Assembly: GCF_006716185.1 (NCBI RefSeq)
Contig: NZ_VFOP01000001.1
Span: 620,001-684,000 of the forward strand
DNA length: 64,000 nt
Direction of reading: 5' to 3'
Source of the DNA: Ornithinicoccus hortensis
GTDB taxonomy: Bacteria; Actinomycetota; Actinomycetes; Actinomycetales; Dermatophilaceae
Shown here: positions 1 to 64,000 of the stretch, in pieces
How positions within the stretch are numbered: the stretch's first letter is position 1
Layout of the letters: the number at the start of each line of letters is the position of its first letter
The notes under the pieces: generated by a model
Seen by the model: only the letters and a program-made list of their open reading frames with translations
Databases searched by the model: none
What the model was told of the DNA's origin: nothing
Made by a program: the position numbers and the translations under genes

Positions 1-41
1 CCTGCCGGCGGAGCCCCGCATCCCGTGGGAGCGGGGTGGGC

Positions 42-1076
42 TCAGGAGCGGTCCGCCCCGTCCCACTCGCTCTGCTCCTGCCACTCGTTGTTCTCGTCCC
101 ACCCGTCTTCCTCGGCATGCCGGGGGGTGCGGGTGCCGCCGAAGGAGAGGACGGCGCCGAGCACCAGGAGGACCAGGCCCAGGACGATGCCCACCCAGGT
201 CAGCGGGCCGTTGATGAAGCCGAGCAGCGCGCCCTTGGTGCCATAGGTGTCGGCGTTGGCCGACACGGTCTCGTCGGTGTAGCCGATGGTGCCGACGGTG
301 ATCGGCACGACCGGCAGCGAGTCGTCGGCGGCCTCGAACCGGACGTTCTGCTCCTCCAGGCCCTTGAGGATGACGCCGGTGTTCGGCTCGACCCACACGG
401 TGCGCACGTTCTGGTAGACCCGGTCGGCATCGACCGGTTCGTCGGTGCCGAACAGGGAGCCCGGCAGGCCCTGGCTGGTGGAGACGGTCTCCGGCCCCAT
501 CGTCATCCGGAAGACGTAGGCGTTCGTCCCCTCGATCAGTTCCTCACCCTGGAAGACGGCCGGCACGCCGCGGCGCAGCGAGCCGTCCCAGTACTGGTAG
601 TCCTGCTGCTGGGTGTCGAACGGGAACTTGAAGAAGACGCCCTCGTGCTCGACGGGCTCGTGGGTGGCGGGGTCCTCCGGGGCCTCGGCGTCCCCGACCG
701 CGATGAAGTCGCCGCAGCAGTTGGTGGACTCGGCGGTGCGCCGGTCGAAGGAGACCCCCTCCTCGGAGTAGGTGAGCACCGGGCCGTCCTCGACGGCCGA
801 CTCCACGGTGGTCTGCCAGAACGCGTTGTCACCCTCGGCCAGGCCGGGGATCCCGACGACGTCGCGGGTGCTGACCAGCGTCACCCCGTGCAACTGCTCC
901 ACTCCGTCGGCGGAGACGCGCAGCGCATCCATGTTCTCCCCGCGGGAGATCGACTGACTCGTCTGGTCCAGCTCGACGGTGGCCAGCCGGTCGTAGATCA
1001 CCGGTTTGGCGAGGATGCCGAGCAGCAGGGCGAACGCACCCAGCAGCAGCAACACGAATCCGAGGCCACGGCGCAC
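42..1076 (-). CDS. DUF3068 (PorA-like) membrane protein
   Basis: A 344-residue protein with a membrane segment near residues 4-26, a long extracytoplasmic domain, a second membrane segment near 305-325, and an acidic, Trp-rich tail. This layout is that of the DUF3068 family (Rv0227c in M. tuberculosis, sometimes called PorA family); the biochemical role is unknown. The GTG at 1076 is chosen because AAAGGAG lies 6 nt upstream. A TAGGCT-like -10 on the minus strand (1106-1111) would give a leader of about 25 nt. It is divergent from the acyltransferase at 1150, the same arrangement as Rv0227c/Rv0228, which supports an envelope role. Confidence 0.85.
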   Translation of the reverse strand: MRRGLGFVLLLLGAFALLLGILAKPVIYDRLATVELDQTSQSISRGENMDALRVSADGVEQLHGVTLVSTRDVVGIPGLAEGDNAFWQTTVESAVEDGPVLTYSEEGVSFDRRTAESTNCCGDFIAVGDAEAPEDPATHEPVEHEGVFFKFPFDTQQQDYQYWDGSLRRGVPAVFQGEELIEGTNAYVFRMTMGPETVSTSQGLPGSLFGTDEPVDADRVYQNVRTVWVEPNTGVILKGLEEQNVRFEAADDSLPVVPITVGTIGYTDETVSANADTYGTKGALLGFINGPLTWVGIVLGLVLLVLGAVLSFGGTRTPRHAEEDGWDENNEWQEQSEWDGADRS

Positions 1077-1149
1077 GGTGAGCTCCTTTGCACGAGTTTG
1101 GCCGGAGCCTACCAGTCGGTAACAGCCTCGTCGTAGAGTCGACGCCGAG

Positions 1150-2358
1150 ATGACCGCAGCCGCCTCCCCCCGCGACCTGACTGCCGACCCACCGGGGCCG
1201 GACGCTCCGCTGCGCCGACGGTTCGGCGGGCTGGACGGCATGCGTGCCGTCGGGGCCCTCATGGTGGTGCTCACCCACGTCTCGTGGCACACCGGGGCCA
1301 GCTTCCGCGAGCCGTTCGGTGGGCTGCTGGCCAGGTTCGACGCCGGGGTGGCGATCTTCTTCGTGATCTCCGGGTTCCTGCTCTACCGGCCGTATGTCGC
1401 GGCGCGGCTCACCGGGGACGAGCCGCCACGGGTAGGTCGTTACCTCTGGCACCGGGCGCTGCGCATCCTGCCGGTGCTGTGGATCTCGATCGCGGCCACC
1501 CGGTTGCTGTTCGACCACGGCACGGCTGCCTCGCAGTACCTGCGGCACGCCCTGCTGATCCACATCTACTGGCCGGAGAACTGGGTCCGCGGTCTCACCC
1601 AGATGTGGAGCCTGGCCGTCGAGGGTGCCTTCTACCTCGCGCTGCCGTTGCTCGCCTGGGCCCTGGTCCGGACGGCGCGGGGGCCGGAGGCCTACCTGCG
1701 GCGCAGCCTCCTGGTCCTCGGTGCCCTGGTGCTGCTGTCCCCGGTCTGGACCTTCGTGGCCCACGCCGTGGAGCACCCGACGGCCTCGCAGTGGCTGCCG
1801 GCATACCTCGGCTGGTTCGCCGCGGGGATGGCGATGGCGACCTGGCAGCAGGCACGGTGCCTGGACCTGCTGCCTGCGGGAGTGCTCGACCAGCTCGCCC
1901 GGCACCCCGGCACCCTCTGGCTCGCGGGGCTGGCCGTGCTGGCGATCGCCTCGACCCCGCTGGCCGGGCCCCGCGGGCTCGACGCCGTGTCACCGGCCGA
2001 GGCGACCTTCAAGTGCGCCGCCTACACCCTTGTGGGGGCGCTGCTGGTGTTTCCGTGCGTCGCCGCCCGGCGGGGCACGGAGGACCCGCGGGCGGTCCGG
2101 TGGCTGGGCAGCCGGGTGCCGGCCTGGCTCGGTGACGTCTCCTACGGCGTCTTCGCTTACCACCTGCTGGTGCTCGAGCTGGTGGGCCGCGCGATGGGGC
2201 TGGAGGACTTCGCCGGCGGGTTCTGGTGGCTGCTCCTGACCACGCTCGCGGTGAGCCTGGCCGTGGCCACCCTCAGCTACCGGTATGTCGAGCGCCCGCT
2301 CATCCGGTGGGGGCGGGAATACGCTGAGCGAAGGCGCCGTTCCTTCATCAACAGTTGA
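1150..2358 (+). CDS. Acyltransferase 3 family membrane protein
   Basis: A 402-residue polytopic protein of the Acyl_transf_3 family, which moves acyl groups (often O-acetyl) onto cell-surface glycans or lipids. The N-terminus has the family signature GLDGMRAV near residue 28, followed by the conserved catalytic-type His in VLTHVSWH. About ten hydrophobic segments follow, ending in the typical YRYVERPLIRWG tail. It corresponds by position and orientation to Rv0228 next to Rv0227c. The acceptor cannot be told from sequence. A TAGAGT box at 1134-1139 lies 10 nt before the ATG, so the transcript may be almost leaderless. Confidence 0.88.
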   Translation: MTAAASPRDLTADPPGPDAPLRRRFGGLDGMRAVGALMVVLTHVSWHTGASFREPFGGLLARFDAGVAIFFVISGFLLYRPYVAARLTGDEPPRVGRYLWHRALRILPVLWISIAATRLLFDHGTAASQYLRHALLIHIYWPENWVRGLTQMWSLAVEGAFYLALPLLAWALVRTARGPEAYLRRSLLVLGALVLLSPVWTFVAHAVEHPTASQWLPAYLGWFAAGMAMATWQQARCLDLLPAGVLDQLARHPGTLWLAGLAVLAIASTPLAGPRGLDAVSPAEATFKCAAYTLVGALLVFPCVAARRGTEDPRAVRWLGSRVPAWLGDVSYGVFAYHLLVLELVGRAMGLEDFAGGFWWLLLTTLAVSLAVATLSYRYVERPLIRWGREYAERRRRSFINS

Positions 2359-2366
2359 AACTTCAA
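2355..2366. promoter_or_regulatory. TTGAA-AC-TTCAA inverted repeat, MarR-type operator candidate
   Basis: Perfect 5-bp arms separated by 2 bp. The repeat overlaps the stop codon of the acyltransferase gene and ends 14 bp before the VOC gene start. TTGAA/TTCAA palindromes are typical of MarR-family (quinone or phenolic sensing) operators in front of CatE-like VOC genes. No MarR gene is present nearby, so any regulator would act in trans. The binding factor is inference. Confidence 0.5.
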
Positions 2367-2380
2367 GTGATTGGTGTGTC

Positions 2381-3286
2381 ATGAACTCCACCCTCCGGGC
2401 CGACTCGCCCGCCACCGCCCAGACTCCCGACGTGCTCGACGCCGACACCTCGATGGGTGCGGTGACGCTCAAGGTCGCTGACCTGGACGCCATGGTCACC
2501 TACTACCGGGACGGCGTCGGTCTGACGCTCCTGGCGCTCGAGGGAGGCCGGGCGGTCCTGGGTCGCCCGGGCAACCCGTCCCTCGTCCTGGAGATCGCCC
2601 CCGAGCTCCGGTATGCCTCCGCCACCGCCGCGGGCCTGTTCCACACGGCCTTCCTCTTCGAGAACCGGTCGGACCTGGCCTCCTCGGTCTACTCCGTCGC
2701 GCGCCAGTACCCGAACACCTTCACCGGCAGCTCGGACCACCTGGTGAGCGAGGCCTTCTACTTCGACGACCCCGAGGGCAACGGCGTTGAGCTCTACTGG
2801 GACCGTCCTCGCGAGGAGTGGACCTGGACCAACGGGCGGGTCGCGATGGACACCATCTTCCTGGACCCGAACGCCTTCCTGACCCAGCACCTCACCGAGT
2901 CCGGGTCGGTGCGCGCGACCGACGGCCGGTCCGAAGTCGGCCACGTCCACCTCAAGGTCGGCGACATCGCCACCGCCCGACGCTTCTACGTCGACACGGT
3001 CGGCTTCGAGGTCACCACCGAGTTCGGCTCCCAGGCCCTCTTCGTCTCCGCCGGCGGCTACCACCACCACCTCGGCATGAACACCTGGCGCAGCCAGGGA
3101 GCCGGCGAGCGCACCCCGGCGCTCGGCCTGGGCGAGGTCTCTATCCAGCTGCCCACCGCCGACGGTCTCGGAGCGCTCCGGGAGCGGCTGCACTCCCGCG
3201 GCGTCCAGGTCGCCGACGACGGCCGGGAGCTCACCTTCGACGACCCGTGGCGCAACCTGGTGCGGGTCACCGGTCCGGAGGCCTGA
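2381..3286 (+). CDS. Two-domain VOC (CatE-like ring-cleavage) protein
   Basis: 301 residues with two vicinal-oxygen-chelate domains (about 25-150 and 180-295). Visible marks are GAVTLKVADLDAMVTYYRD at the first domain, GVELYWDRP closing it, GHVHLKVGDIATARRFY opening the second, and the metal-site-like HHHLGMNTW. This is the COG2514 catechol-2,3-dioxygenase/glyoxalase-like type; the true substrate is unknown. The ATG at 2381 is preferred because upstream in-frame codons overlap the acyltransferase gene and the operator. It is followed after 3 nt by an LLM oxidoreductase, so the three genes 2381-6473 form one transcription unit, probably for degrading or detoxifying an aromatic or quinone compound. 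Confidence 0.82.
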   Translation: MNSTLRADSPATAQTPDVLDADTSMGAVTLKVADLDAMVTYYRDGVGLTLLALEGGRAVLGRPGNPSLVLEIAPELRYASATAAGLFHTAFLFENRSDLASSVYSVARQYPNTFTGSSDHLVSEAFYFDDPEGNGVELYWDRPREEWTWTNGRVAMDTIFLDPNAFLTQHLTESGSVRATDGRSEVGHVHLKVGDIATARRFYVDTVGFEVTTEFGSQALFVSAGGYHHHLGMNTWRSQGAGERTPALGLGEVSIQLPTADGLGALRERLHSRGVQVADDGRELTFDDPWRNLVRVTGPEA

Positions 3287-3289
3287 CCC

Positions 3290-4183
3290 GTGGGCGACTA
3301 CGGGCACGACATCGTCCTGGGGTCCTTCCTGACCCCTGTGAACAACCCGGCCCAGCAGGCGGTCGACCTGGCCCAGCTCTCCGAGGAGGTCGGGCTGGAC
3401 CTGGTCACCCTGCAGGACCACCCCTACCAGCCCGGGTTCCACGACACCTGGACGCTGCTGAGCTATGTGGCGGCGCGGACCGAACGGGTCAGCGTCTCGG
3501 CCAACGTGATCAACCTGCCGCTGCGCCCGCCGGCCGTGCTCGCGCGGGCCGCGGCCAGCCTCGACCTGCTCAGTGGCGGCAGGTTCGAGCTCGGCCTCGG
3601 CGCCGGGGCGTTCTGGGACGCCATCGAGGCGATGGGCGGACCCCGCCGGACGCCGGGAGAGAGCATCGAGGCGCTCACCGAGGCGATCCAGATCATCCGT
3701 GGCATCTGGGACACCCAGACCCGCGGCAAGCTCACCGTCGAGGGGAAGCACTACTCGGTCGACGGGCCGAAGCGCGGGCCGGCCCCGGCCCACGACATCG
3801 CGATCTGGCTCGGTGCCTACAAGCCCCGGATGCTGCGCCTCATCGGCCGGAGCGCCGACGGCTGGTTGCCCTCGCTGAGCTACGTGAAGTCCCTGGACGA
3901 GCTGGCGACGGCCAACGCCACCATCGACGAGGCGGCCCGGGCGGCCGGCCGGGAGCCGACTGCGATCCGGCGCCTGCTGAACATCAACGGCCAGTTCGGT
4001 CCGCGCAGCGACCAGCTGCTCTCCGGCCCGCCGGACCAGTGGGCCGAGCAGCTGGCGGCCCTCACCCGGGACTACGGGTTCAGCACCTACATCCTGGGCA
4101 GCGACGACCCGCGCACCCTCGAGGTGTTCGGCCGTGAGGTCGGCCCCGCGCTGCGCGAACTGGTCGCGGCGACCCGCGCCTGA
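3290..4183 (+). CDS. LLM-class flavin-dependent oxidoreductase
   Basis: 297 residues with a luciferase-like (LLM) TIM-barrel fold. Typical marks are EEVGLDLVTLQDHPYQPGFHDTW near the N-terminus, PAVLARAAASLDLLSGGRFELG with GAGAFWDAI, and IWLGAYKPRMLRLIGRSADG. The family uses FMNH2 or F420H2 to oxidise organic substrates; which cofactor is used here cannot be told. The GTG at 3290 lies 3 nt after the VOC stop, implying translational coupling. It is strongly similar to the first half of the next protein, so the two probably arose by tandem duplication. Confidence 0.85.
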   Translation: MGDYGHDIVLGSFLTPVNNPAQQAVDLAQLSEEVGLDLVTLQDHPYQPGFHDTWTLLSYVAARTERVSVSANVINLPLRPPAVLARAAASLDLLSGGRFELGLGAGAFWDAIEAMGGPRRTPGESIEALTEAIQIIRGIWDTQTRGKLTVEGKHYSVDGPKRGPAPAHDIAIWLGAYKPRMLRLIGRSADGWLPSLSYVKSLDELATANATIDEAARAAGREPTAIRRLLNINGQFGPRSDQLLSGPPDQWAEQLAALTRDYGFSTYILGSDDPRTLEVFGREVGPALRELVAATRA

Positions 4184-4205
4184 GCGGACGGGGACGGGGA
4201 GCAGG

Positions 4206-6473
4206 ATGGACTACGGCCAACCACTGCGGTTCGGGACCTCGATCACGCCCTCCGCGGCGGATCCGGCGGCGACGGTCGACCTGGCCGTGCTGGCCGAGGA
4301 GGTCGGGCTGGACCTGGTCACCGTGCAGGACCATCCCTACCAGCCGCGCTTCCTCGACGCCTGGACGTTGCTCAGCTGGATCGCCGGACGGACCGGTCGG
4401 ATCCACCTGGCCGGCAACGTGCTGAACGCCCCGATGCGGCCACCGACGGTGCTCGCCAAGGCGGCGGCCAGCCTCGACCTGCTCAGCGACGGGCGGGTCG
4501 ACCTCGCCCTCGGGGCGGGGCACTTCTGGGACGCGATGGAGGCGATGGGCGCGCCGCGGCTCACGCCCCGGGAGTCGGTCGACGCGCTGGTCGAGTCGAT
4601 CGAGATCATCCGCGGCATGTGGGCGGTCGGGGAGTCCGGGCCGCTCCGCGTCAACGGGATGCACCGGGAGGGCCTGATGCACCGGATCACCGGCGCGCAG
4701 CGTGGCCCTGCACCGGCTCACGAGATCCCGGTCTGGCTGGGCGCCCTGGGCCCGCGGATGCTGCGGCTGGTCGGCACGACCGCGGACGGGTGGCTGCCCT
4801 CCCTGTCCCGGGTCGGCACCGAGGGGCTGCGGGGCGGGAACAGCCGGATCGACGACGCCGCCCGCAGCGCCGGGCGCGACCCGCGGGAGATCCGCAGGCT
4901 GCTCAACGTCGAGGTGCCCGAGGGTGGCCCGTCGGCCGGTCTCGCCGGTCCCTTCGCCGACCGGCTCGCCGAGCTGACCGTGAACCACGGCGTCTCCACC
5001 TTCCTGCTGGCCACCGACGACCACGGGGCCACGCGCTGGTTCGCCACCGAGGTGGTGCCGCGGGTGACCGAGACGGTGGCCGCGGCCCGTGCCGACCGCG
5101 GGACGCCGGTGCGCGACGTCCCCAGCTCCCGCAAGCTCGCGGCCCGCCGGGAGGGCATCGACTACGACGCTGTCCCCGCGGTGCTCGCGGAGTCGGCCGT
5201 CGAGCCCGGCGACCCGCGCTACGGCTCGGTGCGGTCGACATACCTGCGCGGTGGTCGGCCCGGGCTGGTGCTGCGCCCGCGCGACCCGGACGAGGTCGCC
5301 ACGGCCCTCGCATATGCCAGGACCCAGCCGGTGCCGCTCGGCCTGCGCAGCGGTGGGCACGGCATCAGCGGGCGGTCGACCAACGACGGCGGGATCGTCA
5401 TCGACCTCGCTGCGCTGCGCGACATCGAGGTGCTCGACGAACGGCAGCGTCTCGTGCGGGTCGGTGCGGGCGCCCGCTGGGGTGAGGTGGCCGCCGCGCT
5501 CCGGCCGCACGGATGGGCGCTGAGCTCGGGCGACTACGGCGGGGTCGGCGTGGGCGGCCTGGCCACCGCGGGCGGCATCGGCTTCCTGGTCAGGGAACAC
5601 GGCCTGACCATCGACCACCTGCGGGCCGCGGAGCTGGTGCTGGCCGACGGGGCGCGGGTGCGGGTGGATGCCGAGCACGACCCGGACCTGTTCTGGGCGG
5701 TGCGTGGCGCCGGGTCGGCGATGGGGATCGTCACGGCGATGGAGTTCCAGGCGGACGAGGTCGGCGACGTGGGATTCGCCCAGCTGGTCTTCGACGCCAG
5801 CGACACCGCAGGCTTCCTGCAGCGGTGGGGCGCGGCCGTCGAGGCCGCGCCGCGCGACCTGACCAGCTTCCTCATCATGGGGCCGCCGCGGGCCGGTCAG
5901 CCGGTGATCGCCCAGCTGATGACGATGGTGAACTCCGACGATCCCGACACCGTGCTCGACCGGCTGCAACCGCTCGCCGGGATCGCTCCGCTGCTCGACC
6001 AGGCGGCCCAGATCGTGCCCTATCCGGCGGTCGTCAACGCCGGCCCGGCGCAGCACGCCGGCGTCGGCGACCCGGTCACCCGGTCGGGGCTGGTGCGGCA
6101 CCTCACCCCGGAGTTCGCGGAGGCGGCCGCCACCCTGGTCCGCAGCGGGCAGACCTACTACTTCCAGATCCGGGCCGCGGGCGGGGCCGTCGCGGACGTG
6201 CCGCCGGAAGCGACGGCCTACGCGCACCGCGACGCGAACTTCAACGTCGTGGCGATGGGAGCCAGCAGGCGCCGGCTCGACGCCGCCTGGGCACCGGTGC
6301 AGGAGCACGTCGAGGGGATCTACCTGAGCTTCGAGAGCGACCTCGGCCCGGAGCGGGTGGGCGAGGTCTTCCCGCCCGCGACGCTGGAGCGGCTGCGGGC
6401 GATCAAGGCCCGGGTGGATCCGGAGAACGTGTTCCGGGACAACCTCGACCTCGGCCTCCCGCCAGCGCACTGA
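4206..6473 (+). CDS. Fused LLM monooxygenase and FAD-linked (BBE-like) oxidase
   Basis: A 755-residue fusion with an intact reading frame. Residues 1 to about 295 repeat the LLM fold of the upstream gene (QDHPYQPRFLDAW, WLGALGPRMLRLVG). After a linker of about 40 residues comes a PCMH-type FAD domain (about 340-520) with RSGGHGISGRS near residue 382, where His is the usual covalent FAD attachment site. The second Cys attachment of bicovalent BBE enzymes is replaced in GVGVGGLATAGGIGF. The C-terminus has the BBE-like DPENVF. ATG 4206 has a weak GGGGAGCAGG leader. The end overlaps the 3' end of the convergent aftD gene by 71 bp. Two flavin enzymes joined in one chain suggest sequential oxidation of one substrate (inference). 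Confidence 0.85.
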   Translation: MDYGQPLRFGTSITPSAADPAATVDLAVLAEEVGLDLVTVQDHPYQPRFLDAWTLLSWIAGRTGRIHLAGNVLNAPMRPPTVLAKAAASLDLLSDGRVDLALGAGHFWDAMEAMGAPRLTPRESVDALVESIEIIRGMWAVGESGPLRVNGMHREGLMHRITGAQRGPAPAHEIPVWLGALGPRMLRLVGTTADGWLPSLSRVGTEGLRGGNSRIDDAARSAGRDPREIRRLLNVEVPEGGPSAGLAGPFADRLAELTVNHGVSTFLLATDDHGATRWFATEVVPRVTETVAAARADRGTPVRDVPSSRKLAARREGIDYDAVPAVLAESAVEPGDPRYGSVRSTYLRGGRPGLVLRPRDPDEVATALAYARTQPVPLGLRSGGHGISGRSTNDGGIVIDLAALRDIEVLDERQRLVRVGAGARWGEVAAALRPHGWALSSGDYGGVGVGGLATAGGIGFLVREHGLTIDHLRAAELVLADGARVRVDAEHDPDLFWAVRGAGSAMGIVTAMEFQADEVGDVGFAQLVFDASDTAGFLQRWGAAVEAAPRDLTSFLIMGPPRAGQPVIAQLMTMVNSDDPDTVLDRLQPLAGIAPLLDQAAQIVPYPAVVNAGPAQHAGVGDPVTRSGLVRHLTPEFAEAAATLVRSGQTYYFQIRAAGGAVADVPPEATAYAHRDANFNVVAMGASRRRLDAAWAPVQEHVEGIYLSFESDLGPERVGEVFPPATLERLRAIKARVDPENVFRDNLDLGLPPAH

Positions 6474-9400
6474 CGACCGCGAGCAGGAGCAGCAGCTGGG
6501 GCAGCACGGCCATGACGCCGGTCTCCGTAGGCCGCGGACCCCAGACGGCGAGGAGCGCCAGGGCCAGGACCCCCGACGCCACGGTCAGTCCCCCGAGCGC
6601 CACCCCGGGCCGTATGCCGAGGCGCCGGAGCCCGCGCACGCCCACCAGCACGGTGGCCCCCGCGAGCAGGCCCCAGACCCCGGCGACGAGACAGCCCCAG
6701 GCCAGCAGGAGACCGGCCCCGACCACCGGGCCGACCCGGGCAGCCGGCGGGACCCGGACGGGATGCCCGGCCGGCACGGCCCACGAGAGGATGGCCAACA
6801 GCCCGAGCGCGACCAGCCCCAGCCGGAGCCCCAGGGTGTAGGCGCGGTCCGGGCCGAACTCGGCCCGCAACGTCGTGGCCGGCCCGGCCGGGACCAGGTA
6901 GGCCTGCTGCCACCCCTCGACGGTCACCGGGGTCAGCGGCGCGTCCGCTGCCTCCTCGAGGGTGGCCCGCCAGCCGGCGTTGGCGTTCTGCGGCACCACG
7001 ACCAGGGACGGCTCTTCCCGGGCCGGGAGGTCCACCGAGAGCAGCTGCGGCTCGGGGCGGACGACGTCCAGCGGTGCCGACGACGTCGTAGGCAGTGGTG
7101 CGTCCGTGCGGTGCAGGGTCAGCGCCACCGGCCGCCAGCGGTCGTCGGCCGGGGCGACCACGGTGGTGGTGCCCGCGGCGAGGGTGGCAGCGGCGGCTGA
7201 GGGGCAAGCGACAAGGGCGAGGCGGTCCCGTTCCAGCACCTGTCGGACGGTGCCGTCGATGCGGGTCGGCAGGTCGGTGTCGCCGACGGTGACGGTCGGC
7301 CCGTCGCCACAGTCGGAGGCCACCGCAGCAGCCGGGTCCAGCACCGGCGGCTCCACCAGCCCACCGTCGTGCAGGAAGCGGATCTCCGAGACGCCGACCG
7401 GCAGCGCCCGGAAGGACCCTGCCACGGTCGGGTCGACCGAGTAGACGTCGTGCTTGGCGCCGAAGGCGATCTCGATCCGGCGTACCTCCTGCTCCTGCCA
7501 CCCGACGACCCCGGCGTCGTCCAGCGACAGGCGGAGCGGCGCAGCGCCGTCCAGGCTCACCTCGAGGCGCTGCGGCCTGCTGGCGGCCAGGAAGTAGTCG
7601 TGCTCCAGGCGGAGACCGTCCAGCTCGGTCGCCTCCGGGAGGGTGATGGTCAGCGTCGGCTCGGCGTCCAGCCGGCCGGCGATCCAGCCGCTACCGACGT
7701 CCCCGTCCACCGCGGCTCCCGGCCGCCCGTAGGCCGCCCCCGTGTCCCTGCTGCTCGCGGTCGCCGTCACCGTGTCCCCGGTCCGGAGCAGCTGCTCCAG
7801 GGTGTCGCCTTCCACGGGGAGGACCTGGCCGGACACGGCATACGTCCCGCCCACGGGGAGGGTCAGTGACCGGCGGAGCCCGTGCACCTCCTCGGCCGGC
7901 TGGGACTGCAGGAGCGAGCAGAGCGGGCGTTGCCCCAGCACCAGGCAGGCCGACCTGCCCAGCTGCTGGGCGCGGAGGGCGACCACGTCCGGGGCCCCGT
8001 CGCCGGTGGCGGCCAGTTCGAGCGAGGGCAGCACCGGGCCGCCGGGCAGCTCGACCTCGGCGAGGGCGAACGCGTTGGCGGTGCCCGCGTCGCCCTCCTC
8101 GACCCCGATCCGGAGCCAGGTCGTCGGTCCGGCCGGGACGGCGAGCTCCTGCGGCCGGGCGCTCGCCGAGACCGGGGTGACCGCGCTGCCGGCGGCGGTC
8201 TCCACCCGGAGGGCGGCCGGCGCCCCGCGGAACTGCGGGTCACCCAGCCGCACCGCGAGCGGATCGCCCCCCAGCGCCTGCTCGACGGTCCAGTCGATAC
8301 GCCACCACTGTCCGCCCGCCTCGGCATAGCGTCCGGAGACCCAGGAGGTGTCCCCGTCGCCGTCCACGGCCGCGGCCGGACCCTGCCCGACCGTATGCTG
8401 CACGGTCGCGTCGGCGTCGGAGGCCGAGGAGGAGGCGGTCACCCCGGCCACCGGTTCGGGCCAGACCAGCGACCGGCGGGCGTCTGGACCGGGCAGCAGA
8501 TAGTCGCTGACCGGGCGGTCCGGGGTGCGGTCCCCATCCGCGAGCACCGGGGACAGGTTGTCCGCGGCCGCGCCGAAGTTGACCGCGCGGCGCCGGTAGC
8601 CGTCCGCGAGCACGGTCCCGCTGCCCGGGGGCAGCTCGAGGCCGGGGGCGTCCGCCGCGTCGCGGGCCAGCACGAACGCCCCCACGTCCGGGGCGACCTG
8701 CTCGGCCAGCAGGGCGGGGACGTCCTCGGGGCCGCCGTCCAGCGTGGCCGTGGCCGAGAGGGGGACGAGGCGGGCGTCGACGGGGTCGGGCACGGCATAC
8801 ACCGAGACGGACGGGGACGGCACGATGGTGCGCTCGCGCACGGTGTAGTCGGCGGACTCGCCCACCGGACCGACCGGCGGCCCGAACTGGGCGGTCCGCT
8901 CGAGGCCGGCCCGGGCGAGGGCCTGGTGGGTGGCCACCGGCGGGACGGTCTGGACGTCCTGGCGCAGGTCGTCGCGCACCACGACCCACCCGACGCCGGC
9001 CCGGCGCAGCGCCTCGGTCAGGCCCTCGTCACCGTCACCGGCGGCGAGCCTGCGCTGCACCTCGTCGAGCCAGCGGGTCGAGCCGACCCCACCGAGCGGC
9101 ACCGCGTCGCGGACCGCGAACGGCCGGTCCAGCAGCGCCTGGAGGGGTTCGTCCTTGGTGGACCCCCACGCAAAGTCGGCGAACGGGGCGGCCGGGACCA
9201 CCAGGACGCTGCCGGGCCCCGGTTGCGCGTCCAGCCAGTCCGCCACCTCGCGCCAGTGCCCGGCGACCGCCGGGTAGTCCTCCGGTCGCGGCAGCTGCGC
9301 GGTGATCGCGGGGGCCGCCACCGCCACGACCGTGCACCCGGCCAGGAAGGGGGTCAGCAGGGCGGGCCAGCCGGCGTCCCGCACCAGGGCGGCGGCCCGG

Positions 9401-10554
9401 GTCAGCGCGGCGGCGAGGAGCAGGGCCAGCGGCAGCCGGACGACCAGCTCGAACTTGTGCGTGTTGCGCAGCGCCGCCAGCGGCCCGTCCAAGAGAGCGC
9501 GGACCTGGTCGGCGAACAGTCCGTCCGGCACCCCGGCATACCCGACGGTGACCAGGAGCAGCCCGGTGCCGACGGACACCGCCAGGAACAGCCGGTGCGG
9601 GGTGGCGCGCGAGCACAGCGCCAGCAGCCCCGCCAGCGCCAGGGCCAGGCTGGCGCCGATGAGCAGGGGCGAGTCGACATACTGCCGGCCCGCCGGCCAG
9701 CTGGCACCGGCGTCGGTGACCAGCCAGGCCAGCCACGGGGTCGTGCCGCGCAGCGCCTCGCTCACCGCGGCCGTGCTCGTGGTGGTCGACGCTGACTCGA
9801 TCCAGTCCAGGAACGGCGGGCTGGAGCCGCCCAGCACCAGCAGCGGCAGCAACCACCAGAGCATCGCGACGGTGACCGCGCCCAGCCACCCGGCCGCCGC
9901 GGCGAGGGTCTGCCGAGTCCACGGCCGGGTCAGGAACCACAGCGCGGGCAGCACCAGGACCGCGCCGCTGGCCACCGCGTTCACCCCGCCGACCAGGCCG
10001 ACCGCGAGGGCGGACCGGGTGATCCGGGAGAACCAGGACCGGGGCCGGGGGTCGACCAGCGGCAGCAGCACCCACGGTGCCAGCGCCATCGGCCAGACCT
10101 CGACCGAGGTCACCGCGACCTCGCTGAGGATGCGCGGGCTGAGGGCGTAGGCGAAGGCCGCGGCGTACCGGGCCCAGGGCGTGCCCATCCGCAGCGCCCC
10201 GGCGAGCTTCCAGACGCCGACCAGGGCCACGGCGGCGAGCAACGTCCACCACAGGCGTTGCACCACCCAGGCCGGCAGGCCGATCCCGGTGAGCAGGGCG
10301 TGGAACGGGCCCATCGGGAGCAGGTAGCCGTAGGCCTGGTTCTGCAGCTGGCCGAAGGACGCCGACGGGTCCCACAGGTGCAGCGCGCGCTGCAGGAAGC
10401 CCGTCGGGTCGGCGGTCAGGTCCAGCTTGGTGTCGGGCACCACCAGCCCCGGCGCCTGCCTGAACATGAGCGCGGCGAGGAGCAACACCGCCAGCGCGAC
10501 ACGGGCCCGCCAGGTGACCCGCTCGTCGCCGGGTGCCGGCCGCTCCCCGGTCAC
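6403..10554 (-). CDS. aftD: AftD-type alpha-(1->3)-arabinofuranosyltransferase (DUF3367)
   Basis: 1383 residues, close to the roughly 1400 of mycobacterial AftD. The N-terminal third is a GT-C membrane module; after the first helix lies the acidic loop VPDTKLDLTADPTGFL and then LWDPSASFGQLQNQAYGY, the family hallmark. The middle is a large extracytoplasmic region with discoidin-like carbohydrate-binding modules (for example DGDVGSGWIAG and DGDTSWVSGRY). The C-terminus carries about four more helices. AftD transfers arabinofuranose from decaprenyl-phospho-arabinose onto wall arabinan. The GTG at 10554 overlaps the methyltransferase stop (GTGA), so the two are coupled. In-frame codons further upstream are only antisense of neighbouring genes. 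Confidence 0.88.
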   Translation of the reverse strand: MTGERPAPGDERVTWRARVALAVLLLAALMFRQAPGLVVPDTKLDLTADPTGFLQRALHLWDPSASFGQLQNQAYGYLLPMGPFHALLTGIGLPAWVVQRLWWTLLAAVALVGVWKLAGALRMGTPWARYAAAFAYALSPRILSEVAVTSVEVWPMALAPWVLLPLVDPRPRSWFSRITRSALAVGLVGGVNAVASGAVLVLPALWFLTRPWTRQTLAAAAGWLGAVTVAMLWWLLPLLVLGGSSPPFLDWIESASTTTSTAAVSEALRGTTPWLAWLVTDAGASWPAGRQYVDSPLLIGASLALALAGLLALCSRATPHRLFLAVSVGTGLLLVTVGYAGVPDGLFADQVRALLDGPLAALRNTHKFELVVRLPLALLLAAALTRAAALVRDAGWPALLTPFLAGCTVVAVAAPAITAQLPRPEDYPAVAGHWREVADWLDAQPGPGSVLVVPAAPFADFAWGSTKDEPLQALLDRPFAVRDAVPLGGVGSTRWLDEVQRRLAAGDGDEGLTEALRRAGVGWVVVRDDLRQDVQTVPPVATHQALARAGLERTAQFGPPVGPVGESADYTVRERTIVPSPSVSVYAVPDPVDARLVPLSATATLDGGPEDVPALLAEQVAPDVGAFVLARDAADAPGLELPPGSGTVLADGYRRRAVNFGAAADNLSPVLADGDRTPDRPVSDYLLPGPDARRSLVWPEPVAGVTASSSASDADATVQHTVGQGPAAAVDGDGDTSWVSGRYAEAGGQWWRIDWTVEQALGGDPLAVRLGDPQFRGAPAALRVETAAGSAVTPVSASARPQELAVPAGPTTWLRIGVEEGDAGTANAFALAEVELPGGPVLPSLELAATGDGAPDVVALRAQQLGRSACLVLGQRPLCSLLQSQPAEEVHGLRRSLTLPVGGTYAVSGQVLPVEGDTLEQLLRTGDTVTATASSRDTGAAYGRPGAAVDGDVGSGWIAGRLDAEPTLTITLPEATELDGLRLEHDYFLAASRPQRLEVSLDGAAPLRLSLDDAGVVGWQEQEVRRIEIAFGAKHDVYSVDPTVAGSFRALPVGVSEIRFLHDGGLVEPPVLDPAAAVASDCGDGPTVTVGDTDLPTRIDGTVRQVLERDRLALVACPSAAAATLAAGTTTVVAPADDRWRPVALTLHRTDAPLPTTSSAPLDVVRPEPQLLSVDLPAREEPSLVVVPQNANAGWRATLEEAADAPLTPVTVEGWQQAYLVPAGPATTLRAEFGPDRAYTLGLRLGLVALGLLAILSWAVPAGHPVRVPPAARVGPVVGAGLLLAWGCLVAGVWGLLAGATVLVGVRGLRRLGIRPGVALGGLTVASGVLALALLAVWGPRPTETGVMAVLPQLLLLLAVVSALAGGRGRGCPGTRSPDPPGP

Positions 10555-11309
10555 CCCCGACCAACCCGCCGCAGCACGATGACGGCGTTCCACGAGACGA
10601 ACTCGCGGACCCCGGGCACCCGGATCGTCCAGCGGGCCCACCGCGGGTGGTACCGGGGCTCGACAGCCACCACCTCCACGTCGCCCCGGGACTGCGCGAC
10701 CCGGGCCCAGCGCACCATCCGGGACACCGGGCAGGCGAACAGGGAGGTGCCGAAGTCGTTCTTCGGCCGGTGGCCGTGGCGCCGCGCGTAGCGGTCGGCC
10801 GCCCGCGCGCCGCCGAGGTAGTGCCACATCCCCGTCTCGTGTCCGCCGTGCGGCGACAGCCACGGCGTCCAGGACAGGTATGCCGTGCCGCCGGGTCGGG
10901 TGACTCGCACCATCTCCTCGGCCATCCGCTCCGGGTCCGCCACGTGCTCCAGCACGTTGGAGGAGTAGGTCAGGTCGAAGCTGCCGTCCGCCAGCGGCAG
11001 GTGCAGGCCGGACGCGCGGAGCGTGCTCGCGGCCGCGTGGCCCCGGGCGGTCAGCTCGCCGACGTCGGGCTCGACCCCCAGGTAGCGGGCACCGGCCGCC
11101 GCGAACGCGTCGGAGAAGTAGCCAGGCCCGCCGCCGACGTCGAGCATCCGGGCCCCGTCCAGGTCGACGAAGCGCCGGCACTCGCGTACCGAGTCGGCCG
11201 CCAGGGTGCCGTAGAAACGGTCCGGATCGGACTGCTCGACCAGGAACGCGCGGAACAGGTGCAGCGAGCGGGAAAGGCTCCCGGGCGGCGGCAACTGTGG
11301 GGGGTACAC
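10551..11309 (-). CDS. Class I SAM-dependent methyltransferase (Rv0224c-like)
   Basis: About 252 residues. The SAM-binding core is visible: MLDVGGGPGYFSDAFAAAG (motif I), the acidic GVEPD, then SFDLTYSSNVLEHV and VRVTRPGGTAYLSW (post-motifs). This is the Methyltransf_11 fold of Rv0224c, a neighbour of the same glycosyltransferase in mycobacteria; the substrate is probably an envelope lipid or glycan. I chose the GTG at 11309 because GATTAT on the minus strand ends about 11 nt upstream and no Shine-Dalgarno is seen, which suggests a short or absent leader. The start is uncertain. It is divergent from the GT4 gene, with an A/T-rich shared promoter near 11318-11335. Confidence 0.82.
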   Translation of the reverse strand: MYPPQLPPPGSLSRSLHLFRAFLVEQSDPDRFYGTLAADSVRECRRFVDLDGARMLDVGGGPGYFSDAFAAAGARYLGVEPDVGELTARGHAAASTLRASGLHLPLADGSFDLTYSSNVLEHVADPERMAEEMVRVTRPGGTAYLSWTPWLSPHGGHETGMWHYLGGARAADRYARRHGHRPKNDFGTSLFACPVSRMVRWARVAQSRGDVEVVAVEPRYHPRWARWTIRVPGVREFVSWNAVIVLRRVGRG

Positions 11310-11394
11310 GACAGGAGACGATAATCTGGCTACTCTGCAGTAACCAATGTGCCGCCCCGGGCGCGCACCCCGATGACGACGGAGTCTGACAACG

Positions 11395-12576
11395 ATGCGG
11401 ATCGCGCTGTGCAACTGGCGCGACCTGGCGCACCCCGACGGAGGTGGCGCCGAGGTCTACGCCCAGCAGGTGGCCGCGGGGCTGGTCGCCGCCGGGCACC
11501 ACGTCACCTTCCTCTGTGCGGCGCACGACCGGGCGCCGGCGGAGCAGACGGTCGACGGGGTGCGGTACCTGCGGGCGGGGTCGCGGACCACCGTCTACCG
11601 CGAGGCCCGCAGGGCGATCCGCAGGCTGGAGGCGGCCGAGGGTGCCTTCGACGTGGTCGTCGACGTGCAGAACGGGTTGCCCTTCTTCGCCGGCAGCGCC
11701 ACCGCCGCGCCGGTCGTCGTCCTGGTCCACCACGTGCACCGGGAGCAGTGGCCGGTCGTCTTCAACCGGGCCGTCGCCGCGCTGGGCTGGGCCGTGGAGT
11801 CCCGTGTCTCACCCCGGGTGAACCGCGGCCGGCAGTACGTCGCCGTCTCCCGCTCGACCAAGGACGAGCTCGTCGCGATGGGCGTCGAGCGCGACCACGT
11901 GGCGATCATCCACAACGGGACCCTGGCCCCGCGCCCGGTCGCCGAGATCCCGGCCTGCCCGCCCCACCTGTTGGTGCTGGGGCGCCTGGTCAAGCACAAG
12001 CGGGTGGAGCAGGCCGTGGACCTCACGCTGCGCCTGCAGGCGCGCCACCCCGGGTTGCGGCTCCGGGTCGTCGGGGACGGGTGGTGGCGCCCCGAGATCG
12101 AGCGGTATGTCGAGGAGCAGGGTGCGCAGGACTGCGTCGACATCCTGGGCTTCGTCGACGAGGAGACCAAGCACCGGGAGTTGGGCATGGCCTCGCTGCT
12201 GCTGGTCCCGAGCGTCAAGGAGGGCTGGGGCCTGTCGGTGGTGGAGGCGGCGAGCCACGGGGTGCCCGCGGTCGGCTACCGGGATGCCGGCGGCGTGGCC
12301 GAGTCGATCGAGCACGGTCGCACCGGCCTGCTGGTGGGCGACCTGAAGGAGATGGTGCGCCAGGTCGACCGGCTCCTCGGGGAGCCCGGCACGCTGGACC
12401 GGCTGGGGGCCAACGCCCGGGTGCACGCCGCCCGGTTCAGCTGGGCCGAGACGGTCCGGGCCTGGGAGGAACTGTTGCTGCGCGCGAGCTGGGGCGAACG
12501 TCCCACCGCGATGGGCGACCACCCGGCGCCGTCGGTCCCCGCCTCACCCCTCGACGACGTGCAGGACCTGGCCTGA
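11395..12576 (+). CDS. GT4 family glycosyltransferase (Rv0225-like)
   Basis: 393 residues with a GT-B fold. It begins MRIALCNWRDLAHPDGGGAE, where the GGAE nucleotide-side loop is typical of GT4 enzymes. It carries YVAVSRSTKDELV and IIHNGT in the middle, VLGRLVKHKRVEQAV at the domain junction, and the nucleotide-sugar EX7E site as PSVKEGWGLSVVEAASHGVP. It is a cytoplasmic retaining hexosyltransferase; donor and acceptor are unknown. The pairing with a divergent methyltransferase and membrane-glycan genes matches Rv0224c-Rv0226c, suggesting synthesis of a surface glycolipid or glycan. Confidence 0.87.
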   Translation: MRIALCNWRDLAHPDGGGAEVYAQQVAAGLVAAGHHVTFLCAAHDRAPAEQTVDGVRYLRAGSRTTVYREARRAIRRLEAAEGAFDVVVDVQNGLPFFAGSATAAPVVVLVHHVHREQWPVVFNRAVAALGWAVESRVSPRVNRGRQYVAVSRSTKDELVAMGVERDHVAIIHNGTLAPRPVAEIPACPPHLLVLGRLVKHKRVEQAVDLTLRLQARHPGLRLRVVGDGWWRPEIERYVEEQGAQDCVDILGFVDEETKHRELGMASLLLVPSVKEGWGLSVVEAASHGVPAVGYRDAGGVAESIEHGRTGLLVGDLKEMVRQVDRLLGEPGTLDRLGANARVHAARFSWAETVRAWEELLLRASWGERPTAMGDHPAPSVPASPLDDVQDLA

Positions 12577-12580
12577 GCCT

Positions 12581-12775
12581 TCAGTCGCCGTAGCCGAGGA
12601 TCTCCTGGGCCGGCTGGATGTCGGCCGGACCCGTCTCCCGGGCGGCGCTGTCGTCCGGTGCGTAGCTGCTCACCACGGCGGCGGCAGCCGCCCCGGCGGC
12701 CCCGAGCCCGACGACCACGGCGAGGACCGCGGGAAGGGCACGACGCCCCGCCACGGCTGACGTGTTCTGGCTCAT
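12581..12775 (-). CDS. DUF2613-like small membrane or secreted protein
   Basis: 64 residues: a short Arg-containing N-terminus, one Ala/Val-rich membrane or signal segment (about 16-40), and a short acidic tail ending ILGYGD. Size, layout and place beside AftD-pathway genes fit DUF2613, of which mycobacterial Rv0236A, next to aftD, is an example. The function is unknown. The ATG at 12775 is chosen because GGAGG lies 5 nt upstream; a second in-frame ATG at 12787 lacks a site. The assignment rests on layout and context, since the family is too short for clear motifs. Confidence 0.6.
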   Translation of the reverse strand: MSQNTSAVAGRRALPAVLAVVVGLGAAGAAAAAVVSSYAPDDSAARETGPADIQPAQEILGYGD

Positions 12776-12833
12776 CTCGACCTCCATCGGACCACAGGTG
12801 GAGCAGACGTTACCGCAAAGTAGGGTCGCGGCT

Positions 12834-14474
12834 CTACCGGCTGGCACCCGCCCCGGGCCGCGGCTGGCCGGAGGCGCTGTCGAGCAGGTCGTCCAGGTCC
12901 CAGACCACCCAGTCCGGTCCGAGGTGTACGGGGTCCAGGGCGAGCAGCGTCTCGTCCGGACCGGGCACGGTCAGTTCCGGGATGACGCCCGGGGAGCCGC
13001 GCCAGGCCAGCACCCACCGCACCCCGAGGCCGCGCAGGACGGCGGTGTCGATCTGCTCCTGGGCCAGCTGCGAGGCGTAGGGCGGGTCCTCCCCGCCGAC
13101 ATGGAACGTCTGCCCGTCCCGCCGGACCTGCAGGTTCCGGGCGTGCAGGGTCTCGGTCTCCAGCGCCCGCGGGAGCGGGTCGAGGAAGGTCGTCGGCCCG
13201 GCCCAGGCCGTGGTCCGGAACGGTTGCCAGGGCAGGAGCAGCGAGCGTTCGCCCGGTTCTGCGTCCTGGTTGACGAGGTCGACGACCGTGTCCCACTCCG
13301 CGGGGAGGGCGACCGGGGCGGCCTCCCGGGCCATCCGGCCGGGCAGGTCCGGCACGGTCAGCACCGCGGTGGCCACCGTGAGCACGGCGGCGCCTGCCGC
13401 CACCGACCGCTTGGGGGAGGTGTTCCGGACCAGCCGGCTCACCCCCGCCGCGACCAGCACCGCGACCGCCAGGGCGGGCCAGGCCAGCAGCCGGTGGGTG
13501 TCCCGCAGCAGCGCCACGCCGGGGACCGACTGCAGCATCCGCCAGAGCGGCAGCAGGGGACCGGCCAACGCCAGGACGGTCCCCACCCCGACCAGGTAGG
13601 CGGTGCCCGCCAGGGCGATGCCGCGGTGCCGGCCGCGGCCGAACCACCAGGTGAGCAGCGCGGCGAGCACGAGCAGGACCTCCACCAGGACCACCCAGGT
13701 GCCGCTCCGGGACTCCAGCCAGGCGCCGGGGGCCCAGACGCCCCCGAGGGTCAGGACCGCACCGACGGTGCCGCCGATGCCGTCGGAGCGCACGGCGAAG
13801 GCGTCGGCCCCCGCGCCGACGGCACCCGCCCCCGGATCGCGGAGCCCGGCGAGGATCCAGGGGGTGGACAGGGCCAGGACCGGCAGCGGGAGCAGCAACC
13901 GCTCCCGCCAGCCGCGGGCGGCCAGGAGTGCCGTGCCGCCGGCCATCAGCGACCCGACCGGGGTCAGCGCGGCCGGCACCGCGGCCGCCAGCACGAGCAT
14001 CAGCCGGCGCCGCAGCGGCCCACCGGCCCGGGCGGCGAGCACGACCCAGGGGATGACGGCATACCCGAGCAACGTGGGTGCCTGCCCGAGCAGCAGCCGC
14101 TCGGCGACATACGGGTTCAGCACCGCCAGGGCCGCGGCGGTCGACGAGGCCACCGCCCCGTGGCGACGCACCAGGACGGCGGCCCCGCACCCGGCGAGCA
14201 GGAGCGGGGCGACCATCAGGCCGCGGGCGACCAGACCGGAGGGCAGCACGGTCGACAGCGCGGCCACGACCGCGTCGAACGGCACGGACCGGGGTGCCCC
14301 GGCCCCGCGACCCCAGACGGCGTCGTTCCAGACGGGGTCGGGCACGGTCACGAAGTCCCGGTGCAGGAAGACGCCGTCCCACGGACCGGTCAGCACCGCC
14401 CCTCCGACGACCAGCAGGGTGGCGGCGAGGGCGACGGCGCAGCCGGTCCAGATGGGCCTCCTGGGTGTCGTCAT
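12834..14474 (-). CDS. Polytopic membrane protein, GT-C-like (Rv0226c-like)
   Basis: 546 residues with about eleven membrane helices in the first 400 residues and a C-terminal extracytoplasmic part of about 130 residues. The first loop HRDFVTVPDPVWND is acidic, as in GT-C polyprenyl-phosphate-sugar transferases, and LLRDTHRLLAWPALA resembles the corresponding AftD-region loop. Position and orientation beside a GT4 gene and DUF3068 match Rv0226c. The enzymatic role is not proven. It is divergent from the DUF3592 gene at 14515 across only 40 bp. Confidence 0.7.
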   Translation of the reverse strand: MTTPRRPIWTGCAVALAATLLVVGGAVLTGPWDGVFLHRDFVTVPDPVWNDAVWGRGAGAPRSVPFDAVVAALSTVLPSGLVARGLMVAPLLLAGCGAAVLVRRHGAVASSTAAALAVLNPYVAERLLLGQAPTLLGYAVIPWVVLAARAGGPLRRRLMLVLAAAVPAALTPVGSLMAGGTALLAARGWRERLLLPLPVLALSTPWILAGLRDPGAGAVGAGADAFAVRSDGIGGTVGAVLTLGGVWAPGAWLESRSGTWVVLVEVLLVLAALLTWWFGRGRHRGIALAGTAYLVGVGTVLALAGPLLPLWRMLQSVPGVALLRDTHRLLAWPALAVAVLVAAGVSRLVRNTSPKRSVAAGAAVLTVATAVLTVPDLPGRMAREAAPVALPAEWDTVVDLVNQDAEPGERSLLLPWQPFRTTAWAGPTTFLDPLPRALETETLHARNLQVRRDGQTFHVGGEDPPYASQLAQEQIDTAVLRGLGVRWVLAWRGSPGVIPELTVPGPDETLLALDPVHLGPDWVVWDLDDLLDSASGQPRPGAGASR

Positions 14475-14514
14475 GCCTCGGTTCTACCTCACCGGGCAGG
14501 GCAGACTGGCACGC

Positions 14515-14979
14515 ATGGACTTCTGGTGGTGGTTCCTGTGGGTGGGTCTGGCCCTCGTGGTCGTCGGCGTGGGGGCGATGGTGGCGGGGCGGCTGCGCAC
14601 CTCCTCGGTGCCCGACCGGACGGGGTGGGTCGAGGTGCCGGGGACGATCGTGCGCTGGGTGCACAGCGACCGCCAGCCACCCGGCGGGGACGCGACCGAG
14701 CACCGCAGCCCGATGTTCCCGGTGGTCCGCTACCCGCTGCCGGACGGGACCGAGGCGGAGTTCACCAATCCGACCCACCTGGACACCGGGATCTACCGCA
14801 CCGGCCGGCAGGTCAGGGTGGTCGTCGATCCCGCCGACCCGTCGCGTGCCGAGCTGGTCACCACCAACCGGGACCGCCGGATGATCGGGTGCGCCTACGG
14901 CGGGATCGGTGTCGTCTTCGTCCTGCTGGGGTTGGTCGGCATGGTCGTGTTCGTGATGTGGCTGGTGGCTACTACCTGA
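14515..14979 (+). CDS. DUF3592 membrane protein
   Basis: 154 residues with an N-terminal membrane helix (about 5-25), a small beta-rich domain and a C-terminal helix (about 125-150). The sequence YPLPDGTEAEFTNPT followed by YRTGRQVRVVVDPADPSRAEL is the DUF3592 pattern. The function is unknown. The ATG at 14515 starts directly before the first helix; an upstream in-frame ATG at 14473 overlaps the divergent gene and adds a poor segment. The next gene starts 38 bp downstream with its own promoter-like TAAACT. Confidence 0.7.
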   Translation: MDFWWWFLWVGLALVVVGVGAMVAGRLRTSSVPDRTGWVEVPGTIVRWVHSDRQPPGGDATEHRSPMFPVVRYPLPDGTEAEFTNPTHLDTGIYRTGRQVRVVVDPADPSRAELVTTNRDRRMIGCAYGGIGVVFVLLGLVGMVVFVMWLVATT

Positions 14980-15016
14980 TGTCGTAAACTGGGTCCACGA
15001 TCCGGAGGAGGCCACC

Positions 15017-15418
15017 ATGGACGATCGCAGCACCGGGCGCGAGCTCCCCGAGGCCGAGTGTTGGGTGCGGCTGCGCGGCGAGGAATTCGGTCGGCTGGGT
15101 TACCACCTGGTCGACGAGGTACACATCGTGCCGTTGAACTACGTGGTGGACGGCGAGCGGATCGTCCTCCGGACCACGCCGGGGAGCAAGCTGCTGGGCG
15201 TGGAGATGAGCTCGGACGTCGCGTTCGAGATCGACGGCCAGGCCGGGGACCGGGTCTGGAGCGTGCTGGCCCGGGGGCAGGCGCACCGACTCGAGGGTGC
15301 GGACGCCCGGGCGGCCGACGAGCTGCCGCTGCCGGCCTGGATCGAGACCGAGCGCTACGTCAACATCGCGATCCAGGTCACCGAGCTCACCGGGCGGGAG
15401 TTCCTGCGGCGCGGCTGA
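15017..15418 (+). CDS. Pyridoxamine 5'-phosphate oxidase-fold protein
   Basis: 133 residues with the split-barrel flavin-binding fold. Typical elements are CWVRLRGEEFGRLGYHLVDEVHIVPLNY near the N-terminus (the stretch is written in part), GERIVLRTTPGSKL, VAFEIDGQ and a late Trp-containing strand. Such proteins bind FMN, F420 or heme and reduce diverse small molecules; they are not true PdxH enzymes. CGGAGGAGG lies 7 nt before the ATG at 15017, so the start is secure. It is convergent with nadE, whose stop is only 12 bp away, and no terminator hairpin is obvious. Confidence 0.75.
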   Translation: MDDRSTGRELPEAECWVRLRGEEFGRLGYHLVDEVHIVPLNYVVDGERIVLRTTPGSKLLGVEMSSDVAFEIDGQAGDRVWSVLARGQAHRLEGADARAADELPLPAWIETERYVNIAIQVTELTGREFLRRG

Positions 15419-15429
15419 TCGTCGGCCGG

Positions 15430-16269
15430 TCAGACGTCGTCGGGGGTGACCGGGAGGGCGCGCTTGTGCGCGGTCCGGCGGTGCCAGGACTCGATCGTCT
15501 CGCGGGCCTCGTCGGAGACCTGCTTGCCCTCCAGGTAGTCGTCGATGTCGTCGTAGCTCACGCCGAGCGCCACCTCGTCGGGCACGAGCGGACGGTTGTC
15601 CTCCAGGTCCGCGGTCGGCACCTTCTGGGTGAGTTCGTCCGGTGCGCCCAGGTGGGCACCGACGGCGCGGACCCGGCGCTTGTTCAGACCGGCGAGCGGG
15701 GTGAGGTCGCAGGCGCCGTCACCGAACTTGGTGTAGAACCCGACGACGGCCTCGGCGGCGTGGTCGGTGCCGATCACCAGCATGCCGCGGGCCCCGGCGA
15801 CGAGGTACTGCGCGACCATCCGCTCCCGGGCCTTGACGTTGCCCTTGACGAAGTCGGCGTGCTCGATGCCGGTGAAGTCGACGCCGGCACCGTCCACCTC
15901 GGCGAACATCGCGTCGGTGCTCTCCTTGATGTTGATGGTTAGCACCTCGTCCGCGGCGACGAAGTCGAGCGCGCGCCGGGCGTCCGCCTCGTCCTGCTGC
16001 TCCCCGTAGGGCAACCGGACGGCCACGAACGCGGCGTTCCCGCCCTCGTCACGCACCCGCTCCACGGCAAGCTGGCAGAGCCGGCCGGCGGTGGTGGAGT
16101 CGACCCCGCCGCTGATCCCCAGGACGTAGCCCGTGGCGCCGGTTGTCCGCAGGTAGTCGGCCAGGAACGCGACCCGGCGCTCGGTCTCCTGCGCCGCGTC
16201 GAAGTCCGGCCGGACCCCGAGCTCGGCGATGATCTGCTGCTGGGTGCTACCCGATGCTGGTGTGCTCAC
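15430..16269 (-). CDS. nadE: Ammonia-dependent NAD+ synthetase
   Basis: 279 residues, the usual size of the ammonia-dependent enzyme that amidates deamido-NAD with ATP. The pyrophosphate loop SGGVDSTT lies at residues 53-60, [22 protein letters not shown] forms the deamido-NAD/ATP pocket (seen in part), and [15 protein letters not shown] follows. There is no glutaminase domain. The GTG at 16269 overlaps the stop of the upstream Usp gene (GTGA), so permease, Usp and nadE form one coupled minus-strand operon. A link of NAD synthesis to universal stress proteins is often seen in actinobacteria. Confidence 0.93.
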
Positions 16270-17174
16270 CCTGCCGACGCTACCCGGCCCCCGGGGCGTG
16301 GCACCACGATGACCGGCACGGGGGAGTGCCGGGCGATCTTGGAGGCGGTCCCGCCGAGGAAGACCCGGGCGGTGCGGGCGGTGCGGCTGGAGCCCACCAC
16401 GAGCACGTCGCCGCGCCCCCACGGCACGACCTCCAGCGCCCGGGCCCATGTCTCGCCGCGGCCCAGGACCGGCTCCTCCTGCACCGGGGGGCCGGCCAGC
16501 CTCGAGACCCGGTCCCGGAGCACCCGGGCCGCCTCCTGCAGGTCCTCGGCCCACGTGTCGATCACGTCGTCCTCCACCCGCAGCCCGACGCCGCTGGTGA
16601 TCGGGGCGGAGGGCCGCACCGCGAAGGTCACCAGGCGCACCGAGGCCCCGACGTCGTGCGCCACCTCTGCCGCGGTGGTGATCAACGCGCTCTCGTCCGG
16701 CCCCACGGCATACGCGATGCTCACCCGGGTGATCCGCTTGTCCGCGGCGGCGGTGAATCCCCGGGGGGCGACCGCGACGGGGACGGGGGAGCTGTGCAGC
16801 AGGCGCTCGGTGACGCTGCCCAGGCCGACCCGGCCGAGCAGGCCCATGGTCGATGAACCCAGCACGAGCATCGGGGCGTCGAACTCGCGCACGGCGGCGA
16901 CCAGTCCCTCGGAGACCGAGGCGGACTCGCGGACCACCGTGCGACAGGACACGTCCTCGGGCAGGTCCCCGCTCAGGGCGGCGAGGGACTCCCGGGCCCG
17001 GTCGGTGAGGTAGCTGCGGTAGTCGCGGTCCACCTGGGAGGCCCGGCCACGCCAGGGTGCGGGGACCACGGCCACCACGACCAGGTCCGTCCCGGCGGAG
17101 CGGGCCAGGGTGGCCGCCAGGTGGATGCTGTCCCGGGTCTGGTGGGTGGGGGACGAGCCGACGACGATGGTCAT
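16266..17174 (-). CDS. Tandem-domain universal stress protein
   Basis: 302 residues with two Usp domains (about 1-140 and 150-295). Each ends in an ATP-binding G-x2-G-x9-G-S/T type loop: [20 protein letters not shown] in the first and [20 protein letters not shown] in the second, followed by PVPVAV and PVPVIVV. Tandem Usps of this kind are frequent members of DosR-type stress regulons. The ATG at 17174 overlaps the permease stop (ATGA), and the Usp stop overlaps the nadE start. Confidence 0.9.
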
Positions 17175-18589
17175 GGGGTGCTCCTCCGGGCCCCCAAGGT
17201 GGAGTGCTGGCGACCGTAGACGAAGTAGAAGACCAGCACCACGGCCGTCCAGACCAGGAAGACCAGGATGGTGACGGCACGCAGGTCCTTGATGATCCAC
17301 AGGCAGCCCAGCACGGACAGGATGGGAGTCACCGGATAGAACGGGACGGAGAAACCACGGGTGAGGTCGGGCTCCCGGCGGCGCAGCACGATGACCCCGA
17401 CCGAGACCACGAGGAAGGCCACCAGGGTGCCGATGCTGGTCATCTCGGCGAGGAACTCCAGCGGGACGACGCCGGCGAGCAGGGCGATCAGGATGCCGAC
17501 GATGAGCGTGTTCGGGATCGGCGTCAGGGTGCGGCGGTTCACCCGGTGGAAGATCGGCGGGACCATCCCGTCCCGCGACATGGTGAACAGGATCCGGGTC
17601 TGGCCGTAGAGCACCACGAGGGTGACGCTGAAGATCGAGATGACGGCGCCGGCCGCCAGCAGGGTGGCCGGCCAGGTGGCCCCGGTGACGTGCTCCAGGA
17701 TCGCCGCCAGCCCGGCCTGCTGCCCCTCGAAGTCGGTCCAGTCCTGGGCCGCGACGGCGACGATGGCGGTGAGGAAGTAGACGCCGGTCACCACGACGAG
17801 GGCGCCCAGCAGCGCCAGCGGCAGGTTCCGCTGCGGGTCCTTGGCCTCCTCGCCCGCGGTCGCGACCGCGTCCAGTCCGATGAAGGAGAAGAAGATGATG
17901 CCTGCGGCGGCGGTGACCCCCGCGGCGCCGAACGGCGCGAAGTCGGCGAAGTTGTCGGCATTCCAGCCCTGGACGCCGAGGACCGCGAAGAGCAGCAGCA
18001 CGCCCAGCTTGATGAACACCATGACCGTGTTGACCGTCGTCGACTCGCTCACCCCGCGGATCAGCAGCAGCATGCACAGCAGGACGAGCACCACCGCCGG
18101 GAGGTTGATGATGCCGCCCAGCTCGGGGGCCAGCGAGAGCGAGTCCGGCAGCCGGAAGCCGAACAGGTTGCCGGTCAGCTCGTTGAGGTACTCCGACCAG
18201 CCGACGGCCACGGCCGCCGTCGAGACGCCGTACTCCAGCATCAGGCACCCGGCCACGGCCATCGCCGGCAGCTCCCCGAGCGTGGCGTAGGCGTAGGAGT
18301 AGGAGGACCCGGAGACGGGGACCGAGCTCGCCAGCTCCGCGTAGCAGATCGCGGTCAGCCCGGCCACCACCCCCGCGACCACGAAGGAGAGGATCACGGC
18401 CGGCCCGGCGACCGGCACCGCCTGGTTGAGCACGAAGAAGATGCCTGTGCCGACGGTCCCCCCGATGCCCAGCATCATCAGCGGGAGGAGACCCAGGGTG
18501 CGGGGCAGCCGGTCCTCGGCGGTGTCGGCCTCGGCGGTGTAGGAGGTGACCGGCTTGCGGCGCCAGAGTTGTTCCGCCAGACCTGCCAT
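17171..18589 (-). CDS. APC-family amino acid permease
   Basis: 472 residues with twelve predicted membrane helices. The first helix carries the APC-superfamily substrate-binding loop [12 protein letters not shown], followed by [14 protein letters not shown] and the [13 protein letters not shown] segment typical of cationic amino acid transporters (CAT/YfnA type). It probably imports an amino acid by proton symport; substrate unknown. It is the first gene of the permease-usp-nadE operon. Directly upstream is the perfect palindrome CGGGACGTCCCG (18607-18618). Confidence 0.88.
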
Positions 18590-18606
18590 GGGCGGTGCCT
18601 CTCTTT

Positions 18607-18618
18607 CGGGACGTCCCG
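18607..18618. promoter_or_regulatory. CGGGACGTCCCG palindrome before permease-usp-nadE operon
   Basis: A perfect 12-bp palindrome 18 bp upstream of the permease ATG, in the 74-bp gap after the response-regulator gene. GGGAC/GTCCC half-sites are those recognised by DosR/NarL-type regulators, though the usual spacer is missing here. An operator role is inference. Confidence 0.4.
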
Positions 18619-18663
18619 CAGTCTGTCACCCGGCGGGAGCAGGGCGCCACCGGGCGCGTCAGG

Positions 18664-19272
18664 TCAGAGCCAGCCGTTCTGCTGGGCCGCCCTGGCCGCC
18701 TGGACCCGGGTGTCCGCGCCGGTCTTGCCGATGGCCGAGGACAGGTAGTTGCGCACCGTGCCCGGGGACAGGTGCAACCGCGTGGCGATGGTGGCCACGG
18801 TGCTGCCCTCGAGCGCCTCGCGCAGCACGTCGCGCTCCCGGTCGGTGAGCGGGTTCTGGCCCCCGACCAGCGACTCGGCGGCCAGCGCCGGGTCCACCAC
18901 TCGGAGCCCGGCGTGCACCCTCCGCACGGCGTCCGCGAGCTCGGGCGCCGGGGTGTCCTTGACCACGAAGCCGCCCGCGCCCGCCTCCAGCGCGCGCCGG
19001 AGGTAGCCGGGTCGGCCGAAGGTGGTCACGATGAGGGAGCGGCAGTCCGGCAGCTCGGCGGCGAGGGCTGCGGCCACGGCGATGCCGTCCATCCCGGGCA
19101 TCTCGATGTCGAGGAGGCAGACCTCGGCGCGGTGCTCCCGGGCGGCCGCCACCACCTCGTCGCCCCGGCCGACCTGGGCGACCACCTCCAGGTCGCCCTC
19201 CAGCCCGAGCAGGGCCGCCAGCGCCCCCCGGATCAGCGCCTGGTCGTCCGCCAACAGCACCCGGATCGTCAT
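18664..19272 (-). CDS. NarL/LuxR-family response regulator
   Basis: 202 residues: a receiver domain (1-120) with acidic DD at 9-10, phospho-acceptor Asp55 in LLDIEMPG, Thr in LIVTTFG and Lys in VVKDTPAPEL. A LuxR-type helix-turn-helix (about 137-195) reads LTDRERDVLREALEGSTVA and TRLHLSPGTVRNYLSS. The ATG overlaps the kinase stop (ATGA). It is the last gene of an ABC ATPase, permease, kinase, regulator operon, so it most likely controls that exporter through the repeat at 22133-22146. Confidence 0.92.
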   Translation of the reverse strand: MTIRVLLADDQALIRGALAALLGLEGDLEVVAQVGRGDEVVAAAREHRAEVCLLDIEMPGMDGIAVAAALAAELPDCRSLIVTTFGRPGYLRRALEAGAGGFVVKDTPAPELADAVRRVHAGLRVVDPALAAESLVGGQNPLTDRERDVLREALEGSTVATIATRLHLSPGTVRNYLSSAIGKTGADTRVQAARAAQQNGWL

Positions 19273-20372
19273 AGCTGCACCTCCAGCCTCGTGCCGCGCG
19301 GGTCTCCACCAGCCACGGTGAGCTGCCCGCCGGCTCCCTCGACACGTTCGCGCACCCCACGGATGCCGTTGCCCTCCCGGCGGGACCCCAGGCCCTTCCC
19401 GTCGTCCTCGACGACCAACCGGTCCTCCCCGAGGGTGACCGTGACCTGACCCGCACCGCTGTGCCGCACCACGTTCGTGATCGCCTCACGGAGCACCCAC
19501 GCGACGACGATCCGGTGCCGTGGGTCCACCACTTCCGGGTCGCTCGGCAGGTTCGCGGTGATCCCGGCGTCGCCGAGGGCGGACCGGGCCGACTCGAGCT
19601 CGTCGGCGAGCCGGGCCACCCGCAGGCCGGCGATGGTGGCCCGGATCTCGGCCAGCGCCTCCCGGGTGAGGGACTGGATCTGGTCGAGCTCGGCCTTGGC
19701 GCGCTCCGGGTCGACGTCGACGAGGCGCCGGGCCAGCTCGGCCTTCACGGTGACCACGGTGAGGCTGTGCCCGAGGACGTCGTGCACGTCCCGGGCGACC
19801 CGGTCCCGCTCGGCCACCAGGGCCAGCTCGGACTCCACCTCCTGGTGCTCGGACTGGCGCTGCTCCAACACCCGGACCAGGCCGGTGGCCGTGGCCACCA
19901 ACCCGATGATCGGCAGGAAGAACCAGTACTCCCCGAACTCCCGGAACCCGACCAGGAGCACCGCCGGGACGACGAGGCTCGCCACGGCGAGGGTGAGGGC
20001 CGTGCGCAGCGGGAGGCAGAACATGCCGAACGCGACGATGAAGGTGACCATCGCCAGGGCCTCGAGCCCGATGACCGCCGACGTGGCCAGGACGAGGCCG
20101 GTGAGGACCGCGAGGTACCGCCAGCCGAAGGCGGTGACCTGGCTCCACGTCTCGGCGTTGCTGATCCTGATGAAGCCGTAGACGTAGACCCCGGCGAAGG
20201 CGAGGATGAGACAGACCCCGAGGACACGCCATACCAGGTCGTGCGGGGCGGTGACGGAGGCCGCGATCGGAAAGCCCAGGAAGACCAGCCAGATCGCGCC
20301 CATCACCCAACCGAACTTCTCCCACGGGTCCTCGGGCGCCTGCGGGGTCGGTCGGTCGTCGTCGTTCGTCAC
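19269..20372 (-). CDS. DesK-type sensor histidine kinase
   Basis: 367 residues with five or six membrane helices in the first 165 residues, a dimerisation/phospho-acceptor helix with RDVHDVLGHSLTVV (His near residue 190), and an HATPase domain with REAITNVVRHSGA, VVEDDGKGLG and GNGIRGVRERVEGAGG. It is a HisKA_3-type kinase partner for the next gene. The GTG at 20372 overlaps the permease stop. It has no large extracellular domain, so it probably senses within the membrane, as many exporter-linked kinases do. Confidence 0.92.
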   Translation of the reverse strand: MTNDDDRPTPQAPEDPWEKFGWVMGAIWLVFLGFPIAASVTAPHDLVWRVLGVCLILAFAGVYVYGFIRISNAETWSQVTAFGWRYLAVLTGLVLATSAVIGLEALAMVTFIVAFGMFCLPLRTALTLAVASLVVPAVLLVGFREFGEYWFFLPIIGLVATATGLVRVLEQRQSEHQEVESELALVAERDRVARDVHDVLGHSLTVVTVKAELARRLVDVDPERAKAELDQIQSLTREALAEIRATIAGLRVARLADELESARSALGDAGITANLPSDPEVVDPRHRIVVAWVLREAITNVVRHSGAGQVTVTLGEDRLVVEDDGKGLGSRREGNGIRGVRERVEGAGGQLTVAGGDPRGTRLEVQL

Positions 20373-21130
20373 TGACGGGTCCGGCTGCGACGCACCAGCA
20401 GCACGGCGACGACGCAGAAGATCACTGCCCACACCGCCACATTAGCGACCGGGATCCACAGCGGGTCCTGCGTCGTCACGCCCGTGGTGGTGTTGATCAG
20501 GTGGCCCTCGGTCAGCGGGTAGCGCGCCAGCGCCACGTAGCCGTAGAGCGGGGTGAACTTGGCGATGGTGAGCATCAACCCCGACAGCGGGAAGAAGATG
20601 TTGCCGAGGAAGGCCAGCACCACCAGGGATCCGCTCGCGGCGCCGACGGCCGCCTCGGAACGGAAGGCGAGCCCGAAGCACAGCCCGTAGACGGCGAAGA
20701 CCGCGGCGCCCACCAACACCACCAGGCCGCTGAGCAGCCAGGCGCTGACGGTCCCCTCGGCCCCCGTCAGGTAGCCGAGCAGGTAGATCAGCCCGATCGG
20801 GATGGCGGCGATCACCAGGGCGACGAGCGCCTTGGTGGCGACGTACTGGCTGTCCTGCATCGGGGTCAGCCCGAGCTGACGGCCCCACCCCTGCATCCGC
20901 TCGACGGCGGCCATGCCGCCGACCCCGACGGTCGCGGTGACCGCGCCGTAGGCGGCCATCGAGATCATGATGTAGAGACCGACATTGCCGTTGCCGGCGC
21001 TCTGCTCGGAGTACTGCTGCACCGCACCGAAGATCACGTAGAAGAAGGCGGGCAGGATGGCGATGAAGAACATCGAGACGTAGTCGCGGGTGACCCGGCG
21101 CAACTCCAGGCCGGTGAAGACGGGGTTCAT
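20369..21130 (-). CDS. ABC-2 type exporter permease
   Basis: 253 residues with six membrane helices in the ABC-2 (DrrB/NodJ-like) pattern. After the N-terminal amphipathic stretch comes FFIAILPAFFYVIFGAVQQY, then VGGMAAVERMQGWGRQLGLT, and a late FPLSGLMLTIAKFTPLYGY segment typical of two-component actinobacterial exporters. It pairs with the ATPase ending at 21127 (ATGA overlap). The substrate is probably a drug, peptide or lipid. Confidence 0.88.
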   Translation of the reverse strand: MNPVFTGLELRRVTRDYVSMFFIAILPAFFYVIFGAVQQYSEQSAGNGNVGLYIMISMAAYGAVTATVGVGGMAAVERMQGWGRQLGLTPMQDSQYVATKALVALVIAAIPIGLIYLLGYLTGAEGTVSAWLLSGLVVLVGAAVFAVYGLCFGLAFRSEAAVGAASGSLVVLAFLGNIFFPLSGLMLTIAKFTPLYGYVALARYPLTEGHLINTTTGVTTQDPLWIPVANVAVWAVIFCVVAVLLVRRSRTRQ

Positions 21131-22074
21131 GCCGGGACCTCCTCGGTCTCCTCCGCCGACCTGCCGGTGATGGACAGGAAGGCCGTTTCCAGTGATCCGC
21201 TGCTGATTTCCACGTTGTGCCCGCCGAGCTCGGTGAGCAGCACCCGGGCGACCTGGTCGGAGTCGCCGGAGCGCACCGTCACCCGCCCCCGCTGGGTCGT
21301 CACCTCGTGCACATCCGGTATGCCGTGCAGCCGCTCCAGCGCCGCGTCCGCCGAGTCGTCGGGCAGGTCCGCGGAGACGGTGCGGCCGCTCGCGCGGGAC
21401 CGGATCTCCTCGGTGCTGCCGTCGGCCACGATCGAACCGCCGGCGATCATCACGATCCGCTGGGCGAAGCTGTCGGCCTCCTCCAGGTAGTGCGTGGCGA
21501 AGACGATGGTGCGCCCGGCGTCGGCGTCGGCGTGCATGGTGTCCCAGAACTCCCGTCGGGCACTCACGTCCATGCCGGCGGTCGGCTCGTCGAGGATCAG
21601 CAGGTCCGGGTCCGGCAGCAGCGCCAGGGCGAACCGGAGGCGCTGTTGCTCACCGCCGGAGCACTTGGAGACGCGGCGCCGGGTGAGGTCCTTCAGCCCG
21701 GCCTTCTCGATCACCGCGTCCACCCCGGCGTGCTGCTCGAAGGTGGAGGCGATCATCTGCACGGTCTCCCGCACGGTCAGGTCGCGCAGCAGCCCCCCGG
21801 TCTGCAGGACGGCGGAGACCCGACCGGCGCCGACCGCGCGCCGCGGTGGCTGCCCGAAGGTGCGCACCGTGCCCGAGGTGGGGTCGGTGAGCCCCAGCAC
21901 CATGTCGAGCGTGGTGGTCTTGCCGGCACCGTTGGGCCCCAGGAAGGCCACCACCTCGCCGGGCTCGATCCGTAGGTCCACCCCGTCGACGGCCCGGACC
22001 GTGCCGGAGCCCGGCACCTTGAAGGTCTTCACGAGGTCGGTGAGCTCCACCGCTGGTGAATTGGTTGTCGTCAT
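21127..22074 (-). CDS. ABC exporter ATP-binding protein
   Basis: 315 residues with one nucleotide-binding domain: Walker A GPNGAGKTTT, Q-loop VLQTGGLLRDLTVRE, signature KCSGGEQQRLRFA (Cys instead of Leu), Walker B LLILDEPTAGMD and switch His in VFATHYLEEA. The C-terminal 70 residues are a DrrA/DUF4162-type extension. It is the first gene of a four-gene operon with its permease, kinase and regulator, which implies self-tuned export in response to an envelope stress or antibiotic. Confidence 0.92.
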   Translation of the reverse strand: MTTTNSPAVELTDLVKTFKVPGSGTVRAVDGVDLRIEPGEVVAFLGPNGAGKTTTLDMVLGLTDPTSGTVRTFGQPPRRAVGAGRVSAVLQTGGLLRDLTVRETVQMIASTFEQHAGVDAVIEKAGLKDLTRRRVSKCSGGEQQRLRFALALLPDPDLLILDEPTAGMDVSARREFWDTMHADADAGRTIVFATHYLEEADSFAQRIVMIAGGSIVADGSTEEIRSRASGRTVSADLPDDSADAALERLHGIPDVHEVTTQRGRVTVRSGDSDQVARVLLTELGGHNVEISSGSLETAFLSITGRSAEETEEVPA

Positions 22075-22132
22075 GGACCCATCGTCACCCGAGGTCGCGA
22101 GCGGGCCACCCCCCGTCTGTCACCGGACCGTC

Positions 22133-22146
22133 ATGACATCCGTCAT
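22133..22146. promoter_or_regulatory. ATGAC-ATCC-GTCAT operator of the ABC-kinase-regulator operon
   Basis: Perfect 5-bp inverted repeat 59 bp upstream of the ABC ATPase start, embedded in a wider GTCATGACATCCGTCATC stretch in which GTCATGAC is itself palindromic. Palindromic ATGAC/GTCAT sites are usual targets of exporter-linked NarL-type regulators. Binding by the regulator at 18664-19272 is inference. The site also lies about 97 bp before the lipoprotein gene, so it may control both directions. Confidence 0.5.
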
Positions 22147-22242
22147 CGGGGGGCGGAACCATCCGCACCCTCGCCCCGTCCTAGGCTTCGACCCGCGGGG
22201 GAGACACCTCTGCCCCGCACCGAGACATTCGAGGAGCCTGTG

Positions 22243-22908
22243 ATGCGTCGCACCACGACGACCTTTGCCCTGGCCGCCACCGCGGCCCTGACCCTGTCCG
22301 CCTGCGGCGGTGGCGCCGAGCCGCTGACCCAGGAACAGACCGCCGACGTGCTGCTCACCGAGGAGGAGTTCGGCATTGACGGCTGGACCCGTGGTGAGGT
22401 GGAGGTCGTGGAGTCCGACGAGGGCGAGGACGGCGCCGACGACGGCGCGACCAACGAGTTCGAGCAGCTGGTGCAGGAGACCGACGGTGTCTCCCAGGAG
22501 TGCATCGATGCGCTCGGCGCGGTCGAGGGGGACTCCTTCGGCAAGACCACCGCCGGCTCCAAGGTCACCTTCAGCGGCAGCGGTGGGGACATGCTGCCGG
22601 AGGAGGCCGAGCTGGTCGTGGTGAGCATCGACGGCGACTCCCCGCTGGCGGCCTTCGACGCCATCAACGAGGAGTGCAGCGACATGGAGATCGAGCAGGA
22701 CGGGATGACCATGAAGATGGGCTTCACCGCGCTCGACAGCATGGACGGCAGCAAGATCTCCATGGAGGTCATGGGGATGAAGGTCGAGATGATCATGGGT
22801 GGCGTGCAGGACGGTGACAACATCGTCGCGCTGATGGGCAGCGGCCTGGACGAGGGCCAGGTCAAGGAGATCGTCGACCGGCAGATGGAAAAGGTCGCCG
22901 ACTTGTGA
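22243..22908 (+). CDS. Putative lipoprotein, unknown function
   Basis: 221 residues. The N-terminus MRRTTTTFALAATAALTLSAC is a type II signal with lipobox LSAC, so the mature protein starts at a lipidated Cys near residue 20. The rest is acidic and Met/Asp/Glu-rich with no known domain (LTEEEFGIDGWTRGEVEVVE and a repeated MEVMGMKVEMIMGG). GAGGAG ends 6 nt before the ATG at 22243; a GTG one codon earlier is too close to it. It is divergent from the ABC exporter operon and could be a sensor or substrate-binding accessory (inference). Confidence 0.72.
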   Translation: MRRTTTTFALAATAALTLSACGGGAEPLTQEQTADVLLTEEEFGIDGWTRGEVEVVESDEGEDGADDGATNEFEQLVQETDGVSQECIDALGAVEGDSFGKTTAGSKVTFSGSGGDMLPEEAELVVVSIDGDSPLAAFDAINEECSDMEIEQDGMTMKMGFTALDSMDGSKISMEVMGMKVEMIMGGVQDGDNIVALMGSGLDEGQVKEIVDRQMEKVADL

Positions 22909-22914
22909 CCTGCT

Positions 22915-22942
22915 GCCCCCTGGCGTGAGCGCGCCGGGGGGC
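22915..22942 (+). terminator. GC-rich hairpin after lipoprotein gene
   Basis: Arms GCCCCCTGGCG and CGCCGGGGGGC (one G-T wobble) with a 6-nt loop, 6 bp after the lipoprotein stop. There is no U-tract, as is common for actinobacterial terminators. It is followed at once by the TACAGT box (22944-22949) that probably serves the next gene. Confidence 0.6.
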
Positions 22943-22983
22943 ATACAGTCGGAGCCGACCTGTTCTGCCGAGGAGATCTGATC

Positions 22984-24513
22984 GTGAAGCATGCTGGGGG
23001 AGACCGGAGTCGTGACCGGGAGCAGCACCTGACGCACCGTCGTCGGGTCATGGTGGGCGTCCTGGGGGCCGCGTTGGCCCTCAGCCTGTCCCAGGCTGTG
23101 CCCGGAGTCGCGGACGAGGAGACGGCCGAGCCGCCCGCCGTGGCGGCCCCGGCCGACCCCGCCGCGCCCGCCGACGGCGGCAGCGCGGACTCCGGCGACT
23201 CTGCCGGCGACTCCGGTGGGAGCGGCAACAGCTACGGGTACGGCGGCGGCGCCACCGGCCCGGACCCGCTCCCGTTGCTGCCGGACGACCCGGCCTACCC
23301 GGTGCCCGAGCCGCTGCAGCGGGAGGGTCTGCCGGACGAAGTCGACGTGGTCCCGCCGTGGCAGAACAACGAGGTCTGCGACCCGGTGGACCGCCCCGGG
23401 ATGGTCGCCTTCGCCAACCTGGTGTCCGAGCACTACAACCGGCCGTACTACAGCACCTCCCGCACCTGTCTGGCGATGCGGTCCGAGCACTACGACGGCC
23501 GCGCGGTCGACTGGGCGCTGAACGCCCACGACCCGGCCGACCGCCGGATCGGCGACGCCGTGGTGACCTGGCTGACCGAGAACGACGGCGAGATGGCCAA
23601 GCGGTTCGGGATCCAGTCCATCATCTGGAACTCCCACGTGTGGCGGGCCTACGAGTCCGAGGTGGGCTGGCGCGGCTACGTCGGGCAGAGCGCGCACGCC
23701 GACCACATCCACTTCTCCTTCACCTGGGACGGTGCCGCCATGCGCACCTCCTGGTGGACCGGCATCCCCGTGGAGCAGGCCGACCTCGGGCCCTGTGTGG
23801 CCGGCGACGGCCGGTTCGTCGCCTCCCGGGCACCCCGGCTGGCCGGGTGCAACCTCGGCCCGGTCGCGCCGCAGGACGGCGAGGACGCCTCGGGCGAGAC
23901 CGAGGAGCCGGTCGGAGCCCACGACCCCGCCGGTCCCACGGTCGGGACCACCCCGGACTACATGCAGACCGTCTTCACGCCCTACCTGGACACGGAGCTG
24001 GCCATCGGCGACACGGGCGAGGGCGTCGAGCTGTTGCAGAAGGCGCTGGGCACCGAGCCCGACGGGGTGTTCGGGCCGCAGACCGCCGAGGCGCTGCGGG
24101 AGTACGCCGCCGAGCGCCCCGGCCTGCGCGCGGCCGGTTCGGCCCAGGAGCAGACCACGGACACGCTGACCTGGTTGATGCTGGAGCAGGACATGTACCC
24201 GACGCTCCCGGTGCGCTCCACCGAGCTCACCCTCGGCGACGACGGGCCGGCGGTCATGCTGCTGCAGAACCAGTTCGACCTGGAGGCCGACGGCCAGTTC
24301 GGTCCGATGACCGAGCAGGCCGTCAAGGACGCCCAGCTGGAGGCCGGACTGGCTCCCACCGGGGTCGTGGACGGCGCCACCTGGCAGGCCGTCGACGCCG
24401 GCAAGGGCGGGGAGTGGACGCTCAGCTCGGACTACGTCGACGCCCTCGGCTGGACCTGGGTCGACGGCAGCATCGCGCTGCGCCAGTCGGACCTGCCGGT
24501 CGCGGACCAGTGA
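22984..24513 (+). CDS. Secreted peptidoglycan-binding hydrolase-like protein
   Basis: 509 residues: an N-terminal signal peptide (hydrophobic GVLGAALALSLSQAV near 24-38), a Gly/Ser/Asp-rich linker, then a domain (about 115-270) with MRSEHYDGRAVDWALN and QSAHADHIHFSF, whose His/Asp pattern resembles the metal site of M15/VanY-like wall peptidases. The C-terminus has two PG_binding_1 repeats (about 335-400 and 415-475) with LELLQ-like cores, GVFGPQTAEAL and GQFGPMTEQAV. It probably cleaves or binds peptidoglycan outside the cell. The GTG at 22984 follows GAGGAG at 9-10 nt. Confidence 0.75.
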   Translation: MKHAGGDRSRDREQHLTHRRRVMVGVLGAALALSLSQAVPGVADEETAEPPAVAAPADPAAPADGGSADSGDSAGDSGGSGNSYGYGGGATGPDPLPLLPDDPAYPVPEPLQREGLPDEVDVVPPWQNNEVCDPVDRPGMVAFANLVSEHYNRPYYSTSRTCLAMRSEHYDGRAVDWALNAHDPADRRIGDAVVTWLTENDGEMAKRFGIQSIIWNSHVWRAYESEVGWRGYVGQSAHADHIHFSFTWDGAAMRTSWWTGIPVEQADLGPCVAGDGRFVASRAPRLAGCNLGPVAPQDGEDASGETEEPVGAHDPAGPTVGTTPDYMQTVFTPYLDTELAIGDTGEGVELLQKALGTEPDGVFGPQTAEALREYAAERPGLRAAGSAQEQTTDTLTWLMLEQDMYPTLPVRSTELTLGDDGPAVMLLQNQFDLEADGQFGPMTEQAVKDAQLEAGLAPTGVVDGATWQAVDAGKGGEWTLSSDYVDALGWTWVDGSIALRQSDLPVADQ

Positions 24514-24520
24514 GGCCGGC

Positions 24521-25321
24521 GTGACGACCCCCGCGCGTCCCGCGGCCTTCGTGCGGCGCCCCAGCCCCCGGCTGTCCGAGGGGCTGGTCACCCACATCGA
24601 GCGCAGCGACGACGTCGATCCCGACCTCGCGCTGACCCAGTGGCAGGGCTACGTCGACGCGCTCCGCGCGGCCGGCTACACCACGGTGGAGGTCGACCCC
24701 GCGCCCGATTGCCCGGACTCGGTCTTCGTCGAGGACGCCATGGTGGTGGCCGGTGACCTCGCCGTGGTCACCGCCCCCGGCGCCCCCTCGCGGCAGCCGG
24801 AGACCGACGGTGCGCGGGCCGCGGCGGTGGCGGCCGGGCTCACCGTCGTCGACCTGACCGACGCCCCGGTCGAGGGCACGATCGCCCTGGACGGCGGGGA
24901 CGTGCTCAAGGTGGGGGACACGGCATACGTCGGGGTCGGGGGACGCACCACGGAGGCGGGGGCGCAGGCGCTGGCCCACCACCTGGCCACCGTGGGACGC
25001 ACCGTCGTGCCGGTGCAGATCCGCAAGACGCTGCACCTGAAGAGCCAGGTCACCGCGTTGCCGGACGGCACCGTGGTCGGCTACGAGCCGCTGGTGGACG
25101 ACCCGGCCGCGTGGCCCTCGTTCCTGGCGGTGCCCGAGCCGGAGGGCGCCCACGTGGTGGTCCTCGGCGGGCAGACCGTGCTGATGTCCGACCAGGCGCC
25201 GCAGTCCGCCCAACTGTTCCGCGACCGCGGGTGGGAGGTGGTCGCCGTGCCGATCGGGGAGTTCGTCAAGCTCGAGGGCTGCGTGACCTGCCTGTCGGTG
25301 CGGCTGCACGACACCGACTGA
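24521..25321 (+). CDS. ddaH: Dimethylarginine dimethylaminohydrolase
   Basis: 266 residues of the amidinotransferase fold. It converts Nomega,Nomega-dimethylarginine to citrulline and dimethylamine. Key parts are DSVFVEDAMVV (substrate acid), ALDGGDVLKVG, the catalytic His in TLHLKSQVT, and the nucleophile Cys near position 257 in EGCVTCLSVRL at the C-terminus, where it always lies in this family. The GTG at 24521 lies 7 nt after the previous stop. It may be co-transcribed, though the functions do not suggest a link. Confidence 0.88.
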   Translation: MTTPARPAAFVRRPSPRLSEGLVTHIERSDDVDPDLALTQWQGYVDALRAAGYTTVEVDPAPDCPDSVFVEDAMVVAGDLAVVTAPGAPSRQPETDGARAAAVAAGLTVVDLTDAPVEGTIALDGGDVLKVGDTAYVGVGGRTTEAGAQALAHHLATVGRTVVPVQIRKTLHLKSQVTALPDGTVVGYEPLVDDPAAWPSFLAVPEPEGAHVVVLGGQTVLMSDQAPQSAQLFRDRGWEVVAVPIGEFVKLEGCVTCLSVRLHDTD

Positions 25322-25371
25322 CCGGCCGTATCCCGCGCGCCGCGTCGGTCCTGGCAACTACAGTTCTGGTC

Positions 25372-26442
25372 ATGGCCGGTCGTCCGCACATCGCCGCGGT
25401 GATGGAAAACGTCGTGAACACCCGGATCGAGGCCCTGCTGCGGCGCCGCGGATGGACCGAACGGCTCATCGGCTACACCAGCTACGGCACCGCCGAGCAG
25501 GTCCGGGTGCTGGCCAGGGTCGTGCTGTCCCGGCACGAGCACCCCGAGGACGCCATCGCCTCGGTGGCGGCCAGCAAGGCCGAGCAACTCTACGCCGAGA
25601 GGCTCACCCTGCGGGGGTGGCGGGCCTTCGTCACCGCTCCCGCCCTGTCCGCCCCGGTCACCATCGAGCTGGGCGGGGCCCGGGTCGAGGTGCTGACCGA
25701 CCGCGGCGGCTACGTCGACACGGTGGTGACCGGCCACGGCCTGGCGCCCGGCTGGCACGAGGTCACCATGGCGGCCGGTCACGGGGCGGTGGTCACCGCG
25801 CCCGTGCTCGTGGTCGAGGCCGGGGTCGAGCGCGGCGTGGTCAGCGACATCGACGACACGGTGATGATCACCCACCTGCCGCGCATCCTGATCGCCGCGT
25901 GGAACACCTTCATGCGCTCCGAGCAGGCGCGCGAGGTGGTGCCGGGGATGGCGGCCCTGATGCGCTCGCTGCTGGCGGAGAAGCCCGGCTCCCCGGTCTT
26001 CTACCTGTCCACCGGCGCGTGGAACACCGCCCCGACGCTGGCCCGCTTCCTCAAGCGCCACGACTTCCCTGCCGGGCCGCTGCTGCTCACCGACTGGGGG
26101 CCCACCAACACCGGCTGGTTCCGCAGCGGGCAGCAGCACAAGACGGACCAGTTGCACCGGCTGCTGCGTGACTTCCCCGGGACCCGCTGGATCCTGATCG
26201 GGGACGACGGGCAACACGACCCGGCCATCTACGGCACCTTCGCCGAGCAGCACCCCGAGGCCGTCGAGGTCGTCGCGATCCGACAGCTCACCCCGACCCA
26301 GCAGGTGCTCTCGCACGGCCTGCCGATCGCGACCGACGAACTGCTCGGGCAGCGGCACAACGTGCCGATGCTGCGCGCCCCCGACGGCTACCAGTTGCAC
26401 CGGCTGATCCACCGCGCCCGCCAGATGGTGGACCGTGCCTGA
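25372..26442 (+). CDS. App1-family (DUF2183) phosphatase
   Basis: 356 residues. The C-terminal half carries the HAD-like DxDxT motif as VSDIDDTVMITHL (Asp near 159 and 161), FYLSTGAWNT, and DWGPTNTGWFRSG with WILIGDDGQHDP, all typical of the DUF2183 phosphatidate phosphatase-like family. The N-terminal 130 residues form a beta-rich domain. The role is probably dephosphorylation of a lipid. A TACAGT box at 25359-25364 ends 7 nt before the ATG and no Shine-Dalgarno is present, so translation is probably leaderless. The stop overlaps the next gene by 8 bp. Confidence 0.86.
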   Translation: MAGRPHIAAVMENVVNTRIEALLRRRGWTERLIGYTSYGTAEQVRVLARVVLSRHEHPEDAIASVAASKAEQLYAERLTLRGWRAFVTAPALSAPVTIELGGARVEVLTDRGGYVDTVVTGHGLAPGWHEVTMAAGHGAVVTAPVLVVEAGVERGVVSDIDDTVMITHLPRILIAAWNTFMRSEQAREVVPGMAALMRSLLAEKPGSPVFYLSTGAWNTAPTLARFLKRHDFPAGPLLLTDWGPTNTGWFRSGQQHKTDQLHRLLRDFPGTRWILIGDDGQHDPAIYGTFAEQHPEAVEVVAIRQLTPTQQVLSHGLPIATDELLGQRHNVPMLRAPDGYQLHRLIHRARQMVDRA

Positions 26443-27295
26443 GCTGCCCGAGGTCCAGGCGCTCGTCGACTTCCTGGGCGAACGACTCACCGGCCGCGTC
26501 GTCACCGACGTCGAACTCGGCTCGATCGCCGTGCTCAAGACCTTCGACCCGCCGCCGGACGCGCTGGTCGGCCGCCCGGTCGACGGGGCCGCCCGGCACG
26601 GCAAGTTCATCGACCTCGACGTCGACGGCACCCACCTGGTCTTCCATCTGGCCCGGGCCGGCTGGCTGCGCTGGTCCGAGGCGATCCCGCAGACCCGGGT
26701 GCGGCCCGGGAAGTCGCCGATCGCGCTGCGGGTCCGGTTGGACGACGGGTCCGGCTTCGACCTGACCGAGGCCGGCACCCGCAAGGGCCTGGCCGCCTAC
26801 GTGGTCAACGATCCCGCGGCCGTCCCCGGCATCGCCACGCTTGGGCCCGACCCGTTGGCCGCCGACTTCGACCGGGACGCCTTCGGGGCGATCCTGGACG
26901 GGCGGCGCACCCAGATCAAGGGGCTGCTGCGCGACCAGCAGGTCCTCGCCGGCATCGGCAACGCCTACTCCGACGAGATCCTGCACGCGGCCCGGCTCTC
27001 GCCATACACCCTCGCCGCAGCCCTCACCGGAGAACAGGTGGACACCCTGTATGCCGCACTCCGGACGGTGCTCACCGATGCCGTCGCGGTCGCCGCGGGC
27101 AAACCGGCCGCCGAGCTCAAGGACGCCAAACGGGCCGGCATGGCGGTGCACGGCCGGGCCGGCCAGGAGTGCCCGGTGTGCGGTGACACGGTCCGCGAGG
27201 TCAGCTTCGCCGACACCGCCTTGCAGTACTGCCCCACCTGCCAGACCGGGGGCAAGGTCCTCGCCGACCGCCGGATGTCGCGGCTGCTGCGCTGA
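26435..27295 (+). CDS. Fpg/Nei-family DNA glycosylase
   Basis: 286 residues starting with PELPEVQALVDFL after the start codon; Pro2 is the Schiff-base nucleophile and Glu3 the general acid. HGKFIDLDV carries the conserved Lys, LRDQQVLAGIGNAYSDEIL is the helix-two-turn-helix, and the C-terminal zinc finger has CPVCG and CPTC near 248-272. It excises oxidised bases and nicks the strand. The GTG at 26435 overlaps the App1 gene, so it is coupled to it. It belongs to the actinobacterial Fpg/Nei branch rather than canonical MutM. Confidence 0.9.
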   Translation: MPELPEVQALVDFLGERLTGRVVTDVELGSIAVLKTFDPPPDALVGRPVDGAARHGKFIDLDVDGTHLVFHLARAGWLRWSEAIPQTRVRPGKSPIALRVRLDDGSGFDLTEAGTRKGLAAYVVNDPAAVPGIATLGPDPLAADFDRDAFGAILDGRRTQIKGLLRDQQVLAGIGNAYSDEILHAARLSPYTLAAALTGEQVDTLYAALRTVLTDAVAVAAGKPAAELKDAKRAGMAVHGRAGQECPVCGDTVREVSFADTALQYCPTCQTGGKVLADRRMSRLLR

Positions 27296-27317
27296 GCGGG
27301 CATGACACCATGACGGG

Positions 27318-27644
27318 ATGAGTGAGGTTCCCACGATCTCGGTCCAGGACATCCCCGACGACGCCGTCGTGCTCGACGTCCGCGAGGACGACGAGTGGCA
27401 GGCGGGGCACGCCCCCGGCGCCGTCCACATCCCGATGGGTGACGTCCCGTCACGGCTCGGTGAGCTGCCGGAGGAGGAGCCGCTCCCGGTCATCTGCCGC
27501 AGCGGCGGACGCTCCCTGCGCACCGTGCAGTGGCTCGTGCAGCAGGGATTCGACGTGGTCAACGTCGAGGGCGGCATGCGCGCCTGGGGCGGGGCGGAGA
27601 AGAAGATGGTCGCCGACTCCGGCGGGGAGCCGACCGTCATCTGA
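27318..27644 (+). CDS. Single-domain rhodanese-like protein
   Basis: 108 residues with one rhodanese domain: VLDVREDDEWQAGHAPGAVH, active-site Cys in ICRSGGRSLRT, and GFDVVNVEGGMRAWGG. It carries a persulfide on the Cys and hands sulfur to acceptors such as cyanide, thioredoxin or biosynthetic enzymes. The active loop CRSGGRS has the basic character of GlpE-like sulfurtransferases. It stands between the glycosylase and argS, 22 bp after the former. Confidence 0.9.
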   Translation: MSEVPTISVQDIPDDAVVLDVREDDEWQAGHAPGAVHIPMGDVPSRLGELPEEEPLPVICRSGGRSLRTVQWLVQQGFDVVNVEGGMRAWGGAEKKMVADSGGEPTVI

Positions 27645-27672
27645 GCCCTCCGGGGCGGTTAGGCTTCCGGGC

Positions 27673-29403
27673 GTGACCTCCCCGCTCGCCGCCCTGGCCC
27701 CCCTCGTCTCGTCCGCCATCGAGCGGGCGCTCGGTCCGGAGTTCGCCGGGGCGGACCCGGTGCTGCGACCCAGCCAGTTCGCCGACGTCCAGTGCAACGC
27801 GCCGCTGGCCCTGGCCAAGAAGGTCGGCGCCCCCCCGCGGGACGTGGCGGCCCGGATCGTCGAGGCGCTGGACCTGGCCGAGCAGTGCAGCGGGATCGAG
27901 ATCAGCGGACCGGGGTTCATCAACCTGACCTTCGCCGACGGCTGGTTGGAGGGCCTGGTCGCAGCGGTGGCCGCGGACGATCGCCTCGGGGTGCCGACCG
28001 AGCAGCGGCAGGTCATCCCGATCGACTACTCCGCGCCGAACGTGGCCAAGGAGATGCACGTCGGGCACCTGCGCACCACCGTCGTCGGGGACGCGCTGGC
28101 CCGGACGCTGGAGCACCTCGGGCACGAGGTGGTCCGGCAGAACCACATCGGTGACTGGGGCACGCCCTTCGGGATGCTGCTGGAGCACCTGACCGACGTC
28201 GGGCCGGACTCCGCCGAGGCGGGACTGCTGGAGACGGACCCGAATGCCTTCTACCAGGCGGCCCGCGAGCGGTTCGACGGCGACGAGGAGTTCGCCACCC
28301 GGTCCCGCGCCCGGGTGGTGCAGTTGCAGGCGGGCGAGCCGGAGACGCTGCGCCTGTGGGAGTCGCTGGTGGAGCTGTCCCGCCACTACTTCAACCGAAT
28401 CTACGCCCTGCTCGACGTCACGCTGGCCGACGAGCACCTGGCGGGCGAGTCGACATACAACGACCAGCTCGAGGGGATCTGCGCCGAGCTGGAGGAGAAG
28501 GGGCTGGCGACCGTCGACAACGGGGCGCTGTGCGTCTTCCTCGACGGCTACACCGGTCGGGAGGGCAAGCCGGTCCCGCTGATCATCCGCAAGTCCGACG
28601 GCGGCTACGGCTACGCCACCACCGACCTGGCCACCGTCAAGCACCGGGTGCAGACCCTGGGGGCGGACCGGATCCTTTATGTGATCGGTGCCCCGCAGTC
28701 GCTGCACCTGCAGATGTGCTGGCAGACCGCGCGGCTGGCCGGGTGGCTCCCGGAGGACGTCGAGGTCGTGCACGTGCAGATCGGCAACGTGCTCGGCCCC
28801 GACCGCAAGATCCTGCGCACCCGCTCCGGCACCCCGCTGCGGCTGATGGCGCTACTGGAGGAGGCGGTCGCCACCGCCCGCCGGGTGATCGACGCGTCCC
28901 GGCCCGACCTGGACGAGGACGTCCGCGCCACGATCGCCCCGCAGGTCGGGATCGGCGCGGTGAAGTATGCCGACCTGTCCGTCGCGCACGACTCCGAGTA
29001 CGTCTTCGACCTGGACCGGATGACTGCGCTCACCGGCAATACCGGTCCCTACCTGCAGTATGCCGCCGCCCGGATCCGCTCGATCCTGCGCCGGGGCGCG
29101 GTGGACGGGGCCTCCGGAGCGGCGATCCGGTTGGCGGAGCCGGCCGAACGGGCCCTGGGCCTGCGGTTGCTCGAGTTCGGCGAGGTGGTCGAGTCGGTCG
29201 GCCGCGAGCTCGAGCCGCACCGACTGTGCGGCTTCCTCTTTGAGGTGGCCCAGGACTTCTCGGGGTTCTACGAGCAGTGCCCGGTGCTCCAGGCCCCGGA
29301 CGCCGCGACGCGGGCCTCCCGGCTGGCGCTGGCCGGTCTCACCCTGGACGTGCTGGTGCAGGGGCTGGACCTGCTCGGGATCGAGGCGCCCGAACGGATG
29401 TGA
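27673..29403 (+). CDS. argS: Arginyl-tRNA synthetase
   Basis: 576 residues, full length for this class I enzyme, which charges tRNA-Arg with arginine. The HIGH-type motif is EMHVGHLRTTVVGDALAR in the context SAPNVAKEMHVGH. The KMSKS position is degenerate around DRKILRTRSGTPLRL. The C-terminal anticodon-binding DALR domain ends YEQCPVLQAPD and LTLDVLVQGLDLLGIEAPERM (seen in part). The GTG at 27673 follows TAGGCT (27660-27665) by 7 nt with no Shine-Dalgarno, pointing to a leaderless mRNA. Confidence 0.95.
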   Translation: MTSPLAALAPLVSSAIERALGPEFAGADPVLRPSQFADVQCNAPLALAKKVGAPPRDVAARIVEALDLAEQCSGIEISGPGFINLTFADGWLEGLVAAVAADDRLGVPTEQRQVIPIDYSAPNVAKEMHVGHLRTTVVGDALARTLEHLGHEVVRQNHIGDWGTPFGMLLEHLTDVGPDSAEAGLLETDPNAFYQAARERFDGDEEFATRSRARVVQLQAGEPETLRLWESLVELSRHYFNRIYALLDVTLADEHLAGESTYNDQLEGICAELEEKGLATVDNGALCVFLDGYTGREGKPVPLIIRKSDGGYGYATTDLATVKHRVQTLGADRILYVIGAPQSLHLQMCWQTARLAGWLPEDVEVVHVQIGNVLGPDRKILRTRSGTPLRLMALLEEAVATARRVIDASRPDLDEDVRATIAPQVGIGAVKYADLSVAHDSEYVFDLDRMTALTGNTGPYLQYAAARIRSILRRGAVDGASGAAIRLAEPAERALGLRLLEFGEVVESVGRELEPHRLCGFLFEVAQDFSGFYEQCPVLQAPDAATRASRLALAGLTLDVLVQGLDLLGIEAPERM

Positions 29404-29445
29404 CCGAGCGGGCACGAGCTCGTCACGAACCCGGTCACGAGCCCT

Positions 29446-30195
29446 TCACACGCTCGAAGGGCCCTGGTCGAGCCGGTTCGCCAGGCGGCGCGTCGCGGCC
29501 ACCAGCGCGTCGAACAGCTCCAGGTCCTCCGGTCGCCGCCGGGCGACCGCCTCCCTGTGCCGGGCGACGGTGGCATCGTCCCCGCGGGCGACCGGTCCGG
29601 TGAGCGCCTCCGCCCCGCCGTCGCGGGACCAGTTGTCCACCGCGGCCTGCACGATCGGGCGCAGCCGCTCCCGTTCCACCCCCGCGGAGCCGGCCAGCGC
29701 CTCCGCCAGGTCCAGGACCGTGGTCAGGAAGTTGGAGGCGACGGCCGCGGAGGCGTGGTAGGCGGCGCGGTCCTCCTCCTGCACCTGCACGGGGCGCATC
29801 CCGACCGAGGTCGCGAGCGCGGTGGCAGCCTCCAGCGCGCGCGGAGTGCTGCCGTCCACCGCGGCCGTCGCGCCGGTGAACCGGGCCCCGGATCGCGGCG
29901 CGGTCATCAGCGGGTGCAGCGAGAACCCCTCGTGCCCGGCGAGCGGCGCCAGCGTGGTGGCGCCCGAGCAGTGCCCCACGAGCAGTCCCGGCCTGGGGGG
30001 CACCACAGCGGCCGCCTCGGCGATCGCCCGGTCCGGGACGCTCAGCAGCACGACCTCGGACCCGGCCCCGTCGGCCCCCCGACCCAGCGGACCGGTGACC
30101 TCCAACCCGGCCTCCCGGAAGGCGCCCGCGAGCGCGGTGCCCATCCGCCCGGCACCGATGATGGCTATGCGTCCCAGGGCGGCGGCGGAGTCCAT
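29446..30195 (-). CDS. DUF2520 Rossmann-like dehydrogenase
   Basis: 249 residues. The N-terminal NAD(P) site reads GRIAIIGAGRMGTALAGAF, then VVLLSVPDRAIAEAA and GFSLHPLMTA. The C-terminal domain (about 130-240) is helical with AAYHASAAVASNFLTTVLD, as in the DUF2520/6-phosphogluconate-dehydrogenase-like fold. Homologues often precede panC, but the reaction is not settled. A weak CATCCT box 6 nt before the ATG fits leaderless expression. It is convergent with argS; the 42-bp gap holds three TCACGA-type repeats. Confidence 0.8.
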   Translation of the reverse strand: MDSAAALGRIAIIGAGRMGTALAGAFREAGLEVTGPLGRGADGAGSEVVLLSVPDRAIAEAAAVVPPRPGLLVGHCSGATTLAPLAGHEGFSLHPLMTAPRSGARFTGATAAVDGSTPRALEAATALATSVGMRPVQVQEEDRAAYHASAAVASNFLTTVLDLAEALAGSAGVERERLRPIVQAAVDNWSRDGGAEALTGPVARGDDATVARHREAVARRRPEDLELFDALVAATRRLANRLDQGPSSV

Positions 30196-30274
30196 GCGCC
30201 CAGGATGGCAGGCGCGGCTCGCGCTTCGTCCGGCGGCGCCGTGGCTGGGGTCCGAGGGTCGGCGTGTCGTGGCG

Positions 30275-30505
30275 TCAGGGTCGACGGCGTCGTGGCGGGG
30301 GCGCGGGCGGGACCGGCTTGGCCGCGACCACGCCCGCCAGCGCGATCCGCACCGGCCCGGCCCGCCGCGTGTCGACCACCAGGTGCTCCTCGTCCCGCCC
30401 CGTCAGCTCCCCGAGGGCGTCCGTGGCCCGCTCCCCGCCCTCGATCAGGTAGCGCACCACGACACGGGTCCCCACGGGCACGTCGGTCAGCCACTCTCTC
30501 GCCAT
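30275..30505 (-). CDS. Small SH3/tudor-like protein (DUF6725-like)
   Basis: 76 residues. Its core GTRVVVRYLIEGGERATDAL, then GELTGRDEEHLVVDTR and a basic Pro/Arg tail, resembles the N-terminal tudor-like barrel found alone or in front of GNAT acetyltransferases in actinobacteria. It may bind nucleic acid or protein; the function is unknown. The ATG at 30505 is preceded by CAGAAT 7 nt upstream (minus strand) and no Shine-Dalgarno, so it is probably leaderless. It shares a 74-bp divergent promoter with the esterase, containing the palindrome at 30544-30557. Confidence 0.6.
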   Translation of the reverse strand: MAREWLTDVPVGTRVVVRYLIEGGERATDALGELTGRDEEHLVVDTRRAGPVRIALAGVVAAKPVPPAPPPRRRRP

Positions 30506-30543
30506 ATCGATGATTCTGGCACATTCGCTAGAAACCGTTAGAT

Positions 30544-30557
30544 CTCCCGATCGGGAG
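30544..30557. promoter_or_regulatory. CTCCCGATCGGGAG palindrome in divergent promoter
   Basis: A perfect 14-bp palindrome between the small DUF6725-like gene (minus) and the esterase gene (plus). It sits 10 bp upstream of the TAGCGT -10-like box (30568-30573) of the esterase gene, where a repressor would block RNA polymerase. No candidate regulator gene is adjacent. Confidence 0.5.
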
Positions 30558-30579
30558 CATTTCCGCGTAGCGTGCTGCC

Positions 30580-31374
30580 ATGCCCGTCGACCTGGCCGTC
30601 TCACGACGCACCGTGCTGCGCGGCGGCCTCCTCACGCTCGCCGGCGCGGCCGGGGTGTCCTCGTTGTCCGGTTGCGGGACACCCGAGTCGGGCCTTCCGG
30701 TGCAGGAGGGGCGGTTGGACACGGACCACTGGCCGGGGCAGACGCCGCGGTGGCGGCTGGCGGTCCCCGAGCAGGCGACCGCCACCGTGATCGCGCTGCA
30801 CGGCTACGGCGGCGACTCCGACTTCTTCTTCGACCCGCCACTGGCGGCCCAGGTCGCCGAGCAGCACGGGATCGCCGTGGCGGCGGTCGACGGGGGAGAC
30901 ACCTACTGGCACGCGCGGGCCGATGGGACCGACACCGGCGCCATGGTGCTGGAGGACCTGCTGCCGGCCCTCGAGGAGGCCGGTGCCCCCGTCGACCGGG
31001 TCGGCCTGACCGGCTTCTCGATGGGCGGGTACGGCGCCCTGCTGCTGGCCACGCAGCTGCCGCCGGCACGGGTGCTGGGCGTTGCGGCGGTCAGTGCCGC
31101 GATCTTCTTTTCGATCGGCGAGTCGACCGGATCCTTCGACGACGAGGCCGACTTCGCCGAGCACGACCTGTTCCGCCGCGTCGACGCGCTCCGGCAGGTC
31201 CCGGTCTGGCTGGCCTGCGGCGCCTCTGACAGCTTCGCCGAGACCAACCAGGCGCTCGCGGACGAGCTGCCCGACGCGGTCGCGGTGCTGGATGCGGGCG
31301 AGCACGACCGGGTCTACTTCGAGGGGCACTGGCCGGAGGGGATGGCCTTCCTCGGGGAGCTGGCGCAGGGCTGA
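30580..31374 (+). CDS. Tat-exported lipoprotein esterase (alpha/beta hydrolase)
   Basis: 264 residues. The N-terminus has the twin-arginine motif SRRTVLRG, a hydrophobic stretch and lipobox LSGC near residue 29, predicting a Tat-exported lipoprotein. The hydrolase domain has ALHGYGGDSDFFFD, the nucleophile elbow GFSMGGYGALLLA (Ser near 149), and a late His in GEHDRVYFEGHW. It resembles the esterase D/antigen 85-like family. TAGCGT at 30568-30573 ends 6 nt before the ATG, so translation is probably leaderless. Confidence 0.82.
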   Translation: MPVDLAVSRRTVLRGGLLTLAGAAGVSSLSGCGTPESGLPVQEGRLDTDHWPGQTPRWRLAVPEQATATVIALHGYGGDSDFFFDPPLAAQVAEQHGIAVAAVDGGDTYWHARADGTDTGAMVLEDLLPALEEAGAPVDRVGLTGFSMGGYGALLLATQLPPARVLGVAAVSAAIFFSIGESTGSFDDEADFAEHDLFRRVDALRQVPVWLACGASDSFAETNQALADELPDAVAVLDAGEHDRVYFEGHWPEGMAFLGELAQG

Positions 31375-31399
31375 TCCGACACGCCGATCACAGATTATC

Positions 31400-31437
31400 C
31401 GGATCTATCAGGGAAACCCTAGATAACCGCATACAGT
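31400..31437 (+). promoter_or_regulatory. Promoter and repeats of the AAA ATPase gene
   Basis: TACAGT (31432-31437) ends 6 nt before the GTG start, the usual spacing of leaderless genes here. Upstream lies AGGGAAACCCT (31410-31420), a 4-bp inverted repeat around AAA, flanked by TATC and AGATA, so the pair of arms can be extended with one bulge. This A/T-rich block would cover the -35 region and may be an operator; the factor is unknown. Confidence 0.45.
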
Positions 31438-31443
31438 CCCATC

Positions 31444-32646
31444 GTGGACCCGATCAGGAACCCCTACGCCCCCGGTGCCGGACAGCGGCCGCCCGAGCTC
31501 GCCGGCCGTGACGAGGAGCTCGAGCGCTTCCGTGTCGTGCTGGAACGGATCGCCCGCGGCCGGCCGGAGCGCTCCATGGTGCTCACCGGCCTGCGAGGTG
31601 TCGGCAAGACCGTGCTGCTCAACGCGCTGCGTTCCACGGCGGTGCGCGCCCGCTGGGGGACCGGCAAGCTCGAGGCCCGCCCGGACCAGGCGCTGCGCCG
31701 GCCGATCGCCGCGGCCCTACACATGGCGGTGCGCGAGCTGAGCCACCCGCGCGGTGAGGAGCTCGACCACGTCCTGGGTGTGATCAAGGCGTTCGCGCAG
31801 CGCGAGCAGCCGGGTGCCAAGCTGCGGGACCGGTGGAACCCTGGCATCGACGCGCCGGCGATCGCCGGTCGCGCCGACTCCGGCGACATCGAGATCGACC
31901 TGGTCGAGTTGCTCACCGACGTCGGGGGGCTGGCGGCGGACGTCGGCAAGGGCGTGGCGATCTTCATCGACGAGATGCAGGACATCGGGCCCGAGGACAT
32001 CTCGGCCATCTGCGCGGCCTGTCACGAGCTCAGCCAGTCGGCGCTGCCGGTCATCGTCGTCGGCGCCGGGCTGCCCCACCTGCCGGCCGTGCTCTCGGCG
32101 AGCAAGTCCTACTCCGAGCGGCTGTTCCGCTACAACCGGATCGACCGGTTGGACCGTTCCGCGGCCGAGGCGGCCCTCCAGGTGCCCGCCCAGGACGAGG
32201 ACGCCCAGTTCGACGGGCCCGCGCTGGAGGCGATGTATGTCGCGACCGGCGGCTACCCGTACTTCATCCAGGCCTACGGCAAGGCGGTCTGGGACCTGGC
32301 GCCGCGCAGCCCGATCACCGCGGAGGACGTCGCCGTCGCCGCCCCCGAGGCCGAGGCCGAGCTGGCCGTCGGCTTCTTCGGCAGTCGCTACGAGCGGGCG
32401 ACCCCGGGGGAGCGGGAGTACCTCCAGGCGATGGCCGACCTCGGGGCCCAGGCGTCCGAGGCGGGGCTGGAGGAGACCGAGTCGGTCGCCACTGCCGACG
32501 TCGCCACCCACCTGGGCCGCAAGCCGCAGTCGCTGTCACCGGCCCGGGACGCGTTGCTCAAGAAGGGCCTGATCTACTCCGGCGAGCGCGGCCGGATCGC
32601 GTTCACCGTGCCGCACTTCGGGAGGTATCTGCGCAGCACGGCGTGA
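31444..32646 (+). CDS. AAA-family ATPase with C-terminal winged helix
   Basis: 400 residues. Walker A is GLRGVGKT (about 49-56), Walker B GVAIFIDEMQDIG (about 171-183), and an arginine-rich SERLFRYNRIDRLD follows. The C-terminal 80 residues (ATHLGRKPQSLSPARDALLKKGLI) form a winged helix like that of Orc1/Cdc6 and STAND-type ATPases. This family is common in actinobacteria as a single gene with unknown role; DNA or RNA handling is possible. Its stop is followed within 11 bp by the relic IS-like end that opens the accessory island, so insertion occurred directly behind it. Confidence 0.78.
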   Translation: MDPIRNPYAPGAGQRPPELAGRDEELERFRVVLERIARGRPERSMVLTGLRGVGKTVLLNALRSTAVRARWGTGKLEARPDQALRRPIAAALHMAVRELSHPRGEELDHVLGVIKAFAQREQPGAKLRDRWNPGIDAPAIAGRADSGDIEIDLVELLTDVGGLAADVGKGVAIFIDEMQDIGPEDISAICAACHELSQSALPVIVVGAGLPHLPAVLSASKSYSERLFRYNRIDRLDRSAAEAALQVPAQDEDAQFDGPALEAMYVATGGYPYFIQAYGKAVWDLAPRSPITAEDVAVAAPEAEAELAVGFFGSRYERATPGEREYLQAMADLGAQASEAGLEETESVATADVATHLGRKPQSLSPARDALLKKGLIYSGERGRIAFTVPHFGRYLRSTA

Positions 32647-32656
32647 TAGCCGTCGC

Positions 32657-32702
32657 TGTCAACGCCGAGCGATTTTGAGACTCCAGCTGAGGACTTTGAG
32701 AC
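32657..32702. mobile_element. Relic IS21-like element end
   Basis: It starts TGTCAACGCC and contains two direct copies of TTTGAGAC (32674-32681 and 32695-32702), 21 bp apart. Multiple terminal direct repeats and a TGT start are typical of IS21-family ends. No transposase, partner end or target duplication was found. It marks the left border of the lower-GC island. Family assignment is inference. Confidence 0.35.
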
Positions 32703-32726
32703 GAGACCGACCGCTCACACCCCTAT

Positions 32727-32921
32727 CTATCGGTTGATCACGGTCGCCCCGACCTCCACGGCGAGGTCGCGACCCGCGTCGCCGAGGTAGGCCGCGGCCT
32801 TGCGCTCCTCGTCCGGCTCCGACTCGGCGGTCTCACCAGCGTCCCAAGAGAGCGACCAGCGGCAGATGAGTGGTCGCTGGTGGCGGGGATGGCGCACGTC
32901 GCGCGGGACGAGCAGCGGCAT
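32727..32921 (-). CDS. Hypothetical protein, possibly a remnant
   Basis: 64 residues, MPLLVPRDVRHPRHQRP to VEVGATVINR. It is charged, has no membrane segment and I recognise no family. GAAGG lies just before the ATG at 32921; a longer in-frame version from 32966 would run into the toxin operator. It lies inside the degraded island between the IS-like end and the toxin-antitoxin operon, so it may be a gene fragment or not coding at all. The rest of the stretch 32703-32960 shows nothing else. Confidence 0.25.
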   Translation of the reverse strand: MPLLVPRDVRHPRHQRPLICRWSLSWDAGETAESEPDEERKAAAYLGDAGRDLAVEVGATVINR

Positions 32922-32960
32922 GCCTTCAGTGGTCTCGGTGGCCTTGCGTCGCGCAGCTTG

Positions 32961-32978
32961 TGTCAACTACAGTTAACA
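32961..32978. promoter_or_regulatory. TGTCAAC-TACA-GTTAACA inverted repeat, TA operator
   Basis: 7-bp arms with one mismatch around TACA, ending 2 bp before the toxin start codon. Toxin-antitoxin operons are usually repressed by the antitoxin at such a repeat over the promoter. The A/T-rich arms contrast with the surrounding DNA. Confidence 0.5.
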
Positions 32979-32979
32979 T

Positions 32980-33286
32980 GTGGTGGAGGTCATCCGGTCA
33001 GCGACATTCGACCGATGGCTGACCAAGCTGAGGGACCAGCGTGCGGCCGCGCGAGTGCTGATCCGGATCAACCGCCTCGCGGCAGGCAACCCTGGCGACG
33101 TCAAGCCCGTCGGACAGGGCGTCTCCGAGCTGAGGATCAACTACGGCCCGGGGCTATCGCATCTACTACCTGCACCACCGCGACCAGGTCGTCCTGCTGC
33201 TGACCGGCGGCGAGAAGTCCACCCAGGATGCGGACATCCGCAAGGCCCACCTGATCGCCGCCGAATGGAGAAAGAGCCGATCATGA
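32980..33286 (+). pseudogene. HI1419-type (RelE/HigB superfamily) toxin, frameshifted
   Basis: The N-terminal half reads VIRSATFDRWLTKLRDQRAA, then GNPGDVKPVGQGVSELRINY, the HI1419/COG3657 addiction-module pattern. At the GGGG run 33150-33153 the frame is lost; in the +1 frame the protein continues YRIYYLHHRDQVVLLLTGGE, KSTQDADIRKAHLIAAEW and stops at 33286. The two frames together make a full-length toxin of about 101 residues. One extra G therefore inactivates it, unless it is a sequencing error. The stop overlaps the antitoxin ATG (ATGA), as in intact modules. This family cleaves mRNA at the ribosome. Confidence 0.8.
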
Positions 33287-33579
33287 CCAACGAGACGTTT
33301 GCCCCGTTCGACAGTGCGGACTACCTCAACACGTTCGACGACGTGGCCGCCTACCTAGAAGCAGTCCTCGAGAACGCCGAGGACGACCCCAAGGTCATCG
33401 CGGCAGCGCTCGGTGCCATCGCTCGCTCCCGCAACTTGAGCGAGATCGCACGACAGGCCGGGATGAGCCGGGAAGGTCTGTACAAGGCACTCTCCGCAGA
33501 CGGCAATCCCACGCTTGCAACAGTCGTGAAAGTCGCACACGCACTCGGTCTTCGGCTGCACTTCGAAGCCATCGCGTAA
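33283..33579 (+). CDS. HI1420-type antitoxin (HTH, COG3636)
   Basis: 98 residues. The helix-turn-helix is visible as LSEIARQAGMSREGLYKALS, followed by GNPTLATVVKVAHALGLRLHF, the hallmark of HI1420/COG3636 antitoxins. It neutralises the adjacent RelE-like toxin and represses the operon. The frame is intact although the toxin gene is broken, which fits decay in which the harmful partner is lost first. The ATG overlaps the toxin stop. Confidence 0.85.
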   Translation: MTNETFAPFDSADYLNTFDDVAAYLEAVLENAEDDPKVIAAALGAIARSRNLSEIARQAGMSREGLYKALSADGNPTLATVVKVAHALGLRLHFEAIA

Positions 33580-33599
33580 GGGCCGCGCAGTCTCCAGCA

Positions 33600-33905
33600 G
33601 CGACGTCCCCCATGGCGGCCATTGCGCGAGCGTCACTCGCTGCGCTATGACGCCCATCGCATCGACGACCAGCGGTAGGGGAGGATGGTCCATCCTCAGG
33701 AACACCAGACCGCAGACCACACCGATCAGGGCGTGTGATCTCAGCGCCCAGGTCGCGCTGTACCGCAGGAGCACCACGGCCAGCGCCAGGACGATGAGGC
33801 CCTCACCCACCCCAGCCGCACCCAGCCAAGGGCCGCGGTGCCGGCTATGACGAGAGTGGTAAGCCCGGTCAGGCGCCCGTCACCGCTCGGAACCCGGCGC
33901 CGCCC
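33600..33905 (-). pseudogene. Possible relic of a small membrane protein
   Basis: On the minus strand one frame gives GDGRLTGLTTLVIAGTAALG and, after an apparent one-base frameshift near 33808-33815, another gives GEGLIVLALAVVLLRYSATW and ALIGVVCGLVFLRMDHPPLP. Together they read like three membrane helices. No start or stop frames a whole gene and I cannot name a family. Calling this a decayed gene rather than chance is inference. Confidence 0.3.
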
Positions 33906-33959
33906 TGTGGGGCGGGCACTGAGCCGGTGCTGGGCACAGGCCTGGTGACGTCGGTCTGG

Positions 33960-34275
33960 TCAGGCCTACGAAGATCCTGGGTGGGCACATACAGCAGTTG
34001 GCCGGTCAGGACCGGATCCCGGTCAACCAGGGGCTGGGCGATGGACTGTCGCTCGTCGACCCGACGGCCTCACCGGAGCGGTAGAAGTCGGACAGCGCGT
34101 GGATGCACAGGCGGGTCTCTGTGATCAGGGTCTCGTGCATCTGGGTGAGCCGAGGGCAGCCCGCCAGGGACACCAGCAGCTCGTGAAACGAGACGTCGCC
34201 GGCAGGGTCGGACGCCACGTAAGGACCGACCGCTTCATACCCAGCCGGTCGGCGATTACCCCATACCGCAACAGC
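33960..34275 (-). pseudogene. GntR-family regulator, FCD-domain fragment
   Basis: The minus strand encodes DPAGDVSFHELLVSLAGCPR and LITETRLCIHALSDFY, the helices of the FCD ligand domain of FadR/GntR regulators (FH..LV..AGNPRL pattern). After a frameshift near 34060 the continuation reads VDERQSIAQPLVDRDPVLTG and QLLYVPTQDLRR, matching the next FCD helices. No winged-helix DNA-binding half is present. It is a truncated, frameshifted relic. The remaining bases up to 34366 hold nothing I can support apart from the grpB-like promoter. Confidence 0.55.
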
Positions 34276-34366
34276 TCTGCAGAAGTCCGCCTAGCATCCT
34301 GCAAACATCCGCCTAGAGCCTCTGCAATCCTCCGGCTGGAGAGCCCCGTCCAGGTACGTTATCCGC

Positions 34367-34885
34367 ATGGACGGTCATTGCCACGTGGATTCCGAGATGG
34401 TGGAACTTGTCCAGAGCCGTCCGGCCGCATGGGCCCAGCGATTCCGGGGCTTGGCCTCAGAACTGCGTGAGCTTGTCGGGGCGGGGGTCAACATCGAACA
34501 CATCGGCTCAACGGCCGTGCCAGATCTGCCGTCCAAGGATGTCGTCGACATTCTGGTCGGCGTGGCGCCTGGCCAGATCCGATGTGTCAGCGACAGCCTG
34601 GTCGACGGAAGGTTCATCCTGGAGGGGCAGCGCGACGGGCATTCGTGGCTGACCCGGCGGGAGTCCGGCCGGCGGGTATGTGTCATCCACGTCGTGGAGA
34701 CCGACAGCAGACAGTGGGGTCGTCGGATCGCGTTTCGAGACCTGCTGCGCACGGACGCGGACGCCCGTGCCGAGTACCTACGGACCAAGCGAGCCGCCGA
34801 GGCGGGGACATCCAACTGGAACGACTACACGCAAGCCAAGACAGAAACGGTGCATCGGCTTCTCCTCCGCGCACGACCGACCTAG
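34367..34885 (+). CDS. GrpB-family (UPF0157) nucleotidyltransferase-like protein
   Basis: 172 residues. The signature VNIEHIGSTAVPDLPSKDVV and then DILVGV is that of the GrpB/UPF0157 family, a minimal nucleotidyltransferase fold; a late YLRTKRAAEAGTSNWNDYTQ helix is also typical. The biochemical activity is not established. TACGTT (34355-34360) ends 6 nt before the ATG, so the mRNA is probably leaderless. Lower GC than its neighbours places it in the accessory island, of which it is the only clearly intact cargo besides the antitoxin. Confidence 0.82.
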   Translation: MDGHCHVDSEMVELVQSRPAAWAQRFRGLASELRELVGAGVNIEHIGSTAVPDLPSKDVVDILVGVAPGQIRCVSDSLVDGRFILEGQRDGHSWLTRRESGRRVCVIHVVETDSRQWGRRIAFRDLLRTDADARAEYLRTKRAAEAGTSNWNDYTQAKTETVHRLLLRARPT

Positions 34886-34912
34886 CGGCTCTGGCCCCTG
34901 ACCGAGGACAGA

Positions 34913-34945
34913 CGAAGGGCCCCGCATCGTGCGCGGGGCCCTTCG
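34913..34945. terminator. Bidirectional terminator between grpB-like gene and cspA
   Basis: Perfect 13-bp arms CGAAGGGCCCCGC and GCGGGGCCCTTCG with a 7-nt loop, between two convergent genes. It is the strongest hairpin seen in the window and also marks the right end of the island. Confidence 0.85.
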
Positions 34946-34965
34946 TGTGTGTCGGTGGGGTCAGC

Positions 34966-35169
34966 TCAGAGGGGGCGGACCTTCTCGGCCTGCGGGCCCT
35001 TCTGGCCCTGGGTCACGTCGAACTCGACCTTCTGGCCCTCCTGGAGCTCGCGGTAGCCGGAGCTGTCGATGGCCGAGTAGTGGACGAAGACGTCAGCGCC
35101 CCCGCCGTCCTGCTCGATGAAACCGAAGCCCTTCTCGGAGTTGAACCACTTCACGGTGCCTGTAGCCAC
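34966..35169 (-). CDS. cspA: Cold shock protein (CspA family)
   Basis: 67 residues, full length. RNP1 is KGFGFIEQ and RNP2 VFVHYSAI; the start is [13 protein letters not shown]. It binds single-stranded RNA/DNA and melts RNA structure. The GTG at 35169 has AAAGGAT 12 nt upstream. A 161-bp leader region separates it from the next gene, with a TTGACC -35-like element on the minus strand (35301-35306), so a 5'-UTR of about 100-130 nt is likely, as usual for csp genes. Confidence 0.95.
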
Positions 35170-35330
35170 TGGTGTTGCCTATCCTTTGATCGTTTTCGGG
35201 GCCCACGTCTGCGGCGCCTCCGGACTACCGAGCGCGTCTTCACGGGGGCCCGGCCACCAGGGCGCGGATACCAACAGGAACACTGATACGGCTGAGTCCC
35301 GGTCAACGCTAGCACGGCCCGGCACCGGTT

Positions 35331-36080
35331 TCAGACCGCGAGGCTCCAGGCCAGCCCGCCGAAGAGCACTCCGAGCCCGTTGGTCGCCCAGTGCATGCCG
35401 ATGCTGGCGATGACGCTGCCGCTGCGCCGTCGGAGCTCGCCGGCGATCAGGCCCCCGGCGGCGGTGAACAGCACGGTGGCGGCGATCAGCGCCACCTTGG
35501 CGTGGCCGCCCAGGGCCTCGAAGGCCGCTCCGACAGAGGCGTTGCCGGTGGCCGAGGCCGCCGCGGGGAGCACGTGCCACAGCCCGAAGAGCAGCGAGGA
35601 TCCGAGGAGGACCTGCCACATCCGCGCGTGCCGGGACAGCATCCCCCACAGCACCGAGCGGAACGCGACCTCCTCCAGCAGCACGGTGCCGAGCGGGATG
35701 ACCACGAAGGCGGTGAGCAGGATGCCCGCCGGTGGCAGGTGGTAGCGCACGTCGAGGAAGGCCGTCCGGGTGCCGGGCAGGAGCACCCCGATCAGGTAGA
35801 TGACGGTCACGAGCGCGATGACGATCCCGCCCCAGCGGAGCCCGGCGGCATGGGTGCGTCGGGCCAGCCCGAGTTGGTGCCAGGTGAGTCCGGAGGCACG
35901 GGCGAAGAGGATGAGCGCCACGGCGCCGACGGGGCCCAGCCACAGCGAGTCCCAGCCCAGCAGGTGGTTGGCCAGGTTGATCCCGACCAGGCCGAGCACC
36001 ACGGTGATCGTGGCGGCGGGTGCGAACCGGGTCGTCGGTTCCGTCGCCGGGGTCGCGGTCCCCGGGGTCGCGTGGGTCAT
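35331..36080 (-). CDS. CPBP-family intramembrane metalloprotease
   Basis: About 249 residues with six to eight helices. The CPBP (Abi) motifs are LLEEVAFRSVLWG (EExxxR), FGLWHVLPAA (FxxxH) and IGMHWATNGLG (HxxxN-like), the glutamate/histidine active site of Rce1-like proteases. It may process a membrane or secreted peptide; the substrate is unknown. The start is uncertain: ATG 36080, or GTG 36083 or 36089; none has a clear Shine-Dalgarno. Its leader contains an intrinsic terminator (36139-36167) directly behind a strong promoter that overlaps the RAE of helR. Confidence 0.83.
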   Translation of the reverse strand: MTHATPGTATPATEPTTRFAPAATITVVLGLVGINLANHLLGWDSLWLGPVGAVALILFARASGLTWHQLGLARRTHAAGLRWGGIVIALVTVIYLIGVLLPGTRTAFLDVRYHLPPAGILLTAFVVIPLGTVLLEEVAFRSVLWGMLSRHARMWQVLLGSSLLFGLWHVLPAAASATGNASVGAAFEALGGHAKVALIAATVLFTAAGGLIAGELRRRSGSVIASIGMHWATNGLGVLFGGLAWSLAV

Positions 36081-36138
36081 CACGACCACTGTGCATCACC
36101 AACCTGGGTAGCGCCTGCGGACGAGGACGCCCGGCCAC

Positions 36139-36167
36139 AAAAAAGGAAGGGAGGACCGCTCCCTTCC
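36139..36167 (-). terminator. Intrinsic terminator on minus strand, in CPBP leader
   Basis: Read on the minus strand, arms GGAAGGGAG and CTCCCTTCC (9 bp, 5-nt loop CGGTC) are followed at once by six T. This is a textbook rho-independent terminator, rare in this genome. It begins almost at the predicted start of the transcript from the promoter at 36176-36204, so most RNA would be only about 30 nt long unless polymerase reads through into the protease gene. Confidence 0.8.
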
Positions 36168-36175
36168 ACTTCAAC

Positions 36176-36204
36176 GTTATAGCGCACCCGGGGGCTTGCG
36201 GCAA
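36176..36204 (-). promoter_or_regulatory. Strong sigma70-type promoter, minus strand, inside RAE
   Basis: -35 TTGCCG (36204-36199), exactly 17-bp spacer, -10 TATAAC (36181-36176). This is the best consensus match I found in the window. The -35 hexamer is one half of the RAE palindrome. The predicted start is near 36169, at the edge of the terminator hairpin. Confidence 0.65.
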
Positions 36205-36211
36205 GACCCCC
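36190..36211. promoter_or_regulatory. Rifamycin-associated element (RAE) palindrome
   Basis: GGGGCTTGCGGCAAGACCC at 36191-36209 differs at one base from the 19-bp RAE consensus as I remember it (GGGGCTTGCGGCAAG followed by N and CCC). The RAE lies upstream of rifamycin-inducible genes (helR, rph, iri, arr) in actinobacteria. Arms GGGGG/CCCCC and CTTGC/GCAAG surround a central G with one bulged A. On the plus strand TTGCGG (36196-36201) can act as -35 with GACAAT (36221-36226) as -10 for helR. Confidence 0.8.
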
Positions 36212-36234
36212 TGGAGCCCGGACAATCGTCGGCT

Positions 36235-38427
36235 GTGACGACCGAAGGGGGAGTGGAGCACACCGTGAAGAGCACGCCAACGAGGACCACGCCGGGCCGC
36301 GCCGGGAGGGTCTTCGACCTGCCGGACCACCTGGCGGCCAAGGCCGACCCTGCGCTGATCGCCGGGGACGAGGCCCATTTCGCCGCGATCGCGCGGAGCC
36401 TGGAGCACACCGTCGCCGACCTGTCCGACCGGCTCGACGCCGCACGGCTGGCACCCGCCGGCTCGGGGCAGACCGCGCTGGAGCGCGACCAGGAGGTGCA
36501 CCGCCTCACCGCCCGGCGCCGGACCCTGCTGCGGTTCGGGCTGGACCTGTGCCTGGGGCGCATGGTCGGGGAGGGGGATGCCGAGCCGGTCTACGTCGGG
36601 CGGCTCGGGCTCACCGACGAGGACGGTCGCCGGCTGATGATCGACTGGCGCACGCCCGCGGCCGAGCCGTTCTTCGGCGCGACCCACGGCAACCCGATGG
36701 GGCTGGTCAGTCGTCGCCGCTACCGGTGGACCGGGGGGCGCGTCAGCGACTACTGGGACGAGGTGTTCACCGAGGAGGGCCTGGAGCACCACGCGGCACT
36801 CGATGACCAGTCCGCCTTCATCGCCAGCCTCGGCGGCAGCAGGACCGCGCGGATGCGGGACGTGCTGGGCACCATCGCCGCCGACCAGGACGCGATCATC
36901 CGGGCCGGCTCGCGCGGCGCGCTCGTGGTCGACGGGGGCCCCGGCACGGGCAAGACGGTCGTGGCCCTGCACCGGACGGCATACCTGCTGTATGCCGACC
37001 CGCGACTGGGCGATCGCCGCGGCGGGGTGCTCTTCGTGGGCCCGCACGAGCCCTACCTCGCCTACGTCTCCGACGTGCTCCCGAGCCTGGGCGAGGAGGG
37101 GGTGCAGACCTGCACGGTGCGCGACCTGGTCGCGGAGGGCGCCGCCGCGGGGGTCGAGGCGGACCCGGATGTGGCGGCGCTGAAGGCGACCGGTCGGATG
37201 GTCGGCGCGATCGAGGCGGCGGTCCGCTTCTCCGAGGAGCCGCCGACCCGGGGGACGACCGTCTCCGCCGGTGAGGCGGACCTCTACGTCAGCGCCTCCG
37301 ACTGGGCCACGGCGTTCGACGCTGTCGACCCGGGGACACCGCACAACGAGGCGCACGACCAGATCCTGGAAGAGCTCGCCGAGCTGGTGGGCGAGTCCCC
37401 GGACGAGCGGGAGGCCCTGCTGCGGGACCCCGAACTCCGCGAGGCACTCGCCCGTGCCTGGCCGCTGATCGAGCCGGCCGACCTGGTGGGCGACCTCTGG
37501 TCGGTGCCCGCCTACCTGCGCCGGTGCGCTCCCTGGTTGAGCGCCGGGGAGGCCGGCCTGTTGCACCGGGAGGAACCACAGGCGTGGACGGTCGCCGACC
37601 TACCCCTGCTGGACGCGGCCCGCGACCGGCTGGGAGACCCGCAGGCGGCACGGCGTCGGCGCCAGCGGGCAGCGGCGCGCGCGGCCGAGCGGGCCCGGCG
37701 GCAGGACGTCATCGACCACCTCGTCGCCACCGACGACTCCGAGATGGCCGTCATGTCGATGTTGCGCCGGCCGGACCTGCAGGACGCGTTGGACGATGAC
37801 GACGTGGTCCGGGACGTCGACCCGGACCGGCTCGCCGGGCCCTTCGCCCACGTCGTCGTCGACGAGGCCCAGGAGCTGACCGACGCCGAGTGGCAGATGG
37901 TGTTGCGGCGGTGCCCGTCCGGCAGCCTCACCATCGTCGGGGACCGTGCCCAGGCCCGGCACGGCTTCGCCCAGACCTGGCAGGAACGGTTGGCGCAGGT
38001 CGGTCTGGACCGGGTGCGGATTGCCACCCTCGGCATCAACTACCGCACACCGGAGGAGGTCATGGAGGAGGCCGAGCCGGTCATCCGCGCCGTGCTGCCG
38101 GACGCAAACGTCCCGACCTCGGTGCGGCGCAGCGGCATACCGGTCCGTCACGGTGCCCACCGCGACCTGGAGGAGGCCCTGCGGGAGTGGGCGACCATCC
38201 ACCCCGAGGGCATCGCCTGCGTCGTCGGCGACCCCCAGGTGGCGGAACGGCCCCGGGTCCGGTCGTTGACGCCGGACCTGGTCAAGGGCCTGGAGTTCGA
38301 CCTCGTCGTCCTGGTCGACCCGGAGTCCTTCGGCCGCGGGTCCGGTGACCCGGTCGAGGGCGCGGTCGACCGCTACGTGGCGATGACGCGGGCCACCCAG
38401 CAGCTGGTCATCCTGACGAGCGGATGA
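36235..38427 (+). CDS. helR: HelD/HelR RNA polymerase-recycling, rifamycin-protection ATPase
   Basis: About 730 residues of the UvrD/Rep-like HelD family. The N-terminal coiled-coil arm (about 20-110) probes the RNA polymerase channels. Walker A is GGPGTGKTVVALHRTAYLL (about 234), Walker B VVVDEAQELTDAEW (about 541), and late motifs are LGINYRTPEEV, KGLEFDLVVLVD and YVAMTRATQQL. HelD proteins eject stalled polymerase from DNA. The HelR class also displaces rifamycin and gives resistance; assignment to HelR rests mainly on the RAE upstream. GTG 36235 is chosen for leaderless start 8 nt after GACAAT; GTG 36265 behind GGGGGAG is the alternative. Confidence 0.85.
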   Translation: MTTEGGVEHTVKSTPTRTTPGRAGRVFDLPDHLAAKADPALIAGDEAHFAAIARSLEHTVADLSDRLDAARLAPAGSGQTALERDQEVHRLTARRRTLLRFGLDLCLGRMVGEGDAEPVYVGRLGLTDEDGRRLMIDWRTPAAEPFFGATHGNPMGLVSRRRYRWTGGRVSDYWDEVFTEEGLEHHAALDDQSAFIASLGGSRTARMRDVLGTIAADQDAIIRAGSRGALVVDGGPGTGKTVVALHRTAYLLYADPRLGDRRGGVLFVGPHEPYLAYVSDVLPSLGEEGVQTCTVRDLVAEGAAAGVEADPDVAALKATGRMVGAIEAAVRFSEEPPTRGTTVSAGEADLYVSASDWATAFDAVDPGTPHNEAHDQILEELAELVGESPDEREALLRDPELREALARAWPLIEPADLVGDLWSVPAYLRRCAPWLSAGEAGLLHREEPQAWTVADLPLLDAARDRLGDPQAARRRRQRAAARAAERARRQDVIDHLVATDDSEMAVMSMLRRPDLQDALDDDDVVRDVDPDRLAGPFAHVVVDEAQELTDAEWQMVLRRCPSGSLTIVGDRAQARHGFAQTWQERLAQVGLDRVRIATLGINYRTPEEVMEEAEPVIRAVLPDANVPTSVRRSGIPVRHGAHRDLEEALREWATIHPEGIACVVGDPQVAERPRVRSLTPDLVKGLEFDLVVLVDPESFGRGSGDPVEGAVDRYVAMTRATQQLVILTSG

Positions 38428-38447
38428 GGCCGAGGACCACCGGGTCC

Positions 38448-38463
38448 GGGACCTTCGCCCCTA
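38448..38463. promoter_or_regulatory. DosR/DevR-like box
   Basis: GGGACCTTCGCCCCTA, 77 bp upstream of the alcohol dehydrogenase gene, closely matches the GGGAC-(N)-GTCCC/GGCCCT dormancy box bound by DosR-type regulators in actinobacteria. A following GTCCCC extends it. No DosR/DosS gene is in the window, so control would act in trans. This ADH type is often found among hypoxia/stress-regulated genes. Confidence 0.55.
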
Positions 38464-38540
38464 GTCCCCACGCGCCGGGTCGGCGAGCGTGGGTGGTGGA
38501 GGCACAGGGCGCTCCAACCCGAGACAACAGGAGTCACACC

Positions 38541-39593
38541 ATGAAGGCACTCGTCTTCCACGGACCCGGCGACAAGGCCTGGGAGGAGGTGCCGGACCCC
38601 GTCATCCAGGACGCCACGGACGCCATCGTGCGGATCGACACCACCACGATCTGCGGCACCGACCTGCACATCCTGAAGGGCGACGTGCCGGCGGTCACCG
38701 ATGGCCGGATCCTGGGCCACGAGGCGGTCGGGACCGTCACCGAGGTCGGGCCGGAGGTCAGCGGGGTCGCCGTCGGCGACCGGGTGATCGTCCCGGCGGT
38801 CACCAACTGCGGGGAGTGCAGCTACTGCACCGACGGTATGCCGGCCCACTGCCAGAGCGTGGGTGGTGTCGGCTGGATCTTCGGGCACCTCATCGACGGG
38901 CTACAGGCGGAGTTCGCTCGCGTCCCGTTCGCCGGGACCAGCCTGGTCAAGGTGCCCGAGGGGCTGAGCGACGAGCAGGTGCTTTTCCTCACCGACATCC
39001 TGCCGACCGGCTTCGAGCTGGGCGTCCTCAACGGCGACGTCGGTGAGGGCGACACCGTCGCGGTCATCGGCGCCGGTCCGATCGGGCTGGCCGCGATCAT
39101 GACCGCAGGGATGAAGGGCGCCTCCCGGATCATCGCGGTCGACGGGGACGAGTTCCGCCTGGAGGCCGCCCGCACGTTCGGCGCCACGGATACCATCCGG
39201 GCCGGGTCCGGTGACGTCGCCGCGCAGCTGAAGGAGATGAGCCCGGACGGGCTCGGGGTCCACGTCGCGGTGGAGGCGGTCGGGATCCCCGAGACCCTGG
39301 ACACCTGCTGGGCGGCGATCCGCCCCGGCGGCACGGTCGCCAACGTCGGGGTGCACGGCGCCCCGGTGGAGCTGCCCATCCAGGACCTGTGGATCCAGAA
39401 CATCACGCTGCGTACCGGCCTGGTGAGCGGCACCACGATCCCCGAGCTGCTCGCCGGCATCCAGAACGGCGAGATCGCCCCGGAGCGGTTCGCCACCCAC
39501 CGCTTCCCGCTCGACCAGATCATGGAGGCCTATGACGTCTTCGGCAACGCCGCCGAGCACCGGGCGCTGAAGGTCGTGCTCAGCGCCGGCTGA
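38541..39593 (+). CDS. Zinc-dependent alcohol dehydrogenase
   Basis: 350 residues, MDR superfamily. Catalytic zinc ligands are Cys in TTTICGTDLHIL, His-Glu in GRILGHEAVGTV and a later Asp/Cys; the structural-zinc lobe here is NCGECSYCTDGMPAHC. The NAD(P) site is VAVIGAGPIGLAAI. Members of this class oxidise alcohols or reduce aldehydes. CAGGAG ends 8 nt before the ATG. The DosR-like box upstream suggests use under oxygen limitation as an electron sink (inference). Confidence 0.9.
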   Translation: MKALVFHGPGDKAWEEVPDPVIQDATDAIVRIDTTTICGTDLHILKGDVPAVTDGRILGHEAVGTVTEVGPEVSGVAVGDRVIVPAVTNCGECSYCTDGMPAHCQSVGGVGWIFGHLIDGLQAEFARVPFAGTSLVKVPEGLSDEQVLFLTDILPTGFELGVLNGDVGEGDTVAVIGAGPIGLAAIMTAGMKGASRIIAVDGDEFRLEAARTFGATDTIRAGSGDVAAQLKEMSPDGLGVHVAVEAVGIPETLDTCWAAIRPGGTVANVGVHGAPVELPIQDLWIQNITLRTGLVSGTTIPELLAGIQNGEIAPERFATHRFPLDQIMEAYDVFGNAAEHRALKVVLSAG

Positions 39594-39597
39594 CCGG

Positions 39598-40503
39598 TCA
39601 GCGCGCTCCGGCCGCGCAGCGGACCAGCTCCCGGGCCGCGGGCAACGGCGCGGCCCCGCCCCGCCAGACGGCCCGGAGCGCGCGGGCCAGGTCGAGGCCG
39701 TCGACCTCGACGCGGACCAACCGCCCGGTGTCGACGGCCTCGCGGACCGCGTGCTCGGACAGCGCGGCCGGGGCGACGCCGGCCATGGCGGCGACCCGGA
39801 CGGCGGCGTTGCTCGCCAGCGACTGGGCGGGCTCGACTACGGTCAGTCCTGCCCCGTGACACACCTGCTCGAGGGCGTCCCGGGTGCCCGAGCCCGGCTC
39901 GCGGACCACGAGCGGGGTGGCCGCGAGCTCGGCAGCCGGCAACGGGTCGCGCAGCCGGGCCCACCGGTGGGCCGGGGTGACCACGACGACGAGCCGGTCG
40001 GTGCCGACCTGTCTGGCCCGGAGTCCCTTGGTGAGCGTCGCCGACTCGATGAAGCCCAGGTCCGCCGACCCGTCGAGCACCGCGGCGGAGACCTGGACCG
40101 AGTTCGCCACGGTCAACTCGACCTCGACGGCGCCGGGTGACTGGCGGTAGTCGGCCAGCCAACCCGGCACGAGGTACTCGGCCACGGTCTGGCTCGCCGC
40201 GACGCGGAGCCGGCCCCGCAGCGTCCCGGACAGCGCGTCGGTGCCGGCGACCAGCCGCTCGGTCGAGGAGATGACGTCCCGCGCCCACGCCACGACGAGG
40301 TCGCCCTCGGGGGTCAGCCGGGTGCCCTTGGGGGAGCGGACCAGTAGCGGCACCCCGCACCGACGCTCGTACCGGCGCAGCGCCCGACTGGCGTTGGGTT
40401 GGGTCATCCCGACGGCATCGGCGGCGGTGCCGATGCTGCCGCGGTCCTGCAGCGCCACGAGGAGCTGCAACACGACATACTGCGGCGGTTCCGTGCGGGG
40501 CAT
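39598..40503 (-). CDS. LysR-family transcriptional regulator
   Basis: 301 residues. The winged helix-turn-helix reads SIGTAADAVGMTQPNASRAL and RRYERRCGVPLLVRSPKGTR (about 20-65). The remainder is the periplasmic-binding-like effector domain, with RLRVAASQTVAEYLVPGWL at its start. AGGAG lies immediately before the ATG at 40503. It is divergent from the yeiH-type transporter across 63 bp, the common LysR arrangement, so it probably regulates that gene. Its stop lies 4 bp from the end of the ADH gene. Confidence 0.9.
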   Translation of the reverse strand: MPRTEPPQYVVLQLLVALQDRGSIGTAADAVGMTQPNASRALRRYERRCGVPLLVRSPKGTRLTPEGDLVVAWARDVISSTERLVAGTDALSGTLRGRLRVAASQTVAEYLVPGWLADYRQSPGAVEVELTVANSVQVSAAVLDGSADLGFIESATLTKGLRARQVGTDRLVVVVTPAHRWARLRDPLPAAELAATPLVVREPGSGTRDALEQVCHGAGLTVVEPAQSLASNAAVRVAAMAGVAPAALSEHAVREAVDTGRLVRVEVDGLDLARALRAVWRGGAAPLPAARELVRCAAGAR

Positions 40504-40566
40504 CTCCTGAGGATATGGCAGTGATGCGGGATCGGGGGCTAGCGCCCGGGCGCGCGGAGTTGTCTG

Positions 40567-41604
40567 ATGGTCCCCGTGCCCCGTTCTTCCTCCTCCGCCC
40601 CTACTGCCCGCCCCACGACCGCCCCGACCTCGGTGCTCCCCGGGATCGCCTTCTGCCTGTTCGCGGCGCTGCTCGCGCTGGGCGTGCAGCAGCTGCTGCC
40701 AGCGGTCAGCGCCCTGCTGGTGGCGATCCTGCTCGGGATCGTCACGGCCAACGTGGTCCGCCTGCCGGAGACCCTGCGACCGGGGATCGCGGTCTCGGCC
40801 AAGCGACTGCTCCGGCTGGGCATCGTGCTGCTCGGGCTCAGCCTGGCGCTGGACGACATCTTCGGTCTCGGCTGGCCGGTGCTGCTCGTGGTCGTCGCCG
40901 TCGTCACGCTCGGCCTGGTCGGCACCGTCGTCCTGGGCAGGCTCGTGGGGGTGGGGCGGGCCCAGTCCGTCCTGATCGCCGCCGGCTTCTCGATCTGCGG
41001 CGCGGCCGCGGTGGCCGCGGTGGAGGGCACGATCGAGCGGGAGGACGAGGAGGTCGCGAACGCGATCGGCCTCGTGGTCGTCTTCGGCACCGCGATGATC
41101 GGCCTGGCCCCCGCCGTGCTGGCCCTCACCGGCCTGGCGCCGGAGGTGCAGGGCCTGATCGCCGGCGGGGCGATCCACGAGGTGGCCCAGGTGGTGGCGG
41201 CCGGCGGCATCATCGGTGGGGGTGCGCTCGCCGTGGCCGTCGTGGTCAAGCTGGCGCGGGTGCTGATGCTGGCGCCCGTCATCCTGGTCCTCGGGCTGGT
41301 GGAGCGGCGCCGGACCGCGGGTGCCCCGGTGGCCGGGGCGGCGCGCCCTCCGCTCGTGCCGCTGTTCGTGGCCGGGTTCATCCTGGCGGCCTGCGTGCGG
41401 ACCTTTGTGCCGCTGCCCGACGTCGCCTTCGATGTCGCGAAGACGGCGCAGGTCATCCTCCTGTCGGCCGCCATGTTCGCGCTCGGGCTGGGGGTCTCGC
41501 TCGCGGCCTTCCGGCGGGCCGGGGTGCGGCCGATCCTGCTCGGGGCGCTGTCGACGACCCTGGTGGCCACGGTGGCCACGACCGGGATGCTCTGGGTCTC
41601 CTGA
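40567..41604 (+). CDS. YeiH-family (UPF0324) putative sulfate exporter
   Basis: 345 residues with about ten membrane helices. Family marks are LLVAILLGIVTANVV, KRLLRLGIVLLGLSLALDDI, FSICGAAAVAAVEG and GLIAGGAIHEVAQVVAAG, all typical of PF03601 (YeiH). It is proposed to export sulfite/sulfate-like anions, though direct evidence is limited. The divergent LysR regulator matches the YeiE-YeiH pairing in other bacteria. The ATG at 40567 has no clear Shine-Dalgarno. Confidence 0.85.
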   Translation: MVPVPRSSSSAPTARPTTAPTSVLPGIAFCLFAALLALGVQQLLPAVSALLVAILLGIVTANVVRLPETLRPGIAVSAKRLLRLGIVLLGLSLALDDIFGLGWPVLLVVVAVVTLGLVGTVVLGRLVGVGRAQSVLIAAGFSICGAAAVAAVEGTIEREDEEVANAIGLVVVFGTAMIGLAPAVLALTGLAPEVQGLIAGGAIHEVAQVVAAGGIIGGGALAVAVVVKLARVLMLAPVILVLGLVERRRTAGAPVAGAARPPLVPLFVAGFILAACVRTFVPLPDVAFDVAKTAQVILLSAAMFALGLGVSLAAFRRAGVRPILLGALSTTLVATVATTGMLWVS

Positions 41605-41623
41605 GCCGCGCCCGCTCGCAGGC

Positions 41624-42595
41624 TCAGCGATCCTCCCCGAGGGCGGCCGCGAACCGGCCCGCCACGGCGGCTACCGCCGCCCGCAGCTCTGCTCCGCCCT
41701 CGACGCGGAACGGGTAGGGCACCTGCGCGAGCCACTCCTGCGCATACATCGCCGGGTTGTTGGTGCTGCCGGTGAGCAGGCACCCCTCGGGCACCTCCTC
41801 CAGGACGCCCATCGGCGGACGGATCCAGGGGGCCACCTCGGCATACGGTGCGAGGAAGCGGACCCGGGTCTCCAGCGGCCAGCCGGTCGCGAGGTTCGCC
41901 TCCAGGGAGGCGACCGGGTCCAGGTCCGGCGGCGGCGCGAAGCTACGGCCCGTCTCCTGGACCCGCTCGATGCGGTCCACCCGGTAGGTCCGGACCGCGT
42001 CCGCGCGGTGGGAGTGGCACAGCAGGTACCACCGCCCGAACCGCACCACCACCGCCCACGGGTCGACCTCCGCCTGCCAGCTGCTGCCCGAGGCGCTCCG
42101 GTAGTCGACCACGATGCCCCGGCGGGCGGCCACGGCGGCGACGAGGGCGCTGGTGGTGGCCGGGTCCGGGCGGGAGGTATGCCGATCCGGCGCCGCCGAG
42201 GCGTGGGTCCAGAGGGCGACCGCCTGGTGCCCGACGCGGTCCGGCAGCGCCCGGATCACCTTGCCCAGGGCGGTGCCGATGAGGTCCTCCCCGTCGGTGG
42301 CCGACGGCCGGCCGTCCAGCACCGCCATCACCAGGCCCAGCGCCTCCTCCTGGGTGAACACCACGGGTGGCAGGCGGGTGCCGCGCCCGAGTCGGAACCC
42401 GCCGTGCGGTCCGCGGCTGGACTCCACCGGGATGCCGGCCTCGCGCAGGATGGCGACATAGCGGCGCGCGGCCCGCTCCGTCACGCCGAGGCGCTGGCCG
42501 AGCTCGGTGGCCGTGGTGCCCGGCCGTCGCTGCAGGATCTCCAGGGTCTTCAACGCCCGGGCCGTGGGGCTGGTCTCGGCAGGCACCCGACCCAC
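41624..42595 (-). CDS. YafY/PafC-type WYL-domain regulator
   Basis: About 323 residues: an N-terminal winged helix (ARALKTLEILQRRPGTTATE and ERAARRYVAILREAG), a middle WYL domain (about 145-225, VDYRSASGSSWQAEVDPWAV and RFGRWYLLCHSHRADAVRTY) and a WCX C-terminus. WYL regulators sense nucleic acid or small ligands. The start is uncertain: GTG 42595 or GTG 42586. It is divergent from the hydrolase gene, its likely target. The gap holds two direct CCGGAA copies. Confidence 0.85.
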   Translation of the reverse strand: MGRVPAETSPTARALKTLEILQRRPGTTATELGQRLGVTERAARRYVAILREAGIPVESSRGPHGGFRLGRGTRLPPVVFTQEEALGLVMAVLDGRPSATDGEDLIGTALGKVIRALPDRVGHQAVALWTHASAAPDRHTSRPDPATTSALVAAVAARRGIVVDYRSASGSSWQAEVDPWAVVVRFGRWYLLCHSHRADAVRTYRVDRIERVQETGRSFAPPPDLDPVASLEANLATGWPLETRVRFLAPYAEVAPWIRPPMGVLEEVPEGCLLTGSTNNPAMYAQEWLAQVPYPFRVEGGAELRAAVAAVAGRFAAALGEDR

Positions 42596-42696
42596 GATAG
42601 GTCGGACCAGGACAAACCGGAAGCAGAACATCCGGAAAGGGTCCTAGCGTGGTGGTCGTGACCGAGCGCAGCACGACGAGACGGACGGAGAACGCG

Positions 42697-43386
42697 ATGG
42701 ATCTGATCCTTGTGGGTGGGTTGTGGCTGGACGGCACAGCCTGGGACCAGGTGGTGCCGGCCCTGGCCGAGCACGGCTGCCGGGGCATCCCGGTGACCCT
42801 GCCGGGTCAGGGGGACGGGGCGGTGCGGGCCACCCTGGAGGACCAGGTCTCCGCGGTGCTGTCGGCCGTCGACGCCGTCGCAGCCGCCGGGGGCAGACCC
42901 TGGGTGGTGGGCCACTCGGCCGCGTGCACCCTCGCCTGGATCGCGGCCGACCGCCGGCCGGAACAGGTCGCCGGCGTCGTCCTGATCGGGGGGTTCCCGT
43001 CCGCCGACGGCGAGGCGTATGCCGACTTCTTCCCGGTCGTCGACGGGGCGATGGCGTTCCCGGGCTGGGAGCCGTTCGAGGGGCCCGACTCCGCCGACCT
43101 GGACCAGGCCGCCCGGGACCGGCTCGCCGCCGCGGCGGTCCCCGTGCCCGAAGGGGTCAGTCGGGGCACGGTCCGGTTGTCGGACGACCGGCGCCACGGC
43201 ATACCGGTCGTGCTGGTGTGCCCCGAGTTCTCTCCCGCGGACGCCCGGGCGTGGATCGACGCGGGTGACGTGCCGGAGCTGGCCAGCGCGACGTCCGTGG
43301 AATTCGTCGACATCGACTCGGGCCACTGGCCGATGTTCACCAGGCCCGCCGAGCTGGCCCGGATCCTGGCGGACGTGGCCAACTGA
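42697..43386 (+). CDS. Alpha/beta hydrolase
   Basis: 229 residues. It begins MDLILVGGLWLDGTAWDQVV, an oxyanion-hole region (GGLW) typical of the family, with the nucleophile elbow VVGHSAACTLAW (Ser near 77) and late catalytic His in IDSGHWPMF. It resembles the esterase/AB hydrolase 6 group; the substrate is unknown. CGGAG lies 8 nt before ATG 42697; a leaderless GTG at 42658, 7 nt after TAGCGT (42645-42650), would add 13 residues. It is divergent from the WYL regulator. Confidence 0.8.
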   Translation: MDLILVGGLWLDGTAWDQVVPALAEHGCRGIPVTLPGQGDGAVRATLEDQVSAVLSAVDAVAAAGGRPWVVGHSAACTLAWIAADRRPEQVAGVVLIGGFPSADGEAYADFFPVVDGAMAFPGWEPFEGPDSADLDQAARDRLAAAAVPVPEGVSRGTVRLSDDRRHGIPVVLVCPEFSPADARAWIDAGDVPELASATSVEFVDIDSGHWPMFTRPAELARILADVAN

Positions 43387-43416
43387 GGCCCGGGTCAGGT
43401 CACCCGCCGCGCCCGG

Positions 43417-44634
43417 TCACACGCCGGACTCGGCCGGGACCCGTCCGGACCGGACCGCCTGCTCCAGGGCGGTGTAGTCGCGCTCGGCCTGGTCGGCATA
43501 CGCGGTCGCCCACGTCGCGACCGCCTCGTCGAACCGGTCGGCCCGGTCCCCGGCATACCCGGTGATCCAGCCCAGGAACGGGTCGGACTGCGCCTGCAGG
43601 ACCCGTTGGGTCCCCACGACGCGGTGGCCCTCCCGCCCGTTGCCCGCCGACGCGAACCCGGCCGGCGGCGCCCACGGGATCCCGCCGTAGGTCTCGAGCA
43701 CCGACGGCGGGGCCTCCTTGGCCTGCAGGAACAGCGGCTCGTGGGACGGGCCCTCCAGGAGCAGGACGTAGCAGCGGGTGCCGACCGACCCGACCCCGAC
43801 CACCCGCAGCACGTAGTCGCGCAGGGTGAACTGCGAGACCAGCAACGAGGTGTCGGAGCGCAGTGTCGAGCGGTAGGCCTCGAACAGCCTGCCCACGTCG
43901 ACCTGCGCGCCGTGGTCGACGTGCTGGGCGGCCGGTGGCTGGTCCTGGATCCGCAGCGTGCCGTCCGCGTCCTTGACCGCGAGCTTGCGCAGGACCTGGT
44001 CGGAGGTGCGCTTGCGGGCCTTCTTGACCGACGTGCGGATCAGCTTCTGCGCCTCGGACGTGGCCACCTGCTCCAGCCAGTCGGTCTCTACCCGGAAGTA
44101 GTAGCGCTCCAGCGCCGTCCGGGTGTGCAGCCGCCGCAGCGCACGGCGGTAACCGCGCACGGCGCTCACGGCCGCCTCGCGGCACTGCTCCTCGGTCAGG
44201 CCGTTGTCCCGGCCCCCCACCACGACGCTGGTCGCGAGGCGCTTGACGTCCCATTCCCACGGCGCGAGCGAGGCCTCGTCGAAGTCGTTGAGGTCGAACA
44301 GCACCCTGCGTTCCGGGCTGGCGAACAGGCCGAAGTTGGAGATGTGGGCGTCGCCGCAGGCCACGATGTGGGTGCCGCAGCGGGCGTTGGTCGACAGGTC
44401 GTGTGCCATGAGCGCCGCCGTCCCGCGGAAGAACGCGAACGGGGACTGCAGCATCCGACCCATCCGCACCGGCACGAGGTCGGGCAACCGGTCGGCATTC
44501 TGCTGCTCCAGGATCTCCACCGGGTCACGGTCGTCCACCGCGAGCCGGGCCTGGCCGGAGCGCGGGACGGTGCGGCGCAGGGCCCTGCCACGCGCCTGGG
44601 ACTCGGTCAACAGGGGAGCGGCCGTATGCGGCAT
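43417..44634 (-). CDS. DUF2252 family protein
   Basis: 405 residues. The signature HIVACGDAHISNFGLFASPE and LFDLNDFDEASLAPWEWDVK is that of DUF2252, whose GDAHxxN and DFD elements resemble the catalytic loop of aminoglycoside-phosphotransferase-like kinases. A small-molecule kinase activity is plausible but unproven. AGGAGG precedes ATG 44634 by 4 nt. It faces the HNH gene with separate promoters. Confidence 0.87.
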   Translation of the reverse strand: MPHTAAPLLTESQARGRALRRTVPRSGQARLAVDDRDPVEILEQQNADRLPDLVPVRMGRMLQSPFAFFRGTAALMAHDLSTNARCGTHIVACGDAHISNFGLFASPERRVLFDLNDFDEASLAPWEWDVKRLATSVVVGGRDNGLTEEQCREAAVSAVRGYRRALRRLHTRTALERYYFRVETDWLEQVATSEAQKLIRTSVKKARKRTSDQVLRKLAVKDADGTLRIQDQPPAAQHVDHGAQVDVGRLFEAYRSTLRSDTSLLVSQFTLRDYVLRVVGVGSVGTRCYVLLLEGPSHEPLFLQAKEAPPSVLETYGGIPWAPPAGFASAGNGREGHRVVGTQRVLQAQSDPFLGWITGYAGDRADRFDEAVATWATAYADQAERDYTALEQAVRSGRVPAESGV

Positions 44635-44782
44635 CGGTCCTCCTCGCGTGGGGGTGAGGTCAAACTACTCCCGGCTGGTGGCCCGGGTCGATGGCTGCCG
44701 GCGTGGCGCGGAGTCCTCACGCCTGGGATGCGCGTCGGTGCTGGTCAGCAGCTCTGTCGGTGCCGGGGCCTACAGTGGACAT

Positions 44783-46069
44783 ATGATCGACGGTGGGGTC
44801 GGGGACGTGATCGGCGGGAGTGGGCCGGCGGGTGGGCTCGCCGTGCTGGAGACGCCCGGGTCGGGGGTCGGTGCCGCGCTGGGGCAGGCGGGGCAGGCAC
44901 TGGACCGGGCGCAGCAGGCCGCCGAGTTCCTGACCCGGGACGTCCAGGGCGAGCTGGTCGGCCACCTGGGGGTGTTGCAGGACATGCGACTGACCCAGGA
45001 GCGGCTGCTGCTGTCGGTGGTCCGCGAGGCTGCCGAGCGGGGGCTGCCCGACGAGGTGGGGCTCTCCCTCCACGACTGGGTGTCCGGGCAGTGCCCCTGG
45101 CTCGCGCCCGCGGACGTCTCCGACCTCGTTGCGGTGACCCGGGCGCTGAAGGACCCCGCCCACCAGTCCTTCCGGGAGGCGGTGGCGCAGGGGAGGTTGC
45201 CGGTCCGCCGGGCGGCGAAGGGGTTGCGCGCGCTGGAGCGGGTGCGGCCGGCCTGTGACGAGGAGACCTACGCGGGCGACGTCGAGATCATCCTGGGGGC
45301 GGTCTCGCGGGTCGAGTTCACCGACCGGGACCTGCGCCGGGTGGCGGACCGGTTGGTGTCGGCGGCCCTGCCGGAGCGGGAGGTGGCGGCCCGGGAGGGG
45401 TCGGTGCGGGAGCTGCGCGGGGTGCACGAGTCGTCCCTGGCGGACGGGACGCTGACCCGGTTCGTCGTGACCTGCGAGCCCGAGGGTGCCGCGTTCTTCC
45501 GGCAGGTGCTGACCTCGCCGTTGGCCGCCCCGGCCCCCGATGCGATGGGTCCGGACCCGCGGACGCCGACGCAGCGGCGCTATGACGCGCTGGTCACCGT
45601 GTTGGGCCGCGGGGTCGGGGCACCCCAGGGGACCCCGGGCACGGCCAAGGCCAAGGTGCTGTTGACGGTGTCCCTCGCCGACCTGCAGGGCATGGTGCTG
45701 GACCAGCCCGGGGTGACCCTGGGCGGCGACGTGGTGCCGCCGACCGTGGTGCGCAAGCTGGCCTGTGAGGCCGACCTGGTGCCGATGATCCTCGGCAAGG
45801 GCGGCGTGCTGCTGGAGACGGTGCAACCGACCCGGTATGCCACGGAGAAGCAGCTCCTGGCTCTCTATGCGCGGGACGGGCACTGCACATTCCCGGGGTG
45901 CACCGTGCCACCGGAGTGGTGCGATGCGCACCACGTGGTCTGGTGGTCCCGGGGCGGCAAGACCTACCTGCTCAACCTCGCCCTCCTGTGCGGGCGGCAC
46001 CACACGATCGTGCACCAGAAGGATCTGACGGCGACGATCGACGAGACCGGTGTGACCTGGCACGTGTGA
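44783..46069 (+). CDS. DUF222-HNH endonuclease family protein
   Basis: 428 residues. The N-terminal 250 are DUF222 (helical, with LSLHDWVSGQCPWLAPADVS and GRLPVRRAAKGLRALE). The C-terminus is an HNH nuclease: CTFPGCTVPPEWCDAHHVVW, then GGKTYLLNLALLCGRHHTIV. These genes occur in many copies in Micrococcales genomes, are linked to 13E12-type repeats and are thought to be mobile or homing-like. TACAGT (44771-44776) ends 6 nt before the ATG, so translation is leaderless. A second paralogue was not seen in the window. Confidence 0.87.
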   Translation: MIDGGVGDVIGGSGPAGGLAVLETPGSGVGAALGQAGQALDRAQQAAEFLTRDVQGELVGHLGVLQDMRLTQERLLLSVVREAAERGLPDEVGLSLHDWVSGQCPWLAPADVSDLVAVTRALKDPAHQSFREAVAQGRLPVRRAAKGLRALERVRPACDEETYAGDVEIILGAVSRVEFTDRDLRRVADRLVSAALPEREVAAREGSVRELRGVHESSLADGTLTRFVVTCEPEGAAFFRQVLTSPLAAPAPDAMGPDPRTPTQRRYDALVTVLGRGVGAPQGTPGTAKAKVLLTVSLADLQGMVLDQPGVTLGGDVVPPTVVRKLACEADLVPMILGKGGVLLETVQPTRYATEKQLLALYARDGHCTFPGCTVPPEWCDAHHVVWWSRGGKTYLLNLALLCGRHHTIVHQKDLTATIDETGVTWHV

Positions 46070-46084
46070 CGACCCCGCCCCGGA

Positions 46085-46103
46085 CCCGGCTGCACCAGCC
46101 GGG
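46085..46103. terminator. Hairpin after HNH gene
   Basis: CCCGGCTG-CAC-CAGCCGGG, a perfect 8-bp stem, lies 16 bp after the HNH stop in the convergent gap. A second hairpin, CCCCC-GA-GGGGG, lies near 46162-46173, just outside the SfLAP stop codon. Neither has a U-tract. Confidence 0.55.
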
Positions 46104-46175
46104 CCGTCGGCGTGTGTCCTGGGCCGTTCGTGGCTACGCGGGGAGGGGTCACGCCGCTAGGCGCCCCCGAGGGGG

Positions 46176-46916
46176 TCAGCCGAGTCCGTCCAGGAAGTCG
46201 AGCAGCTCCGGCATCCGGGCGACGGCGTCGCGGGCGATCAGGAACCCTAGGATCCCGACGATCCAGGCCGTCATCTCGCCACCGCTCTTCTCCATCCATC
46301 GGGCGATGCGCTGCAGGAGCGGGTCGACCAACCGGTGGGCGACCAGCCGTCCGGCCAGGAGGACGAGGGCCGGCAGGACCATCACGAGGCAGTAGACCGC
46401 CAGGGCGCCGACCTGCTCGGGGACGGAGAGGCCGGAGGTGCCCAGCAGCCCGATCGCGCCGAGGTAGGGCAGCATCGTGGCGACCTCCACCATCGCGGCG
46501 GCGAGGGCCAGCGTCACCAGACCTCCGAGGCCGGTGCGCGTGCCCTGCTGGCCTAGCGCGCGCTCGCGCCACCGGGTCAGCCGACCGGGCGCCCTCGTCC
46601 CGTCTGCATCCTTGCGTGGCTTGCCGATGAAAAAGCTCCACACCAGCAGGCCGACGCCGAGGACCAGTTGTGCCCGCAGGAAGACCGGGTTCTCGGTCAG
46701 GCCGTTGAGCTGGTCGAGCAGGGCACCCATCCCGAACAGGAGAGCGACCCCGACCCCGAGGTAGAACGCGGCCACCGTGCCCAGGAAGACGAGCATCCGC
46801 CCGACCGGCACCCGCCCCGGCGCGAGGAGGAACCAGATCGGGATGAGGAGGGTGCCGAAGCTGGTGGAGTCGACCAGGGCCAGCACCAGCAGCGTGCCGG
46901 CGAGTGCGAACGTCAT
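46176..46916 (-). CDS. SfLAP/GAP-family membrane protein
   Basis: 246 residues with six membrane helices. It begins TFALAGTLLVLALVDSTSFG, then GRMLVFLGTVAAFYLGVGVA and MVEVATMLPYLGAIGLL, the pattern of PF11139 (Sap, sulfolipid-1-addressing protein in mycobacteria; called GAP family elsewhere). In mycobacteria the family helps export surface glycolipid; here the substrate is unknown. The ATG at 46916 is followed by a good membrane start. It is divergent from the histidine kinase gene across 117 bp. Confidence 0.82.
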   Translation of the reverse strand: MTFALAGTLLVLALVDSTSFGTLLIPIWFLLAPGRVPVGRMLVFLGTVAAFYLGVGVALLFGMGALLDQLNGLTENPVFLRAQLVLGVGLLVWSFFIGKPRKDADGTRAPGRLTRWRERALGQQGTRTGLGGLVTLALAAAMVEVATMLPYLGAIGLLGTSGLSVPEQVGALAVYCLVMVLPALVLLAGRLVAHRLVDPLLQRIARWMEKSGGEMTAWIVGILGFLIARDAVARMPELLDFLDGLG

Positions 46917-47033
46917 ACGGTCATGCTCCGGGCCACCCACCCGTGCTGTCGTCGGTCGTCCGACCGAGATTGCGGCGGACCGGTGCGACTTTCGACCGAT
47001 CGGCGTGCGGGCCGTCTGTGCTGGGATAGCGCC

Positions 47034-48248
47034 ATGGACACCCCGCTCTCCCTGTGGCGCCGGCTGCGGGCGGAACCACGCCGCCGGGACGCGGTGGATG
47101 CCGCGGCGACGGCGGTGCTGGGGCTGGTGCTGATCCCGCTCGGCATGGTCGACGTCGTCGGCGGGGCGTCGTGGTCCCCGCCGGAGTGGGCGCAGGGACG
47201 GTGGTGGCACGCGGCGCCACTGCTCGCGGGGTGCGTGGCGCTGCTCGCCAAGCGACGGCGGCCGGTCACTGTCACGGCGGTCGTGGTCCCGCTGTTGGCG
47301 GTCGACGTCTACCTCGGCGGCAGCATCGGGATGTATGTGGTGCTGGTCGATGCGCTGTACTGCCTGGTGCTGCATACCCGCGCGGAGTGGGTCCGCCCGG
47401 CCATCATCGCCATCGGCGTCCCGATCGCCATCGCCCCGGTGGCGACGTTCGTGGTCACCGGGGACTCGCGGGCGACCGCGTTCATGCTGCTGCAGTTCTT
47501 CGCGCTGCTGGGGACTCCGGCGTGGTGGGGACTTTCGGTGCGCCAGCAGGCAGAGTTGGCCAGCCTCGAACGGGCGCGGGCCGAGGACCTGGAACGGCTC
47601 TCGGCGCTGCGCCGGACCACGGCGGTGCGGGAGGAGCGGAACCGGATGGCGCAGGACCTGCACGATGCCCTGTCCAGCAACCTGTCGACCATCGCGATCC
47701 ACTCGGGGGCCGCCCTCCGCCCCGGCCGGTCGCAGATCGAGGAGTCCCTGGTCGAGATCCGGGCTGCGAGCGTGCGGGCCCTGGAGGACCTGCGGGAGAT
47801 GATCCTGCTGCTCCAGACCGAGCAGGACCAGGTCTCCCCAGCGGCGCACCTGGCGGACCTGGCGACCCTGGTCGACTCCGCCCGGTCCACCGGCCTGCGG
47901 GTCACCGTCGACGGCGACCCTGCTGAGCTGCCCCCGTTGCCGTCCGTGGTCGACCACGCGGCCTACCGGATCCTCCAGGAGAGCCTGGCCAATGCGACCA
48001 AGCACGCGCCGGGCGGGCAGGTGGTGGTCGGCGTCCGGGAGGACGGGCGCCGGTTGTCCCTCGAGGTCAGCTGCCGGTGCCCGGACGGACGGGTCGGATC
48101 GTTCACAGGGAGCGGGATGGGGCTGCGCACCATGCGCGACCGGGCCACCACCCTGGGCGGTACGTTCGAGGCGGGGTGGAGCGCGGAGGACGAGCGGGTG
48201 TGGGTCGTGTCGGCGGCACTGCCCCTGAAGGAGGTGGTGGTCCGGTGA
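47034..48248 (+). CDS. Sensor histidine kinase (HisKA_3)
   Basis: 404 residues: four to six membrane helices (about 20-175), a coiled linker, phospho-acceptor His210 in MAQDLHDALSSNLSTIAIHS, and an HATPase domain with YRILQESLANATKHAPGG and SGMGLRTMRDRATTLGG. The D-box is altered (VSCRCPDGR instead of VxDNG), so ATP binding may be weak or atypical. A GATAGC-like -10 lies close to the ATG. Upstream, GGTCG-TC-CGACC (46954-46965) and a second CGACCGA copy (46993-46999) are candidate regulator sites. Confidence 0.88.
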   Translation: MDTPLSLWRRLRAEPRRRDAVDAAATAVLGLVLIPLGMVDVVGGASWSPPEWAQGRWWHAAPLLAGCVALLAKRRRPVTVTAVVVPLLAVDVYLGGSIGMYVVLVDALYCLVLHTRAEWVRPAIIAIGVPIAIAPVATFVVTGDSRATAFMLLQFFALLGTPAWWGLSVRQQAELASLERARAEDLERLSALRRTTAVREERNRMAQDLHDALSSNLSTIAIHSGAALRPGRSQIEESLVEIRAASVRALEDLREMILLLQTEQDQVSPAAHLADLATLVDSARSTGLRVTVDGDPAELPPLPSVVDHAAYRILQESLANATKHAPGGQVVVGVREDGRRLSLEVSCRCPDGRVGSFTGSGMGLRTMRDRATTLGGTFEAGWSAEDERVWVVSAALPLKEVVVR

Positions 48249-48898
48249 GCATCCGGGTCCTGCTGGCCGATGACCATGCCGCGATCCGCTCGGGCCTGCG
48301 CCTGATGCTGGAGAGCGGGGGCGGCATCGAGGTCGTCGCCGAGGCGGCCGACGGGGCGGCCGCCGTGACGAACGCCCGGGCGCTGCGGCCCGACGTGGTG
48401 CTGATGGACCTGCGGATGCCGGGCACCGACGGGATCACCGCGACCCGGCAGATCGTGGACGAGGGGCTCGCCCAGGTGCTGGTGCTGACCACCTACGACC
48501 TGGACGAGTACGTCTTCGGGGCGCTGCGGGCCGGCGCCGTGGGGTTCCTGCTCAAGACGGTCGAGGCGGACGCGCTGGTCGATGCAGTCCGGCGGGTCGC
48601 CGCAGGTGAGGGGGTGATCGCCCCGGAGGTGACGCGCCGGCTGCTGCACGCCTTCGTGTCGGTCGAGCCGCCCAGCGAGCCCGAGCCTCCCCCGTGGCTG
48701 GCCGAGCTCAGTGCCCGGGAGCTGGAGGTGCTGACCTACCTGGCGCAGGGCCGGTCCAACGCCGAGATCGGGCAGCAGCTGACGATCTCGGAGGGCACCA
48801 CCAAGAGCCACGTCTCCCGGGTGCTCGGCAAGCTCGGGTGCACCTCCCGGCTGCAGGCCGGGATCCTGGCCCGCGAGGCGGGGCTCGGCACGGAGTAG
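48245..48898 (+). CDS. NarL-family response regulator
   Basis: 217 residues. The receiver domain has DD at 9-10, phospho-acceptor Asp55 in VLMDLRMPG, Thr in LVLTTYD and Lys in LLKTVEADAL. The LuxR helix-turn-helix reads LSARELEVLTYLAQGRSNAE and LTISEGTTKSHVSRVLGKLG. The GTG overlaps the kinase stop (GTGA). Likely targets are its own operon, the divergent SfLAP gene or the MMPL transporter 55 bp downstream. Confidence 0.92.
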   Translation: MSIRVLLADDHAAIRSGLRLMLESGGGIEVVAEAADGAAAVTNARALRPDVVLMDLRMPGTDGITATRQIVDEGLAQVLVLTTYDLDEYVFGALRAGAVGFLLKTVEADALVDAVRRVAAGEGVIAPEVTRRLLHAFVSVEPPSEPEPPPWLAELSARELEVLTYLAQGRSNAEIGQQLTISEGTTKSHVSRVLGKLGCTSRLQAGILAREAGLGTE

Positions 48899-48953
48899 GC
48901 ACGCCCCCCTCGCGGGACGCGCGAGCCGCCCGCGCCTGGCATAGTCGGGTGCT

Positions 48954-50969
48954 GTGATCAGCAATCGACGGACCGCGTGGTGGGTGACCCTCGGTGGGCT
49001 GGTGGTGGCGCTCCTCGTGCTGGGGCTGCTCGGCGAGGCCGAGCGTTCGCCGTCCCCGACCGACTCGCTGCCGGAGGGGTACGACAGCACGGCGGCCACC
49101 GCGCTGCTGGGCGAGCTGCCGGAGGACGACGAGTCGGTGGCGCTCATCCTGTTCACCGCCGACGAGGGGGAGCTGGGCGACCGGATCGGCGAGCTCGAAC
49201 AACTGGTCTCCCCGCTGCAGCCGGCCGAGGACGGGACGGCGGCCCTCGGCATACAGACGGTGCCCTCGGCCACGGCGACCCAGACCTCGCAGGAGGTGGG
49301 CGACCTGCGCACCGAGCTGCGTGAGGCGGTGCCGGAGGGGGTGACGGTCCAGGTCACCGGGCCGGCCGGGATCGAGGCCGACCTGGCCGGGGTCTTCGAG
49401 GGGGCGAACACCACGCTGCTGATCGCGACCGCGTCGGTGGTGGCCCTGCTGCTGCTCGTGACCTACCGCAGCCCGGTCCTGTGGATCATCCCGCTGGCGG
49501 TGGTGGGGCTGGCCGACCGGATGGCCGCGGTGCTGGCGACCCGGGTCCTGGCGGCCTTCGACATCCCGTGGGACGAGTCGACGATCGGCATCCTGTCCGT
49601 CCTGGTCTTCGGGGCCGGGACCAACTATGCACTCCTGCTGGTGTCCAGGTACCGGGACGAGTTGCGCGAGCACGACGACCGGGGAGCGGCCATGGCGCTG
49701 GCGCTGCGCCGTGCCGCCGAGGCGGTCTTCGCCAGTGCCGCCACCGTCTTCGTCGGGCTGCTCACCCTGCTGTTGTCGGTCATCCCGACCACCCGGGGGC
49801 TGGGCCTCGCCTGCGCGGTCGGGATCCTCACCGCCGCCGTGTTCGTGCTCGTCGTGCTGCCGGCCGTCCTCGTGCTCTTCGGCCGCTGGGTGTTCTGGCC
49901 GCGGGTGCCGCAGGTCGGGCAGCAGGCGTTGGCGGACTCCCGGTCGGTCTGGCGGCGTGTCGGCGACCGCGTCGCCACCCGGCCCCCGGCATACATCGTG
50001 GGGAGCCTGCTGTTCCTGGCCGTGCTGGCCACCGGCCTCTTCCGGATCGACCTCGGCCTGAGCACCGACGAGCAGTTCCTGGAGACGCCCGAGGCGATCA
50101 CGGCCGCGACGCGGATCGCGCAGTCCTTCCCCGCCGGCACGGCGGAGCCCACCACCGTGGTGACCCGGGCCGGCGACGACGAGGCGGCCGCGCTGGAGGA
50201 GGAGCTGACCGCACTCGAGGGAGTCGGGTCGGCCCGGGTCAGCCTGCAGCAGGCGGGCATCACCCGGCTCGACGTCGTGTTGGATGCCGAGCCCGGCAGC
50301 GCCCAGGCGCAGGAGTCCGTGCGCGACCTCCGCGCGGCGGTCGCGGACCTGCCGGACACCCACGTGGGCGGCGCCGAGGCGGAGGCGCTGGACGAGGCGG
50401 AAGGCACCGCGCGGGACCGGACGCTGATCATCCCGCTGATCCTCGGCCTGGTGCTGGTCGCGCTCGCCGGGATCCTTCGCTCCGTGCTCGCCCCCGTCAT
50501 CCTGGTCGCGTCGGTGGTGTGCACCTTCGCCGCCAGCCTGGGGATCTCCTGGTGGCTGTTCACCGGCGTGCTCGACTTCTCGGCGCTGGACTCCGGGGTG
50601 CCGCTGCTGGCCTTCCTCTTCCTGGTGGCGCTCGGGGTGGACTACAACATCTTCCTGATCACCCGGACCCTGGAGGAGGCCCGCGGGCACGGCACCCGGT
50701 CCGGCGTGCTGCGGGCCCTCGGTGCCACGGGTGGTGTGATCACCAGCGCCGGCATCCTGCTCGCGGCGGTCTTCGCGGTCCTCGGCGTGCTGCCGCTCGT
50801 CGTGCTCGCCCAGCTCGGTGTGGTGATCTGCATCGGCGTGCTCCTGGACACCCTGCTGGTGCGCACGGTGCTCGTCCCCGCGATCGTGCTGACGCTCGGC
50901 GAGCGGTTCTGGTGGCCGCGGGTGGTGGCCGGCCCCGTCGGGACCGCCCCCGGGCGGCACCGCCGCTGA
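48954..50969 (+). CDS. MMPL-family transporter
   Basis: 671 residues, RND/MMPL architecture in two halves. Each half has one helix, an extracytoplasmic domain, then five to six helices. The first half has VFGAGTNYALLLVSRYRDEL and the second LGVDYNIFLITRTLEEARGH, the conserved proton-relay/GTDYNLFL motif of MMPL helix 4 and 10. It is smaller than mycobacterial MmpL proteins and probably exports lipids or drugs. TAGTCG (48942-48947) ends 6 nt before the GTG, so it is leaderless, with its own promoter after the response regulator. Confidence 0.9.
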   Translation: MISNRRTAWWVTLGGLVVALLVLGLLGEAERSPSPTDSLPEGYDSTAATALLGELPEDDESVALILFTADEGELGDRIGELEQLVSPLQPAEDGTAALGIQTVPSATATQTSQEVGDLRTELREAVPEGVTVQVTGPAGIEADLAGVFEGANTTLLIATASVVALLLLVTYRSPVLWIIPLAVVGLADRMAAVLATRVLAAFDIPWDESTIGILSVLVFGAGTNYALLLVSRYRDELREHDDRGAAMALALRRAAEAVFASAATVFVGLLTLLLSVIPTTRGLGLACAVGILTAAVFVLVVLPAVLVLFGRWVFWPRVPQVGQQALADSRSVWRRVGDRVATRPPAYIVGSLLFLAVLATGLFRIDLGLSTDEQFLETPEAITAATRIAQSFPAGTAEPTTVVTRAGDDEAAALEEELTALEGVGSARVSLQQAGITRLDVVLDAEPGSAQAQESVRDLRAAVADLPDTHVGGAEAEALDEAEGTARDRTLIIPLILGLVLVALAGILRSVLAPVILVASVVCTFAASLGISWWLFTGVLDFSALDSGVPLLAFLFLVALGVDYNIFLITRTLEEARGHGTRSGVLRALGATGGVITSAGILLAAVFAVLGVLPLVVLAQLGVVICIGVLLDTLLVRTVLVPAIVLTLGERFWWPRVVAGPVGTAPGRHRR

Positions 50970-51011
50970 GGAGAAAACCCCGCCAGGAGCCCATTGTCCT
51001 GCTGAGTATCA

Positions 51012-51040
51012 CCAGGTACCGTGTGATGCATGGTACCTGG
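51012..51040. promoter_or_regulatory. CCAGGTACC-N11-GGTACCTGG operator over padR start
   Basis: Perfect 9-bp arms (51012-51020 and 51032-51040) spaced by 11 bp. The right arm includes the last base of the ATG start codon. The probable promoter is TTGTCC (50994-50999), 17-bp spacer, TACCGT (51017-51022), so the operator covers the -10 and the transcription start. Autoregulation by PadR is the simplest reading. Confidence 0.75.
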
Positions 51041-51377
51041 CGACAGCGCGATCCTGAGCCACCTCCGGCGGGGTGCCCTGGAGTACTGCGTGCTCGCCAT
51101 GCTGCAGGACGGTCGGCTGTACGGACTCGACATCGCCCGCCGGCTCACCCGTGACGGTGTGCTGATGTCGAGCGAGGGCACGCTTTATCCCCTGTTGGCC
51201 CGGCTGCGCAAGGCGGGCCTGGTGGAGACCACCTGGCAGGAGTCCTCGTCCGGGCCACCCCGCCGCTACTACGACCTCACCGACCAGGGTGCCGCGGCAC
51301 TGGCCGCCTTCGAGCGCACCTGGATCCCGTTCCGCACCGCGGTCGACGCCGCGCTCAGCGAGGGAGGAAGACCGTGA
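51030..51377 (+). CDS. PadR-family transcriptional regulator
   Basis: 115 residues. The winged helix reads LRRGALEYCVLAMLQDGRLY, then MSSEGTLYPLLARLRKAGLV and SSGPPRRYYDLTDQGAAALA, all diagnostic of PadR. It usually represses a neighbouring membrane-stress or transporter gene. The ATG at 51030 lies 7 nt after TACCGT and inside the operator, so translation is leaderless. The stop overlaps the next gene (GTGA), a standard PadR-HAAS pair. Confidence 0.92.
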   Translation: MVPGDSAILSHLRRGALEYCVLAMLQDGRLYGLDIARRLTRDGVLMSSEGTLYPLLARLRKAGLVETTWQESSSGPPRRYYDLTDQGAAALAAFERTWIPFRTAVDAALSEGGRP

Positions 51378-52093
51378 ACAATACGCACAGCCGACTCATC
51401 GAGGGCTACCTCGAGGACCTCGCCCGCCGGCTCGCGAGCCTGCCTCCCGAGGATCGGATGGAGGTGCTCGACGGCGTGCGCGAGCACATCGACACCGCTC
51501 TGGCGGACCGGCCGGGCCCCTCCGAGGAGGAGGTCCGGGCGGTCCTCGCCGAGGTCGGTCCGTCGGAGGAGGTCGCGCGGGAGGCCTACGCGGGGCGTCC
51601 GGCAGTGGTCGGCGTCGCCGGCCCGATGTCCGCTCCGTACCCCGACCGGCCACCGCTGGCCAGCCGCGACTGGGTGCCCGTTTTCGTGGCCGTGGTGCAG
51701 GTGGTGAGTGTCTTCGCCTCGGCCGTGGTCATCGGGGGATCGTCGGCCTGGGTGGTGACGAGCACGGACTCCTCGGGGGCGAGCACCTCCTCCTTCGGCG
51801 GCAGCATCGTCGCCGCGACCGCGGCCGCGGCCCTGGTCGCCCCGTTGTGGATCGCCCTGGTGCTCTTCGTGGGCAACTCCCGGCTGTGGAACGGCCGGGA
51901 GAAGCTGGCGCACATCCTGCTGCTGCCGGTGGTCCTCGCCCTGATGGGCCTGCTGCCGGAGCTCGGTAACGCCCTGGTCGGCGTGAACGGGGTGTATGCC
52001 GGGTCCTGGGCCGCCCTCGCGCTGGTCGTGCTGGGCGGTGGCTGGCTGGTGGTCCGCCTCACCCGGGCCGGGCTGGGACGCGTCCGGCGGTGA
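51374..52093 (+). CDS. HAAS-domain (DUF1700-like) membrane protein
   Basis: 239 residues. The N-terminal 75 form a HAAS-type helical module (EGYLEDLARRLASLPPEDRM, LDGVREHIDTAL, EVGPSEEVAREA). Four membrane helices follow (about 95-230). Proteins of this kind are encoded directly after padR and probably transmit or buffer an envelope signal. The GTG overlaps the padR stop. A leaderless promoter for the next gene begins right at its end. Confidence 0.85.
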   Translation: MNNTHSRLIEGYLEDLARRLASLPPEDRMEVLDGVREHIDTALADRPGPSEEEVRAVLAEVGPSEEVAREAYAGRPAVVGVAGPMSAPYPDRPPLASRDWVPVFVAVVQVVSVFASAVVIGGSSAWVVTSTDSSGASTSSFGGSIVAATAAAALVAPLWIALVLFVGNSRLWNGREKLAHILLLPVVLALMGLLPELGNALVGVNGVYAGSWAALALVVLGGGWLVVRLTRAGLGRVRR

Positions 52094-52113
52094 CGGACCT
52101 TAGTCTTGCGCCC

Positions 52114-53601
52114 ATGAGACTCGGAGAGCTGGCTGCCGCACTGCACCTGCCCGTGCCCGAGTGCGCAGGACCGGACAGGGACCCGGAGGTCACCGGCATC
52201 ACGCACCAGGCCGCGTGGGCCACGCCCGGCGACGTCTTCGTGGCGATCCGCGGAGCCCGGTTCGACGGGCACGACTTCATCGGGCAGGCAGCGGCCCGCG
52301 GCGCGGTCGCAGTCTTCGGGGAGGGCCTTCCCGACGGGGTGACCAGCCAGCTGCCGTATGTCGTGGTGCCGGCCACCAGGGCGGCGCTGGCCGACGCCGC
52401 CGCCGAGCTGGCCGGTCACCCGAGCCGCCAGCTGACCGTGCTCGGGATCACCGGCACGGACGGCAAGACGACCACCTCCTGCCTGGCGCGGCACCTGCTG
52501 CGCAGCGCGGGGCGGCCCACCGGGCTGCTGTCTACGATCGGCTACGAACTCCCCGACGGGGAACTGCGGCAGCCGCCCGCCCACTTCACCACCCCCGAGG
52601 CGCCCCAGGTGCAGGCGATCCTGCGGGACATGGTGGCGGCGGGGGCCGAGGACGCGGTCGTGGAGGCCTCCAGCCACGCGATGGCGCTGGACCGGGTGCG
52701 GGGCGTCGACTTCGACGTCGCGATCTGGACCAACCTGACCGGGGAGCACCTGGACTTCCACGGGACGATGGAGCGCTACTTCGCGGACAAGGCCAAGCTG
52801 GTCGAGCGCGCCGCCCACGCGGTCCTCAACGCCGACGACCCGTGGACGGAGCAGTTGCTGCCCCTCGCAGCCGGGCACACGACATACAGCGCGGACGGTG
52901 CGGACGCGGACTGGCGGGCGACCGGCGTCGTGGAGGGGCCGGACGACCTGCGGTTCACCGTGCACGGACCGGACGGTGAGGCCCAGGCCGTCCTGCCGAT
53001 GATCGGGCGGTTCAACGTCGCCAACGCCCTCGCGGCGCTGGCCGGGGCACACCGCACCGGGGTGCCCACGGCCGTCCTGCTGGAGGGGCTGGCCACCTTC
53101 GGCGGCGTCGCCGGGCGGATGGAGATGGTGGCCCGCCAGGACGGCGATCCCCGGGTGATCGTCGACTTCGCGCACACCCCGCCCAGCCTGGAGAAGGCGC
53201 TGGAGACCGTGCGGGTGACGACCGAGGGGCGACTGTGGGTCGTGCTCGGCTCCGCCGGCGGTCCGCGGGACCCGTCCAAGCGGGCCCCGCTGGGGGACGT
53301 CGCGACCCGGTGCGCCGACGTCGCCGTCTTCACCGAGGAGGACCACCGGGACACCCCGTTGGCCGACATCCTCGCCCAGATGGAGCGCGGGGCCCGCGAG
53401 GCGGGCAGGGAGAACTTCACCAGCATCGGCAACCGGGTCGAGGCGATCCGGTATGCCGTCGCGCAGGCGGACCGGGCCGACACCGTGGTGCTGGCCGGCA
53501 AGGGTCCGGAGCACACCCTGGAGCGGGACACCGAGACGATCCCGTGGGACGAGATGGACCAGGCCGTGCAGGCGCTCGCGCTGCGGCGGACGAGGGAATG
53601 A
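52114..53601 (+). CDS. MurE-like Mur ligase paralogue
   Basis: 495 residues with the three Mur-ligase domains. The P-loop is GITGTDGKTTTSCLA (about 112), followed by HFTTPEAP, VEASSHAMALDRVRGV and NLTGEHLDFHGTMERYFADK. The third domain has DFAHTPPSLEKAL and GSAGGPRDPSKRAPLG. The diaminopimelate-recognition DNPR motif of true MurE is missing: the matching stretch reads EEDHRDTP. The gene stands outside a dcw cluster. It is therefore probably a paralogue ligating another amino acid or acting in another pathway. TAGTCT (52101-52106) ends 7 nt before the ATG (leaderless). Confidence 0.82.
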   Translation: MRLGELAAALHLPVPECAGPDRDPEVTGITHQAAWATPGDVFVAIRGARFDGHDFIGQAAARGAVAVFGEGLPDGVTSQLPYVVVPATRAALADAAAELAGHPSRQLTVLGITGTDGKTTTSCLARHLLRSAGRPTGLLSTIGYELPDGELRQPPAHFTTPEAPQVQAILRDMVAAGAEDAVVEASSHAMALDRVRGVDFDVAIWTNLTGEHLDFHGTMERYFADKAKLVERAAHAVLNADDPWTEQLLPLAAGHTTYSADGADADWRATGVVEGPDDLRFTVHGPDGEAQAVLPMIGRFNVANALAALAGAHRTGVPTAVLLEGLATFGGVAGRMEMVARQDGDPRVIVDFAHTPPSLEKALETVRVTTEGRLWVVLGSAGGPRDPSKRAPLGDVATRCADVAVFTEEDHRDTPLADILAQMERGAREAGRENFTSIGNRVEAIRYAVAQADRADTVVLAGKGPEHTLERDTETIPWDEMDQAVQALALRRTRE

Positions 53602-53628
53602 GCGCCGCCCCACCGTAGGATGCCGCGC

Positions 53629-54513
53629 ATGGGTAAGGCATCACGACGCAAGCGCCGCGACCAGGGCGCCACCAGCAAAGCCGCGTCCTCGCGGGCCCCG
53701 TTCGTCGCGCGTCCCTTCGAGGGGCTGCCGCAGGAGACCGAGTGGGTGGCGATGCGGGAGATCATCCCGGCCGCGACTGCGCCGCTGCAGGTGCGGCTGC
53801 CGGACGCCGAGCCGCGTGAGATCACCCTGGCCAGCGTGCTGCCGGGGGCGCTGCCGGCGTTGCACCGCCAGGACGGCACCGTGCTCGTGGCCCTCCAGTC
53901 GCGCACCTCCAGCGGTGACGCCAGCCGCGACATCGTGGCCGCGATCCAGACCGCCGTGGCCGCCGAGCCGGGCACCACCATCCGCGCCGTGGGACCCGCG
54001 ACCGCGCAGACCCCGCGCCTGGAGGACGTGCTCGTCGAGGGTCAGCAGCTGGACGTCGAGGTGCACGAGGACTTCACCTTCTGGCTGGAGGACCCGGACA
54101 ACGTCACCCCCGAGGTGCAGGCCTCCCTGGAGCAGACCAACGCCGCCGCGGTGCCCACCGAGAAGCTGGAGGGGCAACCCTCCGCCTACTGGTGCAAGAT
54201 GGGCGAGCGGGCCTACATCCGCTGGATCCTGGCCGAGGACGAGGACGCCGCGACCACGGCGCTGGCCCGGTTGCAGGCCGCCGGCCAGCACACGCTCGGC
54301 GAGGGCACCACCCTGCTGGGGGCCTTCCGGGCCGCCGGGCTGCTGGTGCCGGTGCTGGAGGTCGACCCCGCGGTCCCGTCCGCCGACCACGTCGGCGCGT
54401 TGGCGGACCTGGCCGACCGGTATGCCGGGGCGCTGGCCAAGACCGAGCCGTTGACACCCGAGGAGCGCCGGGCCCGCGACGGCCTGGTCAGCCGCCAGGT
54501 GACGCTGCGCTGA
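53629..54513 (+). CDS. DUF5926 family protein
   Basis: 294 residues. It starts with a basic MGKASRRKRRDQGA, then a soluble alpha/beta protein with PFEGLPQETEWVAMREIIPA and AYWCKMGERAYIRWILAEDE. This is the actinobacterial DUF5926 family; the function is unknown. TAGGAT (53616-53621) ends 7 nt before ATG 53629; an ATG at 53620 overlaps that box and is unlikely. It is followed after 13 bp by the GT2 gene, a frequent pairing. Confidence 0.78.
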   Translation: MGKASRRKRRDQGATSKAASSRAPFVARPFEGLPQETEWVAMREIIPAATAPLQVRLPDAEPREITLASVLPGALPALHRQDGTVLVALQSRTSSGDASRDIVAAIQTAVAAEPGTTIRAVGPATAQTPRLEDVLVEGQQLDVEVHEDFTFWLEDPDNVTPEVQASLEQTNAAAVPTEKLEGQPSAYWCKMGERAYIRWILAEDEDAATTALARLQAAGQHTLGEGTTLLGAFRAAGLLVPVLEVDPAVPSADHVGALADLADRYAGALAKTEPLTPEERRARDGLVSRQVTLR

Positions 54514-54526
54514 GGCCGGTGACCCG

Positions 54527-55285
54527 GTGAGCACCAGGGTGGCGGCCGTCGTGCCGGCCAAGGACGAGGCACAGCGGCTGGCGGCCACGCTGGTGGCTTT
54601 CGGCGACCTCCGGGAGGTCGACCTCGTCGTGGTCGTCGACGACGGCAGCACCGACGACACCAGCGCGATCGCCGCCGCCGAGGGCGCCGTGGTCGTGCGG
54701 CACCCCAGCAACCGGGGCAAGGCGGCCGCCATGACAAGCGGGGCCGCCGAGGTGGCCCGGCTCGACGGACTCCAGCAGGACGGGCCGGACGGCCCCGCAG
54801 AGCCGCGGGCGCTGCTGTTCGTGGACGCCGACCTGCAGGAGAGCGCGGCCAACCTGGGCCCGCTGTGCGCACCGGTGCTCGAGGGACGGGCCGATATGAC
54901 CATCGCCGTGCTGCCGCCGCAGCTGCGGCGTGGCGGCGGGTTCGGGCTCGTCGTTCGGATGGCCACCACCGGGATCCAGCGGCTCACCGGGTGGACCCCG
55001 ACGCAGCCGCTGAGCGGCATGCGCTGCCTGTCCCGCGCCGCGTTCGACGGGGCGCTGCCGCTGGCCGGCGGGTGGGGCGTCGAGGTCGGGCTCACGGTCG
55101 ACGTGCTGCGGGGAGGCGGTCGCGTGCTGGAGGTGCCCTGCGAGCTGCACCACCGGGTCACCGGGCGTGACCTGCGGTCCCAGGTGCACCGGGCCCGGCA
55201 GTACCGGGACGCCTGGTGGGCGCTGGCCCGCCGCGGCGCCTGGCGACCGTCCCGCGCCGGTGGGCCGGACGGTGCGGGCGGGTAA
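54527..55285 (+). CDS. GT2 family glycosyltransferase
   Basis: 252 residues with the GT-A fold. It begins RVAAVVPAKDEAQRLAATL; nucleotide binding is VVVVDDGSTDDTSAIA, the metal site DxD is LLFVDADLQES, and the acceptor side has LSGMRCLSRAAFDGALPLAG and WGVEVGLTVDVLR. It resembles dolichyl-phosphate-sugar synthase-like and glucosyl-3-phosphoglycerate synthase-like enzymes without a membrane anchor. It is likely co-transcribed with DUF5926, and the convergent membrane gene at 55586 often accompanies it. Confidence 0.85.
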   Translation: MSTRVAAVVPAKDEAQRLAATLVAFGDLREVDLVVVVDDGSTDDTSAIAAAEGAVVVRHPSNRGKAAAMTSGAAEVARLDGLQQDGPDGPAEPRALLFVDADLQESAANLGPLCAPVLEGRADMTIAVLPPQLRRGGGFGLVVRMATTGIQRLTGWTPTQPLSGMRCLSRAAFDGALPLAGGWGVEVGLTVDVLRGGGRVLEVPCELHHRVTGRDLRSQVHRARQYRDAWWALARRGAWRPSRAGGPDGAGG

Positions 55286-55350
55286 GCGATGACCTGTCGA
55301 CCTGCGGACCGGGCGGCGGGGGCTGGGCGGCCGTGCCGCGCAGCGTGTGG

Positions 55351-55386
55351 GGAAACTTGTGGGGCCTATAGCACCCAAATGTTTCC
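55351..55386. repeat. Long imperfect inverted repeat in the 55286-55585 gap
   Basis: Arms GGAAACTTGTGGG and CCCAAATGTTTCC match at 11 of 13 positions around a 10-nt loop GCCTATAGCA. It lies between convergent genes and is unusually A/T-rich for this genome, so it could be a bidirectional terminator. The TATAG in the loop also allows a promoter/operator reading. Otherwise the 300-bp gap shows no gene. Confidence 0.5.
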
Positions 55387-55585
55387 GCGCAAGGAGTGCG
55401 GGCGGTCCGTCGGGCGGGCGTCGGAGGCATCCGGCCCGGGGCGCACGGCATACGACGGGGTAGCTCAGCTCACGACCGACCCTCGAGAGACGAGCGCGCG
55501 CGGTGGCTGGAGGGCGACAGGCACGCACCGCGGCACCGCAGTCTGGAGGGATGGCTGGACGGGCGGCGACGGTCGTGGCGGTCGT

Positions 55586-57691
55586 CTACCGATGCGCCGG
55601 ATCCCCGGTGCCGGGGTCTAGCCGCAGCCGGACGGCGAGCAGGGTGGCGACGACGATCGCCAGGCCAATGCCGACGATGGCGATGCCCGAGTCGTTGAGC
55701 CCCCACCCGATCACCCAACAGACCACGAGGGCCAGCGACCCGGCATACAGCATCGGCACCTGCCAGAGGGGAGCCAGCAGCCTGCCGGGTGGGGAATCCG
55801 GGCGGGCCAGCCCCCACACCACGGCCGCGAGCAGCAGCACGGCGACCCAGGAGACCGGGTAGTGCACGAGGATGCCGAGGCTGTTGTCCAGCTTGCGCAG
55901 CACGACGGTCCACGCCGTCCCGTCGACCACGTCCTGGGCGAACGCGCCCAGGTGGGTGCGCTGCTCCGGGGGCCGCAACCAGTCCAGCACCATCAGCACC
56001 GTGGAGACCGCGGCTGCGGCCGCGCCGATCAGCAGGAACCGGAGCGGGGTCAGCCGGACTCCCGCCGCGGCCAGGGACAGCAGCCCGGCGGAGACCAGGA
56101 TCGCCGGCACGCCACCGAAGTCAGCGCCCCAACCGGGCCAGCCGTCGACGACCGCCACCGCGGCCCCGAGCACGAGCACGACGACGGCCGCGGTCCGACC
56201 CCGGCCCAGGGCCGCGGCGAGGAAGGCGGCCAGGAGCAGCACGGCGGCGGCCACGATCCCGAACCCGACGTTGCCCATGCCGTAGAACCGTCCGGCCACG
56301 ACCGGCTGCACGCCGAGCAGGCCGATCAGGCCGAGCCGGCCGCCCCAGACCACGTCGAGGCTCAGCACGGCCACGGTCACCGCGGACACCACCGCCGGGG
56401 GGCCGACGACCGTCCGGCGCCACGGCCCGCTCCAGGCGACCGCGGTGATCAGGGCCGACCACAGCAGGATCACCAGGCCGAGCAGGACCCCTGCGACCAC
56501 CCAACTGTCCGGTCGCCACCAGGGCAGCAGCCCGGCCAGGAAGGTGCTGACCGGGATGGCGGCGGCCGCCGTGGCCACCACCGCTGCGCCGGTCCGGGAC
56601 CGGCGGACAGCCAACACCAGCGCGGCCAGGAAGACCACCAGCAGGGCACCGAGCACGGGTCCGGCGAGCTGCTGGACCATGCTCGCGGCGGCGGCGACCC
56701 CCAGGTCACGGTCGAGCCGCTCGGCCGCGCCCCGGTCGAGGACGGAGACGGGTTGGCCCGCCACGGCGTCCGGGAGGCCGTCGCCGGCCGTCGCGCCCGC
56801 GAGGGTGAGGACCGTGGCGGTGAGGTCGGGCGTGGCGACCATGCCCCACTGCCGGGTGCTGGTGGAGCCGAGCATCCCCGCGGGGCCCTCGTAGCCGGTG
56901 ACCAGGACCGCCCGCAGCGCCGGGGTGGTGCCGGTGTCGGACAGTCCCGCGACGACCACCACCGTGTCCTCCGGCCAGGCCGCGGAGACGCGGGCCAGTT
57001 CGGCATCGAGGGCCGCCGGTGCCGCGCCCTCGTCGGCGATGGTCTCCGGGTCGGCCAGTCCGGTCGCACCGTCCACCAGGTGCACCGAGCACTCCGAGAG
57101 CCGGCCGTCCCACTCCGGCAGGGAGGGTCCGACGTCCCGCACCTCTCCCACCGGGTCGGCGGCACCGACAGCTGCGAGGGGTCCGTATGCCGACACGCAC
57201 CCGCTGCCGCCCGTGGCCAGCGCGTCGGCGAGGGTGCCCAGCTGGGCGTCCAGCGGTCGGGCGGCGGTGCGTTCCAGCCAGGTCTCCCAGCCGGGGAGCG
57301 GGGTGCCCTCCTCCAGCGTGATGCCCTGCGGGCCACAGACGCCCGCGCCGCCACCGGGCAGGTCCGCTGCGGCCCGTTGCCCGGCCCCGAGCGTGAGCCA
57401 CCCGTCCGCCGCGCAGGTGAGCGGGTGCGCCCCCCGCACGACGAGTACGCCGGTGGCTCCCTCCCGGCGCCAGCCGTCCAGGGTCGGCGTGTCCTCGGGG
57501 GTGATGTCGGTCCACTCCAGGCCCGGGACCCCGACCACGACGACGGGCCCCGAGCCGGATCCGCGCAGCGGCACCGCCGAGTCCGACGGGTAGCCCAGTC
57601 CCGCGGCCGACCCGACCCCGCCCACGACCAGCGCGCCCAGCACGGCGGCCAGCAGCGCCCAGGCGAAGCGGCGTCCGGGCAAGAGGGTCAC
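55586..57691 (-). CDS. Large polytopic membrane protein with sulfatase/phosphatase-like ectodomain
   Basis: 701 residues. After one N-terminal helix (about 8-30) there is an ectodomain of about 330 residues (VVVVGVPGLEWTDITPEDTP, LVVRGAHPLTCAADGWLTLG, VVVVAGLSDTG) whose order resembles alkaline-phosphatase/sulfatase-like folds. About eleven membrane helices follow (365-690). The function is unknown. I chose the GTG at 57691 because TACCCT on the minus strand (57703-57698) ends 6 nt upstream, the local leaderless pattern. It is divergent from the DUF4446 gene. Confidence 0.72.
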   Translation of the reverse strand: MTLLPGRRFAWALLAAVLGALVVGGVGSAAGLGYPSDSAVPLRGSGSGPVVVVGVPGLEWTDITPEDTPTLDGWRREGATGVLVVRGAHPLTCAADGWLTLGAGQRAAADLPGGGAGVCGPQGITLEEGTPLPGWETWLERTAARPLDAQLGTLADALATGGSGCVSAYGPLAAVGAADPVGEVRDVGPSLPEWDGRLSECSVHLVDGATGLADPETIADEGAAPAALDAELARVSAAWPEDTVVVVAGLSDTGTTPALRAVLVTGYEGPAGMLGSTSTRQWGMVATPDLTATVLTLAGATAGDGLPDAVAGQPVSVLDRGAAERLDRDLGVAAAASMVQQLAGPVLGALLVVFLAALVLAVRRSRTGAAVVATAAAAIPVSTFLAGLLPWWRPDSWVVAGVLLGLVILLWSALITAVAWSGPWRRTVVGPPAVVSAVTVAVLSLDVVWGGRLGLIGLLGVQPVVAGRFYGMGNVGFGIVAAAVLLLAAFLAAALGRGRTAAVVVLVLGAAVAVVDGWPGWGADFGGVPAILVSAGLLSLAAAGVRLTPLRFLLIGAAAAAVSTVLMVLDWLRPPEQRTHLGAFAQDVVDGTAWTVVLRKLDNSLGILVHYPVSWVAVLLLAAVVWGLARPDSPPGRLLAPLWQVPMLYAGSLALVVCWVIGWGLNDSGIAIVGIGLAIVVATLLAVRLRLDPGTGDPAHR

Positions 57692-57770
57692 CCCAGGAGG
57701 GTAGCGGCGCGACCTGCGGGAATGCTGACACCCGGCGCGGGGAGTCCACCAGTCCGCATACCCTGTCGGC

Positions 57771-58262
57771 GTGACCCTGTCCCCCGAGGTGCTGACCGTG
57801 GTGGCGATCGCCGCTGCGGCACTCGCCGTCGTCGGGCTGCTGCTGGCCTGGCGGGCGCGCCGCGACCACGCCGCGTTGCTGCACCGCTTCGAGGTGCTGT
57901 GGGGCGATGACCCCGGCGACGTGGCCAGTGTGCTGGACCGGCAGTCCGCGGCGCTCGGCACGGAACGGACCCGCATCGACGGCCTGGAACGCACCGTGGC
58001 CGGCCTCCGGGACGAGGTGTCCCAGTCCCTCCAGCACGTGGCGGTCGTGCGCTACGACGCCTTCGGCGACATGGGCGGTCGGTTGTCCTTCTCGGCCGCG
58101 GTCATCGACGACCGGGGCGACGGGATGGTGTTGAGCTCGATCCACGCCCGCGGGGAGTCGCGGACCTACGCCAAGGGGATCGTCGGTGGCCGCAGCGACG
58201 TCACCCTCACCCCGGAGGAGCAGCAGGCGCTCGCGGCCGCCCGGGAGGGCGAGGACGCCTGA
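57771..58262 (+). CDS. DUF4446 family protein
   Basis: 163 residues: an N-terminal membrane helix (about 6-26), a coiled region, and a conserved C-terminal domain with VAVVRYDAFGDMGGRLSFSA and DDRGDGMVLSSIHAR, then SRTYAKGIVGG, diagnostic of DUF4446. The function is unknown. TACCCT (57759-57764) ends 6 nt before the GTG (leaderless). It is convergent with the lipid kinase gene, 25 bp away. Confidence 0.85.
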   Translation: MTLSPEVLTVVAIAAAALAVVGLLLAWRARRDHAALLHRFEVLWGDDPGDVASVLDRQSAALGTERTRIDGLERTVAGLRDEVSQSLQHVAVVRYDAFGDMGGRLSFSAAVIDDRGDGMVLSSIHARGESRTYAKGIVGGRSDVTLTPEEQQALAAAREGEDA

Positions 58263-58287
58263 GCGTCCTGGGCGGTTGCCCTGCCGG

Positions 58288-59508
58288 TCAGGCGCCGCGC
58301 CGTATGACGAGACTCGCCGGCCGGACCTCGACCTCCATCGCGGTGACGGGGCCGAGGGTGTCGCCGTCGAGCTGGATCTCGACGGGCTTGTTCGAGCGGA
58401 TCCGGATCGTCCGGCACTGCAGGTGGTCGACCCGGTCGTGTCCCCGGCGCTGCTTGGTGGCCAGCTGGGCCGCGACCGCCCCCCAGCCGACGACGCCCTC
58501 GGGGGAGAGCAGCACCACGTCCATCGCGCCGTCGTCGGCCTCGGCGTCCGGCAGCAGCTCCATCCCGCCCTGGAGCTTGCCGACGTTGCCGACGATGACG
58601 CTGCGCACGCGGCGGTGGAACGCCTGGCCGTCGTCGGCGCTGACGTCGACCCGGAACTGGGCGCCGCGCAGGTGCCGGGCACCGTTGATCAGGTAGGCGC
58701 CCCAGCCGAGGTTGGACTTCAGCCGCTCCTCGGTGGTGGCCATCACCTCGGCGTCGAAGCCGAGGCCGGCCATGACGAGGAAGGTGTGCTCCTCGACGGA
58801 GCCGTCGGTGCTGTCGGTGCCGTCGGCGCCGTGGTCGTCGGTCTCCTCCGGTGCACCCTCCGGGGAAGAGTCGGGGGTGGCGGCCAGCTCGGCGTCCGTC
58901 GGCCGGGTCAGGCGTAGGGCACAGGTGTCGATCGGCGCGTTCCGGCCGGTCAGCGCGACCTTCACGGCGGCCTCCAGGTGGTCGCCGGGCAGCCAGTCCA
59001 CCGGCAGCCGCAGGTTCCGGGCCAGCAGGTTGCCGGTCCCGGCCGGGAGCAACCCCATCGGCGTCCCCGAGCCGGCCAGCGCCGAGCCCACCACCCGGAC
59101 CGTGCCGTCCCCGCCCATGGCGCAGACCACGTCGACGCCCTCCGCCAGGGCCTGTCGGGTCTGACCGTGACCCGGGTCCTCCACGGTGGTCTCGAGCCAC
59201 AGCGGCTCGGCCCACCCGTGCTCGGCACAGACCCGCTCCACCACGCGGCGGACCTTGCCGATGTCGGTGAATTTGGTCGGGTTGACGACCACGGCCGCCC
59301 GTGGGTGGGCGCCCCGGCGCCGCCGGGCCGGGTCCGGGGAGTCCTCGGGTGCCGCGTCGTCCGCCGGAGGGCTCCCGGCACCGGGCCGGGGGAACCGCGC
59401 CGCCGCGGTGCGCTCCTCGGTCAGGACGAGCCACAGGACCAGCGCGAGCAGCAGCAGCGAGAGGGCCACCGCACCGGCCAGTACCGCCCAACTGGGCTCC
59501 GCGGTCAT
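58288..59508 (-). CDS. Diacylglycerol/sphingosine kinase-like enzyme
   Basis: 406 residues. One N-terminal membrane helix (about 9-28) is followed by the DAGK catalytic domain: AAVVVNPTKFTDIGKVRRVV, nucleotide loop AMGGDGTVRVVG and LLPAGTGNLLARNL. The C-terminal domain has EVMATTEERLKSNLGWGAYL and EIQLDGDTLGPVTAMEVEV. It phosphorylates diacylglycerol or related lipids at the membrane. The start is ATG 59508 or GTG 59511. It is divergent from serS. Confidence 0.88.
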   Translation of the reverse strand: MTAEPSWAVLAGAVALSLLLLALVLWLVLTEERTAAARFPRPGAGSPPADDAAPEDSPDPARRRRGAHPRAAVVVNPTKFTDIGKVRRVVERVCAEHGWAEPLWLETTVEDPGHGQTRQALAEGVDVVCAMGGDGTVRVVGSALAGSGTPMGLLPAGTGNLLARNLRLPVDWLPGDHLEAAVKVALTGRNAPIDTCALRLTRPTDAELAATPDSSPEGAPEETDDHGADGTDSTDGSVEEHTFLVMAGLGFDAEVMATTEERLKSNLGWGAYLINGARHLRGAQFRVDVSADDGQAFHRRVRSVIVGNVGKLQGGMELLPDAEADDGAMDVVLLSPEGVVGWGAVAAQLATKQRRGHDRVDHLQCRTIRIRSNKPVEIQLDGDTLGPVTAMEVEVRPASLVIRRGA

Positions 59509-59636
59509 CACCGCCGTTCTCGCATCGTGGTCACCAGCACACCGTAAACCCGTCGGGAGCCTCTCCCCGTCACCGGGCGGCGGCCGGGGCCGGGTATCCG
59601 GTTCGCCCCGTTGCCCGCGGTCACTAGGCTGAGGGG

Positions 59637-60908
59637 GTGATCGACATACGTGAGCTCCGTGACGACCCCGAGCGGGTGCGCGCCTCGCAGCGCGCCCGCG
59701 GCGAAGACCCCGACGTGGTCGACGCCGTGCTGCAGGCCGACCAGCAGCACCGCTCCGGGCTGGCGGAGTACGAGCGGCTCCGGGCCGAGCAGAAGGCCTT
59801 CGGCAAGAAGGTCGCCGCCGCGCAGGGCGAGGAGAAGCAGGCCCTCCTGGCCGAGGTCAAGGAGACCGCGGCGCGGGTCAAGGAGCTGGACCAGGCCAAG
59901 GACGAGGTCGCGGCCGAGCGCGACCGGTTGCTGCGCTCCATCGGCAACGTGATCATCGACGGCGTCCCGTCCGGGGGCGAGGACGACTTCGTGGTCCTGG
60001 AGGAGCACGGCACGCCGCGCGACTTCGCCGCCGAGGGGTTCGCCCCGAAGGACCACCTGGAGCTGGGTGAGCTGCTCGGGGCGATCGACATGGCCCGCGG
60101 CGCCAAGGTGGCCGGGTCGAGGTTCTACTACCTCACCGGTCCCGGCGCCCGCCTGGAGAACGCGCTGCTCCAGCTCGCGCTGCAGCGGGCGCACGAGCAC
60201 GGCTTCACCCAGCTGACCGTCCCGACCCTGGTCAACCCGACCACGATGGGTGGGGCCGGGTTCCTGGACGCGCACGCCGAGGAGGTCTACCGCCTCGAGG
60301 CCGACGACCTCTACCTCACCGGCACCTCGGAGGTGGCCCTGGCCGGCTACCACGCCGACGAGATCCTCGACCTGTCGGACGGTCCGCTGCGCTACGTGGC
60401 CCAGTCCACCTGCTACCGGCGGGAGGCGGGCAGCTACGGCAAGGACACCCGCGGCATCATCCGGGTGCACCAGTTCAACAAGGTCGAGATGTTCGTCTAC
60501 TGCCGCGCCGAGGACGCCGAGGCCCAGCACCAACAGTTGCTGGAGTGGGAGCGCGGGATGCTGGACGACATGCAGGTCCCCTACCGGGTGATCGATACCG
60601 CCGCAGGCGACCTCGGCGGCCCGGCGGCCCGCAAGTTCGACTGCGAGGCGTGGGTGCCGACCCAGGAGCGCTACCGCGAGCTCACCTCGACCTCGAACTG
60701 CACGACCTTCCAGGCGCGGCGGCTGGGCACCCGGGAGCGCGGGCCCGACGGCGGGGGCACCAGGTCCGTGGCGACGTTGAACGGCACGCTGGCCACCACC
60801 CGCTGGATGGTGGCGATCCTGGAGAATCACCAGCAGCCCGACGGCTCCGTCGTGGTCCCCGAGGTGCTGCGCCCCTTCCTGGGGCAGGACGTCCTCACGC
60901 CCCGCTGA
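59637..60908 (+). CDS. serS: Seryl-tRNA synthetase
   Basis: 423 residues, full length for this class II enzyme. The N-terminal tRNA-binding coiled coil spans about 25-100. The catalytic core has motif 2 [20 protein letters not shown] with [10 protein letters not shown] and motif 3 [24 protein letters not shown] (59625-59630) ends 6 nt before the GTG at 59637, so it is leaderless. Serine charging also feeds tRNA-Sec if present. Confidence 0.96.
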
Positions 60909-61002
60909 CCGCCGCGGGTCCGCCACCGGGAGGAGGGGACGGACCCCGCGGTCCCCCTCGGGACGGATCCGGGCGACGGTGCGGCGGGCCTACCCTGTCG
61001 GG

Positions 61003-62412
61003 ATGGAAGCCGTGGCCCGATTCTTCGGCGCGGACGTGCAGTGGACGCGTCCTGGACCGACCACCGCCGAGCGGTGGACCGACCTGAGGTATGCCGTCTA
61101 CTGGCTCCTCGCCGCGGCCTGCGGCCTGGAGTTCCTGCGCGGGATGGGCGCCGTCGACAACGCGCCGGCGCAGATCCTCTGGCAGTACGTCGGCACCGCC
61201 AGCGGCGCCCTCCTGCTGGCGCTGCGCCGCTCGCACCCGCTCGTGACCGCGGCCGGCGCGGCCGTGCACATGTTGGTGCTGGGGGTGCTGATACCCCCCG
61301 TCATGTCGACCCTGCCGATGCAGGTCATCTACTTCTTCGCGTTGTTCAGCGGGGTCTCCTGGGCCCGGGACCGGCGCGCCCTGACGTATGTGGTCGGTGG
61401 CGTGGTCGCGGTGATGTTCCTGTGGCTGACCTGGGCGTTCGCCCTCACCTCGGGGGTGTCCAAGCTGACCCGCAGCCTCGGGATCGAGGACCCGGCGACG
61501 GTCACCGGCCTGTTGTCACCGACCACGTCGGTGGTGCTCTACACCGTGCTCAACAACATCTTCTTCTTCGGCGGCGCCATCCTGCTCGGGCAGATGAGCT
61601 GGCGTGGGGCCTGGCGCACCGCGGAGGTGGTGCGCCAGGCCGAGACCATCCGCCAGCAGACGGCCCGGCTGCGTGACCAGGCGGTGGTGGCGGAGCGGCT
61701 GCGGATCGCCCGGGAGCTGCACGACGTCGTGGCCCACCACGTGTCGGTGATGGGGGTCCAGGCCTCCGCGGCCCGCCGGGTGCTCACCCGCGACCCCGAG
61801 GCCGCGGCGACGGCCCTGTCGGCGGTCGAGACCTCCTCCCGGCAGGCCGTCGGACAGATGCGTGACCTGCTGGGCACGCTGCGCAGCGGCGAGAAGGCGG
61901 CGGACGGCACGGACGGCGATGCGACCGGCGAGACGAACCGCACGCCGCAGCCGGACCTGGCGGCGCTCGAGGAGCTGATCGACCAGGCGGCCGCCCCCAC
62001 GCTGGAGATCGGCTTCCGGCTCGTCGAGACACCCGAGGGCGCGGCGGCACAGGTGTCCCCACCGGTGCAGCTGTCCTGCTACCGGATCGTGCAGGAGTCC
62101 CTGGCCAACGTCCGTCGCCACTCGACGGCGACCCGGGCCAACGTGGTGGTGCGCGTCGCCGAGGACTGGGTGGAGGTCGAGGTCGTGGACAACGGCTCCC
62201 CCCGACCGGGCACGTCCGGGACCGGCCTGGGACAGTTGGGTATGCGTGAACGGGCCCAACACCTGGGCGGACTGGCCGAGATGGGACCCCGCCGGGTAGG
62301 CGGCTACCGGGTGCGGGTGCGCTTCCCGGTCTCCGGGACGCCGCCCACCGACCCGTCGGACGGTGCGGCCTCGGACGCGGGCGCGGCCCCGCTGGTGGAG
62401 TCGGGGCGGTGA
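61003..62412 (+). CDS. Sensor histidine kinase (HisKA_3)
   Basis: 469 residues with six membrane helices (about 35-200), a linker with QAETIRQQTARLRDQAVVAE, phospho-acceptor His240 in RIARELHDVVAHHVSVMGVQ, and an HATPase domain with YRIVQESLANVRRHSTAT, EVVDNGSPRPG and GQLGMRERAQHLGG. A 40-residue disordered insert lies between the two domains. TACCCT (60991-60996) ends 6 nt before the ATG (leaderless). It is coupled to the regulator by a GTGA overlap. Confidence 0.92.
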   Translation: MEAVARFFGADVQWTRPGPTTAERWTDLRYAVYWLLAAACGLEFLRGMGAVDNAPAQILWQYVGTASGALLLALRRSHPLVTAAGAAVHMLVLGVLIPPVMSTLPMQVIYFFALFSGVSWARDRRALTYVVGGVVAVMFLWLTWAFALTSGVSKLTRSLGIEDPATVTGLLSPTTSVVLYTVLNNIFFFGGAILLGQMSWRGAWRTAEVVRQAETIRQQTARLRDQAVVAERLRIARELHDVVAHHVSVMGVQASAARRVLTRDPEAAATALSAVETSSRQAVGQMRDLLGTLRSGEKAADGTDGDATGETNRTPQPDLAALEELIDQAAAPTLEIGFRLVETPEGAAAQVSPPVQLSCYRIVQESLANVRRHSTATRANVVVRVAEDWVEVEVVDNGSPRPGTSGTGLGQLGMRERAQHLGGLAEMGPRRVGGYRVRVRFPVSGTPPTDPSDGAASDAGAAPLVESGR

Positions 62413-63128
62413 CCGGGCCGATCCGGGTGCTGCTCGTCGACGACCAGCCGCTGCTGCTGTCCGGCTTCGCGATGATCCTGTCGACCGAGGACGACATGGA
62501 GGTCGTCGGTCAGGTCAGCAACGGCCAGCTGGCCATCGAGGCGGTCCGCGAGCTGCAGCCGGACGTCGTGCTGATGGACGTGCAGATGCCGGTGCTGGAC
62601 GGCATCGAGGCGACCCGGCGGATCGTCCCCGACAGTGACGCGAAGGTCGTCATCCTGACCACCTTCGACCGGGACGACTACCTGTTCGACGCCCTCGCGG
62701 CCGGCGCGAGCGGCTTCCTGCTCAAGAATGCCGACCCGGACCACCTGGTCAGCGCGATCCGCACGGTGGCCGGCGGCCACGGGTTGCTGGCGCCGGAGGT
62801 GACCCAGCGGGTGATCGCGCGGATGACCGGCGGGGATCCTGCGGAGGGCGCGGGGGCCACCGAGGAGGACTCCGGCGGCGATCAGCAGCCCGGGCAGGGC
62901 GACCCCGAGTTGCGCGCCAAGGCCGACCTGCTCACCGACCGGGAGCAGGAGGTCCTCGGGCTGGTCGCCCAGGGCCTGAGCAACTCCGAGATCGCCGGCA
63001 CCCTGTTCCTGGGTGAGGCCACGGTCAAGACCCACGTGTCCAACATCCTGTCCAAGCTGCACCTGAGGGACCGCGTCCAGGCGGTCGTCTTCGCCTACGA
63101 GGCGGGGCTGGCTCATCCTGCAGGGTGA
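62409..63128 (+). CDS. NarL-family response regulator
   Basis: 239 residues. The receiver has DD at 11-12, phospho-acceptor Asp57 in VLMDVQMPV, Thr in VILTTFD and Lys in LLKNADPDHL. An acidic/Gly insert (about 140-170) precedes the LuxR helix-turn-helix LLTDREQEVLGLVAQGLSNS with GEATVKTHVSNILSKLHLRD. With the kinase it probably controls the ABC transporter starting 140 bp downstream, as is usual for this arrangement. Confidence 0.92.
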   Translation: MTGPIRVLLVDDQPLLLSGFAMILSTEDDMEVVGQVSNGQLAIEAVRELQPDVVLMDVQMPVLDGIEATRRIVPDSDAKVVILTTFDRDDYLFDALAAGASGFLLKNADPDHLVSAIRTVAGGHGLLAPEVTQRVIARMTGGDPAEGAGATEEDSGGDQQPGQGDPELRAKADLLTDREQEVLGLVAQGLSNSEIAGTLFLGEATVKTHVSNILSKLHLRDRVQAVVFAYEAGLAHPAG

Positions 63129-63268
63129 GGCGACCGCCCACCGCCGCCACGGCATACCGCCGAAGTTCCCCCTCGCGACTGATCTGTGCGCCACCCCCGC
63201 CTGCCTAGTGTGGGACCAGGCCCGGGCGCAGCAGCGTCCGGCGGAGGACGAGGAAGAGGAGGGACGCG

Positions 63269-64000
63269 ATGTTGAGAGTCAACGGACTCGTCCGACAGTT
63301 CGGCGACGTGCTCGCCGTCGACGATGTCGGCTTCGAGGTGCCCGCGGGGAAGATGGTCGGCTTCGTCGGCGCGAACGGCGCCGGCAAGACGACGACGATG
63401 CGGATGATCATGGGGGTGCTCGCCCCCACGGCGGGCGAGGTGAGCTGGCACGACCAGCCGGTGAACCGGGCGATCCGGACCCGCTTCGGCTACATGCCGG
63501 AGGAGCGCGGTCTCTACCCCAAGCAGCCGGTCCTGGACCAGCTGACCTACCTGGGCCAGCTGCACGGGATGAGCAGCGAGGCGGCCCGCAGCCGGGCCGG
63601 TGACCTGCTGGAGCGGTTCGGCCTCGGCGAACGCACCAAGGCCAAGGTGGAGTCGCTCTCCCTCGGTAACCAGCAGCGGGCGCAGATCATCGCCGCGGTC
63701 CTGGGCGACCCCCTGGCGCTGATCCTCGACGAGCCGTTCTCGGGTCTCGACCCGGCGGCCGTGGACCAGATGTCGGAGCTCCTGCGCGAGCACACCGCCA
63801 CCGGGGTGCCGGTGCTGTTCAGCAGCCACCAGCTCGACCTGGTGGACCGGCTGTGCGACTCGATCGTGGTGCTGCACAAGGGCCGTGTCGTGGCCCGGGG
63901 CGACGGCGAGGAGCTGCGGGCCGGGGCGCCGTTGCGCTACCGGCTCACCGTGGACCAGGACGCCGGGTGGGTGCGGGACGCCCGCGGCATCTCGGTCCTC
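63269..64000 (+). CDS. ABC transporter ATP-binding protein, partial
   Basis: At least 244 residues; runs off the window. Walker A is GANGAGKTTTMRMI, the Q-loop region YMPEERGLYPKQPVLDQLTY, signature LSLGNQQRAQIIAAVLG (SLGNQ instead of SGGQ), Walker B LILDEPFSGLDP and switch His LFSSHQLDLVD. YMPEERGLYP and SLGNQQ are typical of NatA/EcsA-like actinobacterial exporters with a DUF4162 tail. AGGAGG lies 5-6 nt before the ATG. TAGTGT near 63206 is a possible -10. Its permease should follow beyond the end. Confidence 0.9.
   Translation, partial: MLRVNGLVRQFGDVLAVDDVGFEVPAGKMVGFVGANGAGKTTTMRMIMGVLAPTAGEVSWHDQPVNRAIRTRFGYMPEERGLYPKQPVLDQLTYLGQLHGMSSEAARSRAGDLLERFGLGERTKAKVESLSLGNQQRAQIIAAVLGDPLALILDEPFSGLDPAAVDQMSELLREHTATGVPVLFSSHQLDLVDRLCDSIVVLHKGRVVARGDGEELRAGAPLRYRLTVDQDAGWVRDARGISVL

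Follow-up and report, generated by a model that had tools for sequence, protein, structure and literature searches.

The rifamycin-associated element as the probable centre of a conserved divergent double promoter in Actinomycetes

Introduction

Divergent overlapping promoters with a common operator are a general kind of regulatory arrangement. The rifamycin-associated element (RAE) was reportedly described by Spanogiannopoulos et al. in 2014, and RAE-helR is said to be the subject of work by Surette et al. and by Hurst-Hess et al. in 2022. In the excerpted text of PMC10719064, the RAE is a 19-bp palindrome, the helD gene of M. smegmatis has two sense promoters, and an unidentified factor is suggested; parts of PMC8655204 and PMC10194278 treat the distribution and use of the element, and a 2026 Bacillus paper states, in a passage on the RAE, that its precise mechanism is still to be elucidated (PMC12802891). 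The subject proper of the latter paper, as far as its excerpted text goes, is a dual-promoter rifampicin alarm at helD and pps of B. subtilis, in which the antisense promoter exceeds the sense promoter several-fold in strength and gives an RNA of ~94 nt, with its end at a putative intrinsic terminator. The two promoters face each other at a distance of 39 bp, and induction is lost when 17 bp are removed, a change said to render binding mutually exclusive for steric reasons.

The locus analyzed here shares with the described RAE the same 19-bp palindrome, located before rifamycin-resistance genes including helR and overlapping the -35 of the gene promoter. The described element is known with sense promoters, whereas a predicted upstream-facing promoter, a symmetric pair of -10 elements and a putatively terminated arm are added here; none of the three is mentioned in the passages on the RAE in PMC10719064, PMC12802891, PMC8655204 and PMC10194278, a comparison from which the primary RAE reports (2014, 2022) are left aside. 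The likeness to the B. subtilis alarm, to the extent that the excerpts of PMC12802891 describe it, lies in a helD sense promoter combined with an opposite promoter (stronger there, predicted and of a stronger type here) and in a short RNA (predicted here) that meets a putative intrinsic terminator. The promoters in B. subtilis, however, are convergent and separate, whereas those predicted at the RAE diverge from one common palindromic -35, so that convergent promoters about 40 bp apart are not what is found at the RAE. Two predicted opposite promoters over one palindrome also make the RAE resemble divergent overlapping promoters in general, with the difference that the second of them serves no constant gene and is often followed directly by a terminator-like hairpin.

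RAE and helR in Ornithinicoccus hortensis

The window, i.e. the whole 64-kb stretch of Ornithinicoccus hortensis DNA that was analyzed, contains the following elements on the gene side.

36191..36209, no strand: RAE palindrome GGGGCTTGCGGCAAGACCC, centre 36200; common -35/operator
36265..38427, plus strand: helR, RNA polymerase-recycling/rifamycin-protection ATPase (NF041254)
36196..36201, plus strand: gene-facing -35-like TTGCGG, a hexamer that follows from the search pattern at the compared sites
36221..36226, plus strand: predicted gene-facing -10 GACAAT, NANNNT at +21 to +26, spacer of 19 nt, seldom T as the first base

The segment 36191-36209 fits the RAE form GGGNCTTGCNGCAAGNCCC without mismatches, and a pattern scan of the 3.94-Mb genome finds no other fit, even with up to two mismatches (the backwards control pattern, with two mismatches in the same genome, gives three matches per strand). 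The rifamycin-resistance gene that the element precedes is helR, which scores 1200 bits against profile NF041254 (cut-off 750; searched on 36196-38427) and, as read from the sequence, probably starts with a GTG that has GGGGGAG at 36247-36253. As the initial annotation had it, the RAE in front of this HelD/HelR gene gives each strand a -35-like hexamer; these are TTGCGG on the plus strand and TTGCCG on the minus strand. In a search of 35900-36500 against Rfam, there are two matches, with E-values up to 5, both far under the gathering score of the family.

Sites compared

The helR set stems from a protein search, with the best 80 of at least 562 confirmed stretches taken, which makes 81 loci counting the window. 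These loci, found by protein, were required to show CTTG...CAAG between stretches rich in G and in C, and 79 of the 81 did so; one more (L050) was added by hand, and one (L023) has no RAE site, giving 80 sites. At the class level, the bare RAE pattern matches in 114 of 296 genomes, compared with 3 for the backwards control, and a subset of 69 matched sites was read (29 fetched automatically, 40 by place). The element is further present in 33 of 119 genomes of the window's own family and in 67 of 101 genomes of the mycobacterial family; from these two scans, a subset of 58 loci was fetched, which, with 7 duplicates dropped, yielded 26 own-family and 25 mycobacterial-family sites. One of the 33 family genomes (G350) contains only six sites of another centre, probably chance matches. 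The total comes to 200 sites, 198 with the full 126-nt stretch and 169 non-redundant (more than 20% difference).

The search for the class and family sites used the RAE pattern, in which CTTG, CAAG, GGG and CCC are fixed, so the TTG common to all compared sites is not independent evidence of conservation. The score used to orient the class-set sites includes the upstream arm; with the gene-facing hexamer alone, two of the 69 are ties and one (L119, reversed afterwards) differs. For the own and mycobacterial families, orientation was taken from the gene.

The upstream-facing arm

On the minus strand, the RAE is followed by a promoter-like arm.

36199..36204, minus strand: upstream-facing -35-like TTGCCG, inside the RAE
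36174..36179, minus strand: predicted upstream-facing -10 TAACGT, TANNNT at -21 to -26 from the RAE centre, 19-nt spacer
36145..36167, minus strand: 9-bp hairpin, starting at the predicted +1 (36167)
36139..36144, minus strand: T6 tail, predicted 3' end of a ~29-nt RNA

The combination initially proposed, TTGCCG (36204-36199), a 17-nt spacer and TATAAC (36181-36176), matches the consensus at 9 of 12 positions. It had been taken for the best promoter match in the window, which holds for the score, as none is higher, but not for its being the sole best, given that three sites in the 64 kb reach 9/12 at 16-18 nt spacing. A stricter scan, in which T is required as the last base of the -10, gives no promoter in 35500-37000; within the window, this locus is the sole occurrence of TTGNNN-N19-TANNNT. 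The choice of TATAAC as the -10 did not survive the comparison. Because the relatives keep TANNNT at the 19-nt register (166/169), and TATAAC is found in 3 of the 169 non-redundant sites, the -10 was moved 2 nt outward to the overlapping TAACGT (36179-36174), and with this register the predicted +1 falls on 36167, the first stem base. A TATA adjoins the conserved -10 in 141 of the 169 sites, and several mycobacterial-family sites keep TA[CA]AGT without a neighbouring TATA.

The nine-pair hairpin with six T that had been noted directly after the minus-strand arm is there (36167-36145, six of the pairs G-C, loop of 5, then T6 at 36144-36139). It is the only terminator-like site in 35500-37000, where shuffles expect 0.4, and nowhere else in the whole window is a perfect stem of 8 bp or more combined with a loop of 3-8 and 6 T in 10. 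A G+C-rich hairpin followed by a T run makes 36167-36139 a putative intrinsic terminator, and an arm that runs into it at once would yield an RNA of about 29 nt, close to the tiny RNA of about 30 nt foreseen in the initial annotation; the predicted 29-nt RNA folds with -16.0 kcal/mol (z -2.96). The original observation is confirmed as real, and it is more general than reported.

A conserved pair of putative -10 elements

On the upstream-facing strand, all but three non-redundant sites have TANNNT exactly at -21 to -26 relative to the centre of the RAE; in L031 and L150 it is shifted by one base, and the site in L143 is degenerate. The pattern is the same in every set: 79 of 80 helR sites, 66 of 69 class-scan sites and all 51 of the gene-oriented sites from the own and mycobacterial families. 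On the gene side, NANNNT occupies +21 to +26 in 167/169 sites, mostly as CANAAT, with C as the first base in 159 and T in 2. In both cases, a spacer of 19 nt separates the hexamer from a TTG hexamer of the palindrome, which makes the pair symmetric. At the predicted upstream-facing +1 and +2, six nucleotides after the hexamer, G is found in 98% and 93% of the sites, respectively.

The background for TANNNT further upstream on the same strand is 0.00086 per position, and among offsets from -150 to +100, the next best reaches 3% on the upstream-facing strand and 15% on the gene-facing one; within the arm, gene-facing TANNNT at -27 to -22 occurs in 26 of the 169 sites. With no other offset well populated, a fixed further sense promoter is not visible: no gene-facing TANNNT further upstream is conserved at these offsets across the 169 sites, although a lineage-specific one may exist. 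Conservation reaches the background beyond about -41 and +40, and this confinement speaks for selection, not recent copying. The half-sites of the RAE are symmetric (GGGNCTTG), with position 6 free. Complementarity is not kept at this position, so a DNA site fits better than an RNA hairpin, and the latter reading of the RAE was dropped.

The arm is found before helR, rox, rph, rgt, arr and the mycobacterial-type helD, all six of which have a link to rifamycin resistance. Representatives of three of these genes score above the profile cut-offs, namely rox (NF033145, 854 bits, cut-off 800), arr (NF000318, 264 bits, cut-off 250) and HelD_MYCSM (NF041465, 1232 bits, cut-off 1051), whereas those of rph (NF041857, 795 bits, with a protein cut by the locus end) and rgt (NF000354, 624 bits) fall below theirs, 999 and 800, respectively. 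Within the genus, helR at 66% identity or more is present in 12 of 31 genomes. All 10 genus loci that were compared, the window included, have TANNNT at -21 to -26 and an RAE or a variant with a changed gene-facing half (L212-L214 and L218); TATAAC is confined to the window. The arm goes with the RAE, not with helR or the protease discussed below, and the architecture is very probably that of a conserved double promoter that diverges from the RAE.

A simpler reading, rather unlikely in our assessment, is that the palindrome is a plain operator bound by a rifamycin-responsive regulator, with the upstream arm a by-product that is terminated against noise. Such a regulator would suit the symmetric half-sites with their free position 6, and the excerpts of PMC10719064 and PMC12802891 suggest an RAE-binding factor. 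A by-product should erode, however, and the upstream-facing -10 is kept as strictly as the gene-facing one (166/169 versus 167/169), also at sites without the hairpin; it persists even in L212-L214, where the gene-facing half of the palindrome is altered.

Hairpin and T tail

Under the criterion used (score of at least 17, start by +5 from the predicted upstream-facing start), a hairpin is present at 96 of the 169 sites and absent at 73, and 14.5% of random upstream places qualify. The commonest stem start is the predicted +1 (57 of the 96 hairpins). The arms of the hairpin covary: a site's own arms are perfect over 7 bp in 50/169 cases, compared with a mean of 6.3 and a maximum of 14 for shuffled partners (300 shuffles). 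These swap and shuffle tests on all sites were used in place of MAFFT with RNAalifold. Applied to 52 of 80 arms, chosen chiefly because a hairpin could be seen in them, these programs failed to align the 3' arms correctly and predicted a weak fold of 6 pairs at -1.92 kcal/mol.

A T-rich tail (at least 4 T in the 8 nt after the hairpin, outward strand) follows 55 of the 96 hairpins, versus 28 of 1532 control hairpins further upstream, which come largely from coding DNA; 41 hairpins have no such tail, and of the 73 sites without a hairpin, 12 are T-rich at the corresponding position. Hairpin and T tail together thus occur at 55/169 sites. By set, the hairpin is found in 43/58 helR, 33/63 class, 14/26 own-family and 6/22 mycobacterial-family sites, and in none of the eight arr sites of the class set. 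In the genus, it is recognizable by eye at 3 of the 10 loci (the window, L210 and L217) and not at the other 7. The check proposed at the outset, conservation of both the -10 and the hairpin at RAE-helR loci, accordingly has a divided outcome, with the -10 holding at the corrected register (79/80 of the helR set) and the hairpin in part (96/169 over all sets). Because hairpin and tail are often absent, termination is not an essential part; the promoter-like arm is the constant component, and the putative terminator is a frequent, lineage-variable addition.

The same conservation might be sought in a transcript of the opposite polarity, with no promoter in the upstream arm and with the hairpin and its flanks forming the leader or attenuator of a gene-direction RNA that starts further upstream. 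This seems very unlikely. It is true that a sense promoter of M. smegmatis helD starts about 20 bp before the RAE, according to the excerpt of PMC10719064, and that wobble counts in the stems (G-U 25 versus A-C 30) do not indicate the transcribed strand. The tails, however, are T-rich on the outward side (55/96), and none of the 96 hairpins has an A-rich tail (at least 4 A in the same 8 nt); the 169 sites show no conserved gene-facing -10 further upstream, and TANNNT followed after 6 nt by GG agrees with initiation in the outward direction.

Neighbouring genes

Downstream of the minus-strand arm in the window lies one gene.

35331..36089, minus strand: CPBP/Rce1-like membrane protease gene (PF02517, E = 4.9e-14)

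The initial annotation had proposed the arm as an attenuated leader of this gene, i.e. a divergent promoter and attenuator through which polymerase stress would switch on both the protease and helR. In the window, the geometry is suitable, with the reading frame beginning about 50-60 bp past the T run in the right orientation. The relatives tell against it. CPBP relatives are present in 27 of 118 family genomes, the own one included, and in none of the 14 other family genomes with both elements is the protease beside the RAE, the two being on different contigs in 13 and 1.47 Mb apart in one, with some slight room for linkage at contig breaks in the drafts. The two possible directions of the nearest upstream gene are about equally frequent (41 away from the RAE and 39 toward it in one count, 31 and 35 in the other, 3 stretches being too short), with strand judged from a codon-position G+C heuristic rather than annotation, and the T tail is independent of this direction (28/49 and 25/49). 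The protease was accordingly rejected as the conserved target. It is a local neighbour, not a conserved part of the system, and its control by the arm is largely refuted as a general function and highly improbable overall.

A possible two-way promoter gate

The best explanation, to which we would give an even chance, is a divergent double promoter with a shared centre that works as a gate and is induced through a factor. The palindrome would provide two overlapping, opposite TTG-type -35 hexamers, each with a -10 at 19 nt. The upstream-facing promoter would have the preferred actinobacterial -10 (TANNNT) and the conserved GG at its predicted start, and the gene-facing promoter would be held off-consensus by C for T at the first base and by a G+C-rich stretch before the start. 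Polymerase would initiate at the upstream-facing promoter, and in many lineages the transcript would enter the terminator-like hairpin from +1 and end within a few tens of nucleotides. As each promoter needs the same -35, the two would exclude each other; judging from footprint sizes, two polymerases are unlikely to occupy overlapping -35s together. Without the drug, polymerase would be mostly on the upstream-facing promoter, where the tiny RNA would be made and ended, and gene expression would stay low. In the least certain step, induction, a rifamycin-responsive factor on the palindrome would switch the choice to the gene-facing promoter. The GGG/CCC flanks, which the -35 alone does not need and which are partly fixed by the search patterns, argue for such a candidate RAE-binding factor.

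A spacer of 19 nt is long for an unaided housekeeping promoter. The strengths of the outward and the gene promoter are compared by sequence only (TANNNT versus CANNNT). In M. smegmatis, TANNNT promoters yield more abundant transcripts than VANNNT promoters, according to the excerpted part of PMC6448022, and the upstream-facing arm is therefore of the stronger type. By the E. coli consensus, the upstream arm is not better (TACGTT 3/6, gene-facing CAGAAT 4/6), so 'stronger' refers to the actinobacterial TANNNT rule.

Induction could conceivably do without any regulator, in the manner of B. subtilis helD: a strong outward promoter would hinder the weak gene promoter, and low rifamycin would arrest polymerase on the outward one, freeing the gene. 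The same kind of target gene (helD/helR), a strong-type outward and a weak-type gene promoter, and a predicted outward RNA that meets a terminator-like hairpin all agree with this idea. Nevertheless, we consider it quite improbable: the B. subtilis scheme depends on convergent promoters that do not lie too near each other, whereas those of the RAE are predicted to diverge from a common -35, and PMC12802891 itself, in the passage concerned, sets the RAE genes apart. Moreover, a toy model at steady state, built on simple assumptions and with promoters that strictly exclude each other, yields no induction: when 1% of the polymerase is drug-bound, gene-facing output rises in none of the 135 parameter sets, and at 10% and 30% the best sets remain below 1-fold. 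Competition alone therefore does not explain induction, and the model disfavours it as the whole mechanism.

That the RAE works as a two-way promoter gate is thus put forward tentatively, at somewhat less than an even chance. With greater reserve still, the RAE may be regarded as a direction switch for polymerase, which in the absence of rifamycin would be kept at an outward, promptly terminating promoter with the same -35 as the resistance gene, and which rifamycin would turn around, either by way of a bound factor or via polymerase itself.

Implications

The feature is strongly conserved, and it is wider and more fundamental than first reported. From the sequence comparison, a two-faced promoter is our preferred view of the RAE, with transcription and function following as predictions. 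A second promoter-like element, as strictly conserved as the gene promoter, accompanies nearly every RAE examined. The RAE half-deletion reported in the excerpt of PMC10719064 would then read differently, since cutting the palindrome hits both promoters. Rifamycin sensing in actinomycetes gains a concrete object: one -10, one short predicted RNA and one predicted start base. If the proposal of a direction switch is true, this two-faced promoter would govern RAE genes across the Actinomycetes and form a divergent parallel to the convergent Bacillus alarm.

Genes behind the RAE

The helR set comprises 81 loci, that is, the window and the best 80 of at least 562 confirmed stretches gathered by the helR protein. 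In 11 of these, an rgt-like gene, one of the kinds linked to rifamycin resistance, comes first after the 19-bp rifamycin-associated palindrome (RAE), with helR farther along (compared loci L003, L013, L024, L033, L035, L044, L046, L052, L054, L060 and L074). This gene order suggests rgt–helR operons governed by a single RAE.

Other gene kinds also lie behind the palindrome.

Reading frames behind the RAE (coordinates within each locus)
L147, 882-1805, minus strand: DrrA-like ABC ATPase, about 205 nt from the RAE centre
L051, 1978-2376, plus strand: PPOX-class F420-dependent oxidoreductase (TIGR04023, above cut-off)
L116, 1243-1914, minus strand: 224-aa frame, mycobacterial-family genome

The first, by its profile match a drug-export ATPase (TIGR01188, 338 bits versus a cut-off of 312), is possibly a new RAE-controlled exporter. 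In Micromonospora sicca (L051), the RAE is followed directly by the oxidoreductase frame and then by helR. The L116 frame, with a start that looks Tat-like by eye, had no match in an NCBIfam profile search at 1e-10.

A separate observation concerns the window itself, away from its RAE.

Toxin/antitoxin-like frame (from the ORF list)
Window, 32980-33579, plus strand: toxin/antitoxin-like reading frame

Its parts resemble a HigB/RelE-type toxin and, after it, a HigA-like antitoxin.

Paired, variant and plasmid-borne RAEs

L039 carries two RAEs in opposite orientations (at 2338 and 2858, about 520 bp between them), their outward promoter-like arms facing one another. At the genus level, L212, L213 and L214 share a variant in which the gene-facing half reads GCAAGCGGC, the sense -10 is displaced by one base and the upstream-facing arm is unaltered. 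Finally, a 1.07-Mb Streptomyces plasmid (L002, AP026074.1) bears a RAE–helR unit, so such a unit is able to travel.
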